Part shown: positions 1-39,586 of the stretch, piece after piece
How the letters are laid out: each line of letters opens with the position of its first letter
Position numbering within the stretch: the stretch's first letter is position 1
Source of the DNA: a virus
DNA length: 39,586 nt
Virus record (IMG/VR): IMGVR_UViG_3300013138_000004
Span: 1 to 39,586 of that record
Direction: 5' to 3' (one strand)
Position numbers and translations under genes: made by a program
Notes under the pieces: generated by a model
Seen by the model: only the letters and a program-made list of their open reading frames with translations
What the model was told of the DNA's origin: nothing
Database searches by the model: none

Positions 1-123
1 GTAGGGGAGTAAAACCTAATCAGGCTAATAAGAGATTTCCCAAGAGTGTGTTTAATTTTGATAGTTGACAAAAAATAATTAGTTGTTGGAAAATAATAAC
101 CATGATAGGAATAACGGAAAAAA
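1..123. repeat. Terminal direct repeat, left copy (circular-assembly overlap)
   Basis: Bases 1-123 are identical to 39464-39586. The repeat runs from the intergenic DNA after the capsid gene into the first codons of the gene at 102. This is what an assembler leaves when it walks round a circular or terminally redundant genome. It is not a typical phage direct terminal repeat, because it cuts into a reading frame and has a round k-mer-like length. The unit genome is therefore 39,463 bp. Confidence 0.93.
65..94 (+). promoter_or_regulatory. Late promoter (TTGACAAAAAA type) for the gene at 102
   Basis: The -35 TTGACA is at 65-70, followed by an A-run. At an 18-bp spacing there is GAAAAT at 89-94, which keeps the A at position 2 and T at position 6 of the -10 hexamer. 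The ATG at 102 starts 7 nt after the -10 and has no Shine-Dalgarno sequence, so the transcript should be leaderless or nearly so. Confidence 0.6.
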
Positions 124-653
124 CAAAATTAGTCGGATGGACAGAATTGCAACTTAGAGATAAGAATGGCAATATAAAACCATTATTCAAAGTTAATTCA
201 ATTTGGAAATTCTTCAAGAAACATTTTAATTTAGATTTAGCAATTCCACTCCTTTTTGGAAACTATACCACGAAAGCAATTAAGTTAAATACTATCACTA
301 CAAAAGGAAAGCAAATTACAGCAAAGCAATTAAACGGAGTGTCAACTGCACCTGTTACAGCAATCGCATTAGGAATTGGTTCTCCTTCTGCGACAGCATT
401 AGGGTCTGAAGTTGTAAGTGCTGGAGGAGAAAGAGGAGCTGCATCTTGCACAAATGAAACCACAACTTTAACTGGAGATACAGCCAGATGGGTAAAAACA
501 TTCACATTTACTGGTTCTTTAGCTCTTACAGAAGCAGGATTATTTGATAACAATACTTCTGGCGGTAATATGCTCGCTTCCCAATCATTTTCAGCAGTTA
601 ATGTTGTTGATACTGATACCCTCGCAGTAACTTGGAATATAAAAGTAGCCTAA
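102..653 (+). CDS. Virion appendage/tail-associated protein
   Basis: This 183-aa protein lies directly downstream of the capsid gene on the circle and opens the appendage gene block. The N-terminal half is mixed basic and hydrophobic. Residues about 75-183 are rich in Thr, Ala, Gly and Val with alternating polar and hydrophobic residues, as in a beta-sandwich (for example residues around GSLALTEAGLFDN). That composition suits a tail-fibre tip, head decoration or receptor-contact protein. The ATG is placed by its own upstream promoter; there is no Shine-Dalgarno sequence. No precise family is recognised, and the virion assignment rests on composition and position. Confidence 0.6.
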   Translation: MIGITEKTKLVGWTELQLRDKNGNIKPLFKVNSIWKFFKKHFNLDLAIPLLFGNYTTKAIKLNTITTKGKQITAKQLNGVSTAPVTAIALGIGSPSATALGSEVVSAGGERGAASCTNETTTLTGDTARWVKTFTFTGSLALTEAGLFDNNTSGGNMLASQSFSAVNVVDTDTLAVTWNIKVA

Positions 654-662
654 CTTCTTTAG

Positions 663-692
663 TTGACAAAAAACCTTAATTCCTGATTAAAT
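663..692 (+). promoter_or_regulatory. Late promoter for the gene at 703
   Basis: TTGACA at 663-668 is followed by the A-run and, after 18 bp, TTAAAT at 687-692. The ATG at 703 lies 10 nt beyond the -10 and lacks a Shine-Dalgarno sequence, so the predicted leader is only a few nucleotides. Confidence 0.6.
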
Positions 693-702
693 CTTACTTA
701 TT

Positions 703-939
703 ATGAAAGTTAAGAGTAATAGGGAAATTGCCATTGAGTTTAGAAATACTATTGCTTATAGAATTTTTGAACAAAAAGCCAATATTACTTATTGGAAAAA
801 AATAATTAGACAATCAAAAACTAATTCTCCTGAAATTGTGGGAGCTTTCAAGAGCAAAAACATAAACGAAGAAAACCTATTAAAAGATGGGATATTTTTG
901 AAATGTATTGATGAAATGATTAAGAAAGGAGAATGTTAG
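703..939 (+). CDS. Small protein of unknown function
   Basis: This 78-aa, Lys/Ile-rich, probably all-helical protein has no recognised motif. It follows its own late promoter and overlaps the start region of the glycine-rich protein: its last codons carry the AAAGGAG that serves the next gene, so translation of the two is probably coupled. Its place among late genes suggests a minor virion or assembly protein. Function is unknown. Confidence 0.6.
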   Translation: MKVKSNREIAIEFRNTIAYRIFEQKANITYWKKIIRQSKTNSPEIVGAFKSKNINEENLLKDGIFLKCIDEMIKKGEC

Positions 940-941
940 AT

Positions 942-2312
942 ATGACAGGATGGGCTTTAGTTGTCGCTGGAGGAGGAGCAGGGGGAGGAAATGAATGGAA
1001 TCATGGTGCTGGAGGAGGAGCAGGGGGATTCATCGAAGATACAACTCATACATTAACCGCAGGAACATATACTGTAACAGTTGGAATTGGAGGAACAGGA
1101 AATTCCGCAGGTAAAGGCGGAAATGGTGGGGATTCAGTCTTTGACAACATGACCGCAAAGGGTGGTGGAGGTGGAGGACACGGCCCAAATTCAGATAATC
1201 CAGGAAACGATGGGGGGTCAGGTGGGGGAGGAGCGGGTCGCTATGGAAATGGCCCAGGAGGTTCAGCATTAGAGGGAACTAAAAATGGTGGAACCTATTA
1301 TGGAAACGCTGGAGGAAATTGTCTTAATAGCGGGGGTGCATATGGGTCGGGTGGCGGTGGAGGGGCAGGAGGCGCAGGGTCAAATGCGCCATCAGGCGAC
1401 AATGGGGGAAATGGAGGAGCAGGAAAGGCATCGTCAATTACAGGGTCATCTGTTTATTATTCAGCAGGAGGAGGGGGAGGAACTTATGCTGGAAATACGC
1501 CAGGTTCAGGGGGTAGTAGTATTGGAGGGAACGGAACAAATAATGTAGGTCAAAATGCTTCTGCAAATACAGGTTCGGGTGGAGGAGGTTCAGGTTCAAC
1601 AGACGCAGACCATGATGCTCATGCAGGAGGGAATGGTTCGGATGGAGTTGTTATTATTAGGTATCTAACTTCAGAATGGGGAACTTGCACAGGAGGAACT
1701 AAAACAACAGACGGAAGTTATACTGTTCACAAATTTACTTCAAGTGGTAATTTGGTAATGGTAGCTCTTGCTGTTGCACCAACAGTTACTTCAAGTGCAG
1801 TTACGGATAAAACTTCAAATTCAGCAATTGGACATGGAAATGTATCGGCAGATGGAGGAGCAACAGTTACCGAAAAAGGAATTGTCTGGGGAACTTCGGC
1901 GAATCCAACAACTGCAAATAATAAGATTACGGATGGAAGTGGAACAGGGGTAATTTCGGCTGCGATTACAGGACTTTCTCCAAATACCACTTATCACGCA
2001 AGGGCTTATGCCATAAATGAAGCTGGAACTGCTTATGGAGCAGATGAGGAATTTTTAACACAGGAATGTTTAATTCGGGGAACTGTTACTTCAGGGGGAG
2101 TTGGGGTTGAAAATGCAAAAGTTACTTTAATTCAAGAAGATACGGATGCTGTAGTTGCTCATGCACATACAGATGTAGGTGGAGATTATGTATTTACTGG
2201 TTTGAATATTACTAAAAAATATCATTGTGTTTGTGAATATGATGATGACCCTAATTTCTATAATGCCAAATCCTTGCCTTTTCTTGTTCCGATTGAGGAA
2301 ACTTTGACTTAA
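942..2312 (+). CDS. Glycine-rich appendage protein with FnIII and carboxypeptidase-regulatory-like domains
   Basis: The ATG at 942 is preferred over the in-frame ATG at 933 because AAAGGAG at 925-931 lies 10 nt from 942 but only 1-2 nt from 933. Counted from 942, residues about 5-240 are a glycine-rich domain with many GGGG/GAGG clusters, like the Gly-rich domains of phage fibre and head-appendage proteins. Residues about 272-372 look like a fibronectin type III or Ig-like domain (ITGLSPNTTYHARAYAINE). The C-terminal roughly 80 residues look like a carboxypeptidase-regulatory or CNA-B-like domain (GVENAKVTL, GDYVFTGL). Such modular surface proteins bind carbohydrate or cells. It is most likely a tail fibre or capsid-surface adhesin. 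Confidence 0.75.
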   Translation: MTGWALVVAGGGAGGGNEWNHGAGGGAGGFIEDTTHTLTAGTYTVTVGIGGTGNSAGKGGNGGDSVFDNMTAKGGGGGGHGPNSDNPGNDGGSGGGGAGRYGNGPGGSALEGTKNGGTYYGNAGGNCLNSGGAYGSGGGGGAGGAGSNAPSGDNGGNGGAGKASSITGSSVYYSAGGGGGTYAGNTPGSGGSSIGGNGTNNVGQNASANTGSGGGGSGSTDADHDAHAGGNGSDGVVIIRYLTSEWGTCTGGTKTTDGSYTVHKFTSSGNLVMVALAVAPTVTSSAVTDKTSNSAIGHGNVSADGGATVTEKGIVWGTSANPTTANNKITDGSGTGVISAAITGLSPNTTYHARAYAINEAGTAYGADEEFLTQECLIRGTVTSGGVGVENAKVTLIQEDTDAVVAHAHTDVGGDYVFTGLNITKKYHCVCEYDDDPNFYNAKSLPFLVPIEETLT

Positions 2313-2329
2313 TATGAAAGGAGAAATAC

Positions 2330-3151
2330 ATGGCATACACACCACCAGCAGGAGATAACGCAGATTTCATTTTAGAATCATATTCTATTCCATTAGGGGA
2401 TGAAGCTGATTTCAGTTTCTCAAATGCTTTTACTAAAGTCTTTGATGAAACATTAACTTTATCAGAAACAATAAAGAAAGCCTCGTCTATTTTCTTTACT
2501 GAATTGATGTCTCTTTCAGAAGTTTTCTTAAAAGGTAGGGCGGTATTTCTTAATTTTATAGAAAACCTTGATTTATCTGAAGTCTTTACTAGAGCATTTA
2601 CAAAAAGTTATTCCGAAATAGTTACACTTTCTGAAGCAGTTAGAAAGGCAATAACAAGAATCTTTACAGAATTAGGGATTACTCTTTCTGATACTTTTGT
2701 TCATGGGAGGTCATTGATAAAATCTTTTGCCGATTTGGTTACTCTTTCAGAAGATTTTATAAAGAGAAAAGGGATTACATGGATATTTACTGAAACAGTA
2801 ACTTTATCGGAAACTTTTGCAAAAGGCGTGGTTTTAATTTTTGCAGATATAATTACTTTAACTGAAAATATTTCTAGGGCATTTACTAAAAGAATTTCTG
2901 AAACATTTACCTTGGTTGAGAGTTTTGCTAAAAATTGGATACGAAATAGAATTTTTAGCGAGACTATTACTCTTACTGAATCTTTTACCAAAGGTTTCGG
3001 GAGATATTTCTCCGAGACCTTAAATTTGACGGATATTATGACTAGAGTAATGACATATATCAGGAGACCCAAGAATTTTGTTACCAGATTATTGAAGTCA
3101 ATGATGTCAACCTTGAATCAAAAACCTAAATCTTCCAGTAAACTTCCATAA
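2330..3151 (+). CDS. Repeat protein, 11 copies of a TLSE-type motif; probable fibre shaft
   Basis: A good Shine-Dalgarno (GAAAGGAG) precedes the ATG. The 273-aa protein is almost entirely a tandem repeat of about 20-24 residues with the core pattern (F/Y)-(S/T)-E-T-x-T-L-S-E-x-F-x-(K/R). Eleven copies can be counted between residues about 38 and 245, and the last (SETLNLTDIM) is degenerate. The tail is basic (RRPKNFVTRLLKS). The regular spacing of Phe, Leu and Glu suggests a solenoid or trimeric fibrous rod. Its position between two appendage or connector genes supports a virion fibre. No signal peptide or membrane segment is seen. Confidence 0.65.
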   Translation: MAYTPPAGDNADFILESYSIPLGDEADFSFSNAFTKVFDETLTLSETIKKASSIFFTELMSLSEVFLKGRAVFLNFIENLDLSEVFTRAFTKSYSEIVTLSEAVRKAITRIFTELGITLSDTFVHGRSLIKSFADLVTLSEDFIKRKGITWIFTETVTLSETFAKGVVLIFADIITLTENISRAFTKRISETFTLVESFAKNWIRNRIFSETITLTESFTKGFGRYFSETLNLTDIMTRVMTYIRRPKNFVTRLLKSMMSTLNQKPKSSSKLP

Positions 3152-3157
3152 CAATTA

Positions 3158-3187
3158 TTGACAAAAAACAATCAATCATGTCAAGAT
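3158..3187 (+). promoter_or_regulatory. Late promoter for the gene at 3194
   Basis: TTGACA is at 3158-3163 with the A-run. At 18 bp the hexamer is CAAGAT (3182-3187); a GATATT lies at 3185-3190 with a longer spacing. The ATG at 3194 follows within 6 nt and has no Shine-Dalgarno sequence. The TTG of this -35 is in frame with the gene and could be miscalled as its start codon. Confidence 0.6.
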
Positions 3188-3193
3188 ATTTTT

Positions 3194-4069
3194 ATGTCAG
3201 TCATTAAATTATATTCAGATAACCCAGATAACGGAATTGATTCTTTTGATAAGATAAGATTCTATGAAGCTACAGACAATGATGGCACTGGTGCTACCTT
3301 GATTGCTACTGTGGCTATAAATATAGCCAATGTCAATCCCATTGACCCTGGATTTACTTCTACTCCATACACTTCTGGTTCAACTACTAAATATTATGCT
3401 TCTACTTGGTATAACTCCATAACTGGAGCAGAGACAGACAAATCAGATTGGATTTTAGGTGGAACTGACAGATGGGATACCATGTTCAGACTTTTGATGA
3501 AAGATACTGCAAAAACAGTTTGGGCTGATGCGGATTTAGCTGAATTTAAGAGAAATGCAATCGAGGCACTTTATCCTGAATTTTTCTACGAATCGATTGA
3601 TACTTCATTGACTGTTGTAAATAACTCAACTACCAAAACAAAGTCATATTCACTGCCTTTAGGCATATTTAATATCTCAGAAGTTGGTGTTGGAAATCCA
3701 AATGATGAAGATAATTACCCTTTTGGAATAGTTGTGGCAAGTAATTGGAATATAGAACAAAATAAATTAGTTTTTGGTTCTTTATCTGATTTAACTGATG
3801 GATACCCGATTAGATTGATTTGTTCAAGAAAATATTATGATGTTGGTCAAGTTCCAGCTAGGTTAGATTCCCTGATTATGCTTCATTTGAGAAAATCTGC
3901 TTATATGCAAATGGTCGATGATTACCCAAGATTCCTTAATTGGTCAAGGCTTCAAAAAGGAACTAGAGTTACTTTTGAAGGTCTTAAATTATTAGTTAAT
4001 CAGTATGACAATATGTTCCAAAAAGAAAAAGACAGAATTAAAGATATGGAGAGGAGTACGAGACTTTAA
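3194..4069 (+). CDS. Head-tail connector-like virion protein
   Basis: The 291-aa protein starts at ATG 3194; the in-frame TTG at 3158 is the -35 of the promoter. The N-terminal 75 residues are a beta-rich Ig/FnIII-like module (IRFYEATDNDGTGATLIATV ... KYYASTWYNSITGAETDKS). It is followed by an alpha-helical part with a block around ALYPEFFYESIDTSL and a C-terminal helical segment. The helical core resembles head-completion or adaptor proteins that sit under the portal, and the extra N-terminal domain would face outward. The stop overlaps the ATG of the next gene (4069). The connector role is inferred. Confidence 0.5.
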   Translation: MSVIKLYSDNPDNGIDSFDKIRFYEATDNDGTGATLIATVAINIANVNPIDPGFTSTPYTSGSTTKYYASTWYNSITGAETDKSDWILGGTDRWDTMFRLLMKDTAKTVWADADLAEFKRNAIEALYPEFFYESIDTSLTVVNNSTTKTKSYSLPLGIFNISEVGVGNPNDEDNYPFGIVVASNWNIEQNKLVFGSLSDLTDGYPIRLICSRKYYDVGQVPARLDSLIMLHLRKSAYMQMVDDYPRFLNWSRLQKGTRVTFEGLKLLVNQYDNMFQKEKDRIKDMERSTRL

Positions 4070-4350
4070 TGCAAGATAGAAACGAAACTGGAATTATTAA
4101 AAGAATTCTAAAAAATGAGATAGCAGAATCGATTGCAATTATTGGAGGGGTATGGGTTTTTGTTCAACTTATAATTCTTCCTCTAAATAATGTTATAAAT
4201 AAAGTTGACTATATGGAGAAAAATCATTTAGCACATATTGAAGCCAATATTGTTCAGCTTCAACAGGATATGAAACTTAATACAGCAGACCATACCGAAA
4301 TTAAAGAAAGATTGGGAGAAATACTCGGAGAACTTAAAGGATTAAAATAA
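4069..4350 (+). CDS. Small membrane protein with coiled coil (possible holin or lysis accessory)
   Basis: The 93-aa protein starts on the last base of the preceding stop codon, so translation is coupled. Residues about 19-40 form one hydrophobic transmembrane helix (SIAIIGGVWVFVQLIILPL). Residues 45-93 form a charged amphipathic coiled coil. It lies directly before the GH25 endolysin, the usual place for a holin or a phage haemolysin XhlA-like protein, though XhlA normally has the coiled coil first. It probably acts in the host inner membrane at lysis. Confidence 0.5.
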   Translation: MQDRNETGIIKRILKNEIAESIAIIGGVWVFVQLIILPLNNVINKVDYMEKNHLAHIEANIVQLQQDMKLNTADHTEIKERLGEILGELKGLK

Positions 4351-4351
4351 T

Positions 4352-5125
4352 ATGATAGTTGGAAATGATGTCTCAGAATATCAGGGAAAAATAGATTGGG
4401 ATACCTATAAAAAGAATTCCAATTTTGTAATTATTAGAGCTACTATTGGAACTGCAAGAGTGGATAATGAATTTTTCCGCAATAGGGATGAAGCTCGCAG
4501 GGTTGGACTTCCACTTGGCTTTTACCATTATTCCTATCCTCAATATAATACTCCTGAAGCAGAAGCAGATTATGTAGCCAAGCAATTAGCAGATATTCGG
4601 GATGGGGAATTGATTTGTCTGGATTTTGAAGAACAATGGAATAATCCAGTTGATTTCTGTAAACGATTCTTGGATAGACTTTCTTCGCTGTTAAATGGGT
4701 ATAAGCCATTGATTTATCTCAATCAGAGCCAAACATCTGGTTTTGACTGGAAACCGCTTGTAGTGGCATCCTACGGATTATGGTTGGCATCTTATACTTA
4801 TGACCCAAATAAAAATCCTGGCAATACTGGTGCATGGAAATTTATGGCGATGCAACAATGGACTAATCAGCAACTTGTCTCTGGAATTGTCGGTAAAGTT
4901 GACGGAGATTGTTTTTTTGGGGATGTAACCACTTTCAAAAAATATGGATATAAAAAACCCATTCCAATTGACCCTTGTGCCACCCAAAATACCAAAATAA
5001 TTGAGTTGACAACTGAAAACAAAAGGTTGACAACCGAGTTGACAACTACAAAAGGTTTGTTGACAACCGCACAAGGAAAATTACAAAAAATTATTGATTA
5101 TATTAAATCACTGACAAATGGATAA
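4352..5125 (+). CDS. GH25 endolysin (N-acetylmuramidase)
   Basis: This 257-aa enzyme is predicted to cleave the MurNAc-GlcNAc bond of peptidoglycan. Residues 1-200 match the Chalaropsis-type lysozyme fold: DVSEYQG at 6-12 with Asp6, and LDFEE at 90-94 carrying the catalytic Asp91/Glu93 pair. A GFYHY strand is at 56-60 and MQQWTN near 167-172. Residues 213-257 are a Leu/Thr heptad coiled-coil tail (ELTTENKRLTTELTT) rather than a known cell-wall-binding repeat, so it may mediate oligomerisation. No signal peptide is present, so export would need a holin. It is flanked by coiled-coil and membrane proteins typical of a lysis cassette. Confidence 0.9.
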   Translation: MIVGNDVSEYQGKIDWDTYKKNSNFVIIRATIGTARVDNEFFRNRDEARRVGLPLGFYHYSYPQYNTPEAEADYVAKQLADIRDGELICLDFEEQWNNPVDFCKRFLDRLSSLLNGYKPLIYLNQSQTSGFDWKPLVVASYGLWLASYTYDPNKNPGNTGAWKFMAMQQWTNQQLVSGIVGKVDGDCFFGDVTTFKKYGYKKPIPIDPCATQNTKIIELTTENKRLTTELTTTKGLLTTAQGKLQKIIDYIKSLTNG

Positions 5126-5492
5126 AAAGATTGAAGATTTAGTTAAAAGAGTTATCAATGATGATTTAATGTTATTGGTAACAGATGTAATTAAAGCTTG
5201 CATACTCCCAATTTATAAACTGGTTGAGCAAATTCAAACTACTTTTTCTCTGATGTCAAAACAAGTAAATGATGACAGGCAAGACATTGCAGATATTAAA
5301 ACAAATCAAGCAACAATAATTGCACAGCAAAAAGTTATCATTGATGCCTTAAATCACAGAGAAACAAAAATGGTGGAAGCTGTAAAAGAAGCAACAAAGA
5401 AAATCCCTCAGAATGTCGAAACAGCAGTTGGTCAGGTTATTCAAAAAAAACCATTTATGAAAAGAATGTTGGATAATTTTCAAAAAAGATGA
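5118..5492 (+). CDS. Coiled-coil protein of the lysis cassette, function unknown
   Basis: The 124-aa protein starts inside the end of the endolysin gene. Residues 15-35 are moderately hydrophobic (LMLLVTDVIKACILPIYKLV). Residues 36-95 are a long, Gln/Asp/Ile-rich coiled coil, and the tail is basic. It may be membrane-associated and could cooperate with the neighbouring lysis proteins. No family is recognised. Confidence 0.55.
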   Translation: MDKKIEDLVKRVINDDLMLLVTDVIKACILPIYKLVEQIQTTFSLMSKQVNDDRQDIADIKTNQATIIAQQKVIIDALNHRETKMVEAVKEATKKIPQNVETAVGQVIQKKPFMKRMLDNFQKR

Positions 5493-5538
5493 GTTTTACT
5501 GGAAAAAGATATTTTGACAGGAAGGAGGCGAAAAAAAA

Positions 5539-5721
5539 ATGTCAGAACTTTTAAGCAGAAAGTTTATTGGATTTATTCTTATATCTATCATGTTTTTCGT
5601 ACTTGTTTGCATAAATAAAATAACAGGTGCGGAATTTGTTTCTTTTACAACTTTGAATTTAGGAATTTATTGCGGAGCTAATGTAGTTCAGAAAGCAACC
5701 GAAAAAGAAGAAGTAAAATGA
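5539..5721 (+). CDS. Small membrane protein, holin candidate
   Basis: The 60-aa protein has a very strong Shine-Dalgarno (GGAAGGAGG at 5520-5528). A first hydrophobic helix spans about 8-28 (FIGFILISIMFFVLVCI) and a second weaker one about 33-50 (FTTLNLGIYCGANVV), with a charged C-terminus (KATEKEEVK). Size, charge pattern and position just after the endolysin suit a class II holin, but no sequence motif proves it. Its stop overlaps the next ATG. Confidence 0.55.
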   Translation: MSELLSRKFIGFILISIMFFVLVCINKITGAEFVSFTTLNLGIYCGANVVQKATEKEEVK

Positions 5722-5933
5722 AAGAAAGATTAACAAATTTCCAAATGAGCTTCCAGACAAAGAGTGGGAAGTTTTTTATTTCTGAAAATCCCACTGGTCA
5801 GGAAACTATCTTCATGCTTCCTCATTATTCGGATAAAGGTAGTCATTTAGCAAGGTCTCAATTCCATAAAGCGTGTAAGAAAACAGGACTTCCAAAGGGA
5901 ATTATCTCTTTGACAAAAAATCCTCTTGTGTAA
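5718..5933 (+). CDS. Small protein of unknown function
   Basis: The 71-aa protein is coupled to the preceding gene by an ATGA overlap. It is polar with scattered aromatics and no membrane segment. Its last codons (SLTKNPLV) contain the TTGACAAAAAA promoter of the next gene, so promoter and coding sequence share DNA here. Function is unknown; the context is between lysis and tail genes. Confidence 0.5.
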   Translation: MKERLTNFQMSFQTKSGKFFISENPTGQETIFMLPHYSDKGSHLARSQFHKACKKTGLPKGIISLTKNPLV

Positions 5934-5939
5934 TACAGT
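5910..5939 (+). promoter_or_regulatory. Late promoter for the Dit-like gene, inside the preceding gene's end
   Basis: TTGACA at 5910-5915 with the A-run lies in the last codons of the 5718 gene. After 18 bp the hexamer is TACAGT (5934-5939). The ATG at 5948 is 8 nt further and lacks a Shine-Dalgarno sequence. Confidence 0.55.
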
Positions 5940-5947
5940 CTTTGTGT

Positions 5948-6784
5948 ATGTCTGAATTTTCAAAAACTGTCTATAATTTTAATAGTCGCATTAAATTGAA
6001 CGATGAAACAACCGACCCGACGGAGATTATTTTAGTTGATTCACAAGCTCTCCTTGATACAATTTCCAATAATGTTGAGGATGAAATGCCAACTGAACCT
6101 GGAATCGTTGATTATGGAATAAAAGCCAGTAAGGGTGTTTTTGAAATTCCAGTTCTTTTATATGCCACAACCCAAGCAAAGATGGCAGAGTTAATTCAAA
6201 CTCTAAAATCAGCTCTTAATCCAGACTTGTTAGAGGCAGACCCAACTTACGGAGAGACAACTTCCTATCAGGGATACCATCCTTTCAAATGGACAGAAAC
6301 AGTCGGTTCAACTTCAAGGGATTTTCAGATTTTCCTTAAATCAATGGAAACTCCAGTTCTTGAACAGGATTCTTTGGCAGGGTTAATCAGGGAAGCAAAA
6401 CTTAAATTAAAAGCCAGAGACCCCAGAAAATACTTGCAGGGTCAAATTACTTTGGCTGGAGCTGGGACTGCTGTTAATGCTGGAACTTATCCGACCCCTG
6501 TTATCATCACTATTGTTGCAACTGGAGCAACTTCAACCTCACTTCAGATTGCTAATACAACTAGAAGTGAAATAATTTATGTAACCACAGCTTTATCGGC
6601 TGGACAAACTCTGGTAATTGATACTCTTAATCATTCCGTTAAATTAGATGGGGTCGAAAGGAGAGATTACATTTCTTCTGCTTCTAAATGGATGAAATTA
6701 TCAGCAGGAAATAATACAATAACCAAGACGAATGATTCAAATTGCACAATTACTACTAAATTTTACTCGGCATGGCCGTTATAA
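5948..6784 (+). CDS. Distal tail (Dit-like) protein
   Basis: The start is set at ATG 5948, just after the promoter; an upstream in-frame TTG at 5942 is unlikely. The 278-aa protein has the layout of siphophage Dit proteins: an N-terminal beta-rich ring domain (residues about 1-160, with a central stretch GVFEIPVLLYATTQAKMAEL), and a C-terminal beta-sandwich ending in the typical pattern of a gene-specific loop (KLDGVERRDYIS) followed by WMKLSAGNNTI and a final beta strand. Dit forms the hexameric hub joining tail tube and tip. The following Gp37-like gene and fibre agree with a tail-tip module. Confidence 0.7.
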   Translation: MSEFSKTVYNFNSRIKLNDETTDPTEIILVDSQALLDTISNNVEDEMPTEPGIVDYGIKASKGVFEIPVLLYATTQAKMAELIQTLKSALNPDLLEADPTYGETTSYQGYHPFKWTETVGSTSRDFQIFLKSMETPVLEQDSLAGLIREAKLKLKARDPRKYLQGQITLAGAGTAVNAGTYPTPVIITIVATGATSTSLQIANTTRSEIIYVTTALSAGQTLVIDTLNHSVKLDGVERRDYISSASKWMKLSAGNNTITKTNDSNCTITTKFYSAWPL

Positions 6785-6787
6785 AAT

Positions 6788-7879
6788 ATGGGGAATCAAC
6801 AACCAACCTACAATATAGTCCTCAAACTTCCTGATGGGAAGAAATATGAATTTAATCAGGCAACTGATTTTGAATACGATTCTTATGAGAATGATGTTGG
6901 CAGATGCAAGTTCTCAGTCCCATGGAATGACCCCAAGATAAATCTTGCCTTAGTGGATGATGCTAAATTTATCCAAATTCTTATTTATCGGGATAATGTC
7001 TTGGTCTGGCAGGGATTTGTCGCTTGCGTACAAGATGATTTAATTAAAACCACAGTTTATGGTTTATCTTTAATGGAATGTCTCAAATGGGATAGGGTTG
7101 GTTTCAATGTTACCTATACTGGAAAAAAGATTGGTTCTGAACTTCTTTCTCCGATTTGGGATTTATCTGATGCTAAAGCCAATTCTATTCTCGGAGATAT
7201 AATCAAAAAAGGAACAATAGAAAACCCATACGATACTGGCACGACTGATGAAAAATTAGTAACAAAAACTGTTATGGATGAAGATTATTTTACCTTGTGT
7301 CAAACCATGATGGCGATTGCTCGTTCCAACTCTCCTTCTGGTGCGTGGGAACAAAATACTGTTTTTGCAATTTCTTTAGATGAAGCAAGTCCCACTTTCT
7401 CTTTTTTAAGAAATGTCGGAGCAAATAAACCACAAGTAATTTTTGAATTGAATTCTGAGATAGCTTCTTTTACCCATACCAGAGATTACCGCTTTATCAG
7501 AAATGATGTTAAAGGACTGGCGGTTGTAACTGGCCCAAAAGTCTTAACTTCCACTCAAACTGATGGAGATTCTCAGGGTATTTATTATTTAAGACAACTA
7601 GGAACTGTTTTTGACCAATTAACCAGTCAGGGAGATTTAGATGAAGTAACCAAAGATACTTTGGCTGAAAGTAAAGAACCAACCGATGATTGGTATGTTT
7701 CTTTCGTCGCTGGACTTGCTCCTTTTTCTGGATATGTGATGGGGGACAATGTTAAGGTCAGAATAAATCATGGCAGAAATGTCTTAGATGACTTTTTCAG
7801 AGTAACTGGAATGGAAGTAATTGTAAATAATCAGGGTGGGGAAGTAACAAAACCCATTTTGAGAAAGGTAAGGGCATAA
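6788..7879 (+). CDS. Tail-tip protein, siphovirus Gp37-like
   Basis: The 363-aa protein directly follows the Dit-like gene. Its N-terminal 100 residues are beta-rich (YNIVLKLPDGKKYEF ... VLVWQGFVACVQDD) and resemble the first barrel of tail-associated baseplate hub proteins of the ReqiPepy6 Gp37-like family. Residues about 115-270 are an alpha/beta insertion, and the C-terminus returns to a barrel (GYVMGDNVKVRINHG ... FFRVTGMEVIV). It would close the tail tube and carry the fibre encoded next. Family assignment is by pattern only. Confidence 0.65.
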   Translation: MGNQQPTYNIVLKLPDGKKYEFNQATDFEYDSYENDVGRCKFSVPWNDPKINLALVDDAKFIQILIYRDNVLVWQGFVACVQDDLIKTTVYGLSLMECLKWDRVGFNVTYTGKKIGSELLSPIWDLSDAKANSILGDIIKKGTIENPYDTGTTDEKLVTKTVMDEDYFTLCQTMMAIARSNSPSGAWEQNTVFAISLDEASPTFSFLRNVGANKPQVIFELNSEIASFTHTRDYRFIRNDVKGLAVVTGPKVLTSTQTDGDSQGIYYLRQLGTVFDQLTSQGDLDEVTKDTLAESKEPTDDWYVSFVAGLAPFSGYVMGDNVKVRINHGRNVLDDFFRVTGMEVIVNNQGGEVTKPILRKVRA

Positions 7880-8905
7880 ATGGTAGAATTCCCAGGCGAT
7901 TTTATGAAAGGCAATCCTCAGACGACTTCTTCTGGAGGTCAGTCTTTGGCTGGTGCGGAAAAATATAATTCTATTGACGGAAACCAAATCACTTGCACTA
8001 ATATCGTTGCTTCCTCAGTTACCTCTGGTTGGGTTTATGCTAACTCTATTAAGGCTTCTCAGATAACTTCTGAGTATATTTCTGGAGACAGGATTGATGT
8101 AACCATGTTAAATGCCAAAAACATTCAAGCTGCAACTGTCAAATCCGATTGGGTTTATGCAGGAAATATAAATGCTTCACAAATTACTGCTGGTTCAATT
8201 ACAGTTGGAGGTTCATCTCAACCCACCGCTTTAATAATTCAACACTCAACCAATGATTCTAATTCAAGACTTCGTTTTGAGGGAGGAAGCAGGATTTGGG
8301 AAGATACAAGCGATAACATGGGATTAAATGCTTTGGGAGGAGAATTCTATATTTATACTAATTCCACTCAAAGGGCATATTTTGGTTCATCCAACATTAA
8401 CCTTTACCCAGCAACAACTTATGTTAAGAAAATAAATTTTGGATTTGACGGACAAAATGAAGGGAATATTGATAATGTTGATATTATAAGAGGATATAAT
8501 GATATTAGGTTTCAAATTCAAGGTGGAGATGATTTTAAGTTTTTAGACGGAGATGGACACCAGCACGCTACAATTCATGGAGATACAGGTCGTTTCCAAT
8601 CAGATAATTCCTATGTTACTCTTGCTGGAACTGATAAAACTGCAATTCTTAGACTTCTTAATCAATATCGGGCATTATATTGTGTAGAATCCCCTGAAGT
8701 CTGGTTCTTTGATTTTTGTGAAAGTAAAGATAAGGTTGACCCATTATTCTTGGAGGCAACGGAGGGAGAAATAAAATTTATTGCTTGTGATAAAGGTTAT
8801 CAAGTTTGGAGAAGAAGAAAAGGTCATGCTAATAAAAGATTTGAAATTAAAACTGCTGAGGAATTTGCAAGAAATGAAAAGTTTCTGCAAATGGCAAAAG
8901 TATGA
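7880..8905 (+). CDS. Tail fibre / receptor-binding protein
   Basis: The 341-aa protein starts one base after the previous stop, with AAAGG upstream. Residues about 35-110 contain short repeats of the type ASQIT/SGWVYANSI/KSDWVYAGNI, a coiled or triple-beta-helix stalk common in trimeric fibres. Residues 110-260 are beta-rich (RLRFEGGSRIWEDT, GGEFYIYTNSTQRAYF). The C-terminal 80 residues switch to a charged, globular tip with Cys and Trp (ESPEVWFFDFCES, YQVWRRRKG), a plausible host-recognition head. Position after Dit and tail-hub genes supports the role. Confidence 0.7.
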   Translation: MVEFPGDFMKGNPQTTSSGGQSLAGAEKYNSIDGNQITCTNIVASSVTSGWVYANSIKASQITSEYISGDRIDVTMLNAKNIQAATVKSDWVYAGNINASQITAGSITVGGSSQPTALIIQHSTNDSNSRLRFEGGSRIWEDTSDNMGLNALGGEFYIYTNSTQRAYFGSSNINLYPATTYVKKINFGFDGQNEGNIDNVDIIRGYNDIRFQIQGGDDFKFLDGDGHQHATIHGDTGRFQSDNSYVTLAGTDKTAILRLLNQYRALYCVESPEVWFFDFCESKDKVDPLFLEATEGEIKFIACDKGYQVWRRRKGHANKRFEIKTAEEFARNEKFLQMAKV

Positions 8906-9081
8906 ATGAAGATTGGGAAATAGGAAAAGAGGGAAATTTACTTTTGAAATTAAAACCTGCAACCCCAGAAGTTGTTGCGAGATATGAAAAAATTAAAGAA
9001 CTCCATAAAATAGGAAAATTAGACAAAATGATTTCCGTTGATGAACAATTTGACAAATTTAAGAAGGGAGTGTTAAAGTAA
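8902..9081 (+). CDS. Small charged protein of unknown function
   Basis: This 59-aa gene overlaps the stop of the fibre gene by ATGA, so translation is coupled. The product is Lys/Glu-rich and helical (PEVVARYEKIKELHKIGKL) with no membrane segment. It could be a fibre chaperone, a common companion of tail-fibre genes, but nothing in the sequence proves this. Confidence 0.55.
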   Translation: MNEDWEIGKEGNLLLKLKPATPEVVARYEKIKELHKIGKLDKMISVDEQFDKFKKGVLK

Positions 9082-9085
9082 AAAA

Positions 9086-9256
9086 ATGGCAACTGCAAAA
9101 AACAAATGGATTTCCAATAAAATTGGCAGAATAATGAAAGAAGGCGTAAGGGGAAATACTATGCGACCAGTTTCAAAATCCAATCCCCGAAAACCAGTTT
9201 CAAGAAATAGGGCTATCGCTATTGCGGAATCAATGTATAGAAGGAGAAATAAATAA
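9086..9256 (+). CDS. Very basic 56-aa protein
   Basis: The protein carries about 16 Lys/Arg and a single acidic residue near each end (MATAKNKWISNKIGRIMKEG ... SMYRRRNK). It is the second of three short late genes in tight succession and its stop abuts the next ATG. The charge suggests nucleic-acid binding or a small virion protein. Function is unknown. Confidence 0.5.
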   Translation: MATAKNKWISNKIGRIMKEGVRGNTMRPVSKSNPRKPVSRNRAIAIAESMYRRRNK

Positions 9257-9430
9257 ATGCGTGAAATGCTTTATTACGTTATCAGACTTCCTTTGAAGTT
9301 CTATATTGCAAGTTTGGTCTTTTTTCTTATTTGGAGAAAAAGAAGAATCCCTAAGTGGTTGCAAAGTAAAATTGATGATGAGTTAGAAACCCCAGTTTTC
9401 CTTCAAAGACCCGAAAAATACCGAAAATAG
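9257..9430 (+). CDS. Small single-pass membrane protein
   Basis: This 57-aa gene starts immediately after the preceding TAA. A hydrophobic segment spans residues about 5-25 (LYYVIRLPLKFYIASLVFFLIW) and is followed by an RKRR stop-transfer cluster and a polar tail. It is the last gene of the late strand before the convergent early strand. It might be an additional lysis or superinfection-exclusion peptide; that is speculation. Confidence 0.5.
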   Translation: MREMLYYVIRLPLKFYIASLVFFLIWRKRRIPKWLQSKIDDELETPVFLQRPEKYRK

Positions 9431-9474
9431 CCTCTAAACACGATTTTGGCGAAGATAAATCGCTTCAGGATGAC

Positions 9475-9798
9475 CTACGAGGCACTTGGAATTGGAGGGA
9501 TGGATAAATCATCAACTCTTTGGCTTACTGTTTGATGAAGTAGTGTTAAGCACTGTAATCTACCCCTTAAAACTTCTGTCTGGTTGCCGACTTGTGATTT
9601 TATCCGATATTCAATTTCTGCAACTGAAGTTTTATAAGTATTTTCTTTTTCATTTATCATCGCTGTTGCAAATTCTTGGATTGTAATTCCCAGTTCCACA
9701 GTTGTTTGATTATAAAGTTCACATACCTCTACAAGTAATTTCGTCAATTCCTCTTTATTTTCCCAAGAGTTTTTTATTTTATTTATTAAGTCATCCAC
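9475..9798 (-). CDS. Coiled-coil protein of unknown function
   Basis: The 107-aa protein is mostly helical (NKIKNSWENKEELTKLLVEVCELYNQ) with a Pro/Ser tail. It is the last gene of the leftward arm, overlaps the preceding zinc-ribbon gene by 8 bases, and its stop lies only 44 bases from the last rightward gene. The family is unknown. Confidence 0.5.
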   Translation of the reverse strand: MDDLINKIKNSWENKEELTKLLVEVCELYNQTTVELGITIQEFATAMINEKENTYKTSVAEIEYRIKSQVGNQTEVLRGRLQCLTLLHQTVSQRVDDLSIPPIPSAS

Positions 9799-10156
9799 GA
9801 TTTTTTACTCCTTGTCTTGGTCTTACTTCTTTTACTTTTCCACTTACTCTGTCAATAACTGCAATATCTCCATTGGGTAATTTTCTTCTGGACATAATAT
9901 CTTCCTTCCACGCTTTGTCTCCTTTTAACATGGCTTTTTGTAAAGTTGTCAGTTTTTCAGAACGAGTATGAAAGGTTTTCTGTTCTGCTAATCGGGAACA
10001 TTCATCACAAAGAAGTTTTTTTTCTTTTTCAGCTTCTTCGGGAATATGCCATTCTTCAGCAGTCCATTTAATTTTACATTTAGGGCAAATGTATTCATGG
10101 ATTATTATTGCTTTCTTGCAATTTGGAACTGATTGCTTAATTGTTACTGTCGGCAT
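9791..10156 (-). CDS. Zinc-ribbon-like small protein
   Basis: The 121-aa protein contains CPKC at residues about 24-27 and CDEC about 50-53, spaced as a two-knuckle zinc ribbon. The rest is basic and helical and ends RPRQGVKNRG. It probably binds zinc and possibly nucleic acid. It sits between a glycosyltransferase and the end of the operon with tight spacing. No catalytic motif is seen. Confidence 0.55.
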   Translation of the reverse strand: MPTVTIKQSVPNCKKAIIIHEYICPKCKIKWTAEEWHIPEEAEKEKKLLCDECSRLAEQKTFHTRSEKLTTLQKAMLKGDKAWKEDIMSRRKLPNGDIAVIDRVSGKVKEVRPRQGVKNRG

Positions 10157-10159
10157 ATT

Positions 10160-11230
10160 TTATTGGTATTTTTTTATTATATCCACAAAACTATTTATTG
10201 TCATGTCAAGATTGAAAAATCTTTTGATGTGTTCAGCATTTTTAACTGCCTGTTCCTTAATCCGTTTGTAATTCCTATAAGCATAAAACATTTTATCTTC
10301 TAATTCAAAAAGGTTTGGTTCTTGCCAGTGAGGAGTTTTTTCAAATTTCATGTGAGGATAAACTGCTGGGACATTACTGAAATGATTTAGAGGAATTCCG
10401 AAAGAAGCATATTCTTTCATACCAGAAGCATTGGAAACAATTGTCGGGATTCCTCTTGCCATCATTTCTATGGGTGGAAGTCCGATTCCTTCTCCTTTAC
10501 TGGGGAAAACAAAGCAATTTGCTTGTTCTTGTAAAACTGACATTTCTAAACGATTCATATTTTTAACAATAATTTGGATATTTGGAATTCTTGGAACACT
10601 TTCAATATCTTTGGTATTATCATGGTTTCTGCCTTTAAGAATAAGTTGGACTTTTGGGTATCTACCAAAAACATTGAGAAAAGCCTTAACCACTAAATCC
10701 CAACCCTTTCTGCCATTGTCTGAAAAAGAATTGTAGTGAAGAAAAGTAAATGGATATTCGATAGTCGGAATTGAAAGATTGAAATTATCAGTTCCCTGAA
10801 TCATTGTTTCAACATTTGTTATGCCATTTTTTTTGAATAAACTCTGACAGAAGCGTGAAGGCACAATAATGACATCAAAGTTTGAACATAGTTCAGCCCA
10901 ATTCATAGGAAGTTCATCTGCTTCCCATGCAGTTATAAGGAAATATTTCTTTCCTATTTCTTTTTTAATTGGTTGAGGATAACCAAAATAGAGGACATTG
11001 GGAGAGTTATCAATGAAATTTAGTCTTGACCTGAGTAATTCTTCCACTTTTCCATATCCCCCATAAGGATAATTTTGCAGAGGGATTGACACATTGATTG
11101 TATCGTTTATTGCATCATAATGGGCTACTTCTAAACGCTTAAAGCCAATCCTTGTCAATTCCTCAACCTTTTCAACTTCAATTTCTACAATACGACCTTT
11201 AAGATTTAACATTTTTATCCATTTATTCAT
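10160..11230 (-). CDS. GT4-type glycosyltransferase
   Basis: The 356-aa GT-B enzyme is predicted to move a sugar from a nucleotide donor to an acceptor in the cytoplasm. Residues 1-32 carry a short motif shared with the giant fusion protein (W-x2-M-x-N-x2-GR-x-VE...GFK). The N-terminal Rossmann half spans about 35-155. The C-terminal half carries the retaining-GT4 E-x7-E signature (Glu247-Glu255, EGIGLPPIE) and FLHYNSF/GRKGWD typical of the donor site. It belongs with the GT and methyltransferase genes upstream. Only the acceptor is unknown. Confidence 0.85.
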   Translation of the reverse strand: MNKWIKMLNLKGRIVEIEVEKVEELTRIGFKRLEVAHYDAINDTINVSIPLQNYPYGGYGKVEELLRSRLNFIDNSPNVLYFGYPQPIKKEIGKKYFLITAWEADELPMNWAELCSNFDVIIVPSRFCQSLFKKNGITNVETMIQGTDNFNLSIPTIEYPFTFLHYNSFSDNGRKGWDLVVKAFLNVFGRYPKVQLILKGRNHDNTKDIESVPRIPNIQIIVKNMNRLEMSVLQEQANCFVFPSKGEGIGLPPIEMMARGIPTIVSNASGMKEYASFGIPLNHFSNVPAVYPHMKFEKTPHWQEPNLFELEDKMFYAYRNYKRIKEQAVKNAEHIKRFFNLDMTINSFVDIIKKYQ

Positions 11231-11282
11231 AATTTTTGAAGCTAAATTCAGTTATACCTGGTTCCAACTGCCAGGTAGTACA

Positions 11283-11432
11283 TTATGATGTTTGCTTAAC
11301 TTTATTTAGCTCTACTTTTGCCTCCTGCAATTTTCCAATTAAAGGAAGTAATTTCTCATTATGTAAGGCAATTACGCCACTAATAAGATTTTGAACTTCC
11401 ACCAAGATTTCCCGATAAACTAATTCATCCAT
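11283..11432 (-). CDS. Short helical protein (49 aa)
   Basis: The ATG is 10 nt downstream of a good Shine-Dalgarno (AAAGGAG on the - strand) placed in the end of the preceding gene. The sequence is Leu/Val/Glu/Lys-rich and amphipathic, MDELVYREILVEVQNLISGV onwards. It pairs with the 75-aa coiled-coil gene just before it and the two could interact. Function is unknown. Confidence 0.55.
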   Translation of the reverse strand: MDELVYREILVEVQNLISGVIALHNEKLLPLIGKLQEAKVELNKVKQTS

Positions 11433-11433
11433 G

Positions 11434-11661
11434 TTAATTCTTCTCCTTTCTGGGTTTTCCTATTAAGATTTCCTGTTCTAATTTACTGATAGCAATTAAA
11501 ACCACATTCATTTTAACTGCAATTTCCTTTGAGTTTTTCAGGTCAATATGTTCAGCCATATTTGCAATCCCATTAAAATCTACTTTTAATTGACCATTCA
11601 TTGATTTTAATTTATCACTAATCCTTTTTTTCCAATAAGAGACTTTTTCTTCGTCTATCAT
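11434..11661 (-). CDS. Small coiled-coil protein
   Basis: The 75-aa protein is Lys/Ile/Met-rich and helical. It lies 2 bases after the cytosine methyltransferase stop and directly before the 49-aa gene, so it is in the same operon. No motif is recognised. Confidence 0.5.
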   Translation of the reverse strand: MIDEEKVSYWKKRISDKLKSMNGQLKVDFNGIANMAEHIDLKNSKEIAVKMNVVLIAISKLEQEILIGKPRKEKN

Positions 11662-11663
11662 AT

Positions 11664-12632
11664 TTACACCTCCAATCTTTTGGCAATTTCATAAACTACA
11701 TTTACTGTAACAGCATTTCCGAGTTGGCGATAGCGTTGGGTGTCCGAAATCCCCTCAGTCCAATTATCTGGGAATCCTTGTAGTCTTTCACATTCCATAG
11801 GAGTTAATCTCCTAAATTTAGGCGTTGTTATCAATGTTCTTTGTTTATGATTATCAATTCCTTTCCAGTAATTCATGTCTAAACTTTGAGATACTTTTCG
11901 TCGTTCTGTGGGCCACCTGTTCTCGCCTTCACTGTTCCTGCTACATCTTTTGCTATTCTCAGTCCGAATCTCTGCAATCTCCTGATTGTCTGTTCTGATA
12001 GGAAATACTTTGGGTCTGGGTGTTCCTCTAAGATTTCCGACAATGAACACTCTTTCCCTATTCTGGGGGACTCCGAAATTCTTGCTGTTAAGCACTTGCC
12101 ATTGGAGGTCATACCCCAATTCTGTAAGCGTGGAGATGATGATTTTGAAAGTTCTTCCATTGTCGTGAGATAACAGTCCTTTGACATTTTCCAATATGAA
12201 CAGTCTGGGATGTTTTGCTTTGAGAATCCTTGCGACATCAAAAAAGAGTGTTCCTCTGGTGTCGTTAAATCCCCTTCTTTTTCCAGCAATACTAAATGCC
12301 TGACAGGGGAATCCTCCAACGAGTAAATCGTGGTCTGGTATGTCTTTGGCATTGACTTCTGTGATTGAGGTTGTATCAAGCCTTCTACCACTAAGGTTTG
12401 GTTCGTTCTTCCCGAACATCCTTGTCCTGTGTTTAGTGTTCCCACTTTGTTTAAGGTTATTCTTCCTTCGTGATAAGTCTTTCTCCCCGACCTGCTGTAA
12501 TGAACTAAAATTTTTGTCATATATTATTTTGCAATATTCATCAAAATCATTGGCATATACGCATTTGTGACCTAATCTATTAAGTGCTAAATCAAATCCG
12601 CCTATTCCTGCAAAAAGCGATACATATTTCAT
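11664..12632 (-). CDS. dcm-like: DNA (cytosine-5) methyltransferase, orphan
   Basis: The 322-aa enzyme transfers methyl from SAM to C5 of cytosine in DNA. Motif I FAGIGG is at 7-12, the catalytic PCQ loop at 109-111 (Cys110), ENV at 148-150, QNRERV at 190-195, RRLTPMECERLQGFP at 274-288 and the motif X block QLGNAVTVNV at 303-312. All key residues are present and the length equals small family members. A hydrophilic insert at about 45-92 precedes motif IV and the target-recognition part is short (about 205-270). No endonuclease gene is adjacent, so self-protection against host restriction is likely. A second same-strand frame is open across 642 nt of this gene. Confidence 0.93.
   Translation of the reverse strand: MKYVSLFAGIGGFDLALNRLGHKCVYANDFDEYCKIIYDKNFSSLQQVGEKDLSRRKNNLKQSGNTKHRTRMFGKNEPNLSGRRLDTTSITEVNAKDIPDHDLLVGGFPCQAFSIAGKRRGFNDTRGTLFFDVARILKAKHPRLFILENVKGLLSHDNGRTFKIIISTLTELGYDLQWQVLNSKNFGVPQNRERVFIVGNLRGTPRPKVFPIRTDNQEIAEIRTENSKRCSRNSEGENRWPTERRKVSQSLDMNYWKGIDNHKQRTLITTPKFRRLTPMECERLQGFPDNWTEGISDTQRYRQLGNAVTVNVVYEIAKRLEV
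11879..12520 (-). other. Second open frame nested in the methyltransferase gene (status uncertain)
   Basis: A 213-codon frame lies on the same strand, shifted relative to the methyltransferase, from codon 38 to the recognition region. It has no Shine-Dalgarno sequence at its ATG. It contains the stretch ECSLSEILEEHPDPKYFLSE, and near the end GTVKARTGG. These look like the KYFLS and GTLTAR blocks that other cytosine methyltransferases carry between motifs VIII and IX. This is either a genuine overprinted gene, a relic of a recombination that changed frame in the recognition domain, or a shadow kept open by composition. Confidence 0.3.
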
Positions 12633-13264
12633 TTTGCTCCTTTTCTATAAGTATTTAATTCGGATTCAACATTGGTAACATATTCCTCGCAAACTGCTTT
12701 TAGGTCAGGTTGGATTTTATTCCAGTCCTCAGTTCTTTTCTTTATTTTATCCAATGTCCTTATATGATAAACAGGAAACTCAATAGCAAAGTGATTTGCG
12801 ACTTTAGGCCAGATATGGATTGCTCTTTCAGGCGTAGGATTCCATCGGATATCTTTGCGTAAAACCATAAATTGATAATCTTTCTCCTGTCCTCCGTTAC
12901 AAACAACTCCGTCAATGTAATTGATTCTTCTTATTCTGATTCCATCAAAATCCCCCATTTGGCTAAAATCCAAACCAGCAAGATAGTTGTAAAGCGAAAT
13001 ACTTAAAATCTCATCAGCATCAAACCAGCAAAACCACGGAGTTTTAACTTGACTGGCAAGGAAATCTTTACTGTAAAAGGGAGCTTCATTGGGTCTTTCA
13101 AAAACATTTGGTGTATATTCTCTGGCAATTTTCAAAGTATCATCATCTGAAGGTTGCACTCCTAAAATCATTTCTGAGACCAAAGGTTTAACCATATCCA
13201 GAATATATCTCATGTGCTTGGCTTCATTCTTAAAGATTCCGATATAAGATAGGTTTTTATTCAT
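12629..13264 (-). CDS. GT2-like glycosyltransferase
   Basis: The ATG at 13264 overlaps the stop of the methyltransferase before it; an upstream in-frame start at 13291 would add 9 residues inside that gene. The 211-aa protein has a GT-A layout: an N-terminal IGIFKNEAKHMRYIL, and DAD at 82-84 within WFCWFDADEIL, the metal and nucleotide-sugar binding motif. It resembles the short family-2 glycosyltransferases that often pair with SAM methyltransferases. It probably adds one sugar in the same glycan pathway. The family is well supported; donor and acceptor are unknown. Confidence 0.75.
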   Translation of the reverse strand: MNKNLSYIGIFKNEAKHMRYILDMVKPLVSEMILGVQPSDDDTLKIAREYTPNVFERPNEAPFYSKDFLASQVKTPWFCWFDADEILSISLYNYLAGLDFSQMGDFDGIRIRRINYIDGVVCNGGQEKDYQFMVLRKDIRWNPTPERAIHIWPKVANHFAIEFPVYHIRTLDKIKKRTEDWNKIQPDLKAVCEEYVTNVESELNTYRKGAK

Positions 13265-13854
13265 TTTGTAAAGATTGCACAAGACATCCAATCTTTCTTG
13301 ACTACAATTTCAATGGAAGTAATTCCTAACTCTGTTTTTTGTTTAGCAATTTCATAAACTAAAGCATCCATTCCTGCTGTTCTTGAAGCATAATCAATAT
13401 TCGGACTACCTTTAACCTTAACTCCCACAATAAAATCTTCAATAATATAAGTTCCTCCAACTTTTAGATGTTGCCATAGGCGGTCAAAACAATTCTTGGT
13501 TTCTCTAGTAAAGTGAGAACCATCATCAATGATAACATCAAATCCTCCTGTTTCTTTAGCTAATTTCTCAATCGCTACATCATCCATTTGATTTATTTCT
13601 CTAGTAATGATTTTTGGGTCAGTTAATAATCTAGGTCTGGGGAGAATGTCAAAGCCATAAAGTTTGGCTTTTGGAAGCATTTTTTGGAACATTAAAAGAG
13701 AACCCCCTTCCAAAATTCCTATTTCAAGAAAAGTAATTTCTTTGTCTTTGTAATCAGTCAGAATTCTTTCATAAACTTTATTTAATCCTGAAAGATATTT
13801 GTCTGTCCCAGCCACAGTTCCTAAAATCATAGGTTTTTGATTAACTCCTTCCAT
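13261..13854 (-). CDS. SAM-dependent O-methyltransferase, MycE/cephalosporin-hydroxylase-like
   Basis: The 197-aa class I methyltransferase has GTDKY at 16-20, the SAM-binding loop EIGILEGGS at 44-52, YGFDI at 66-70 and the metal-binding IDDGSH at 109-114, followed by VGGTYIIED. This set is seen in sugar O-methyltransferases such as those acting on macrolide sugars. The start overlaps the end of the giant fusion gene by 28 bases and its stop overlaps the GT2 start, so the genes are translationally linked. It likely methylates a hydroxyl on the sugar added by its neighbours. Confidence 0.78.
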   Translation of the reverse strand: MEGVNQKPMILGTVAGTDKYLSGLNKVYERILTDYKDKEITFLEIGILEGGSLLMFQKMLPKAKLYGFDILPRPRLLTDPKIITREINQMDDVAIEKLAKETGGFDVIIDDGSHFTRETKNCFDRLWQHLKVGGTYIIEDFIVGVKVKGSPNIDYASRTAGMDALVYEIAKQKTELGITSIEIVVKKDWMSCAIFTK

Positions 13855-16800
13855 TTTTTCGCTACCTCCTCAAAAGAATATTCTTTAACCCCTTCCGCAA
13901 GAAGTTTCGGATTGTAATTTGTGTCATCAAGACTTAGTTTAACCAATTCATCAATAGTTTTCCATTTCTCTGTTCCAGTAATTTCCGCCATACCTCCACC
14001 ATCAAAAACCAGTGTCTTGCAACCAGAAGCCAATGCTTCAACTGCGACTATTCCGAAATGTTCCTGAGTGGAATTATTTTCAGAGTTATAACCAGTTGCA
14101 CTCCAAAATAATTTACTTTCCGCATAAAGTTTAGTCAATTCCTCAAAAGAAGCATCATGGATAAATTCAACATTCAAACCTCTTGCCATATTTTTTAAGA
14201 CATCAAAATACTCTTGATTTTGCACTGACCCAACTAGAACCAATTTCCAATCTTTTGGCATTTTAGAGAAAGCCTTGATAAGAATATGTTGGTTTTTATT
14301 ATTCCCTCCTTCTTGCCAGAAGAATCTTCCGACACTGATTATTTGTTTCTTCTTTTCCACATTTGGGGAAAACTTGTGTATATCTGTTGCTGGAGGAATA
14401 ACGACTGATTCAATCCCCCATTTCTGCCTGATTGCATCAGCGGAATATTTAGAAATAGCCACAACTTTATCATAGTTTTTAATTGGTTCTGTCCAATCAA
14501 ACTGAGGATAAAAGATAACTGCTATATTTTTCTTTCCGATTGGAGTTGGTAAGGAGAAATGGGAAATACAGATAAAAACATCATTTAAGTGATAATTTTT
14601 CTTGGTTAATTTTGCCAAATCTATACCAAAAGCTCTTTTTGCATCTATTTGTTTTAAGTCAACCTTAACTTCAACATTGGAATAATTGTCATCCAAAATT
14701 TTAATTACTCCAAAGGTCATATTTTCTCCTCCTCCATAAATGTGATGATGATTTCCTTCAAAAATAATATTAAGGGGAATTTTAGAGCCACCAGTGGTAG
14801 TTGTTAATTCTTCAAACTTTTTATCACAAGTTGCTCTGACTTTTAGCCAATCATCAGGGTCATTGAGGTGTTCAATGTTAGTAAAACCATTGGCTTCCAG
14901 TTTTTCTCTAATCTTTTCAAAAGTCCAACTCCAGTAATGAAAATCCCATTTAGTTCTTTGTCCTCCGTAAATCCAAGAAATTCCCAAGTGGTAATCAACC
15001 TTACCATGCAAGAGTTTTTCGCAAACTTTGAGTATATCGGGAGTTTTAATAACAACTGTTCCTCCTTTTTTCAAGACCCTCCGCCATTCCTGCAAAACTG
15101 TATCTAACTGAGTTCGGGTAAAATGTTCTATCAAATGCGAGCTATAAATTTCTTCAACACTGCTGTCTGGCAACTTCAAATCATCAGCTAGGGAAATAAT
15201 GTCCACTTCTGGGACATCCTGAATATCTACATGGACATAGCCTTGATTCGGATTGTCTCCAGAGCCAATATCAATTCTTGAACCCATTTTGCGAGTATTG
15301 ATAAAGTTTTCCCACTCTTTCCAAACCGCATCACAATTCCGATTATAATGAGTTAAAGCTTCGGTCATTTTTCCAGCAGTGGAAGCTCCGAAATGTTTCA
15401 TATTAGGTTTTTCTTTTGGCATTAGACCTTTGTAGCCTAAGTTTCTGATTCGGCAACAATGGTCAACATCCTCAATGCACCATAAATCTTTATCAATTAA
15501 AAGTCCTATCTTTTTAGTTAATCTTCTGGGGAAAACAAAGATAGAATGAGCAACCCATTCAATTTCTGTTCCGTGAGTAAATTGTTTGCCCATGAAATTC
15601 TTTTCTTCTTTATTTATCCACCAGCCATCAGTTCCAGTAAAGCCTACTGTCTGGTCTTTGAAAACTGCCAGAAGGTCATCTAACCACCCTGCTCCTGCTT
15701 GCGTATCATTATCTAGGAAACAAATATATTCTCCCCAAGCTATCATTATTCCGATGTTTTTGGCTTTTGGCACGCCTAGATTTTCAGAAAGATGCACTGT
15801 TCTTATGTCTGACTGTTCATCCAGCCATTTTTCAATACCATCATTGGAGTTATTGTCTATGGCAATAAGTTCGTAATCTTTGGTATTCTTCCTTACTGCT
15901 TCAATGGCGGTAATGGTCATTTCTTTATTATTGAAAATTGGCATGATAATTGAAGTTCTAGGTCTTGGTTCGGTTAATCGTTTGAAAATAAGAATGGATT
16001 GTTTTTTTTTGCCATCATCCAACCAATAGCGGTAAATAGTTAAATCAAATCCTCTAAAAATCTGCTGATATTGAAGGTCTGTTAAAAGTCTTTCATTTCC
16101 AAAATCCAATTTACCATAATCATTATTAGGGACAGAATGAATAACCACTGGAGCATTTTTAAGTTCATTGGTAACTAAAGCCACCATTTGTTCGTTGGAG
16201 AAATGTTCCAACATTCCCTGAGAAAAAATAACATCAGCTTTAAGGTTATTTTTGAAAGAATCTCCATAGGAGACTTTTAGATTAGGAGCAAGGGTCGCCA
16301 TATTTTTCTTTGCCATTTCTACAATCTGTTTATCGAAATCAACTGCGGTTACTTTGATATTCTCATCCCAAGAAAGAAATCCTGATAGAGAAGCTGTTCC
16401 GCAACCATCCTCAATTACTGTCTTGGGGTTGAAGGCTTTAATGAATCTAAAAATATCTCCCTGTGCAGTTCCCCAAATTCTCATGGTTTCCTTATCTACT
16501 TTGGTTTTTTCATAGAATTCTCCCCATTTTCTTTCCTTAGCGACTGGGGTCTTGATATTGTTGACCCTGAATTGAGGAAGATTGGATTCGACAATATCCA
16601 TCCACATCTTTCTGACCTGACTATCCCAATCCCATTCTCTCCGTGTCCAATCTGAGGCTTTTTCTCCTATGAGTTTTGCTTTTTCCCTATTCTCATAAAC
16701 ATACCTCATTTGTTTGACCAAATCAGCAACCAATGGGCTTCTCCAATCGCCAATGCCTTTACCATCCTGATATTCTTCTGGATAATGCCATTTTTCAGCT

Positions 16801-17771
16801 TTCCTTAATTCTCCGCTTTCAACTGGAAAGTTATATCTGCCATTAACTAAATCTGCCATGCCTGACCAGTTATGGATAATTGTCGGCAAACCTGTGGACA
16901 TCGCCTCTAAAGCAGGGAGACAAAATCCTTCAGCTCTGGAAGAAACAACATAGCAATTAGCCTTTTCCAATAAGTTCAGGTATTTTTCGTAAGGATAAGA
17001 TTCTTCAATTACTTCTATTCTGGGGTCATTGGGAATTTCTATTTTTCCCCATTTCATTTCATGGTTACTTTTAATTATTAGTTTGACATCTTTTTCTTTT
17101 GGAAAGGTTTCTTCAAAAGCCTCAATTAAAAGGTCAGTTCCTTTTCTTAAAGATAAATCCCCAGCAGTTAAGAAAACAAAGTCGCCTTCCCAATTCCTTT
17201 CCATTTTGGGGAATCTGTCGCTTCTGACACCATGATGAATTGTCAACATTGGTTTATTTATGCCAGATTCCCTAAAGACATTTTGCACAAAATTTGTTGA
17301 GGGATAGACTTTATCAATATACTGATTTATATTTTTAACCCAAATATCTGGAGCAATCGTGGTGTCCCAGTCTATATGCAAATAGTTTTTAACTGACAAA
17401 TCTCTGGGAAGAATCTTGGGTACTGCATAATAAAGGGTAATCTTGGCTTTCGTGTATTTATCGGATAATTTTATCAATTCTAAAGTTCTGGGTTGTAATC
17501 CTTCTTCTTGAACATAGTCTGGTAAGACCTTAATTTTAAGCCCTAGTTTATCCAAGGAGAGTAGAACTTCTTCCCCTACCCTTCCCATGCCATTGGAAGC
17601 CCAAAGAAGCGTAACGAGGTTTAAGTCGGCTCTATTATTATTTCCAACAAACGAGGAATCTGATAAAGCAGAACATTCCTTGAATCCTTTTTTTAATAAT
17701 TCAGGTATCAGAGTTTCGTCAACTTCGACTTGTCTGCCACCTGGATTTATCATCCAAACCCATTTTTTCAT
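13827..17771 (-). CDS. Giant glycan-assembly protein: GT4 - methyltransferase - GT2 - methyltransferase - GT4
   Basis: A 1314-aa, five-domain fusion. Residues 1-32 hold the N-terminal motif shared with the GT4 at 10160-11230. Residues 50-395 are a GT4-type GT-B domain (AEGFCLPALEA at 280-290, with GVRSDRF before it). Residues 410-600 are a SAM methyltransferase (VIEDGCGTA at 452-460, FSQGMLEHF). Residues 604-825 are a GT2 domain (SIIMPIFNN at 607-615, DND at 687-689). Residues 828-980 are a second methyltransferase (DIGSGDNPNQGYVHVDI at 834-850, SSHLIEHF). Residues 1000-1314 are a second GT4 (IISVGRFFWQEGGNNKN, EHFGIVAVEALASG at 1237-1250). There is no signal peptide or transmembrane helix, so it should be cytoplasmic. 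The frame is uninterrupted and every domain keeps its motif. The order suggests stepwise building and methylation of one oligosaccharide. The ATG follows a 15-bp hairpin rather than a Shine-Dalgarno sequence. Confidence 0.88.
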   Translation of the reverse strand: MKKWVWMINPGGRQVEVDETLIPELLKKGFKECSALSDSSFVGNNNRADLNLVTLLWASNGMGRVGEEVLLSLDKLGLKIKVLPDYVQEEGLQPRTLELIKLSDKYTKAKITLYYAVPKILPRDLSVKNYLHIDWDTTIAPDIWVKNINQYIDKVYPSTNFVQNVFRESGINKPMLTIHHGVRSDRFPKMERNWEGDFVFLTAGDLSLRKGTDLLIEAFEETFPKEKDVKLIIKSNHEMKWGKIEIPNDPRIEVIEESYPYEKYLNLLEKANCYVVSSRAEGFCLPALEAMSTGLPTIIHNWSGMADLVNGRYNFPVESGELRKAEKWHYPEEYQDGKGIGDWRSPLVADLVKQMRYVYENREKAKLIGEKASDWTRREWDWDSQVRKMWMDIVESNLPQFRVNNIKTPVAKERKWGEFYEKTKVDKETMRIWGTAQGDIFRFIKAFNPKTVIEDGCGTASLSGFLSWDENIKVTAVDFDKQIVEMAKKNMATLAPNLKVSYGDSFKNNLKADVIFSQGMLEHFSNEQMVALVTNELKNAPVVIHSVPNNDYGKLDFGNERLLTDLQYQQIFRGFDLTIYRYWLDDGKKKQSILIFKRLTEPRPRTSIIMPIFNNKEMTITAIEAVRKNTKDYELIAIDNNSNDGIEKWLDEQSDIRTVHLSENLGVPKAKNIGIMIAWGEYICFLDNDTQAGAGWLDDLLAVFKDQTVGFTGTDGWWINKEEKNFMGKQFTHGTEIEWVAHSIFVFPRRLTKKIGLLIDKDLWCIEDVDHCCRIRNLGYKGLMPKEKPNMKHFGASTAGKMTEALTHYNRNCDAVWKEWENFINTRKMGSRIDIGSGDNPNQGYVHVDIQDVPEVDIISLADDLKLPDSSVEEIYSSHLIEHFTRTQLDTVLQEWRRVLKKGGTVVIKTPDILKVCEKLLHGKVDYHLGISWIYGGQRTKWDFHYWSWTFEKIREKLEANGFTNIEHLNDPDDWLKVRATCDKKFEELTTTTGGSKIPLNIIFEGNHHHIYGGGENMTFGVIKILDDNYSNVEVKVDLKQIDAKRAFGIDLAKLTKKNYHLNDVFICISHFSLPTPIGKKNIAVIFYPQFDWTEPIKNYDKVVAISKYSADAIRQKWGIESVVIPPATDIHKFSPNVEKKKQIISVGRFFWQEGGNNKNQHILIKAFSKMPKDWKLVLVGSVQNQEYFDVLKNMARGLNVEFIHDASFEELTKLYAESKLFWSATGYNSENNSTQEHFGIVAVEALASGCKTLVFDGGGMAEITGTEKWKTIDELVKLSLDDTNYNPKLLAEGVKEYSFEEVAKKWKELIKNL

Positions 17772-17773
17772 AG

Positions 17774-17879
17774 TTTGATTCGGTAGGCATTTCGTTGGAG
17801 TAAAAGGAGTTTAGAAGTAAGAGTTTGGAACTATCCTTCGGTGCAAACTCCCTAAATCCTGATAGCCTACCGAATCAAA
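17774..17879 (-). ncRNA. Structured leader of the giant glycosyltransferase gene (element A)
   Basis: A perfect 15-bp inverted repeat closes the element: TTTGATTCGGTAGGC at 17774-17788 and its complement at 17865-17879. A second stem pairs 17821-17827 (GAGTTTG) with 17844-17850, with CCTTCGG at 17835-17841 in its loop. The element fills the gap between the zinc-ribbon gene and the giant gene, and the 3' arm ends 2 nt before the ATG, so the ribosome site would be sealed by the stem. It could be a cis-regulatory RNA, or a small inverted-repeat mobile element. Confidence 0.55.
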
Positions 17880-17882
17880 ATA

Positions 17883-18071
17883 TCAAGCATATCGTCTTTG
17901 GTATTCTCCCCTATAACATTTATTGCAAATTCTTATGACAATATCTTTTATCCTAACCCAATTTTCTTCTTTTTTCTTGCTACAAAGTTTTGAGCAGGAC
18001 TGACAATAAAAATACGGAGTATCATCCTCATCTTCAAAAAATAGTTTTGGGCGACCCCTCGGCATACTCAT
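17883..18071 (-). CDS. Small zinc-finger protein
   Basis: The 62-aa protein has C-x2-C-x3-C (CQSCSKLC at 23-30) and ICNKC near residues 48-52, so four or more cysteines can bind zinc. It starts with MSMPRGRPKL; the PRGRPK stretch resembles an AT-hook, which binds the minor groove of AT-rich DNA. Its start overlaps the stop of the nuclease-like gene. A DNA-binding regulator or HNH-related fragment is possible, but no catalytic HNH residues are visible. Confidence 0.55.
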   Translation of the reverse strand: MSMPRGRPKLFFEDEDDTPYFYCQSCSKLCSKKKEENWVRIKDIVIRICNKCYRGEYQRRYA

Positions 18072-18352
18072 AATACTTTAATATCAAACCTTTTCTCTTT
18101 TTGAATCCATCTCCAAAATTCAATAGTGGTGTTGGCTGGATGAGGAAAACCTTTATAATCTTTTCCTGCGTGAGAACCTGAAGTAAGATAAATACTGGAG
18201 ACTTGAATAAAGCGGATTGTTTTCGGAGAAACTGCGATAAAATCCCAAAGATTGAATAGGTCATTACGAGACCAAGCGGTTTTAACAGCTCGTTCTACTA
18301 GAAATCCTTCCTTTACCAATTGGTCTTTACAAATCTTTTCTGATTTGGTCAT
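18068..18352 (-). CDS. PD-(D/E)XK-like nuclease candidate
   Basis: The 94-aa protein shows an N-terminal helix (KSEKICKDQLVKEGFLVERAV), then DLFNLWDFIAVSPKTIRFIQVSS, which resembles the D...(E/Q)-x-(K/S) core of small phage resolvase-type nucleases: an Asp in a beta strand, then IQV in the next. The expected catalytic Lys is replaced by Ser, so activity is uncertain. The ATG follows a perfect hairpin at 18353-18374 with no Shine-Dalgarno sequence. Confidence 0.5.
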   Translation of the reverse strand: MTKSEKICKDQLVKEGFLVERAVKTAWSRNDLFNLWDFIAVSPKTIRFIQVSSIYLTSGSHAGKDYKGFPHPANTTIEFWRWIQKEKRFDIKVL

Positions 18353-18374
18353 ACGATAACCTGTAAGTTATCGT
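18353..18374 (-). promoter_or_regulatory. Perfect hairpin abutting the start codon of the nuclease-like gene
   Basis: ACGATAAC (18353-18360) and GTTATCGT (18367-18374) pair perfectly around a 6-nt loop. The hairpin fills the whole gap between two genes, and its 3' arm touches the ATG at 18352. It contains TAACCTGT (18357-18364), which recurs at the divergent promoter region near 29009 and 29062, so it may be either an RNA element or a protein-binding operator. It lacks a T-run and is not an obvious terminator. Confidence 0.5.
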
Positions 18375-18375
18375 T

Positions 18376-18603
18376 CTATTTTATTTTTACTCCAGTTCGT
18401 TTCCTTTTGTCAAGTTTTATTCTCATTGGAATGTGAATTCCTAAATATTTCAATTTTCCATTTCCAATTCTCGGATAGTTAAGCAAAATAAGCCATTCGT
18501 TATATTCTCCAAATTTAAGACGAGTTAATTGAATTGCTGGAGTTATGTTATTTTTATCCGCTTCTTTGAGAAATTTTCCTATTCTTTGTTCTAGGTTAGA
18601 CAT
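18376..18603 (-). CDS. Small protein of unknown function
   Basis: This 75-aa basic protein (C-terminus KLDKRKRTGVKIK) is mixed alpha/beta with no motif recognised. Its start overlaps nothing and its stop lies 2 bases before the hairpin that precedes the nuclease-like gene. It is part of the early leftward operon. Function is unknown. Confidence 0.5.
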   Translation of the reverse strand: MSNLEQRIGKFLKEADKNNITPAIQLTRLKFGEYNEWLILLNYPRIGNGKLKYLGIHIPMRIKLDKRKRTGVKIK

Positions 18604-18606
18604 ATT

Positions 18607-18753
18607 TCATTTTAATTTTATCTTTTTTATCTTTTCCTGCTTAACTATGTATTCAAAGTCTTTCATTCCTTCAGTTACCAACTTTCTCTTAACTCCTTTG
18701 GCTAAGATTTTTCCTTCTCCAAATGTACCTACTTGTTTCCATTGTTCTTTCAT
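18607..18753 (-). CDS. Short basic protein (48 aa)
   Basis: An open frame begins MKEQWKQVGTFGEGKILAKG and ends in a Lys-rich helix (KQEKIKKIKLK). It packs tightly between neighbours: 3 bases after it the next ATG begins, and its start is 1 base after the preceding stop. The packing supports a real gene; the function is unknown. Confidence 0.45.
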   Translation of the reverse strand: MKEQWKQVGTFGEGKILAKGVKRKLVTEGMKDFEYIVKQEKIKKIKLK

Positions 18754-18754
18754 T

Positions 18755-18844
18755 TTAATAAAGTCTTAACCACGCTACTAAAGCTAGAAATAATGTCACT
18801 ACTCCTGTCGTAAAACCTAAAGTAAACCAATCTAGTTTAGTCAT
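18755..18844 (-). CDS. Tiny single-pass membrane peptide (29 aa)
   Basis: The frame MTKLDWFTLGFTTGVVTLFL then ALVAWLRLY is one transmembrane helix. It sits in a run of four very short genes that are head-to-tail with almost no gaps. It may be a superinfection-exclusion or membrane-modifying peptide; this is speculation. Confidence 0.4.
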   Translation of the reverse strand: MTKLDWFTLGFTTGVVTLFLALVAWLRLY

Positions 18845-18856
18845 AATCTTTAATTC

Positions 18857-19012
18857 CTATCTTTTAAGGGAAAAGAAATCTCCTACCCAGTCCCAAATAG
18901 TCAATAAAATTAACGCAACAATAAACCAATCGTCAGGTCTTTCGCCTGTTGTAAGCCAAAGTAATAAAATTACAAATCCTGCTAAAATTCCTATTAAATA
19001 AAATGTTTTCAT
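18857..19012 (-). CDS. Small two-helix membrane protein (51 aa)
   Basis: The ATG follows AAAGGATAGGAAT, a usable ribosome site also present before the next gene upstream. Two hydrophobic helices (residues about 3-21 and 30-46) flank a polar turn, TTGERPDDW. It is a probable inner-membrane protein expressed early. Function is unknown. Confidence 0.5.
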   Translation of the reverse strand: MKTFYLIGILAGFVILLLWLTTGERPDDWFIVALILLTIWDWVGDFFSLKR

Positions 19013-19040
19013 ATTCCTATCCTTTAAGGGTTAAATTTAA

Positions 19041-19199
19041 TCATAAGACAGCTTCTCTCATAGCATTAACGGCTATCATTGCTAATTTATAAGCATTTTC
19101 CTTACTGGCTTTTCCAGTTATAAAATACAATTCCCAACCAATATAAAATATCAATCTACTTCTATCTTCCTCTGAAAATTTAATTTGCTTCTTTTTCAT
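19041..19199 (-). CDS. Short soluble protein (52 aa)
   Basis: The ATG follows AAAGGATAGGAAT as for its neighbour. The sequence MKKKQIKFSEEDRSRLIFYI, then GWELYFITGKASKENAYKLA, is helical and amphipathic without a clear membrane span. Function is unknown. Confidence 0.5.
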   Translation of the reverse strand: MKKKQIKFSEEDRSRLIFYIGWELYFITGKASKENAYKLAMIAVNAMREAVL

Positions 19200-19231
19200 A
19201 TTCCTATCCTTTATCTAATTAACAACTAAAA

Positions 19232-19308
19232 GAGTAGGTCAAGGAGTCGTTAGCGAGCCGAACAATAACATTGGCGTTCGTTAAAAGTGTTCCCATTTTT
19301 ACCCACTC
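19232..19308 (-). ncRNA. Possible structured RNA in a 200-bp gene-poor gap
   Basis: On the - strand GAGTGGG (from 19308) pairs with CCTACTC (ending 19232) with one G-U pair, closing a 77-nt element. Inside, AAAA/TTTT and CGAAC/GTTCG can form two short arms. The length and acceptor-like stem suggest a tRNA, but there is no T-arm and no anticodon stem, so it is not a standard tRNA. It lies about 30 nt upstream of the gene starting at 19199. The 19200-19402 gap otherwise shows only a 21-codon open frame. Confidence 0.25.
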
Positions 19309-19402
19309 TAGCTACTTTGCCACCTTGAAATACTGCAAAAGGTCAACCGATATCAGTCTTTCCTTTTCACTACTCATTTAATTGTCAATGTTCAAATCTT
19401 CT

Positions 19403-19690
19403 CTAGCCATTTTCTTTTAGATTAGAAATAGCAACTTTCTTAAAGTTTTCTACTAAATCTACTCCACAATCACAAACTGTTTTATATTGATACTTATTAC
19501 AAGTAAAAGAATGTTTTGGTATTTTTATTCCCTCTATTTCTTTTATTATCCCCTCTCGCTGGGAAGATAGGGCTTGGGAAAGAAAGTCCTCAATGTTTGC
19601 AACAGTTATTTCATCACATTGAAACCCTTTATAGGCTATAAAACTAAACCTTTTCCTAAACTCTTTAATTATTTCTTTTATGTTAGTCAT
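19403..19690 (-). CDS. Protein of unknown function with Cys cluster
   Basis: The 95-aa protein has a helical N-terminal two-thirds (EIIKEFRKRF ... IEDFLSQALSSQREGIIKEI). A Cys-rich part follows (CNKYQYKTVCDCG) and could hold a metal. It belongs to the early operon of short genes. No family name can be given. Confidence 0.5.
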   Translation of the reverse strand: MTNIKEIIKEFRKRFSFIAYKGFQCDEITVANIEDFLSQALSSQREGIIKEIEGIKIPKHSFTCNKYQYKTVCDCGVDLVENFKKVAISNLKENG

Positions 19691-19693
19691 AGG

Positions 19694-19804
19694 TTAGCCA
19701 ATAGAAACTCTCACATTATCAGGAATACTTTTAAGCCTCTCTATTACAAGTTCCTTAATCTTTTCTTTAATTTTCTCTTTTTTTTCTTTTATGTTTTTAT
19801 TCAT
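19694..19804 (-). CDS. Short Lys/Glu-rich protein (36 aa)
   Basis: An open frame MNKNIKEKKEKIKEKIKELV onward is a single charged helix followed by a short beta-like end (NVRVSIG). It lies between two similar-sized genes with 2-3-base gaps. Assignment as a gene rests on packing only. Confidence 0.35.
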   Translation of the reverse strand: MNKNIKEKKEKIKEKIKELVIERLKSIPDNVRVSIG

Positions 19805-19806
19805 AG

Positions 19807-20070
19807 TTAGCCTTTCTCGTTTGCATTTTCCCAATTATCTATTTCTACTACTTTTGGATTTTTAGGATATTTTTCCTTGTAATACTTAATTAAAGGATGT
19901 TCTATTTTTTTCTGTAATATATCCATATAGTTAGGCTCTTTATAATCTTCAGGAACACCCCAATCGTGCATATGACAAATCCTACAGACAGCGTAAATTT
20001 CATAGCTGTTATAAATATCTACTTCGTGAGTATGTTTTTTAACTTTTCTTTCAACAATACTTGTTTTCAT
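19807..20070 (-). CDS. Protein of unknown function, possible metal site
   Basis: The 87-aa protein contains CRICHMHDW (residues about 29-37), plus His14 and Glu16 upstream, which could bind zinc. The C-terminal half is Lys/Pro/Tyr-rich. It is an early operon gene next to the YopX-like gene; no clear family. Confidence 0.5.
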   Translation of the reverse strand: MKTSIVERKVKKHTHEVDIYNSYEIYAVCRICHMHDWGVPEDYKEPNYMDILQKKIEHPLIKYYKEKYPKNPKVVEIDNWENANEKG

Positions 20071-20074
20071 ATAG

Positions 20075-20500
20075 TTAGCCTTTCAAGAGATTAGGGTGTT
20101 CCCAAATGTTGCCGATAATCTCACCTGTCGTGTCTATTGGCGTTGTAAAACTTTTTCCATCACATACAAACATAGCGTGTTTTTCGTCGTAGATAATTGG
20201 TAGCCACAAATTTTGATTTCTCTTTGCCTTATAAAATCCTTGTGTAAACTTCAAAATATCCCCCTCGTATATTTCTTTTCCGTTCTTATCCAACAATCCT
20301 GTGAATTGCATAAGCTCTAAACCTTTAATCCAATTCCCATCTTTATCCACCAATTCCTCACTTTCGCTTAAAGAATATCCTCCATCATCAGTAATCCCAC
20401 AATCATTAAAAACAATGCCCATAGAATCAATAAAAAACTCTATTGTCATTTTGTTCTTTCTATTGTCCCAAGCCCTAAATTTTATTATCCGATTATTCAT
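20075..20500 (-). CDS. YopX-like protein
   Basis: The 141-aa protein matches the YopX pattern: it begins IIKFRAWDNRKNKM, then has LMQFTGLLDKNGKEIYEGDIL at about 63-83, and ends with GEIIGNIWEHPNLL. These are the hallmark blocks (RAWD, QYTGLKDKNGKEIYEGDI, GNIYENPELL) of a family common in Firmicutes phages and prophages. The biochemical role is unknown; the fold is small and beta-rich. It supports a Gram-positive-type host lineage or a shared gene pool. Confidence 0.88.
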   Translation of the reverse strand: MNNRIIKFRAWDNRKNKMTIEFFIDSMGIVFNDCGITDDGGYSLSESEELVDKDGNWIKGLELMQFTGLLDKNGKEIYEGDILKFTQGFYKAKRNQNLWLPIIYDEKHAMFVCDGKSFTTPIDTTGEIIGNIWEHPNLLKG

Positions 20501-20528
20501 ATTTTCTTTCTTCCTTAAACAATAAGGT

Positions 20529-20840
20529 TCAGAGACTAAACTTCTTCATATATTTTAAGCTCAGAAAAATCTGTTTTCCATGACCAAAATCCATAGTCCT
20601 GCTATTTTCTTCCCAAGTTTTCAAATCTGCTTCCCAGTTTTTTCCATTTAATTCCTTAATGATAATCTTTTTAACTCCATTCTTTTTTAGGATTGGAAAA
20701 ACATAATGCTGGATTCCGTAACCGCCAACCACTCGCATAAAATGTTTGATTGGGTCAACATCCCTTATGAGGGTGTCTCCAACTACTTCTCCGCAAAGCA
20801 CTTTTTTTCTTTTGAATGGGTCAAATGCAAGAATTTTCAT
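20529..20840 (-). CDS. Conserved-looking protein of unknown function
   Basis: The 103-aa protein begins MKILAFDPFKRKKVLCGEVV. It continues with alternating beta and helical segments (VFPILKKNGVKKIIIKEL) ending in a basic helix. The pattern suggests a small alpha/beta domain, perhaps nucleotide or nucleic-acid related. No motif allows a firm call. Confidence 0.5.
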   Translation of the reverse strand: MKILAFDPFKRKKVLCGEVVGDTLIRDVDPIKHFMRVVGGYGIQHYVFPILKKNGVKKIIIKELNGKNWEADLKTWEENSRTMDFGHGKQIFLSLKYMKKFSL

Positions 20841-20842
20841 AA

Positions 20843-20998
20843 TTATCCGTTTGCTATTTCCCCAATTAAAGCCAATAATGTCAAAACAATCAAAGCTATT
20901 ATTCCACTAATAGCCAAGCGACTGAGCCAGTTTCCTTCAACATTACTCATTCCGAGAAAGTAGATAATTAAAGTAAAAGCAATAAATCGTAAAGCCAT
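20843..20998 (-). CDS. Two-helix membrane protein (51 aa)
   Basis: The open frame starts MALRFIAFTLIIYFLGMSNV. Helix one spans 1-17, a polar turn (NVEGNWLSR) follows, and helix two is about 29-47 (ISGIIALIVLTLLALIG). It is tightly packed between neighbours. It might be an early membrane or holin-like peptide, because the next upstream genes include a membrane-anchored muramidase-like protein. Confidence 0.5.
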   Translation of the reverse strand: MALRFIAFTLIIYFLGMSNVEGNWLSRLAISGIIALIVLTLLALIGEIANG

Positions 20999-20999
20999 A

Positions 21000-21266
21000 T
21001 TAGTTTTTTAATTTTGCTATTCCTGATTCTGGAACAACAATTTTAGAAGGCTCTTTGAACTGGAGACCTTCTTTATCTAAATTTTTCTTCCAGCAATCCT
21101 CGCAAATTACTCCAGTTTTCATGTTCATAATTATTTCTCCTTTTGGATTTGGGATAACTCCAGCGATAATCGTAATCGCATAGGGTTGCTTTATGATTGC
21201 ATTGTAAAAGTTCTTGTCCAAAAGACATTGAAAAATAACATTTTGTAGTCTTAATTCAGTTTTCAT
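21000..21266 (-). CDS. Small protein of unknown function
   Basis: The 88-aa protein begins MKTELRLQNVIFQCLLDKNF and includes a CEDC pair (residues about 55-58) with further Cys15 upstream. It overlaps the end of the glucosaminidase-like gene by 4 bases. No family is recognised. Confidence 0.45.
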   Translation of the reverse strand: MKTELRLQNVIFQCLLDKNFYNAIIKQPYAITIIAGVIPNPKGEIIMNMKTGVICEDCWKKNLDKEGLQFKEPSKIVVPESGIAKLKN

Positions 21267-21736
21267 AATTGATTGTAAAAATATCTTAACTTGACCAAAT
21301 AACTCTCGGCAAATGGCGAGTTATAAATTCTGGCGAAAGTTTCCAAGTTTTGATTTTCCTGATACGCTTTGTATGTAGTTGAAGTAGTAAGAACATGGGC
21401 AATAGCATCAATGTCCTGAACATCCGAGCCATAATCAATGCTATCCGAACCCCAACCGAAACCATTGTGAATATAATTTTTACCACCCGTACTTTCAACC
21501 ATCGAAACAACTGGAAGTAATTTCCAATCCATCTTGTACTTGTCTGCAACTTGAATAAAAACCTTCGCATATTTTGAAAAAGGACACTTCTTTTGAGCAA
21601 AGAAATTCTCCAATTTTTCCACTCTTGTATCTTTGTTTTCGTATTTAACCTCTGCATCAGATAGTTGTTTGTAGAAATATCTTGGCAAGCTAACATAAAT
21701 AATAAAAAATAATAAAAAACTAATTAACCATTTCAT
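21263..21736 (-). CDS. Membrane-anchored glucosaminidase/lysozyme-like protein
   Basis: The ATG at 21736 is chosen because it begins a clear signal anchor (MKWLISFLLFFIIYVSLPRY). The longer frame to 21793 lies inside the preceding gene. The 157-aa mature part looks like a small lysozyme or endo-N-acetylglucosaminidase: a helix with ADKYKMDWKLLPVVSMVEST, where the Glu of VSMVEST fits the catalytic Glu of the lysozyme-like fold. It is followed by NGFGWGSD and a C-terminal helical domain with YNSPFAESYL. It is encoded early, apart from the late GH25 endolysin, so it might act during entry or host-wall modification. Assignment is by pattern, and activity is untested. Confidence 0.6.
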   Translation of the reverse strand: MKWLISFLLFFIIYVSLPRYFYKQLSDAEVKYENKDTRVEKLENFFAQKKCPFSKYAKVFIQVADKYKMDWKLLPVVSMVESTGGKNYIHNGFGWGSDSIDYGSDVQDIDAIAHVLTTSTTYKAYQENQNLETFARIYNSPFAESYLVKLRYFYNQL

Positions 21737-21908
21737 CTTCAGAATAAGTATTTTGCCTGATAATGTCTCTCCCAAATTCGCTATATCTGGCATAGAAAAA
21801 TTCTATTGCCTGTTCTTTACTTTTTGCCACAATAACATCTTCCAAATCTGGATAATCTGTTCCAGATTTAATTGAAAGAAAATATTCTTTTTTAAGTGAG
21901 TTAGCCAT
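21720..21908 (-). CDS. Small protein of unknown function
   Basis: The 62-aa acidic protein (EYFLSIKSGTDYPDLEDVIV ... SEDEMVN) has no membrane segment. Its end overlaps the start of the glucosaminidase-like gene. It could be a small alpha/beta regulatory protein. The family is unknown. Confidence 0.5.
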   Translation of the reverse strand: MANSLKKEYFLSIKSGTDYPDLEDVIVAKSKEQAIEFFYARYSEFGRDIIRQNTYSEDEMVN

Positions 21909-21909
21909 A

Positions 21910-22206
21910 TTATTCTTGTCCTCTCATTGTCCTAATGTTCTTGGAAATCTCTGTAAGACATTCTTTTTCGTTGATAAGAGTTCGTACATCAATTTTTGCT
22001 TCTGTGAAGGGTTTAAGGACACCTTCCGTATCGCAAACGAGGAAGGCTTCCGCTTCCCTCTTTTCAGCATTTCCCAATCCCGACCTGACAATGCAATCGT
22101 AATAAACTTTGTTATATTTATATTCCGCATCTTTAAGTATTGGCAAAAGAGTTTTTAATTCTTTTACTATTTCCTCCAATCTTTTGTTGCAATAATTTAA
22201 GTCCAT
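21910..22206 (-). CDS. Coiled-coil protein of the recombination/replication region
   Basis: The 98-aa protein is nearly all helical (NKRLEEIVKELKTLLPILKD ... NEKECLTEISKNIRTMRGQE). It directly follows the putative ssDNA-annealing gene and may act with it. No motif is recognised. Confidence 0.5.
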   Translation of the reverse strand: MDLNYCNKRLEEIVKELKTLLPILKDAEYKYNKVYYDCIVRSGLGNAEKREAEAFLVCDTEGVLKPFTEAKIDVRTLINEKECLTEISKNIRTMRGQE

Positions 22207-22260
22207 ATTTTAGTTTTCAAGTTTGAGGAGTTGACCCTGCCCTAGTCAATCTCCTCAGAT

Positions 22261-23148
22261 TTAAAAACTATCTCCCTCCTGCTTTCCACTAGCATCAGAA
22301 GAAGATTCGGTTGCATTGGCTTTTAGGGAATTTTCGTATTCCTCTACGGATACCCATTCAAACCAATTTCTGCCATCTGGCATCCTGCATTGGCACATTC
22401 TGAAGGGTTTCCCTTTATTTTTTCCTTCTTTCTGGACTATTCTGATTGGTAAAGACTTGTGATATTCCAAAGTATGAGTAACTTCGGGTTGGACTGCTGT
22501 TTGCTGTTTTATCACATCTTCGTTATTTTCCATTTCTTCGGCTGAGACTTCTCCGCCTCCAATCAAATCTGAAATGGCTCTGTTTTTAGCTCTGGTTTCT
22601 GCTGTTCCTCTGACATCATGCTCTAAATGAGCAAATCCTCTTTCGTTTGATGCACAAGAACCAGTTCCATCCATGTGTCTGCCATTCATCGCTGTGGCTC
22701 TGGCAACTACTTCATGGACAAATCCAGGTTTCATTATGATGTTTTTTCCATCCTTATATGGCATTTCGGCATACTCTTTTCTTTCCTCTTTAATAACTTC
22801 TACGGAAAGATTAAAAGCGGTTGCCAATTTTCTCCACCCTGCTTTTTTAACAAAGGGTTTCTGAACAATTTTCCACATTCCCCTATCCATAGTTCTCATT
22901 GTAAGAACCTGATAATCAGATTTTGTTAAGAGAGCTGATTTTAGGTCGGAAAATTGTTGCCATGCAAGTTTGGCTTGTTCTGGAGTAACGACTGGTGCAA
23001 CAATCATTGAGTTGGTCATCGGTATAACCGCTGTAGGTTGGCCTAATTTCTCACTAGGTTGCTCTACAACAGGAGTTTCTACGATTTCCGTATCTTTGAC
23101 TGTCTCCACTTTTTTAACCTCAGTTTTTAAGTTTTTCTTCGCTGGCAT
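22261..23148 (-). CDS. Putative ssDNA-annealing/recombination protein
   Basis: The 295-aa protein has a variable, Pro/Thr-rich first 60 residues. The core is about 61-215 (SDYQVLTM, FVKKAGWRKLATAFNL, EVVARATAMNG, DVRGTAETRAKNRAISDLIGGGEVSAEE), and the C-terminal region of about 60 residues holds a Cys pair and Trp residues (FRMCQCRMPDGRNWFEWVS). The TRAKNRAISDLIG block resembles the conserved A-T-R-A-x-x-R-A-I segment of Rad52/Erf-type annealing proteins. The place in the early arm next to the helicase fits. Family assignment is tentative. Confidence 0.45.
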   Translation of the reverse strand: MPAKKNLKTEVKKVETVKDTEIVETPVVEQPSEKLGQPTAVIPMTNSMIVAPVVTPEQAKLAWQQFSDLKSALLTKSDYQVLTMRTMDRGMWKIVQKPFVKKAGWRKLATAFNLSVEVIKEERKEYAEMPYKDGKNIIMKPGFVHEVVARATAMNGRHMDGTGSCASNERGFAHLEHDVRGTAETRAKNRAISDLIGGGEVSAEEMENNEDVIKQQTAVQPEVTHTLEYHKSLPIRIVQKEGKNKGKPFRMCQCRMPDGRNWFEWVSVEEYENSLKANATESSSDASGKQEGDSF

Positions 23149-23449
23149 TTTCTACACCTCCTTCCTTTGTTTTTATTTCTTTTTTGAATTTATCAAATAA
23201 GCTGGTTATATTTTCCATCCTCTCTTTTCCAAATTTTTCTTTTAATTTTCTCATGCTGACGAAAGTAGTCGTATCAGAAAAAAGATTGAAGATATGTTTT
23301 TCTCTTTCAATAAGTTGAACAAGAGCAATAAATATTTCTTTATAATTTCCAATTATTTTCCCTTCTAGGACATGACCTGATTTTTTTATGTTGATTTCAA
23401 TATCTTGTTCTTCGGGATGTTCTTCTCCGCAATTATTACACTTGGACAT
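23120..23449 (-). CDS. Small protein with N-terminal zinc knuckle
   Basis: The ATG at 23449 is chosen because AAAGGAG lies 7 nt upstream. The longer start at 23467 would bury that site in coding sequence. The 109-aa protein starts MSKCNNCGEEHPEEQDIEIN (CxxC with a nearby His). It is then helical with a basic C-terminus and overlaps the start of the annealing-like gene. Function is unknown. Confidence 0.55.
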   Translation of the reverse strand: MSKCNNCGEEHPEEQDIEINIKKSGHVLEGKIIGNYKEIFIALVQLIEREKHIFNLFSDTTTFVSMRKLKEKFGKERMENITSLFDKFKKEIKTKEGGVENASEEKLKN

Positions 23450-23660
23450 TTTGCTCTCCTTTCTCAACTTCCTGCCTTTTATAGAAATTTAATATGTGGG
23501 TCGCTTTATCTTGTGGAGTTAATGGGCGGATGTAGTAATAAATGCCCTCTCTGTTTTTAAGTCCATTTTTCTGGGCAATTTCTCCCAAAGACATCCCTGC
23601 TAAATAATCGGCTTTCATCTGTGTTTTTATTTCTTCTGAAAAATCTGATAATTTACTCAT
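23436..23660 (-). CDS. Helix-turn-helix DNA-binding protein
   Basis: The 74-aa protein contains a clear HTH: EEIKTQMKADYLAGMSLGEI as first helices, then AQKNGLKNREGIYYYIRP as turn and recognition helix. This resembles resolvase/Hin-type or sigma-like HTH domains. With no catalytic domain it is a candidate transcription regulator of the phage, possibly acting at the repeated TAACCTGT sites (inference). Its start overlaps the end of the next small gene. Confidence 0.65.
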   Translation of the reverse strand: MSKLSDFSEEIKTQMKADYLAGMSLGEIAQKNGLKNREGIYYYIRPLTPQDKATHILNFYKRQEVEKGEQNVQV

Positions 23661-23830
23661 ATTTTTATATTCTTTGTTAATAATTCTTCAACTTCTTTTG
23701 TGGTATAGGCAACATAAATCATTTCCGCACTATCGTTGCCTCCTTTTGAATAATAGGTAGCCTTCACAATGTAACCATTTTCTACTTTTTTAATATCAAA
23801 CCTTTTTGCTATAAGAAGTTTTTCTTTCAT
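23657..23830 (-). CDS. Small alpha/beta protein (57 aa)
   Basis: The frame starts MKEKLLIAKRFDIKKVENGY and continues with beta strands (GYIVKATYYS, AEMIYVAYTT) and a final helix (KEVEELLTKNI). It overlaps both neighbours by ATGA-type junctions, which supports it as a real gene. Function is unknown. Confidence 0.5.
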   Translation of the reverse strand: MKEKLLIAKRFDIKKVENGYIVKATYYSKGGNDSAEMIYVAYTTKEVEELLTKNIKI

Positions 23831-24045
23831 TCTTTAAGTAAAACTCTATCTAATTTTGCTTCCACTTCATCTACTCTTTTTAAGGTCAAGAAAAATAAAT
23901 CAAGGATGGTTTTGTATTGAATCATTTCTAATTCATTGGCAAGAGTATCTGGGGAAAATTGTCCTACTTGGGATTTTAATATCCCAATCTTCAGGTCGCT
24001 TTCGTCTAGGATTTTCTGAAATTGATTTTGTGTTAATTGATTCAT
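23827..24045 (-). CDS. Small coiled-coil protein
   Basis: The ATG at 24045 is chosen because the promoter and its start region lie between 24046 and 24093; the longer frame would start inside the -35. The 72-aa protein is helical (IQYKTILDLFFLTLKRVDEV). It is the first gene of an early sub-operon. Function is unknown. Confidence 0.55.
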   Translation of the reverse strand: MNQLTQNQFQKILDESDLKIGILKSQVGQFSPDTLANELEMIQYKTILDLFFLTLKRVDEVEAKLDRVLLKE

Positions 24046-24064
24046 AGTTTCAAACTCTGTAAAA

Positions 24065-24093
24065 AATATATCATATTCCAATATCCTTGTCAA
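24065..24093 (-). promoter_or_regulatory. Early promoter for the 24045 gene and downstream operon
   Basis: On the - strand TTGACA (24093-24088) is followed after 17 bp by TATATT (24070-24065). This is a near-consensus sigma-70-type promoter. The ATG lies 19 nt beyond the -10, so unlike the late promoters it leaves a normal short leader. Confidence 0.75.
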
Positions 24094-24112
24094 GTAGTAA
24101 AATATCTACCTA

Positions 24113-24391
24113 TTAAGCCATTTCTGGTAATTTGTATTGTTCTGTAATCGGTGCTTTCTCTGGAATCGGTTTAACCAATTCTTTAATTGCCCTTTTTGTA
24201 AATCCAATAGCCTCGTTATTTTCAATTTTTCTTTCAAGAATATCTTTGGTGTCATTTTGCTCCTCTCTTTCCCATAAAAATGGTCTTTCTAAATAAAAGA
24301 TTTCCGTATGTTCCTCCAGTAAGTTGCATAACCTTTCCAGTAATACTTGCAATAATTTATTTTTTCTCTTGGTTGGTTTCAAATTCTCCAT
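24113..24391 (-). CDS. Small protein of unknown function after the helicase gene
   Basis: The 92-aa reading from ATG 24391 (MENLKPTKRKNKLLQVLLER) is preferred to the longer frame to 24493, which lies wholly within the helicase gene. The sequence is Glu/Lys-rich and helical with no motif. It overlaps the helicase end by about 35 bases, suggesting coupled expression. Confidence 0.45.
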   Translation of the reverse strand: MENLKPTKRKNKLLQVLLERLCNLLEEHTEIFYLERPFLWEREEQNDTKDILERKIENNEAIGFTKRAIKELVKPIPEKAPITEQYKLPEMA

Positions 24392-25178
24392 AGATTGCTC
24401 CCCCTGGATGTTTGAAGATAAATCCCCAATCCATTCCTGAAATTCCCCTTCTGTTTTTTCTAAGTCTGATTCGGAAGGTATTAGCATCGCCAATCACTTC
24501 ATTTTTCTCAATAAAAAATCCGAGGTCGGCAACTGTGGCAATCGTGCCTGAACCCCTATATTCAATTACATCACTTCGGCTTTCCCTACTTACCATGTTG
24601 GATAACTGGGACAATAGCAGGATACAGCAATTCGCTTCTTTGGCTATCCTCTGAAGTGATAAAGCTATGTGGGATAGTCTTTCGTATTCGTCTGGTCGGT
24701 TGGTAATAACATTCTGGATAAAATCAATTACAATAAAATCGTATTTATTCTCTTTGATTTCCTTTTCCAACATCGCCAGTTGGTAAACATCATCGTAAAA
24801 ATACATCAATTCCTCATAAGTTCCAATCTCGGCTTTAGCTTTTAATTTGCGTTGCATTTCCTCTTGGGATAAATAACCAGCTATTATTCTGGTTGGTTTG
24901 ATATTGGAAATTGCTCCAATTAGTCGGGATGCAATCATTTCTGTGGAGATTTCCAGCGAAAAATAGGCACTTCGGAAGCCCTTTTTGGCAACATTGTAAA
25001 AGATATTACCAGCAATAAAGCTCTTTCCCTTGCCAGTTCCCCCTCCAAGAATAACCAGTTCTTTCCGCATGAATCCTCCATCCAAAAAATCATCAATCAA
25101 CTTTAAGCCTGTTGGTAAAAACTCCAGCTCTTTTTTGTTTTCCTCAATAATTTTTACAATCTCGCTAAACTTTTTCAT
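24357..25178 (-). CDS. DnaB-type replicative helicase, ATPase domain only
   Basis: The 273-aa RecA-like ATPase has Walker A GGTGKGKS at 46-53, a Glu-bearing EISTEM block at 76-81, Walker B FIVID at 148-152, LLLSQLS about 190-197, and a C-terminal LRKNRRG followed by FIFKHPGGAIYGEF. These are the helicase motifs of the DnaB/KaiC-like family. The N-terminal primase-interaction domain of full-length DnaB is missing, so the protein is about 60% of the usual length. It lies next to the initiator gene, giving a compact replication module. It would load or run at the fork in the cytoplasm. Confidence 0.85.
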   Translation of the reverse strand: MKKFSEIVKIIEENKKELEFLPTGLKLIDDFLDGGFMRKELVILGGGTGKGKSFIAGNIFYNVAKKGFRSAYFSLEISTEMIASRLIGAISNIKPTRIIAGYLSQEEMQRKLKAKAEIGTYEELMYFYDDVYQLAMLEKEIKENKYDFIVIDFIQNVITNRPDEYERLSHIALSLQRIAKEANCCILLLSQLSNMVSRESRSDVIEYRGSGTIATVADLGFFIEKNEVIGDANTFRIRLRKNRRGISGMDWGFIFKHPGGAIYGEFETNQEKK

Positions 25179-25180
25179 AT

Positions 25181-25903
25181 TTAATAAACATGAGCTTTTT
25201 GTAATCTTTTGAATTCTGGGTCAGTGTCGGCATTTATCCAGCCACTATGTTTTTTACTGCCAAAATCTTTCAATAATGCACTTTCCAATAGGGCTTTATA
25301 ATCAACAACTGTCTTGTTGTTCTGTTTAAGCCATAAGAGTAATCCCTGAGCCTTTTGTTTTATCTGGGTTGTGGTGCAATCGTAAAGACCAATAAAATTT
25401 CGCAAGTCCTCTGGATGTCCTCCGTTTTGGATTTCTTCTAAGTAAGATACTTTTTTGGTAAATGAATTTTCGCTAGTCTCTCTCTTATTTATATTATTTA
25501 TATTTATTATCTGTGGTTGACTGTTGGTTGACTGTTGGTTGACTGTTGGTTGGATACTTGGTTGAAGTGTTGGTTGACTGGGTTGGTATTTATCATAATT
25601 TAAGATTGAAATTAGACTAAATCTGTTGGTTGATTTGATGGTTATTGTATTGGTTGATTTTAGGATAGTTAAGCAAGTTCTTATAGATTGCTCTGAAATA
25701 CCAGTTCTTTTTGACAATGCTTTTCTTCCAACAATTAGCTGTCCTCTGCCTATGATAAGAGGTTTTTTGTTCCATATTATTTTTTGTTCCATAAAATTGG
25801 CGTAAAGCAATAAATCAATAAAAAGGGCAACAACAAGAGGGTTTGTCTTGAAAGGAGCATCTTTTAATTTTTTGAATAGGTAAAGATAGCCTTTGTTTTC
25901 CAT
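25181..25903 (-). CDS. Replication initiation protein with embedded iterons
   Basis: The 240-aa protein is followed 2 bases later by the helicase gene. Residues 1-110 look like the winged-helix N-terminal domain of phage replication or DnaD-type initiators (FIDLLLYANFMEQKI, RGQLIVGRKALSKRTGISEQ, a clear HTH, IRTCLTILKSTNTITIK). Residues about 112-140 are a Gln/Pro/Ser linker whose DNA is an 11-bp tandem repeat. The C-terminal part has a helical block (KQKAQGLLLWLKQNNKTVVD) like that of DnaB-loading proteins. GGGAGA at the end of the preceding gene is the ribosome site. It most likely opens the origin and loads the helicase. Confidence 0.75.
   Translation of the reverse strand: MENKGYLYLFKKLKDAPFKTNPLVVALFIDLLLYANFMEQKIIWNKKPLIIGRGQLIVGRKALSKRTGISEQSIRTCLTILKSTNTITIKSTNRFSLISILNYDKYQPSQPTLQPSIQPTVNQQSTNSQPQIININNINKRETSENSFTKKVSYLEEIQNGGHPEDLRNFIGLYDCTTTQIKQKAQGLLLWLKQNNKTVVDYKALLESALLKDFGSKKHSGWINADTDPEFKRLQKAHVY
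25483..25512. other. AT-rich tract next to the iterons (probable duplex-unwinding region)
   Basis: The bases are nearly all A/T (ATTTATATTATTTATATTTA and neighbours), directly beside the iteron block at 25515. In phage and plasmid origins such a tract melts when the initiator binds the iterons. It lies within the coding sequence of the initiator. Confidence 0.5.
25515..25584. repeat. Iteron array, candidate origin of replication
   Basis: Six tandem units begin with GGTTG: three perfect GGTTGACTGTT copies (25515-25525, 25526-25536, 25537-25547), then 12-, 12- and 13-bp variants to 25584. Two further GGTTGATTT copies lie at 25628 and 25652. The 11-bp period is not a multiple of three, so the reading frame rotates and the repeats cannot be explained by protein selection. 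They sit in the initiator gene, as the lambda origin sits in gene O. Confidence 0.75.
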
Positions 25904-25906
25904 TTT

Positions 25907-26254
25907 TTATTCTCCCATATATTTTTTTTGTAATCTTTTATAAATTTGAGATAATAATTTATAGTCTTTTTCACATAGAGCTTTGAAAATTTCAGCCAGT
26001 TCATTCTCGTTGATATTGAAATGCCCTTGTCCTGCAATAAAAAAATTAGCATTTGATAGTTCTTTTGCCATTTCAAGAAAATCAGTCTCTCTCCAAACAT
26101 CTTGTTTAATTTCGACATACCCTTTTCCCTTACAAGACCCACAAGTAAATTCTCCATGTTTTACAGTTCCGAAACCATTACAAACAGGACACCGAAATGG
26201 AAAAAAATTAGGGCGAAGTTCTATTCCGTTGACTACGATTTTTGGACTATCCAT
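25907..26254 (-). CDS. DnaJ-type zinc-finger protein
   Basis: The start is set at ATG 26254, after the promoter; a longer frame to 26329 would run through the promoter. The 115-aa protein carries two CxxCxGxG-type motifs (CPVCNGFG about residues 22-29, CGSCKGKG about 38-45) that bind zinc as in DnaJ or in anti-TRAP/RING-like phage proteins. The rest is helical. It is the first gene of the replication module (initiator and helicase follow), so it may assist the initiator or helicase loading. No J domain is present. Confidence 0.75.
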   Translation of the reverse strand: MDSPKIVVNGIELRPNFFPFRCPVCNGFGTVKHGEFTCGSCKGKGYVEIKQDVWRETDFLEMAKELSNANFFIAGQGHFNINENELAEIFKALCEKDYKLLSQIYKRLQKKYMGE

Positions 26255-26282
26255 AATGTATGTGTTCTTTGTATGTATTTTA

Positions 26283-26311
26283 TTTATAAACCCTTTTTCC
26301 ATTGTTGTCAA
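26283..26311 (-). promoter_or_regulatory. Promoter of the replication operon
   Basis: On the - strand TTGACA (26311-26306), 17-bp spacer, TATAAA (26288-26283). The DnaJ-type gene begins 28 nt further. The array of repeats at 26367-26441 lies directly upstream and could be the binding site for a regulator. Confidence 0.75.
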
Positions 26312-26366
26312 GGGGATTTTTAGCCTCAAATTGTGTGGAAAATCACAGAAGTTTTTGGGAAAATTT

Positions 26367-26441
26367 GCTACCCTCTCAACTCTAAATCGCTACCCTCTCA
26401 ACTGGCTATCCTCTTACGGAAAAATCGCCATCTTCTTAACT
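26367..26441. repeat. Four-copy GCTACCCTCTCAACT repeat (operator or second iteron set)
   Basis: GCTACCCTCTCAACT occurs exactly twice (26367-26381, 26389-26403) and in two degenerate copies (26405-26419, 26427-26441). Spacings are 22, 16 and 22 bp. The segment 26255-26472 holds no gene. The position about 55 bp upstream of the replication promoter suggests regulator binding. Confidence 0.6.
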
Positions 26442-26472
26442 CCAAAAGATAGCGACTTTTTCTTCTCCTTTA

Positions 26473-26634
26473 CTAAAAAATACTTAACTGATTAGTTTTG
26501 TTTTTTGTAAATCTGATTATTTTTTTGCAAGGATAGCAATAGATAAATGCCGTTATATGGTCATGGCAATAAGCAACCTCATGGCTTTGGTCGTGTATAG
26601 TAGGCGTTGTTTTTTTGTGTTCTTTTCTTGACAT
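26473..26634 (-). CDS. Small Cys/His-rich protein
   Basis: The ATG at 26634 (MSRKEHKKTTPTIHDQSHEV) is used; an in-frame ATG at 26676 adds 14 residues and neither has a Shine-Dalgarno sequence. The 53-aa protein contains CHDH and CYPC pairs (near residues 23-26 and 32-35), which could bind zinc. Function is unknown. Confidence 0.45.
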   Translation of the reverse strand: MSRKEHKKTTPTIHDQSHEVAYCHDHITAFIYCYPCKKIIRFTKNKTNQLSIF

Positions 26635-26705
26635 ATAAATGGTCGGCTTTTGATTTTCGTTGCCCTTGTAGGTCATTCTAGGGCCTATGTTTTAGCAACT
26701 TATAG

Positions 26706-27713
26706 TTAAATCTTGAACCACTTGTGCCTAGACTTTATTTTTTCTATTTTTTCAGTTTTGACATTTCCGTTTTCATCAAACCATCTTCTGAACCAGTCTG
26801 TTTTTTTCTCGGCTTCTGTAAAATTGATTGATAAATCCTCTTGCTTTGTTTGCTCTGTTGGCTCTGGCAATTCTGAGCCTTCTGTTGGCATATCGTCATC
26901 AATAACTTGGGCTTCGTTTTTCAATTTCCAAATATCGCCTTGTTTTATCCAGTTGTCCTGATTATAATAATCGTCATACCATCCATAGTTATATCCATAA
27001 GAGTAAGATTTTGGCGTGATATTTTCTCTGGTATATTCGATTTTGTTGTTTTTCCATGTAAGCGTGTATATTTTTGTTCCCTCGGTTTCAATAATATTGC
27101 CATTGAGCTTTGCTCTTTTAACTGCAATTTCCAAATGTTCTTTGACGCTGGAAAATAAAACCCCCCGATTGTCTGGTAAAAAACAAAAGCTACAAGGTGC
27201 GTTATTCTTGGCAATCCGTAAAGTATAAATATCATCAAGTCTAAAATATGGTACCGTGAACCATCCTTGTAGTTTTTTCTCAAAAACTGTTTTGTCCTTG
27301 CAAGTATTCAAGAGATAGCCGATAATTTGACTGTCAACCTGGTAATTGGTCTTATATTTCGTCTGTAATTCGTCAAAATTGTCAATAATTCCATTGTGAG
27401 CAAAAACATAACCGCCAACTTGGTATGGGTGGGCGTTTTCGTCTGATATTATGCCAGTTGTAGCAGCTCGGCTGTGTCCGATTGCTACAATGTAATCGTT
27501 ATAGCGTTGTCTGTTAAAAATTTGTCTCGTGGTTTCCTTAGCCATAAACTTGGTGGCATTGACCGCTTTTTTATATAATTCAATTCCGCCTTTGGAAGCC
27601 ACTACAATACCAGCACTATCTTGACCTCTGACCTCGTTGGCTATTGCCAAAAGTCTCAATGCCGTTGTTGTTTTCTTGTTTGGTTTTCCGATGTATCCGT
27701 ATAATCCGCACAT
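26706..27713 (-). CDS. Standalone class II glutamine amidotransferase
   Basis: The 335-aa protein begins MCGLYGYIG, so Cys2 is exposed as the N-terminal nucleophile after Met removal. It carries RGQDSAG (29-35), HSRAATTG (80-87), NAHPYQV, the HNG of FAHNGIIDN (106-112) and Asp127, which are the glutamine-binding and oxyanion residues of the GlmS/PurF-type domain. The synthase half (for example the SIS domains of GlmS) is absent; residues about 230-335 are Tyr/Trp-rich and then acidic and unlike known synthases. It would hydrolyse glutamine and pass ammonia to an unknown partner, possibly amino-sugar or nucleotide modification. Confidence 0.85.
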   Translation of the reverse strand: MCGLYGYIGKPNKKTTTALRLLAIANEVRGQDSAGIVVASKGGIELYKKAVNATKFMAKETTRQIFNRQRYNDYIVAIGHSRAATTGIISDENAHPYQVGGYVFAHNGIIDNFDELQTKYKTNYQVDSQIIGYLLNTCKDKTVFEKKLQGWFTVPYFRLDDIYTLRIAKNNAPCSFCFLPDNRGVLFSSVKEHLEIAVKRAKLNGNIIETEGTKIYTLTWKNNKIEYTRENITPKSYSYGYNYGWYDDYYNQDNWIKQGDIWKLKNEAQVIDDDMPTEGSELPEPTEQTKQEDLSINFTEAEKKTDWFRRWFDENGNVKTEKIEKIKSRHKWFKI

Positions 27714-27779
27714 AGTTTATTTTTTGTTATTGATTTTTTGCGTCTGGTTATTAGTTAAGAATAACCAGCGTGCAAACCA

Positions 27780-27965
27780 TCAAATACTACTGTCAAAAGC
27801 TCTTAGGTGTCTCGTCTCCTCCGCTTTATAGATAACAATGTCCGAAAATGCAAACTTGAAGATATAAAACAATGTAGTTAATAGGAAAATTGCGAGGATT
27901 GCCGTTAAGCTCCAGTTGATTTTGACCTTGTTGTTGTAATTGCTGTAGTCGTGTGTATATTGCAT
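27780..27965 (-). CDS. Small single-pass membrane protein
   Basis: The 61-aa protein has a polar N-terminus (MQYTHDYSNYNNKVKINW), one hydrophobic helix at about 19-40 (LTAILAIFLLTTLFYIFKF) and a charged tail. It is the first gene of the leftward operon that includes the amidotransferase. It is early expressed; the role is unknown. Confidence 0.55.
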   Translation of the reverse strand: MQYTHDYSNYNNKVKINWSLTAILAIFLLTTLFYIFKFAFSDIVIYKAEETRHLRAFDSSI

Positions 27966-27988
27966 AGTTCCAAACTCTTACTACTAGG

Positions 27989-28017
27989 ATTGTCTCACAG
28001 TGTAAAACTATTGTCAA
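27989..28017 (-). promoter_or_regulatory. Early promoter for the 27965 gene
   Basis: On the - strand TTGACA (28017-28012), 17-bp spacer, GACAAT (27994-27989). The ATG lies 23 nt downstream of the -10. Confidence 0.65.
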
Positions 28018-28659
28018 GCTGTAAAGACATGGCTAAATAATACAGTTAGATTGTCAATAAGGCACAATTCATGTATTGTTTGGTGGTTTAGATTGATTTT
28101 TTAATGTAATCAATTACGACTTTTTTCTTATTATTGAAATGCTTAACAAAAAAAACACTTTTCTTTAATATTCTGTTTTTTCTTTTTGGTAAGTTTGTGG
28201 TAATAGTGTGGTAATTCTCCAGGTGCTTTTCATTCCCTGTAATAGTAGTCTTGTCAATTCCTCATAGGTTATAGAAAAAAACAATGTGATAAATAGTTGG
28301 GGATTATTGAAGTATTGACATGGCTCTATTGCGTTCTTAGTTAAATAGCGTTCCCCCCGCCCTTTAATTACATGGTCGTGTTCCTGCTATTATATCTGTA
28401 ATAATTATAATTAAATACAAAAGCAAGTAAATCTCTAATATACATTACATTTTAATTTAATTTATATCTATTTCATGGGTGGTACAGATGGAAAAAAAGG
28501 TTAATAAAATGTAATATCTTACTTCCTCCCACTCGTTAATTCTTTAGAGTCAGGAAAATGATGCGGTTTGTTATAAGTAGAGGCTGGGAGTTTTTAAGTT
28601 TCATGGCTAATAAGAGTAATTTCTTTGAACGGAAATGGCAACAAACATAATGGAAAGTA
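28018..28659. other. 640-bp noncoding region with inverted repeats
   Basis: No credible gene is seen on either strand. There is an 11-bp perfect inverted repeat, ATTACATTTTA (28444-28454) and its complement (28505-28515). There is also a hairpin ATTGATT/AATCAAT (28092-28114) followed by a T-run at 28121. A + strand TTGTCA/TATTGT pair at 28051-28079 (17-bp spacing) and a TTGACA at 28315 could be promoters. GGCTAATAAGAG at 28603-28614 also occurs at position 23-34. It may be a regulatory region or second origin. Confidence 0.5.
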
Positions 28660-28893
28660 TCAACCTAATCGTGTTCGCAGTTTTTTAGGATAAAGGGCTT
28701 GGTACATTGTTGTGATTTTGGTTATTCCGTCTTTATTGACATGGGCATAAACGCAGTTTTCTAAAATACTGGTGGTGGGCGAAAGATAAGAAGCATCATA
28801 AAAGAACTTTTTCTTATTAACAAATTTCCAGAGATGTCTTGTTCTAGCTTGGAGGAGGGCGTGCATCGTAAAAGAAACTGATTTCTCATCCAT
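28660..28893 (-). CDS. Small protein, possibly DUF4258-like
   Basis: The 77-aa protein has MHALLQARTRHL near residues 10-21, similar to the H-A-x-x-R-x-x-R helix of DUF4258-type proteins. Beta strands follow (CVYAHVNKDG, ITKITTMYQ). It is driven by the - strand promoter near 29045, and its leader contains the structured element B. The function could be a small toxin-like or regulatory protein; the call is tentative. Confidence 0.45.
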   Translation of the reverse strand: MDEKSVSFTMHALLQARTRHLWKFVNKKKFFYDASYLSPTTSILENCVYAHVNKDGITKITTMYQALYPKKLRTRLG

Positions 28894-28904
28894 TGTGGTT
28901 TTGA

Positions 28905-28996
28905 TTAAGTTGTAGGACTTACACTAGCGAAAAGTTCCTTCGGAAACTCTCCCAACCGACCTATTCTTTTTATTTAGCCAGCATCCTGCAACTTAA
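28905..28996. ncRNA. Structured element B in the leader of the 28660 gene
   Basis: A 13-bp inverted repeat (28905-28917 with 28984-28996; T28913 faces G28988, a wobble only on the + strand RNA) closes a 92-nt element. Inside, on the + strand, AGTT...CCTTCGG...AAACT forms a UUCG-type hairpin (28933-28948) followed by CTCTCCC. Element A has the same CCTTCGG ... AAACTCCC core. The leader of the - strand gene runs through it, so it may regulate that gene. Confidence 0.45.
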
Positions 28997-29008
28997 AAAG
29001 AACTACTT

Positions 29009-29069
29009 ACAGGTTAATTCAGTAAAGCATTTTATTTACCTATTTGTCAAGGACTTTTCAATAACCTGT
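29009..29069. promoter_or_regulatory. Divergent-promoter region with inverted TAACCTGT sites
   Basis: A - strand TTGACA (29050-29045) faces TTTACT (29026-29021) at 18 bp. The + strand promoter for terminase starts at 29069. ACAGGTTA (29009-29016) and TAACCTGT (29062-29069) form an inverted pair flanking the region; the right copy touches the + strand -35. This arrangement suits operator control by a phage DNA-binding protein. Confidence 0.45.
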
Positions 29070-29098
29070 TGACAAGAAATGAATTCAAAGTTTATATT
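29069..29098 (+). promoter_or_regulatory. Late promoter for the terminase genes
   Basis: TTGACA (29069-29074), 18-bp spacer, TATATT (29093-29098), which is the best -10 of the late set. The ATG at 29105 is 6 nt further and has no Shine-Dalgarno sequence, so the transcript is expected to start at or next to the start codon. The TTG of the -35 is in frame and could be miscalled as the start. Confidence 0.75.
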
Positions 29099-29104
29099 GT
29101 TTTT

Positions 29105-29614
29105 ATGGCAGAAAAGAAGTTTGGATTTAATGCACAATGCAAGGCTTGTGTTTCCCTTTTCAAAGACGGAACAGAGGTTCGCCCAAAAATAGAAACGCTA
29201 AGAGCTGAAGGATTGGCTGTGCGTGAAATTATTATTTATTGCGAAAGAATGGGAGTAACCTTTTCCCAATTAAATTTGCTTAATCATTTTAGGAAACACG
29301 CCACCTATGTAACAAAGGGAAGCAAGATGTCTCCTAAAACCACAAGGGCTATAACAATGCTGACTAAAAGTTCAGAAGAATCTTCCAGTGCTTTGCGGAA
29401 AATAATTGCGATGGGTTCGGAAATGATAGACAACTGGTGGAATAAAGTTACGGATGCTCCACAAATGCCTGTTACCCCCAAGATTTTTATTGAAGCAATT
29501 AGAGAAGAAGGCAAGAGGTCTCCTAAAACTGCTTTAGACCAGGAATTTGAAGGTTTGCAAAAGGAGGTAATTGAAGGGGAAACTGTAAATGACAACAAAC
29601 AACTTACTCCCTAA
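29105..29614 (+). CDS. terS: Terminase small subunit candidate
   Basis: The 169-aa protein begins at ATG 29105 (the TTG at 29069 is promoter). The N-terminal region has Cys pairs (QCKACVSL) and an HTH-like segment (RPKIETLRAEGLAVREIIIY, VTFSQLNLLNHFRKH). A charged helical C-terminus follows. It overlaps the start of the large subunit by 26 bases, the normal terS-terL arrangement. It would recognise the packaging site and feed DNA to the large subunit. The assignment rests on position and HTH rather than strong similarity. Confidence 0.65.
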   Translation: MAEKKFGFNAQCKACVSLFKDGTEVRPKIETLRAEGLAVREIIIYCERMGVTFSQLNLLNHFRKHATYVTKGSKMSPKTTRAITMLTKSSEESSSALRKIIAMGSEMIDNWWNKVTDAPQMPVTPKIFIEAIREEGKRSPKTALDQEFEGLQKEVIEGETVNDNKQLTP

Positions 29615-31031
29615 TTTTTACAAAGAGGCATATAAAAAATCCAGAGATGACCTGGATATTTTTGTTTCGCAAATTGCTTCTCCTCCTTATAAAAAATATT
29701 TTCCTTTAGACCACCAGAGGGATTTTATTGCTACGATGAGGACTGGTAAATTTGAGGAGGGTTGGTTTTCTGGGGGAAATAGTGCTGGTAAGACTTGGAC
29801 TGGTAAGTGGATGGGTTCTCAATGGGGAGTTTGGAAAATAAAGCCTGGGAAACTCTGGGCAACTTATGAGGAATTTCTCCATGCTCCTTATAATGTTTTA
29901 TGCACTGGCCCAGAAAACAAACAGGCGATTGAACTCTGGGAAAAAATAGAAGAAACTTTCAGGACTTCTCCTCTTTTGAAATTCCAAGTTGAGGAAGTCA
30001 GAAGTGCCACCCGATTAAAGTCTCATCCTTTTATTAAATTAAAAAACGGAACTTTTATTGAAGCGGTTGGTTTGCACGACAAGGGAAAGCACGTCGAGGG
30101 AGAAGCCTATGATTTGATTCTTATTAACGAACCAGCCGATGTCAGAAATCTTCAACACACTTATGACAAGGTTTTAATTCCGAGAACTTGGAGAAGGGGA
30201 GGAATTATTTGCGGATTTGGAACACCTAAAGGTAAAGGAGAATATTGGACTATCGTTAAAAAAGGACTTCCCCCCGAACATCCGTTTATGGGAGGAAGAA
30301 ATCCAAGTTATCAGCCGACTGTCTTTTCTATGTTTGCCGATTCAAGACAAAATCCTTTTGCCGAACAGTCTAAAATTCTCAGATATTTGAACACTAGAAA
30401 TTCAGATTTAATTACCGAAAGGATTGAGGGAAAATTTATTGATGAAACAACTTTAGCATTTCCTGATAGCCATATTGAAAAAGCTATTGATGAAGAATTG
30501 CCTAATCCAATCAAACCCTCAACTGGTCATTCGTATATTACTGGAGTTGATTTTGGTCGCAAAGTAGATTTCACAGTTGCAGTTACTTTAGATATTTCTT
30601 CTGGCAGACCGCCTTACACTGTGGTCAATTTCATGCGGAAAGGCGGAGGAGTGGCAACTTGGGAGGAAATCTTAGGAGAGATAATGAAAATCAATAACGA
30701 ATATCGGGGAGAGTTTGTTGTTGATTCAACCGCTTCTTCTGGAGATATGCAGTTGGAATGGTTGAGAGATTTGAATATTTCTTTTATTCCTTATCAGTTC
30801 GCAGGTTCTCCTGCTAAGAAAGCCAATCTTATTACCAATTTGCAAAGGATGTTAGGAAATGGGGAAATAAAAATGCCTTACATTGATGAACTTCGGGAAG
30901 AACTTCATCAATATCCTAAAAACATGGATGATAAAAACATGAATACCGATTCGGTAATGGGTCTGGCTTTGGCAGCATGGGGAGCAAAAGAATATGGCCC
31001 GCTAGGAGAAGTTGAATCCGTTCACAAGTAA
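29589..31031 (+). CDS. terL: Terminase large subunit
   Basis: The 480-aa packaging motor has Walker A SGGNSAGKT at 61-69, the Walker B/catalytic region YDLILINEPAD at 174-184 (Glu181), and a C-terminal RNase H-like nuclease with GVDFG (Asp321), FVVDST (Asp379) and NTDSVMGLALA (Asp454). All motifs of both domains are present and the length is usual. It docks on the portal and cuts concatemers. The reading frame starts inside the end of terS. GGAGG lies about 25 nt upstream of its ATG, inside terS. Confidence 0.93.
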   Translation: MTTNNLLPNFYKEAYKKSRDDLDIFVSQIASPPYKKYFPLDHQRDFIATMRTGKFEEGWFSGGNSAGKTWTGKWMGSQWGVWKIKPGKLWATYEEFLHAPYNVLCTGPENKQAIELWEKIEETFRTSPLLKFQVEEVRSATRLKSHPFIKLKNGTFIEAVGLHDKGKHVEGEAYDLILINEPADVRNLQHTYDKVLIPRTWRRGGIICGFGTPKGKGEYWTIVKKGLPPEHPFMGGRNPSYQPTVFSMFADSRQNPFAEQSKILRYLNTRNSDLITERIEGKFIDETTLAFPDSHIEKAIDEELPNPIKPSTGHSYITGVDFGRKVDFTVAVTLDISSGRPPYTVVNFMRKGGGVATWEEILGEIMKINNEYRGEFVVDSTASSGDMQLEWLRDLNISFIPYQFAGSPAKKANLITNLQRMLGNGEIKMPYIDELREELHQYPKNMDDKNMNTDSVMGLALAAWGAKEYGPLGEVESVHK

Positions 31032-31035
31032 CTGA

Positions 31036-31065
31036 TTGACAAAAAATCAATTAGTAATACAAAAT
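31036..31065 (+). promoter_or_regulatory. Late promoter for the portal gene
   Basis: TTGACA at 31036-31041 with A-run, 18-bp spacer, CAAAAT at 31060-31065. The ATG at 31076 is 10 nt further with no Shine-Dalgarno sequence. Confidence 0.6.
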
Positions 31066-31075
31066 ATATGCCAGT

Positions 31076-32926
31076 ATGCAATTAAAACAAATTGGGAAGG
31101 ATATTATTTCAGTTGTCGGGAAAGCAGTTGGGTTAGAAGATGAAAATAATCCTGGCACTCCAGAATATGCTAATAAAATAAAAGATATGCAGTCGGCTCA
31201 AATTGTTTTGTCCGAATGGAACGAAGGTGCAACTGTTTATTCAGAAATTTACAATAAGGCTTACCAAAACAGGGATTTCTATTTAGGAGAAATGTCTCAA
31301 CAGTGGAATCCTTTAGTTGCTCCCGAAGGAGAACTCAAACTTATTTTCAATTTGGGTGCAACCATCATTGACCTTTTTACTTATATGCTTTCCAATCAAG
31401 TTCCCTATATGCAGTTTCTTCCTGATGACACCAGCGAACTTTCCCAACTGGAGGCAAATTTCGGGGAAGAAATAACCAGAAAAGTTTTCCGTGATGCCAA
31501 ATTTGAAAAAAGATTCAGGGATGGAGTTAAGACCCAATTCATGTTGGGATTTTGTTGGCCGATTTTAATTTGGAATCCAAACAATAAAGAGGGGTCGGAT
31601 AAAGGTACTTTGGAAATCTCTATCCTTAACGGATTTCATGCCAGAGCCAAATATGCCACTAATGACTATGACCGCTTAGAAAGCATTATTACCAGAAAGA
31701 GAATGTCTATAACAGAAGTCAAACGAGTTTATAATTTTGAGGCAGTCCCCGACACTGAAGATTTATATGTTCCTAAAGATATTCAACCGATTGATGACGG
31801 AAAGGTTTCAGTTTTCAACCGCTATGATGACAAAACCATTATGACTGTCATCAATGGCAGAACTGTCAGAACCAAAGTCCATAATTACGGATTTGTGCCA
31901 GCGACCCAAGTAAACAATGTCTTTGTTCCGAATGATGCCCATGGTCATGCCGAATCAGAAAGATGGAAAACAATTCTTCAGGAGTTAAATGCTCTTTTGA
32001 CTTCCGCATCGGAGATTTCCAGAGATTTGGCTTATCCTCCTATTTTGGAATACAACAATGCACTGGGCGGAAGAAAAATCCCCAAGTGGAGAGGACAAAA
32101 GATTCCAGTCAGGCGTTCAGACAAAGGAGAAGCAGTTACTTATATGATAACTACAGCTCAGATTGCTCCTTTGTTAAAACAATCAGAACTTTTGATTGAA
32201 CTTTTCCATTTTATCGCCTTAATGCCTAAAGCAGTCGGTGGAATTTTCCCAGCCAATGTTACATCGGGTTTTCAGGCAAAACTTTCTATGCAGTCGGCAA
32301 CTTTAACAACTGAGAATAGAAAAATTGACTGGAATATTGCTTTAACAGAAATGACCAAGATGGCTTTGAAAATTCTGGCAATTGAAAGTCCAGAATCATT
32401 GTCAGTTAAACTTCCTAACGGAAAAAAGTTTGAGTTTAAGAATTTGGACAAACATGAAATTGAAATACTCTGGCCCGAAAACTTGGCAACCGATATTGCC
32501 AGAGAAGTCCAAAATCTTATTCTGGGAATCCAAAACAATATTACTTCTGTTCATCAGGCAATTGAAAAATACAATGTCCTTATGGGAATCGGTTCTCCAA
32601 CTGATACAATTGAATTCTTAAAAGAAGAATCAACTGACCCGACTTTGAATCCGCAAAAAGTTGCTCAGATTGAGAAAATAAAACAATTAGAATCAACTAT
32701 GAATCAAGCAAGTGATAAACTAAATCAATTAAATGGTGCTATGGGCGGAGGATTGCCAGCGACAGTTCCTCCTCCGACCCCTGGGCAAAATCCTAATAAT
32801 ATGTTGATGGCAAATGGACAACCATTACCAGAGGAACAAAGACCGACATCACAAACTGAAACAGCAGGAGAATCTGTTGCTCCGACTTCAACAGGCGGAG
32901 TATTACCGAATGGAGGTGCGATTTAA
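31076..32926 (+). CDS. Portal protein
   Basis: The 616-aa protein lies directly after terL, the standard place for the dodecameric portal. An N-terminal region with YSEIYNKAYQNRDFYLGEMS, a core with LIFNLGATIIDLFTYMLSNQ (the hydrophobic helix of portal wings) and FHFIALMPKAVGG/SALS-type helices near residue 390 agree with phage portal architecture. The C-terminal 100 residues are Pro/Gln/Thr-rich and probably disordered. It forms the DNA channel and packaging and tail docking site. Family assignment is from order and helix pattern. Confidence 0.82.
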   Translation: MQLKQIGKDIISVVGKAVGLEDENNPGTPEYANKIKDMQSAQIVLSEWNEGATVYSEIYNKAYQNRDFYLGEMSQQWNPLVAPEGELKLIFNLGATIIDLFTYMLSNQVPYMQFLPDDTSELSQLEANFGEEITRKVFRDAKFEKRFRDGVKTQFMLGFCWPILIWNPNNKEGSDKGTLEISILNGFHARAKYATNDYDRLESIITRKRMSITEVKRVYNFEAVPDTEDLYVPKDIQPIDDGKVSVFNRYDDKTIMTVINGRTVRTKVHNYGFVPATQVNNVFVPNDAHGHAESERWKTILQELNALLTSASEISRDLAYPPILEYNNALGGRKIPKWRGQKIPVRRSDKGEAVTYMITTAQIAPLLKQSELLIELFHFIALMPKAVGGIFPANVTSGFQAKLSMQSATLTTENRKIDWNIALTEMTKMALKILAIESPESLSVKLPNGKKFEFKNLDKHEIEILWPENLATDIAREVQNLILGIQNNITSVHQAIEKYNVLMGIGSPTDTIEFLKEESTDPTLNPQKVAQIEKIKQLESTMNQASDKLNQLNGAMGGGLPATVPPPTPGQNPNNMLMANGQPLPEEQRPTSQTETAGESVAPTSTGGVLPNGGAI

Positions 32927-34854
32927 TGGCAGTTAGAACATCAACAGTTAGAGGAGGGTCAGGTAGAATTTCTGGGTCAACCAGTTATAGTTCAGTTATT
33001 TCCCGATATGCTTCCCAAATTTTATCAGCCATTCAATCTGAAACTCAGGCAGAAATAAATTCAGCAATTTTAGCATATAAAGCTGGTTCAATGACTTGGA
33101 ATGATGTTAAAGCTTTCTTTGAGAAAAGAATTCTGACAGCCGAAGGAGCAGACAAGGTTTCTCTCCAGCAAAATCTAGTTGATTTGGGAAAATTAGAGCA
33201 AGAGACCCAAAAAAACAAAAAAAGAGTGGAATTGGAGGCTAAATATGCAGGAGGAGGAATTACTCCAGAGGAAAGATATAACATTGAGAAGGAAATATTA
33301 TCCTACGAAACTCCTGGTACGGATGCTTATGTTGCTCAACAGGATAAGGTTATAACTGCTTTTGACAATGCGGAAACCCAAAAAGTAATGCAAAGGAGAG
33401 ACCAACTTCTTACTAAATATGCTGATGGGGGGATTACGCCTCCCGAACAACTGGCAATCAATCAGGAATTAAAATCAATCGCCAATCCCGATTCTAAAAT
33501 TTATAATCAATTAGTTCAGGAAGAACAATCAATCAGACAATCTTTGGACACTTACAATAAAGGTCAGGGACAAACTAATTTAACCAATACCAGTCGGGAT
33601 AAATTGGCAGAAATTATAACTGCGGAAAAACAATCGGATATAAATTACCAAATGGGAGTTGCTTCTGGTTATGACAGGGATTTAGCAAGAGCTTCCAATG
33701 CCAAAGAAACTTACCAGATTCTTCAGAGTATGGCGGATGCTGGAATTTCAATTCCGATTGAGTTAATCACTGGAGCAAAAGAAAATTATATGCAATCTCA
33801 AAATCTTTTGAATCTTCGGGAAAAAGGATTATTGATGGATGTAGTTGATAGTGCTGGGGTGGTAACGCCAATGACTGTTGATGGTAGAGACCCGATAACT
33901 GGGAAAAATGTAAATTATAAAAACTACCCTATTGACCCAGACCCAACAGGAACATTGTTTAGATTAAATACTCCTGATGGAAAAGTCCAAACTTTTACTT
34001 CTCTAAAAACAGCACAGGTAGCAGCCGAAAAACTCGGACTTGGCACTTTTGATGTCTTACTGCCAAATTCACAGGGAGGAACAGAAAAGAAAACTTTAGC
34101 ACAAGACCCCCAATCGGGAGCATATTATGATGCCACCAACCCGACAATCGTCTATGCAAAACTTCCAGGCAGTTCCGCAGACTTAACCAAAGTTACCATG
34201 AATCTTCCAGCCAACTGGAGAACAGACCCCAACAAAATTTCTGCGGTAAAAGAATTGGTCAACACTTATTCAACTGGATTAAAACCAGTTGTTTTAGATG
34301 CTAACGGAAAACCAATTTCAGGAGGAATTCTTGATTACAATAATGCCTTAAATAAAGTTAAAGGGACAGAACCGACAACGGAAACCCAAACTCAAACAGG
34401 CGGAAATTTTTTGCAATCCATGACTGATTTCCTTCAGGGAGTAACTAGCCCAATTAAATCAACGGAAAACACTATTAAAGCGGTTGGTGCAATTCCTGGT
34501 ATGGTCAAATCAGTTGGACAGGCATCCGCCCAATTAGAACCTGTTGTCAACAAGATTGCTAATGCTCCCTTAAATTTAGCCAGCAAAGCGATTGAGTATG
34601 GAGTAAAAACAAATGCAGCCAACTTAGGTTTTCCAATTGATAATTTCAAATTGCCAGAATTTAAGATGCCAACTCCGAATTTTGTTTCCCCTGGAATTCC
34701 AGCATTAAGCGGAATAAATTTGCCAAAGATGGATTTCTTGGGAGATGTCAAAAAGATTACCACTAATGTTGGAAATGCAGTAGGAGGAGTTGTGAACTCC
34801 ATTGGCTCTGGAGTTAAGAGCCTCTGGGGAAATACGATTGGGAGGTGGCTATAA
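32926..34854 (+). CDS. Large internal/ejected virion protein candidate
   Basis: The 642-aa protein begins on the last base of the portal stop, with GGAGGTG upstream. Residues about 25-200 are helical and contain two copies of a short repeat (K-Y-A-G/D-G-G-I-T-P-x-E at about 105 and 165). The middle is Gly/Thr/Pro-rich and the C-terminal 120 residues are amphipathic with Gly/Ala (SIGSGVKSLWGNTIGRWL). Such long, repeat-bearing proteins between portal and scaffold are often carried in the capsid and ejected. The function is inferred only from context. Confidence 0.5.
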   Translation: MAVRTSTVRGGSGRISGSTSYSSVISRYASQILSAIQSETQAEINSAILAYKAGSMTWNDVKAFFEKRILTAEGADKVSLQQNLVDLGKLEQETQKNKKRVELEAKYAGGGITPEERYNIEKEILSYETPGTDAYVAQQDKVITAFDNAETQKVMQRRDQLLTKYADGGITPPEQLAINQELKSIANPDSKIYNQLVQEEQSIRQSLDTYNKGQGQTNLTNTSRDKLAEIITAEKQSDINYQMGVASGYDRDLARASNAKETYQILQSMADAGISIPIELITGAKENYMQSQNLLNLREKGLLMDVVDSAGVVTPMTVDGRDPITGKNVNYKNYPIDPDPTGTLFRLNTPDGKVQTFTSLKTAQVAAEKLGLGTFDVLLPNSQGGTEKKTLAQDPQSGAYYDATNPTIVYAKLPGSSADLTKVTMNLPANWRTDPNKISAVKELVNTYSTGLKPVVLDANGKPISGGILDYNNALNKVKGTEPTTETQTQTGGNFLQSMTDFLQGVTSPIKSTENTIKAVGAIPGMVKSVGQASAQLEPVVNKIANAPLNLASKAIEYGVKTNAANLGFPIDNFKLPEFKMPTPNFVSPGIPALSGINLPKMDFLGDVKKITTNVGNAVGGVVNSIGSGVKSLWGNTIGRWL

Positions 34855-34857
34855 ACA

Positions 34858-37686
34858 ATGCCGACAGTTGCAGGGGGAACAGGAACACCGCAGTTAAACG
34901 CTAATAAAGCCAATATTGCTCCAGTTCAGCCAGTCCAGCAGACTTTGAAAGACAAAGCTGTTTCAGCATTAAGTGGCGGAGATATTATGGGTGGAAAAGA
35001 CAGTTCTGGAGGTTACATGAAGGGTGGTTTTCTGTCTGATTTAGGAGATATTCTCCAAACACCCCAATATTTTGCTACAGGTCTTTTATCAGGCAAAAAT
35101 CCGATTCAGGCTGTAAAAGAAAAATTAACTCCCTCTAAAGCCATGAATTTGAGTGGAGTTGGCGGTTTGGCAGCCGACATCTTTCTTGACCCCTTAAATT
35201 TAGCAGCAGGATTAGGGCTTTTGTCTAAAGGAGCAAAAATAGCCAAAGCTGGCGAGTTGGTAACAGCCTTAGAAAAGGCTAAACAGATTGTTTCTGTAGA
35301 AAATATTGGAGGTAAAGTTATTGGAGCTGTAACAAAACCTTTTAGAGATATTGTTGGCCCAGCCTTAGAACCTGTGGCTCGCAAGGCTTTAACTGGCGAA
35401 GAAGTCCTATCTGGAGCAGAAAAATTAAGAGCAACTCAAATTGCCAAAGGTGGAGTATCCGTCTCGGAAAATGAGGCTAAAATCAGGGAATCTCTAAAGC
35501 CATTTACTCAGATTTTAAGTGAAAAAATAGATGCTTTTCCTGTTTTTGGGCCAATTAAGAAGTTATTTACCGATAAACCGCCTGAATCTTACTTAGGTGC
35601 AAGGTCAGGATTAGAGGCTGGAATTGAGGCTGGAAGGCAAAAAGCTCTTGAAACTGGAGAATATTTAACTAAAGGGCTATCCGAAGCAGACCAAGTTGCA
35701 GTCGGAAAACTCATGGTAGGAGAAGTTTTGGAAAAAGTGCCTGATAAATTGAGGCTAATCGCTGGTTTAGCTAGAAGAAGTGTTGATTCTTTATCGCAAG
35801 AGTTGGCAAGTGAACTCAAATTAGGAGGTTTTGGCGGAGGAAAAGAATCAGTCGCCCAGACAATTTTAGACAATATCGGTCATTATATGCCAACCGAATA
35901 CATGGAATTTGTTAAAAATCCTAATTCTTGGGCTGACTTTATGCTCGGTTCAAAGAAATCCCGAATCATTACTACCTTTCTTGAACACAAGAAAGATTTA
36001 TCTCCCGAAATCAGGGCAAAATTAGGAGAAATAATTGCTCCTGCTTATCCAGTTGCTAAAAGAATGGAACAAGTCTCTCAATCTATTGAAACTTCGAAGT
36101 TCTTCCGATGGGTTAATAAGAATTTTGCGATGGATATTGGTAAAGTTGCTGAGAATCCGTCAGGAGTTTCCGATAAATTACATAGTGCTATCAAGGATTT
36201 ACAGTCAATGGCAAAAGAATCTCACTTAACAGAAAAAGAAATCTTAGCAAAAGGATTTGTTAAATTGCAGGATGCTCCAAGTCTCGGAATATTAGCTGGA
36301 AAGTATGTTCCCAAAACTATTGCCGATAGCATCAATGCAATCGGTAAAGTAACTGTGTCGGGAGGACAGGCTGGAGCAATTATGCAAGTCTACCGCAAAT
36401 TCTTGGGACTTTGGAAATACGGCAAAGTCATTCTTAATCCAGCCACCCAATTCAGGAATTTATTTTCTAACTGGGTCTTGATGGATTTAGGACATTATCC
36501 AGTTTATTCTCCTTGGGGAGCAAAGAATTTCGTTGAAGCCTTAACCGATTATCATAAACAAAGTGAGGTTTATCAACAGGCAAGAAAATTTGGCTTATTA
36601 GGTGCGACTTATTTTGGCGAGGAAATAAAACCATTCCTAAAAGCAGTTGAAGAAAATCCAACAGGCAATCCTTTAGTCAGATTTGCCAAAGCATTTATGA
36701 GAACTACTTTGGGAACTGCTCCGAGAAAAATGTATGAAGGAATTGAAGAAGGTTCAAAACTGGCGATGTTCAAATGGAGATTAGCAGAAGGAGACACGCC
36801 AAAGTTAGCAGCCGAATATGCAAAGAAATGGTTGTTTGATTATCGGAATGTTCCAGCAGGAATAGATTTATTAAGAAGTGTGCCTTTCGGTTTCCCCTTT
36901 ATTACTTTTACTTATAAATCTGTACCAAGAGTGGCAGAAACTTTAGTAAAAAGTCCTGGGACAATTTCTAAATATTTCAAAACTTTTGCAGCCATTGAAG
37001 GAAAAGGAAGACAGGATGAACAGGCTCTCTTACCAGAATATATTAAAAATGGAATGTATATCAGGATGCCCTTTAAGGATTCTAAGGGTAATTCTTTGTA
37101 TCTAAATATGACTTATCTTGTGCCTTGGGGAAATTTGGCAGAAACAGGTAATTCCTTGCTCCCTGGTGTGCCGATGCCTTCAGACCCAGCTTCAACTATC
37201 ATTACAGCTTTACAAACTGGAGTAAATCCCTTCAATAACTTGCCTATTTACAAAGCAACTGATACTGGAGATGAAAAAGCACTTAAATTTTCTACCTTCG
37301 TTTATCAGACTTTAATGCCGACTTTTGCTCCAGAAATTCCTGGTATTGGAATAACTGGTGGATATTCTTGGGAAAAAATGGCTGATGCTTTGTTCTCCAG
37401 ACCTGACAGGTATGGCAATACTCGTGATATTCCCTCAACTTTTTTTGATGTCGGATTGGGTCTAAAAACAGTACCTATTAACGAAAATGTTGAAGGGCCA
37501 AAAAGAGTAATGGAATTTAGGGCAAAAATAAATGAAGTCAAAGGTAATATCCGCAGTATTTCATCTGACCAAAGTTATGTAACTGAAACACAAAAAAGAG
37601 AACAAGAGAAGAAAATACAAAAGCAAATTGAAAAATTGCAGAATATTTCTAATACATTCAACGAAATGCAAGGGCCACAAATGTAA
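34858..37686 (+). CDS. Very large virion protein (942 aa), LPD38-like / internal protein
   Basis: The protein has a hydrophobic Gly/Ala-rich first 120 residues, then long helical stretches. A block with NPATQFRNLFSNWVLMDLGH (about residues 525-545) and AMFKWRLAEGDTPKLAAEYA and LLRSVPFGFPFITFTYKSVP further on resembles the large polyvalent-protein-associated domains of phage internal proteins. The C-terminus is a coiled coil. It could be an ejection protein or replace a tape measure, because no other tape-measure-size protein is seen. GGAGGTG precedes the ATG with an 11-nt spacing. Confidence 0.55.
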   Translation: MPTVAGGTGTPQLNANKANIAPVQPVQQTLKDKAVSALSGGDIMGGKDSSGGYMKGGFLSDLGDILQTPQYFATGLLSGKNPIQAVKEKLTPSKAMNLSGVGGLAADIFLDPLNLAAGLGLLSKGAKIAKAGELVTALEKAKQIVSVENIGGKVIGAVTKPFRDIVGPALEPVARKALTGEEVLSGAEKLRATQIAKGGVSVSENEAKIRESLKPFTQILSEKIDAFPVFGPIKKLFTDKPPESYLGARSGLEAGIEAGRQKALETGEYLTKGLSEADQVAVGKLMVGEVLEKVPDKLRLIAGLARRSVDSLSQELASELKLGGFGGGKESVAQTILDNIGHYMPTEYMEFVKNPNSWADFMLGSKKSRIITTFLEHKKDLSPEIRAKLGEIIAPAYPVAKRMEQVSQSIETSKFFRWVNKNFAMDIGKVAENPSGVSDKLHSAIKDLQSMAKESHLTEKEILAKGFVKLQDAPSLGILAGKYVPKTIADSINAIGKVTVSGGQAGAIMQVYRKFLGLWKYGKVILNPATQFRNLFSNWVLMDLGHYPVYSPWGAKNFVEALTDYHKQSEVYQQARKFGLLGATYFGEEIKPFLKAVEENPTGNPLVRFAKAFMRTTLGTAPRKMYEGIEEGSKLAMFKWRLAEGDTPKLAAEYAKKWLFDYRNVPAGIDLLRSVPFGFPFITFTYKSVPRVAETLVKSPGTISKYFKTFAAIEGKGRQDEQALLPEYIKNGMYIRMPFKDSKGNSLYLNMTYLVPWGNLAETGNSLLPGVPMPSDPASTIITALQTGVNPFNNLPIYKATDTGDEKALKFSTFVYQTLMPTFAPEIPGIGITGGYSWEKMADALFSRPDRYGNTRDIPSTFFDVGLGLKTVPINENVEGPKRVMEFRAKINEVKGNIRSISSDQSYVTETQKREQEKKIQKQIEKLQNISNTFNEMQGPQM

Positions 37687-37692
37687 ATCCTC

Positions 37693-37722
37693 TTGACAAA
37701 AAACCGAATATACCCATATCCT
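37693..37722 (+). promoter_or_regulatory. Late promoter for scaffold and capsid genes
   Basis: TTGACA (37693-37698) with A-run, 18-bp spacer, TATCCT (37717-37722). Unlike the other late promoters it is followed by a 53-base leader with a strong Shine-Dalgarno sequence. Confidence 0.6.
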
Positions 37723-37743
37723 TAAAGTTATTGTTTAAGAGGG

Positions 37744-37778
37744 AAGGAGGTGAGTTGATTAAACTCTAAAAAATTATG
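37744..37778 (+). promoter_or_regulatory. Split ribosome site bridged by a hairpin (scaffold gene)
   Basis: The anti-SD complement AAGGAGGTGA (37744-37753) is 22 nt from the ATG (37776), too far for normal use. A hairpin GAGTT (37752-37756) / AACTC (37762-37766) lies between. If folded, it removes 15 nt and leaves about 9 nt to the ATG. A TTG-ATT-AAA-CTC-TAA mini-frame (37755-37769) could also be read and re-initiate. Confidence 0.55.
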
Positions 37779-38498
37779 GACAACCATTTACCAGCAGACG
37801 ACAAAAATTTAACTCCGCAAGGAGAAAATCCTAGTGGCTCTGCTCCGAAAGAAACTATTCCATCTACCGAAGGGGGAGACCTTGACCTTAAAACTAAAGC
37901 TGGTTTCCAAACCGCATTAACAAAATCGAAGGAAGCTGAAAAGAAAGAAAAAGAAGCTCGTGAAAAAGCTGAAACGGAATTAGCTGAACTTCGTGAGGAA
38001 AAGCGAAAAGCGAAACTGGCAGAACTTGATGAAACCGAGAGACTAAAAATCGAAAAGCAGGAATTAGAGGCAAAATTGGCAAAATCTGATATGAGAAATT
38101 TTGCTTCAAAGGAATTATCCTTGAAAGGAATTCCTTTAACTGACCCGATAGCGGAAATTGTTATGGAAAGCCCTTGGGCAATTCCATTCATTAAACGCAG
38201 TCTTGGGGAATCTCCATCATGGGCCGAAGTTGTTAAGGTAGTTGAGGAAAAACTTCCTTCTTACCTAGATGATTATGTGTCCAGAAAAGGAGAAAAGCCC
38301 AAAGGAAATATTCCTCCAACGGAAACAACGACCACTCCCAGTAATGAGGATGGTGCAGTTGACCCTGAACGCCCTGGAGAAGTCATAGATTCTAAAAAAA
38401 TCTGGACTAGAGCCGAAATTGAACATATGTCCGATGAATTCTATTTGAAACATCGTGATGATATTCAGTTGGCGGAAAAAGAAGGTAGGATTCAATAA
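37776..38498 (+). CDS. Capsid scaffold protein
   Basis: The 240-aa, highly charged protein has a disordered N-terminus, an uninterrupted coiled coil at about 50-110 (KEKEAREKAETELAELREEK), and a helical C-terminal domain with IWTRAEIEHMSDEFYLKHRD. This is the shape of the DUF4355-like or P22/phi29-type scaffolds. It lies immediately before the major capsid gene and shares its promoter. It would fill the procapsid and leave before or during packaging. Confidence 0.78.
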   Translation: MDNHLPADDKNLTPQGENPSGSAPKETIPSTEGGDLDLKTKAGFQTALTKSKEAEKKEKEAREKAETELAELREEKRKAKLAELDETERLKIEKQELEAKLAKSDMRNFASKELSLKGIPLTDPIAEIVMESPWAIPFIKRSLGESPSWAEVVKVVEEKLPSYLDDYVSRKGEKPKGNIPPTETTTTPSNEDGAVDPERPGEVIDSKKIWTRAEIEHMSDEFYLKHRDDIQLAEKEGRIQ

Positions 38499-38517
38499 CT
38501 TTGGGGAATCATAAAAT

Positions 38518-39411
38518 ATGGCAGCAGGAAACATAACAGTTACGACAGCAGCCAATTTTATCCCAGAAATTTGGAGTAAGGAAGCTCGTATTGCTCGTGA
38601 AGCCAACTTGGTGTTCGCCAAGAGGGTTAATAGGCAATTTGAGGCTGACCTTCAAATGGGAGACACTCTCCACGTTCCTGATATTTCTGACTTAACAGTT
38701 GGCAATAAATCCGCCAACACCGATGTTACTTTTGAAACTATTACTGAAGGCAAATTTGATTTAACCATCAATAAGCATAAGTATGCAGCTTTCAAAATTG
38801 AGGACATCGCAGCAATTCAGGCGAATCAAGATATACGAGCAAGATATACCGACAAAATCGGTTATGGCTTGGCTAAAGAGGTTGATGCCGATTTGGCAGC
38901 ATTGTATTCTGATTTGTCTCAATCTGTCGGAAGTGCAGGGACAGCAATTTCACTTGATAACTTCTTATCGGGTATTCAGTATCTTGATGATGCTGATGCT
39001 CCAGAAGGAGATAGGTCTTGGGTCATAAAACCCTCAACCTATAAAAGTTTGTTCAAAGTCGATGAATTCACTTTGGCAAGCGACATTGGTAATGATGGGA
39101 AGGCAACTTCTCCATTTACTACTGGTGTTTTAGCAAAGGGAGTTGTAAATGCAGGAAGTGTTAAGGGATATATTGGTAATATCTTAGGCGTAGAGGTTTT
39201 TGTATCCACCAATGTGGCAACATCGGGTTCAAGCCCAGTTGCAAACCATAACATACTTTTCCATCGTGATGCTTTTGTATTAGTCATGCAAAAAGACATA
39301 AGGGTTCAAAGCCAATATGTTGTAAAAGGCTTGGCGACAGAAGTGGTTGGAGATTGTATCTATGGAGTTGGCGAATACAGGGATGCTTTCGCAGTAGATT
39401 ATATTTCTTAA
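38518..39411 (+). CDS. Major capsid protein (HK97-fold, P22/T7-like)
   Basis: The 297-aa protein has the typical layout: an N-terminal arm (ANFIPEIWSKEARIAREANL), an axial beta-rich part (ADLQMGDTLHVPDISDLTVG, VTFETITEGKFDLTINKHKY), a spine helix (DIRARYTDKIGYGLAKEVDADLAALY) and an A-domain ending in YGVGEYRDAFAVDYIS. Scaffold directly upstream and the absence of a fused protease agree with a scaffold-dependent capsid. The ATG is preceded by a weak GGGGA. Confidence 0.88.
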   Translation: MAAGNITVTTAANFIPEIWSKEARIAREANLVFAKRVNRQFEADLQMGDTLHVPDISDLTVGNKSANTDVTFETITEGKFDLTINKHKYAAFKIEDIAAIQANQDIRARYTDKIGYGLAKEVDADLAALYSDLSQSVGSAGTAISLDNFLSGIQYLDDADAPEGDRSWVIKPSTYKSLFKVDEFTLASDIGNDGKATSPFTTGVLAKGVVNAGSVKGYIGNILGVEVFVSTNVATSGSSPVANHNILFHRDAFVLVMQKDIRVQSQYVVKGLATEVVGDCIYGVGEYRDAFAVDYIS

Positions 39412-39420
39412 TCTTTTTTT
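39396..39420 (+). terminator. Weak terminator at the end of the capsid gene
   Basis: AGATTA (39396-39401) and TAATCT (39409-39414) form a 6-bp stem with a 7-base loop, followed by seven T. It overlaps the capsid stop codon. The stem is A/T-rich, so it may only attenuate transcription into the appendage genes, which start their own transcription at position 65. Confidence 0.45.
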
Positions 39421-39423
39421 AAG

Positions 39424-39454
39424 CTGGTAACTTGCGACCAGATAACTCAGCAAG
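39424..39454 (+). ncRNA. H-type pseudoknot candidate after the capsid gene
   Basis: CTGGT (39424-39428) pairs with ACCAG (39437-39441), and the loop sequence CTTGC (39431-39435) is complementary to GCAAG (39450-39454). Both stems together give an H-type pseudoknot. It lies in the 153-base gap (on the circle) between capsid and appendage genes, upstream of their promoter. It may protect the capsid mRNA 3' end or serve as a processing site. Confidence 0.35.
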
Positions 39455-39463
39455 TCCTTGTAG

Positions 39464-39586
39464 GTAGGGGAGTAAAACCTAATCAGGCTAATAAGAGATT
39501 TCCCAAGAGTGTGTTTAATTTTGATAGTTGACAAAAAATAATTAGTTGTTGGAAAATAATAACCATGATAGGAATAACGGAAAAAA
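39464..39586. repeat. Terminal direct repeat, right copy
   Basis: This copy is identical to bases 1-123. It contains the promoter at 65-94 and the first 22 bases of the gene at 102 again, so no additional gene is present here. Confidence 0.93.

Follow-up and report, generated by a model that had tools for sequence, protein, structure and literature searches.

A five-domain glycosyltransferase-methyltransferase fusion protein in a small uncultured phage, a candidate builder of methylated glycans

The fusion gene and its surroundings

The window (the whole stretch of phage DNA analyzed, 39,586 bases) carries a five-domain gene at 13827-17771 on the minus strand (start 17771, end 13827), encoding 1314 aa without an internal stop and taking up 3945/39586 bases, or 10.0%, of the phage sequence. 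After an N-terminal module, the domains follow in the order GT4 glycosyltransferase (GT), class I methyltransferase (MT), GT2, class I methyltransferase, and GT4 (Table 1). None of 60 first-order Markov simulations of the window gave a stop-free run longer than 236 codons, which excludes a chance open reading frame (ORF), and a frameshift or assembly artifact was ruled out by the zero internal stops together with a homolog of identical domain order. Three GT and 2 MT regions passed the curated Pfam cutoffs, including Glycos_transf_1 (PF00534) in 2 stretches (E 6.5e-37), Glycos_transf_2 (PF00535; E 4.2e-21), Methyltransf_25 (E 4.2e-15), and Methyltransf_11 (E 4.9e-14), and a phage glycosyltransferase family from PHROGs, phrog_2170, covered residues 60-396 (E 7.6e-49). 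The length of 1314 residues, the share of about 10% of the genome, and the content of 3 GT and 2 MT domains had all been reported in the first-pass annotation, which named no strand, and all were confirmed.

An exact 123-bp end repeat (1-123 = 39464-39586) makes it very likely that the 39,586-base genome is complete, so its earlier description as a 39-kb phage holds. Genes for terminase (at 29.6 kb), portal, and the capsid protein (at 38.5 kb) lie on the plus strand, and this run continues round the ends past the distal tail protein gene (5.9 kb) to additional genes, as far as about 8.9 kb, while replication and other genes occupy the minus strand from 9.5 to 28 kb. The glycan cassette closes the minus-strand run on the side that faces the tail genes. 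Operon-like overlaps of 4 to 28 nt occur between several genes; the separate class I methyltransferase gene and the end of the fusion gene share 28 nt, and the GT2-like ORF, listed from a TTG at 13291, more likely starts at the ATG at 13264, with a 4-nt overlap with the preceding gene. The C5 cytosine DNA methyltransferase of the cassette probably protects phage DNA, and a role in glycan synthesis is not clear for it.

Outside the cassette, the minus strand also encodes a class II glutamine amidotransferase domain (26706-27713) that is similar to the N-terminal half of GlmS, lacks the sugar-isomerase half, and is possibly linked to amino-sugar supply. A scan of genomes with the major capsid protein (MCP), in search of a host, returned only 3 distant MAG contigs from 2 unrelated groups, which are possibly mis-binned.

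Table 1. Features of the glycan cassette, the fusion protein, and the upstream region, with further sites of the N-terminal module
Feature	Position (residues of the fusion protein where given)	Strand	Basis and remarks
Separate GT4, paralog of GT4-N	10160..11230	-	Pfam, PHROGs; same N-terminal module
C5 cytosine DNA methyltransferase	11664..12632	-	Pfam E 4e-89; within cassette
GT2-like glycosyltransferase	12629..13291	-	43% identity to same-place gene of G007 phage
Separate class I methyltransferase (Methyltransf_24)	13261..13854	-	Pfam, phrog_21658
GT4-C domain	13830..14765 (1003-1314)	-	Pfam, best stretch 1131-1269; EX7E at 1237-1245
MT2 domain	14817..15284 (830-985)	-	Pfam; motif I DIGSGD; phrog_6636, phrog_5399
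GT2 domain	15294..15962 (604-826)	-	Pfam; predicted GT-A fold; DND 687-689, ED 767-768
MT1 domain	15972..16481 (431-600)	-	Pfam; motif I EDGCGTA; moderate model confidence
GT4-N domain	16572..17636 (46-400)	-	Pfam; GT-B fold model; EX7E at 281-289
N-terminal module NPxGRxVEVD..ELLKKGF	17670..17771 (1-34)	-	HMM search of ORFs
Long hairpin directly upstream of fusion start codon	17767..17886; arms 17767-17788, 17865-17886	-	
Further module site	L114:6693-6992		
Further module site	L112 near 14524	-	

Signature motifs were present in all 5 domains. The EX7E motif was found in both GT4 domains (E281-E289 and E1237-E1245), and the GT2 domain had a DxD motif (D687-N-D689) and an acidic pair (E767-D768) within WCIEDVD at 764-770. 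The SAM-binding motif I was recognized in MT1 (E454-D-G-C-G-T-A) and MT2 (D834-I-G-S-G-D), each followed by an acidic strand end (D478 and D849, respectively) that is kept in the homolog from a second phage, G007. The motifs had been described as intact; this stood except in MT1, where the third glycine of motif I is alanine in this phage and glycine in the G007 homolog.

Structure prediction per domain, which had been suggested as a check, gave clear folds for GT4-N and GT2, moderate confidence for MT1 and MT2, and a confident model of the C-terminal half only for GT4-C. The GT4-N model adopts a GT-B fold, aligning with HepE over 309 residues (VIA Z 28.1, rmsd 2.9), and its best Foldseek match was the chlorella-virus glycosyltransferase 3oy2. 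The GT2 model adopts a GT-A fold, with VIA Z of 20-21 to 6p61, TarP, and WrtF; in the fold search with the second half of the protein this domain dominates, and the folds of MT2 and GT4-C were hardly probed. Both terminal GT domains are assigned to GT4, with a predicted GT-B fold (partly modeled in GT4-C) and EX7E, and the middle domain to GT2, with a predicted GT-A fold, DxD, and the acidic catalytic motif. Judged by motif I and the acidic strand end, MT1 and MT2 are predicted class I SAM-dependent methyltransferases. No membrane segment was identified in the fusion protein (top 19-residue Kyte-Doolittle mean, 1.33), so it should be soluble.

The N-terminal module of about 34 aa also opens the paralogous GT4 of the cassette (11129-11230, minus strand) and a GT4 of another phage, and in 2 related genomes it is found in small stand-alone ORFs (about 70 and 99 aa). 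Elsewhere, the HMM search, which covered 17,782 ORFs from all loci compared, found no confident occurrence. A docking or recruitment role for this module is a guess. The hairpin upstream of the fusion gene folds at -44.3 kcal/mol (z -6.5), had zero matches in Rfam, and is absent at the G007 homolog. It holds a 23-nt element (17812-17834) with a second copy, differing at 1 position, on the other strand at 27964-27986; the sole IMG/VR contig found with this element has a terminase identical to that of this phage. The hairpin is possibly a control element for expression of the fusion gene, and promoter and terminator scans gave results no better than shuffles.

Conservation and occurrence of fused transferases

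We identified a full-length five-domain homolog of 1348 aa with 47-50% identity in IMGVR_UViG_3300002171_000004 (G007), another phage of this lineage, whose genome of 38,853 b has an 84-bp end repeat. It has the same domain order, the same catalytic residues, and the same genome slot. Since the capsid proteins of the 2 phages are 58% identical and the terminases 54%, the fusion has diverged about equally to or slightly more than the core genes. Comparison with this homolog gave pN/pS of 0.38-0.64 across the 5 domains, with synonymous sites near saturation, and all 5 domains are under purifying selection. A strong benefit of the gene had been expected from its size in a gene-dense genome, and the conserved full-length homolog and the selection on every domain bear this out. 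Downstream in G007, GT2-like and GT4 genes follow in the same order as in this phage, with a polysaccharide pyruvyl transferase replacing the separate methyltransferase. The G007 phage also encodes a complete-looking S-adenosylmethionine synthetase (L109:6939-7862), which could supply SAM to methyltransferases.

In G003 and G006, two other relatives whose terminases are 57-63% identical, no fusion is present and the GT and MT genes are separate, close to the tail genes; given this and its variable content, the cassette is a changeable accessory locus. Homologous domains were found as separate genes in G003, G006, G009, G012, G013, and G026, so fusion is not required. Such separate genes, and the poor conservation of the inter-domain stretches (29-35% identity), would agree with independent enzymes fused by chance, each with its own substrate and with no assembly line. 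That reading is improbable, since the five-domain order is kept in 2 phages at about 49% identity and the proven GT-MT fusions A064R and WsaE each act on one glycan. Even less probable, to the point of being remote, is a cassette that decorates phage DNA by placing sugar on modified bases. The C5 cytosine DNA methyltransferase within the cassette is in its favor, whereas the GT domains belong to the GT4 and GT2 types, which act in protein and polysaccharide pathways, no gene for base hydroxylation or hydroxymethylation was recognized in the ORFs scanned, and G007 has the fusion without a detectable homolog of the DNA methyltransferase.

Scanning IMG/VR and GTDB genomes for the whole protein, with one sequence as the query, yielded no match, which is weak evidence of absence, as the same scan also missed the G007 homolog; this surfaced via its capsid gene and later via a two-member alignment. 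Searches with tblastn of 50,697 phage and 72,556 plasmid records returned partial matches only, none covering 80% of the query, with coverage among the matches listed of at most 28% and 29%, respectively. The five-domain order was thus found in no record of the phage or plasmid collections and in none besides G007 in IMG/VR, where the pattern scans are insensitive, so rarity of the architecture is not established.

Fusions of 2-4 GT or GT/MT domains were identified in uncultured phages elsewhere. The multi-domain fusions of L147, L158, L163, L165, L170, L172, and L180 are 842-1055 aa long and have 3 or 4 GT or GT and MT domains per ORF, several of them in structural-gene operons. Domain orders included GT4-GT2-GT2-MT, GT4-GT2-GT4, GT4-GT4-GT2, and GT4-GT2-GT2. 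In contrast to the five-domain protein, these fusions have at most 1 fused methyltransferase and other domain orders, and they are not orthologous to it. In 4 records, such fusions are found behind the capsid gene and share its strand, and a single GT gene or cassette is so placed in 2 more. In L011, a phage of the same lineage with an MCP 52% identical to that of the window, the capsid gene is followed, after 16 bp and on its strand, by a GT4 of the same family. Further, in L148 the major head protein and a structural/tail protein flank a TPR-GT2-GT4 protein, an MT2 homolog, and a GT2, and in L163 a virion structural protein and a head-tail adaptor flank a GT4-GT4-GT2 fusion and a methyltransferase. 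Reading the sequences by eye, we found GT4-first long ORFs directly after an L163-like structural gene in L170, L171, and L172, with the leading GT4 fused to 2 GT2 domains in L170 and L172.

Several other features were observed at these loci. GT4-GT2-GT4 fusions lie behind very long structural-looking ORFs in L158 (3430-8886) and L165 (5977-11489), followed by a sugar-nucleotidyltransferase-like gene (phrog_3980) and, as read by eye, a tubulin/FtsZ-like gene. Radical-SAM-like genes, likewise recognized by eye, adjoin the GT/MT fusion cassette of the head operon in L163 (4693-5700) and L172 (9593-11209), and the one in L172 continues into head-tail-adaptor-like sequence. A phage glycosyltransferase gene in L194 (2427-4868) is apparently split by an intein with a LAGLIDADG domain. 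A 739-aa protein consisting mostly of collagen-like SGYSG repeats (L147:1222-3441) lies near the four-domain GT4-GT2-GT2-MT fusion and is possibly a glycosylated fiber.

Predicted role of the fusion protein

We propose that the fusion protein would be a soluble cytoplasmic glycan-building enzyme with multiple active sites. Its 3 GT domains would probably add 3 sugars from host nucleotide sugars, its 2 MT domains would probably O-methylate 2 sugars or cap the chain, and it would work with the separate GT4, GT2-like, and methyltransferase proteins of the cassette. The likeliest acceptor would be a virion protein, of capsid or tail, and the particle would leave the cell carrying a methylated oligosaccharide, with chloroviruses and some mycobacteriophages as the model for such a virion. 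We infer the donors, linkages, methylation sites, order of action, and acceptor, as well as a benefit of fusion in the form of fixed stoichiometry or channeling.

The GT genes and fusions in the capsid operons of other phages make action on the virion the simplest reading, and with somewhat better than even confidence we take the protein to be a methylated-glycan enzyme that would act on a virion protein. As the first-pass annotation put forward, and as the fusion suggests, the protein may assemble a defined oligosaccharide without diffusible intermediates. Among the targets listed in that annotation, virion glycosylation is best supported, though indirectly, by capsid-operon genes in relatives and in other phages; capsular mimicry gained no specific support, and modification of host glycans is a live rival. 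Several findings count against a virion target: the structural genes are on the plus strand but the cassette is on the minus strand, where it closes an early-type run; none of the phages with capsid-linked fusions (L148, L163, and L170-L172) is a close relative or carries an orthologous fusion; only 1 further phage with the five-domain protein was found; and motif I of MT1 deviates by one glycine.

The early-type strand, and the patchy, variable presence of the cassette between related phages, would agree instead with an enzyme that modifies or caps host surface polysaccharide, acting on lipid-linked intermediates at the inner membrane face and thereby blocking the adsorption of competing phages. 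Such a change of the host surface has been proposed for the sugar-enzyme clusters of jumbo cyanophages (PMC7824862), methyl capping can terminate a polymer, as in WsaE (PMC2943079), and the GT2 domain is weakly similar to GtrB-type phage proteins. We nevertheless consider action on host polysaccharide rather unlikely, as the protein is without a membrane segment, related GT genes and fusions of other phages sit in capsid operons, and no flippase, polymerase, phosphoglycosyltransferase, or polysaccharide exporter was recognized in the Pfam-scanned ORFs, a set short of every small ORF.

For an enzyme acting on the virion, a more specific arrangement is conceivable and is put forward tentatively: a five-site assembly line that would furnish a capsid or tail protein of the phage itself with a complete trisaccharide carrying 2 methyl groups, with the N-terminal module of about 34 aa as a shared docking tag. 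Such a multi-active-site glycan synthase would be larger than those known from viruses. Phage virion glycosylation is a little explored field. A virion-directed role would mean that small uncultured phages produce methylated glycans of an elaborate kind, using polyfunctional enzymes on a par with those of giant algal viruses, and that glycan cassettes vary between related phages. A single purified protein would offer a testable five-step pathway.

Comparison with known systems

Two further roles were considered for parts of the protein. The GtrB-type family phrog_841 matches only GT2 residues 606-706, and GtrB-type O-antigen conversion was set aside with no membrane segment in the protein and no GtrA flippase recognized among the ORFs scanned. 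For a defense role, PADLOC gave only a partial mad2 match in the MT1 region (residues 433-528). The GT4-conflict model PF20706 passed its cutoff (48 vs 26 bits), yet general GT4 models outscore it, and no defense gene was recognized nearby.

A064R of PBCV-1, a 638-aa protein of the order GT-GT-MT, synthesizes the terminal part of the capsid glycan and methylates it, and it is described in a review as among the few enzymes with 3 transferase domains (PMC7826918, PMC9614988). Like A064R, the phage protein is a viral, soluble single polypeptide with at least 2 GT domains and an MT domain, and A111/114R of PBCV-1 similarly has several GT domains in one viral polypeptide. Unlike A064R, whose virus infects a eukaryotic alga, it has 5 domains instead of 3; as domain families and order differ, we did not file it as an A064R-like member. 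WsaE of Geobacillus stearothermophilus is a soluble, trifunctional enzyme of the order MT-GT-GT, in which methylation caps the chain (PMC2943079). In contrast to the phage protein, WsaE is cellular, has a different domain order, and works together with an ABC transporter on a lipid-linked S-layer glycan; no WsaE-type exporter or initiating enzyme was recognized among the window ORFs scanned, which do not comprise all small ORFs, and the host could supply them. In the mycobacteriophages Che8 and Rita, which encode glycosyltransferases, glycans are reported to be covalently attached to the major capsid protein (cited in PMC11256854); unlike the fusion, these glycosyltransferases are discussed there as separate enzymes.

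The principle is thus already known from A064R, WsaE, and the capsid glycans of Che8 and Rita. What is new is the length and order of the protein, with 5 domains including 2 methyltransferases, its occurrence in small phages, where it is conserved, and the recurrence of three- or four-domain GT/MT fusions across several uncultured phage groups. The phage example joins the few enzymes with 3 or more transferase domains per chain, and the five-domain protein is the largest fused enzyme of the A064R/WsaE kind in this analysis.
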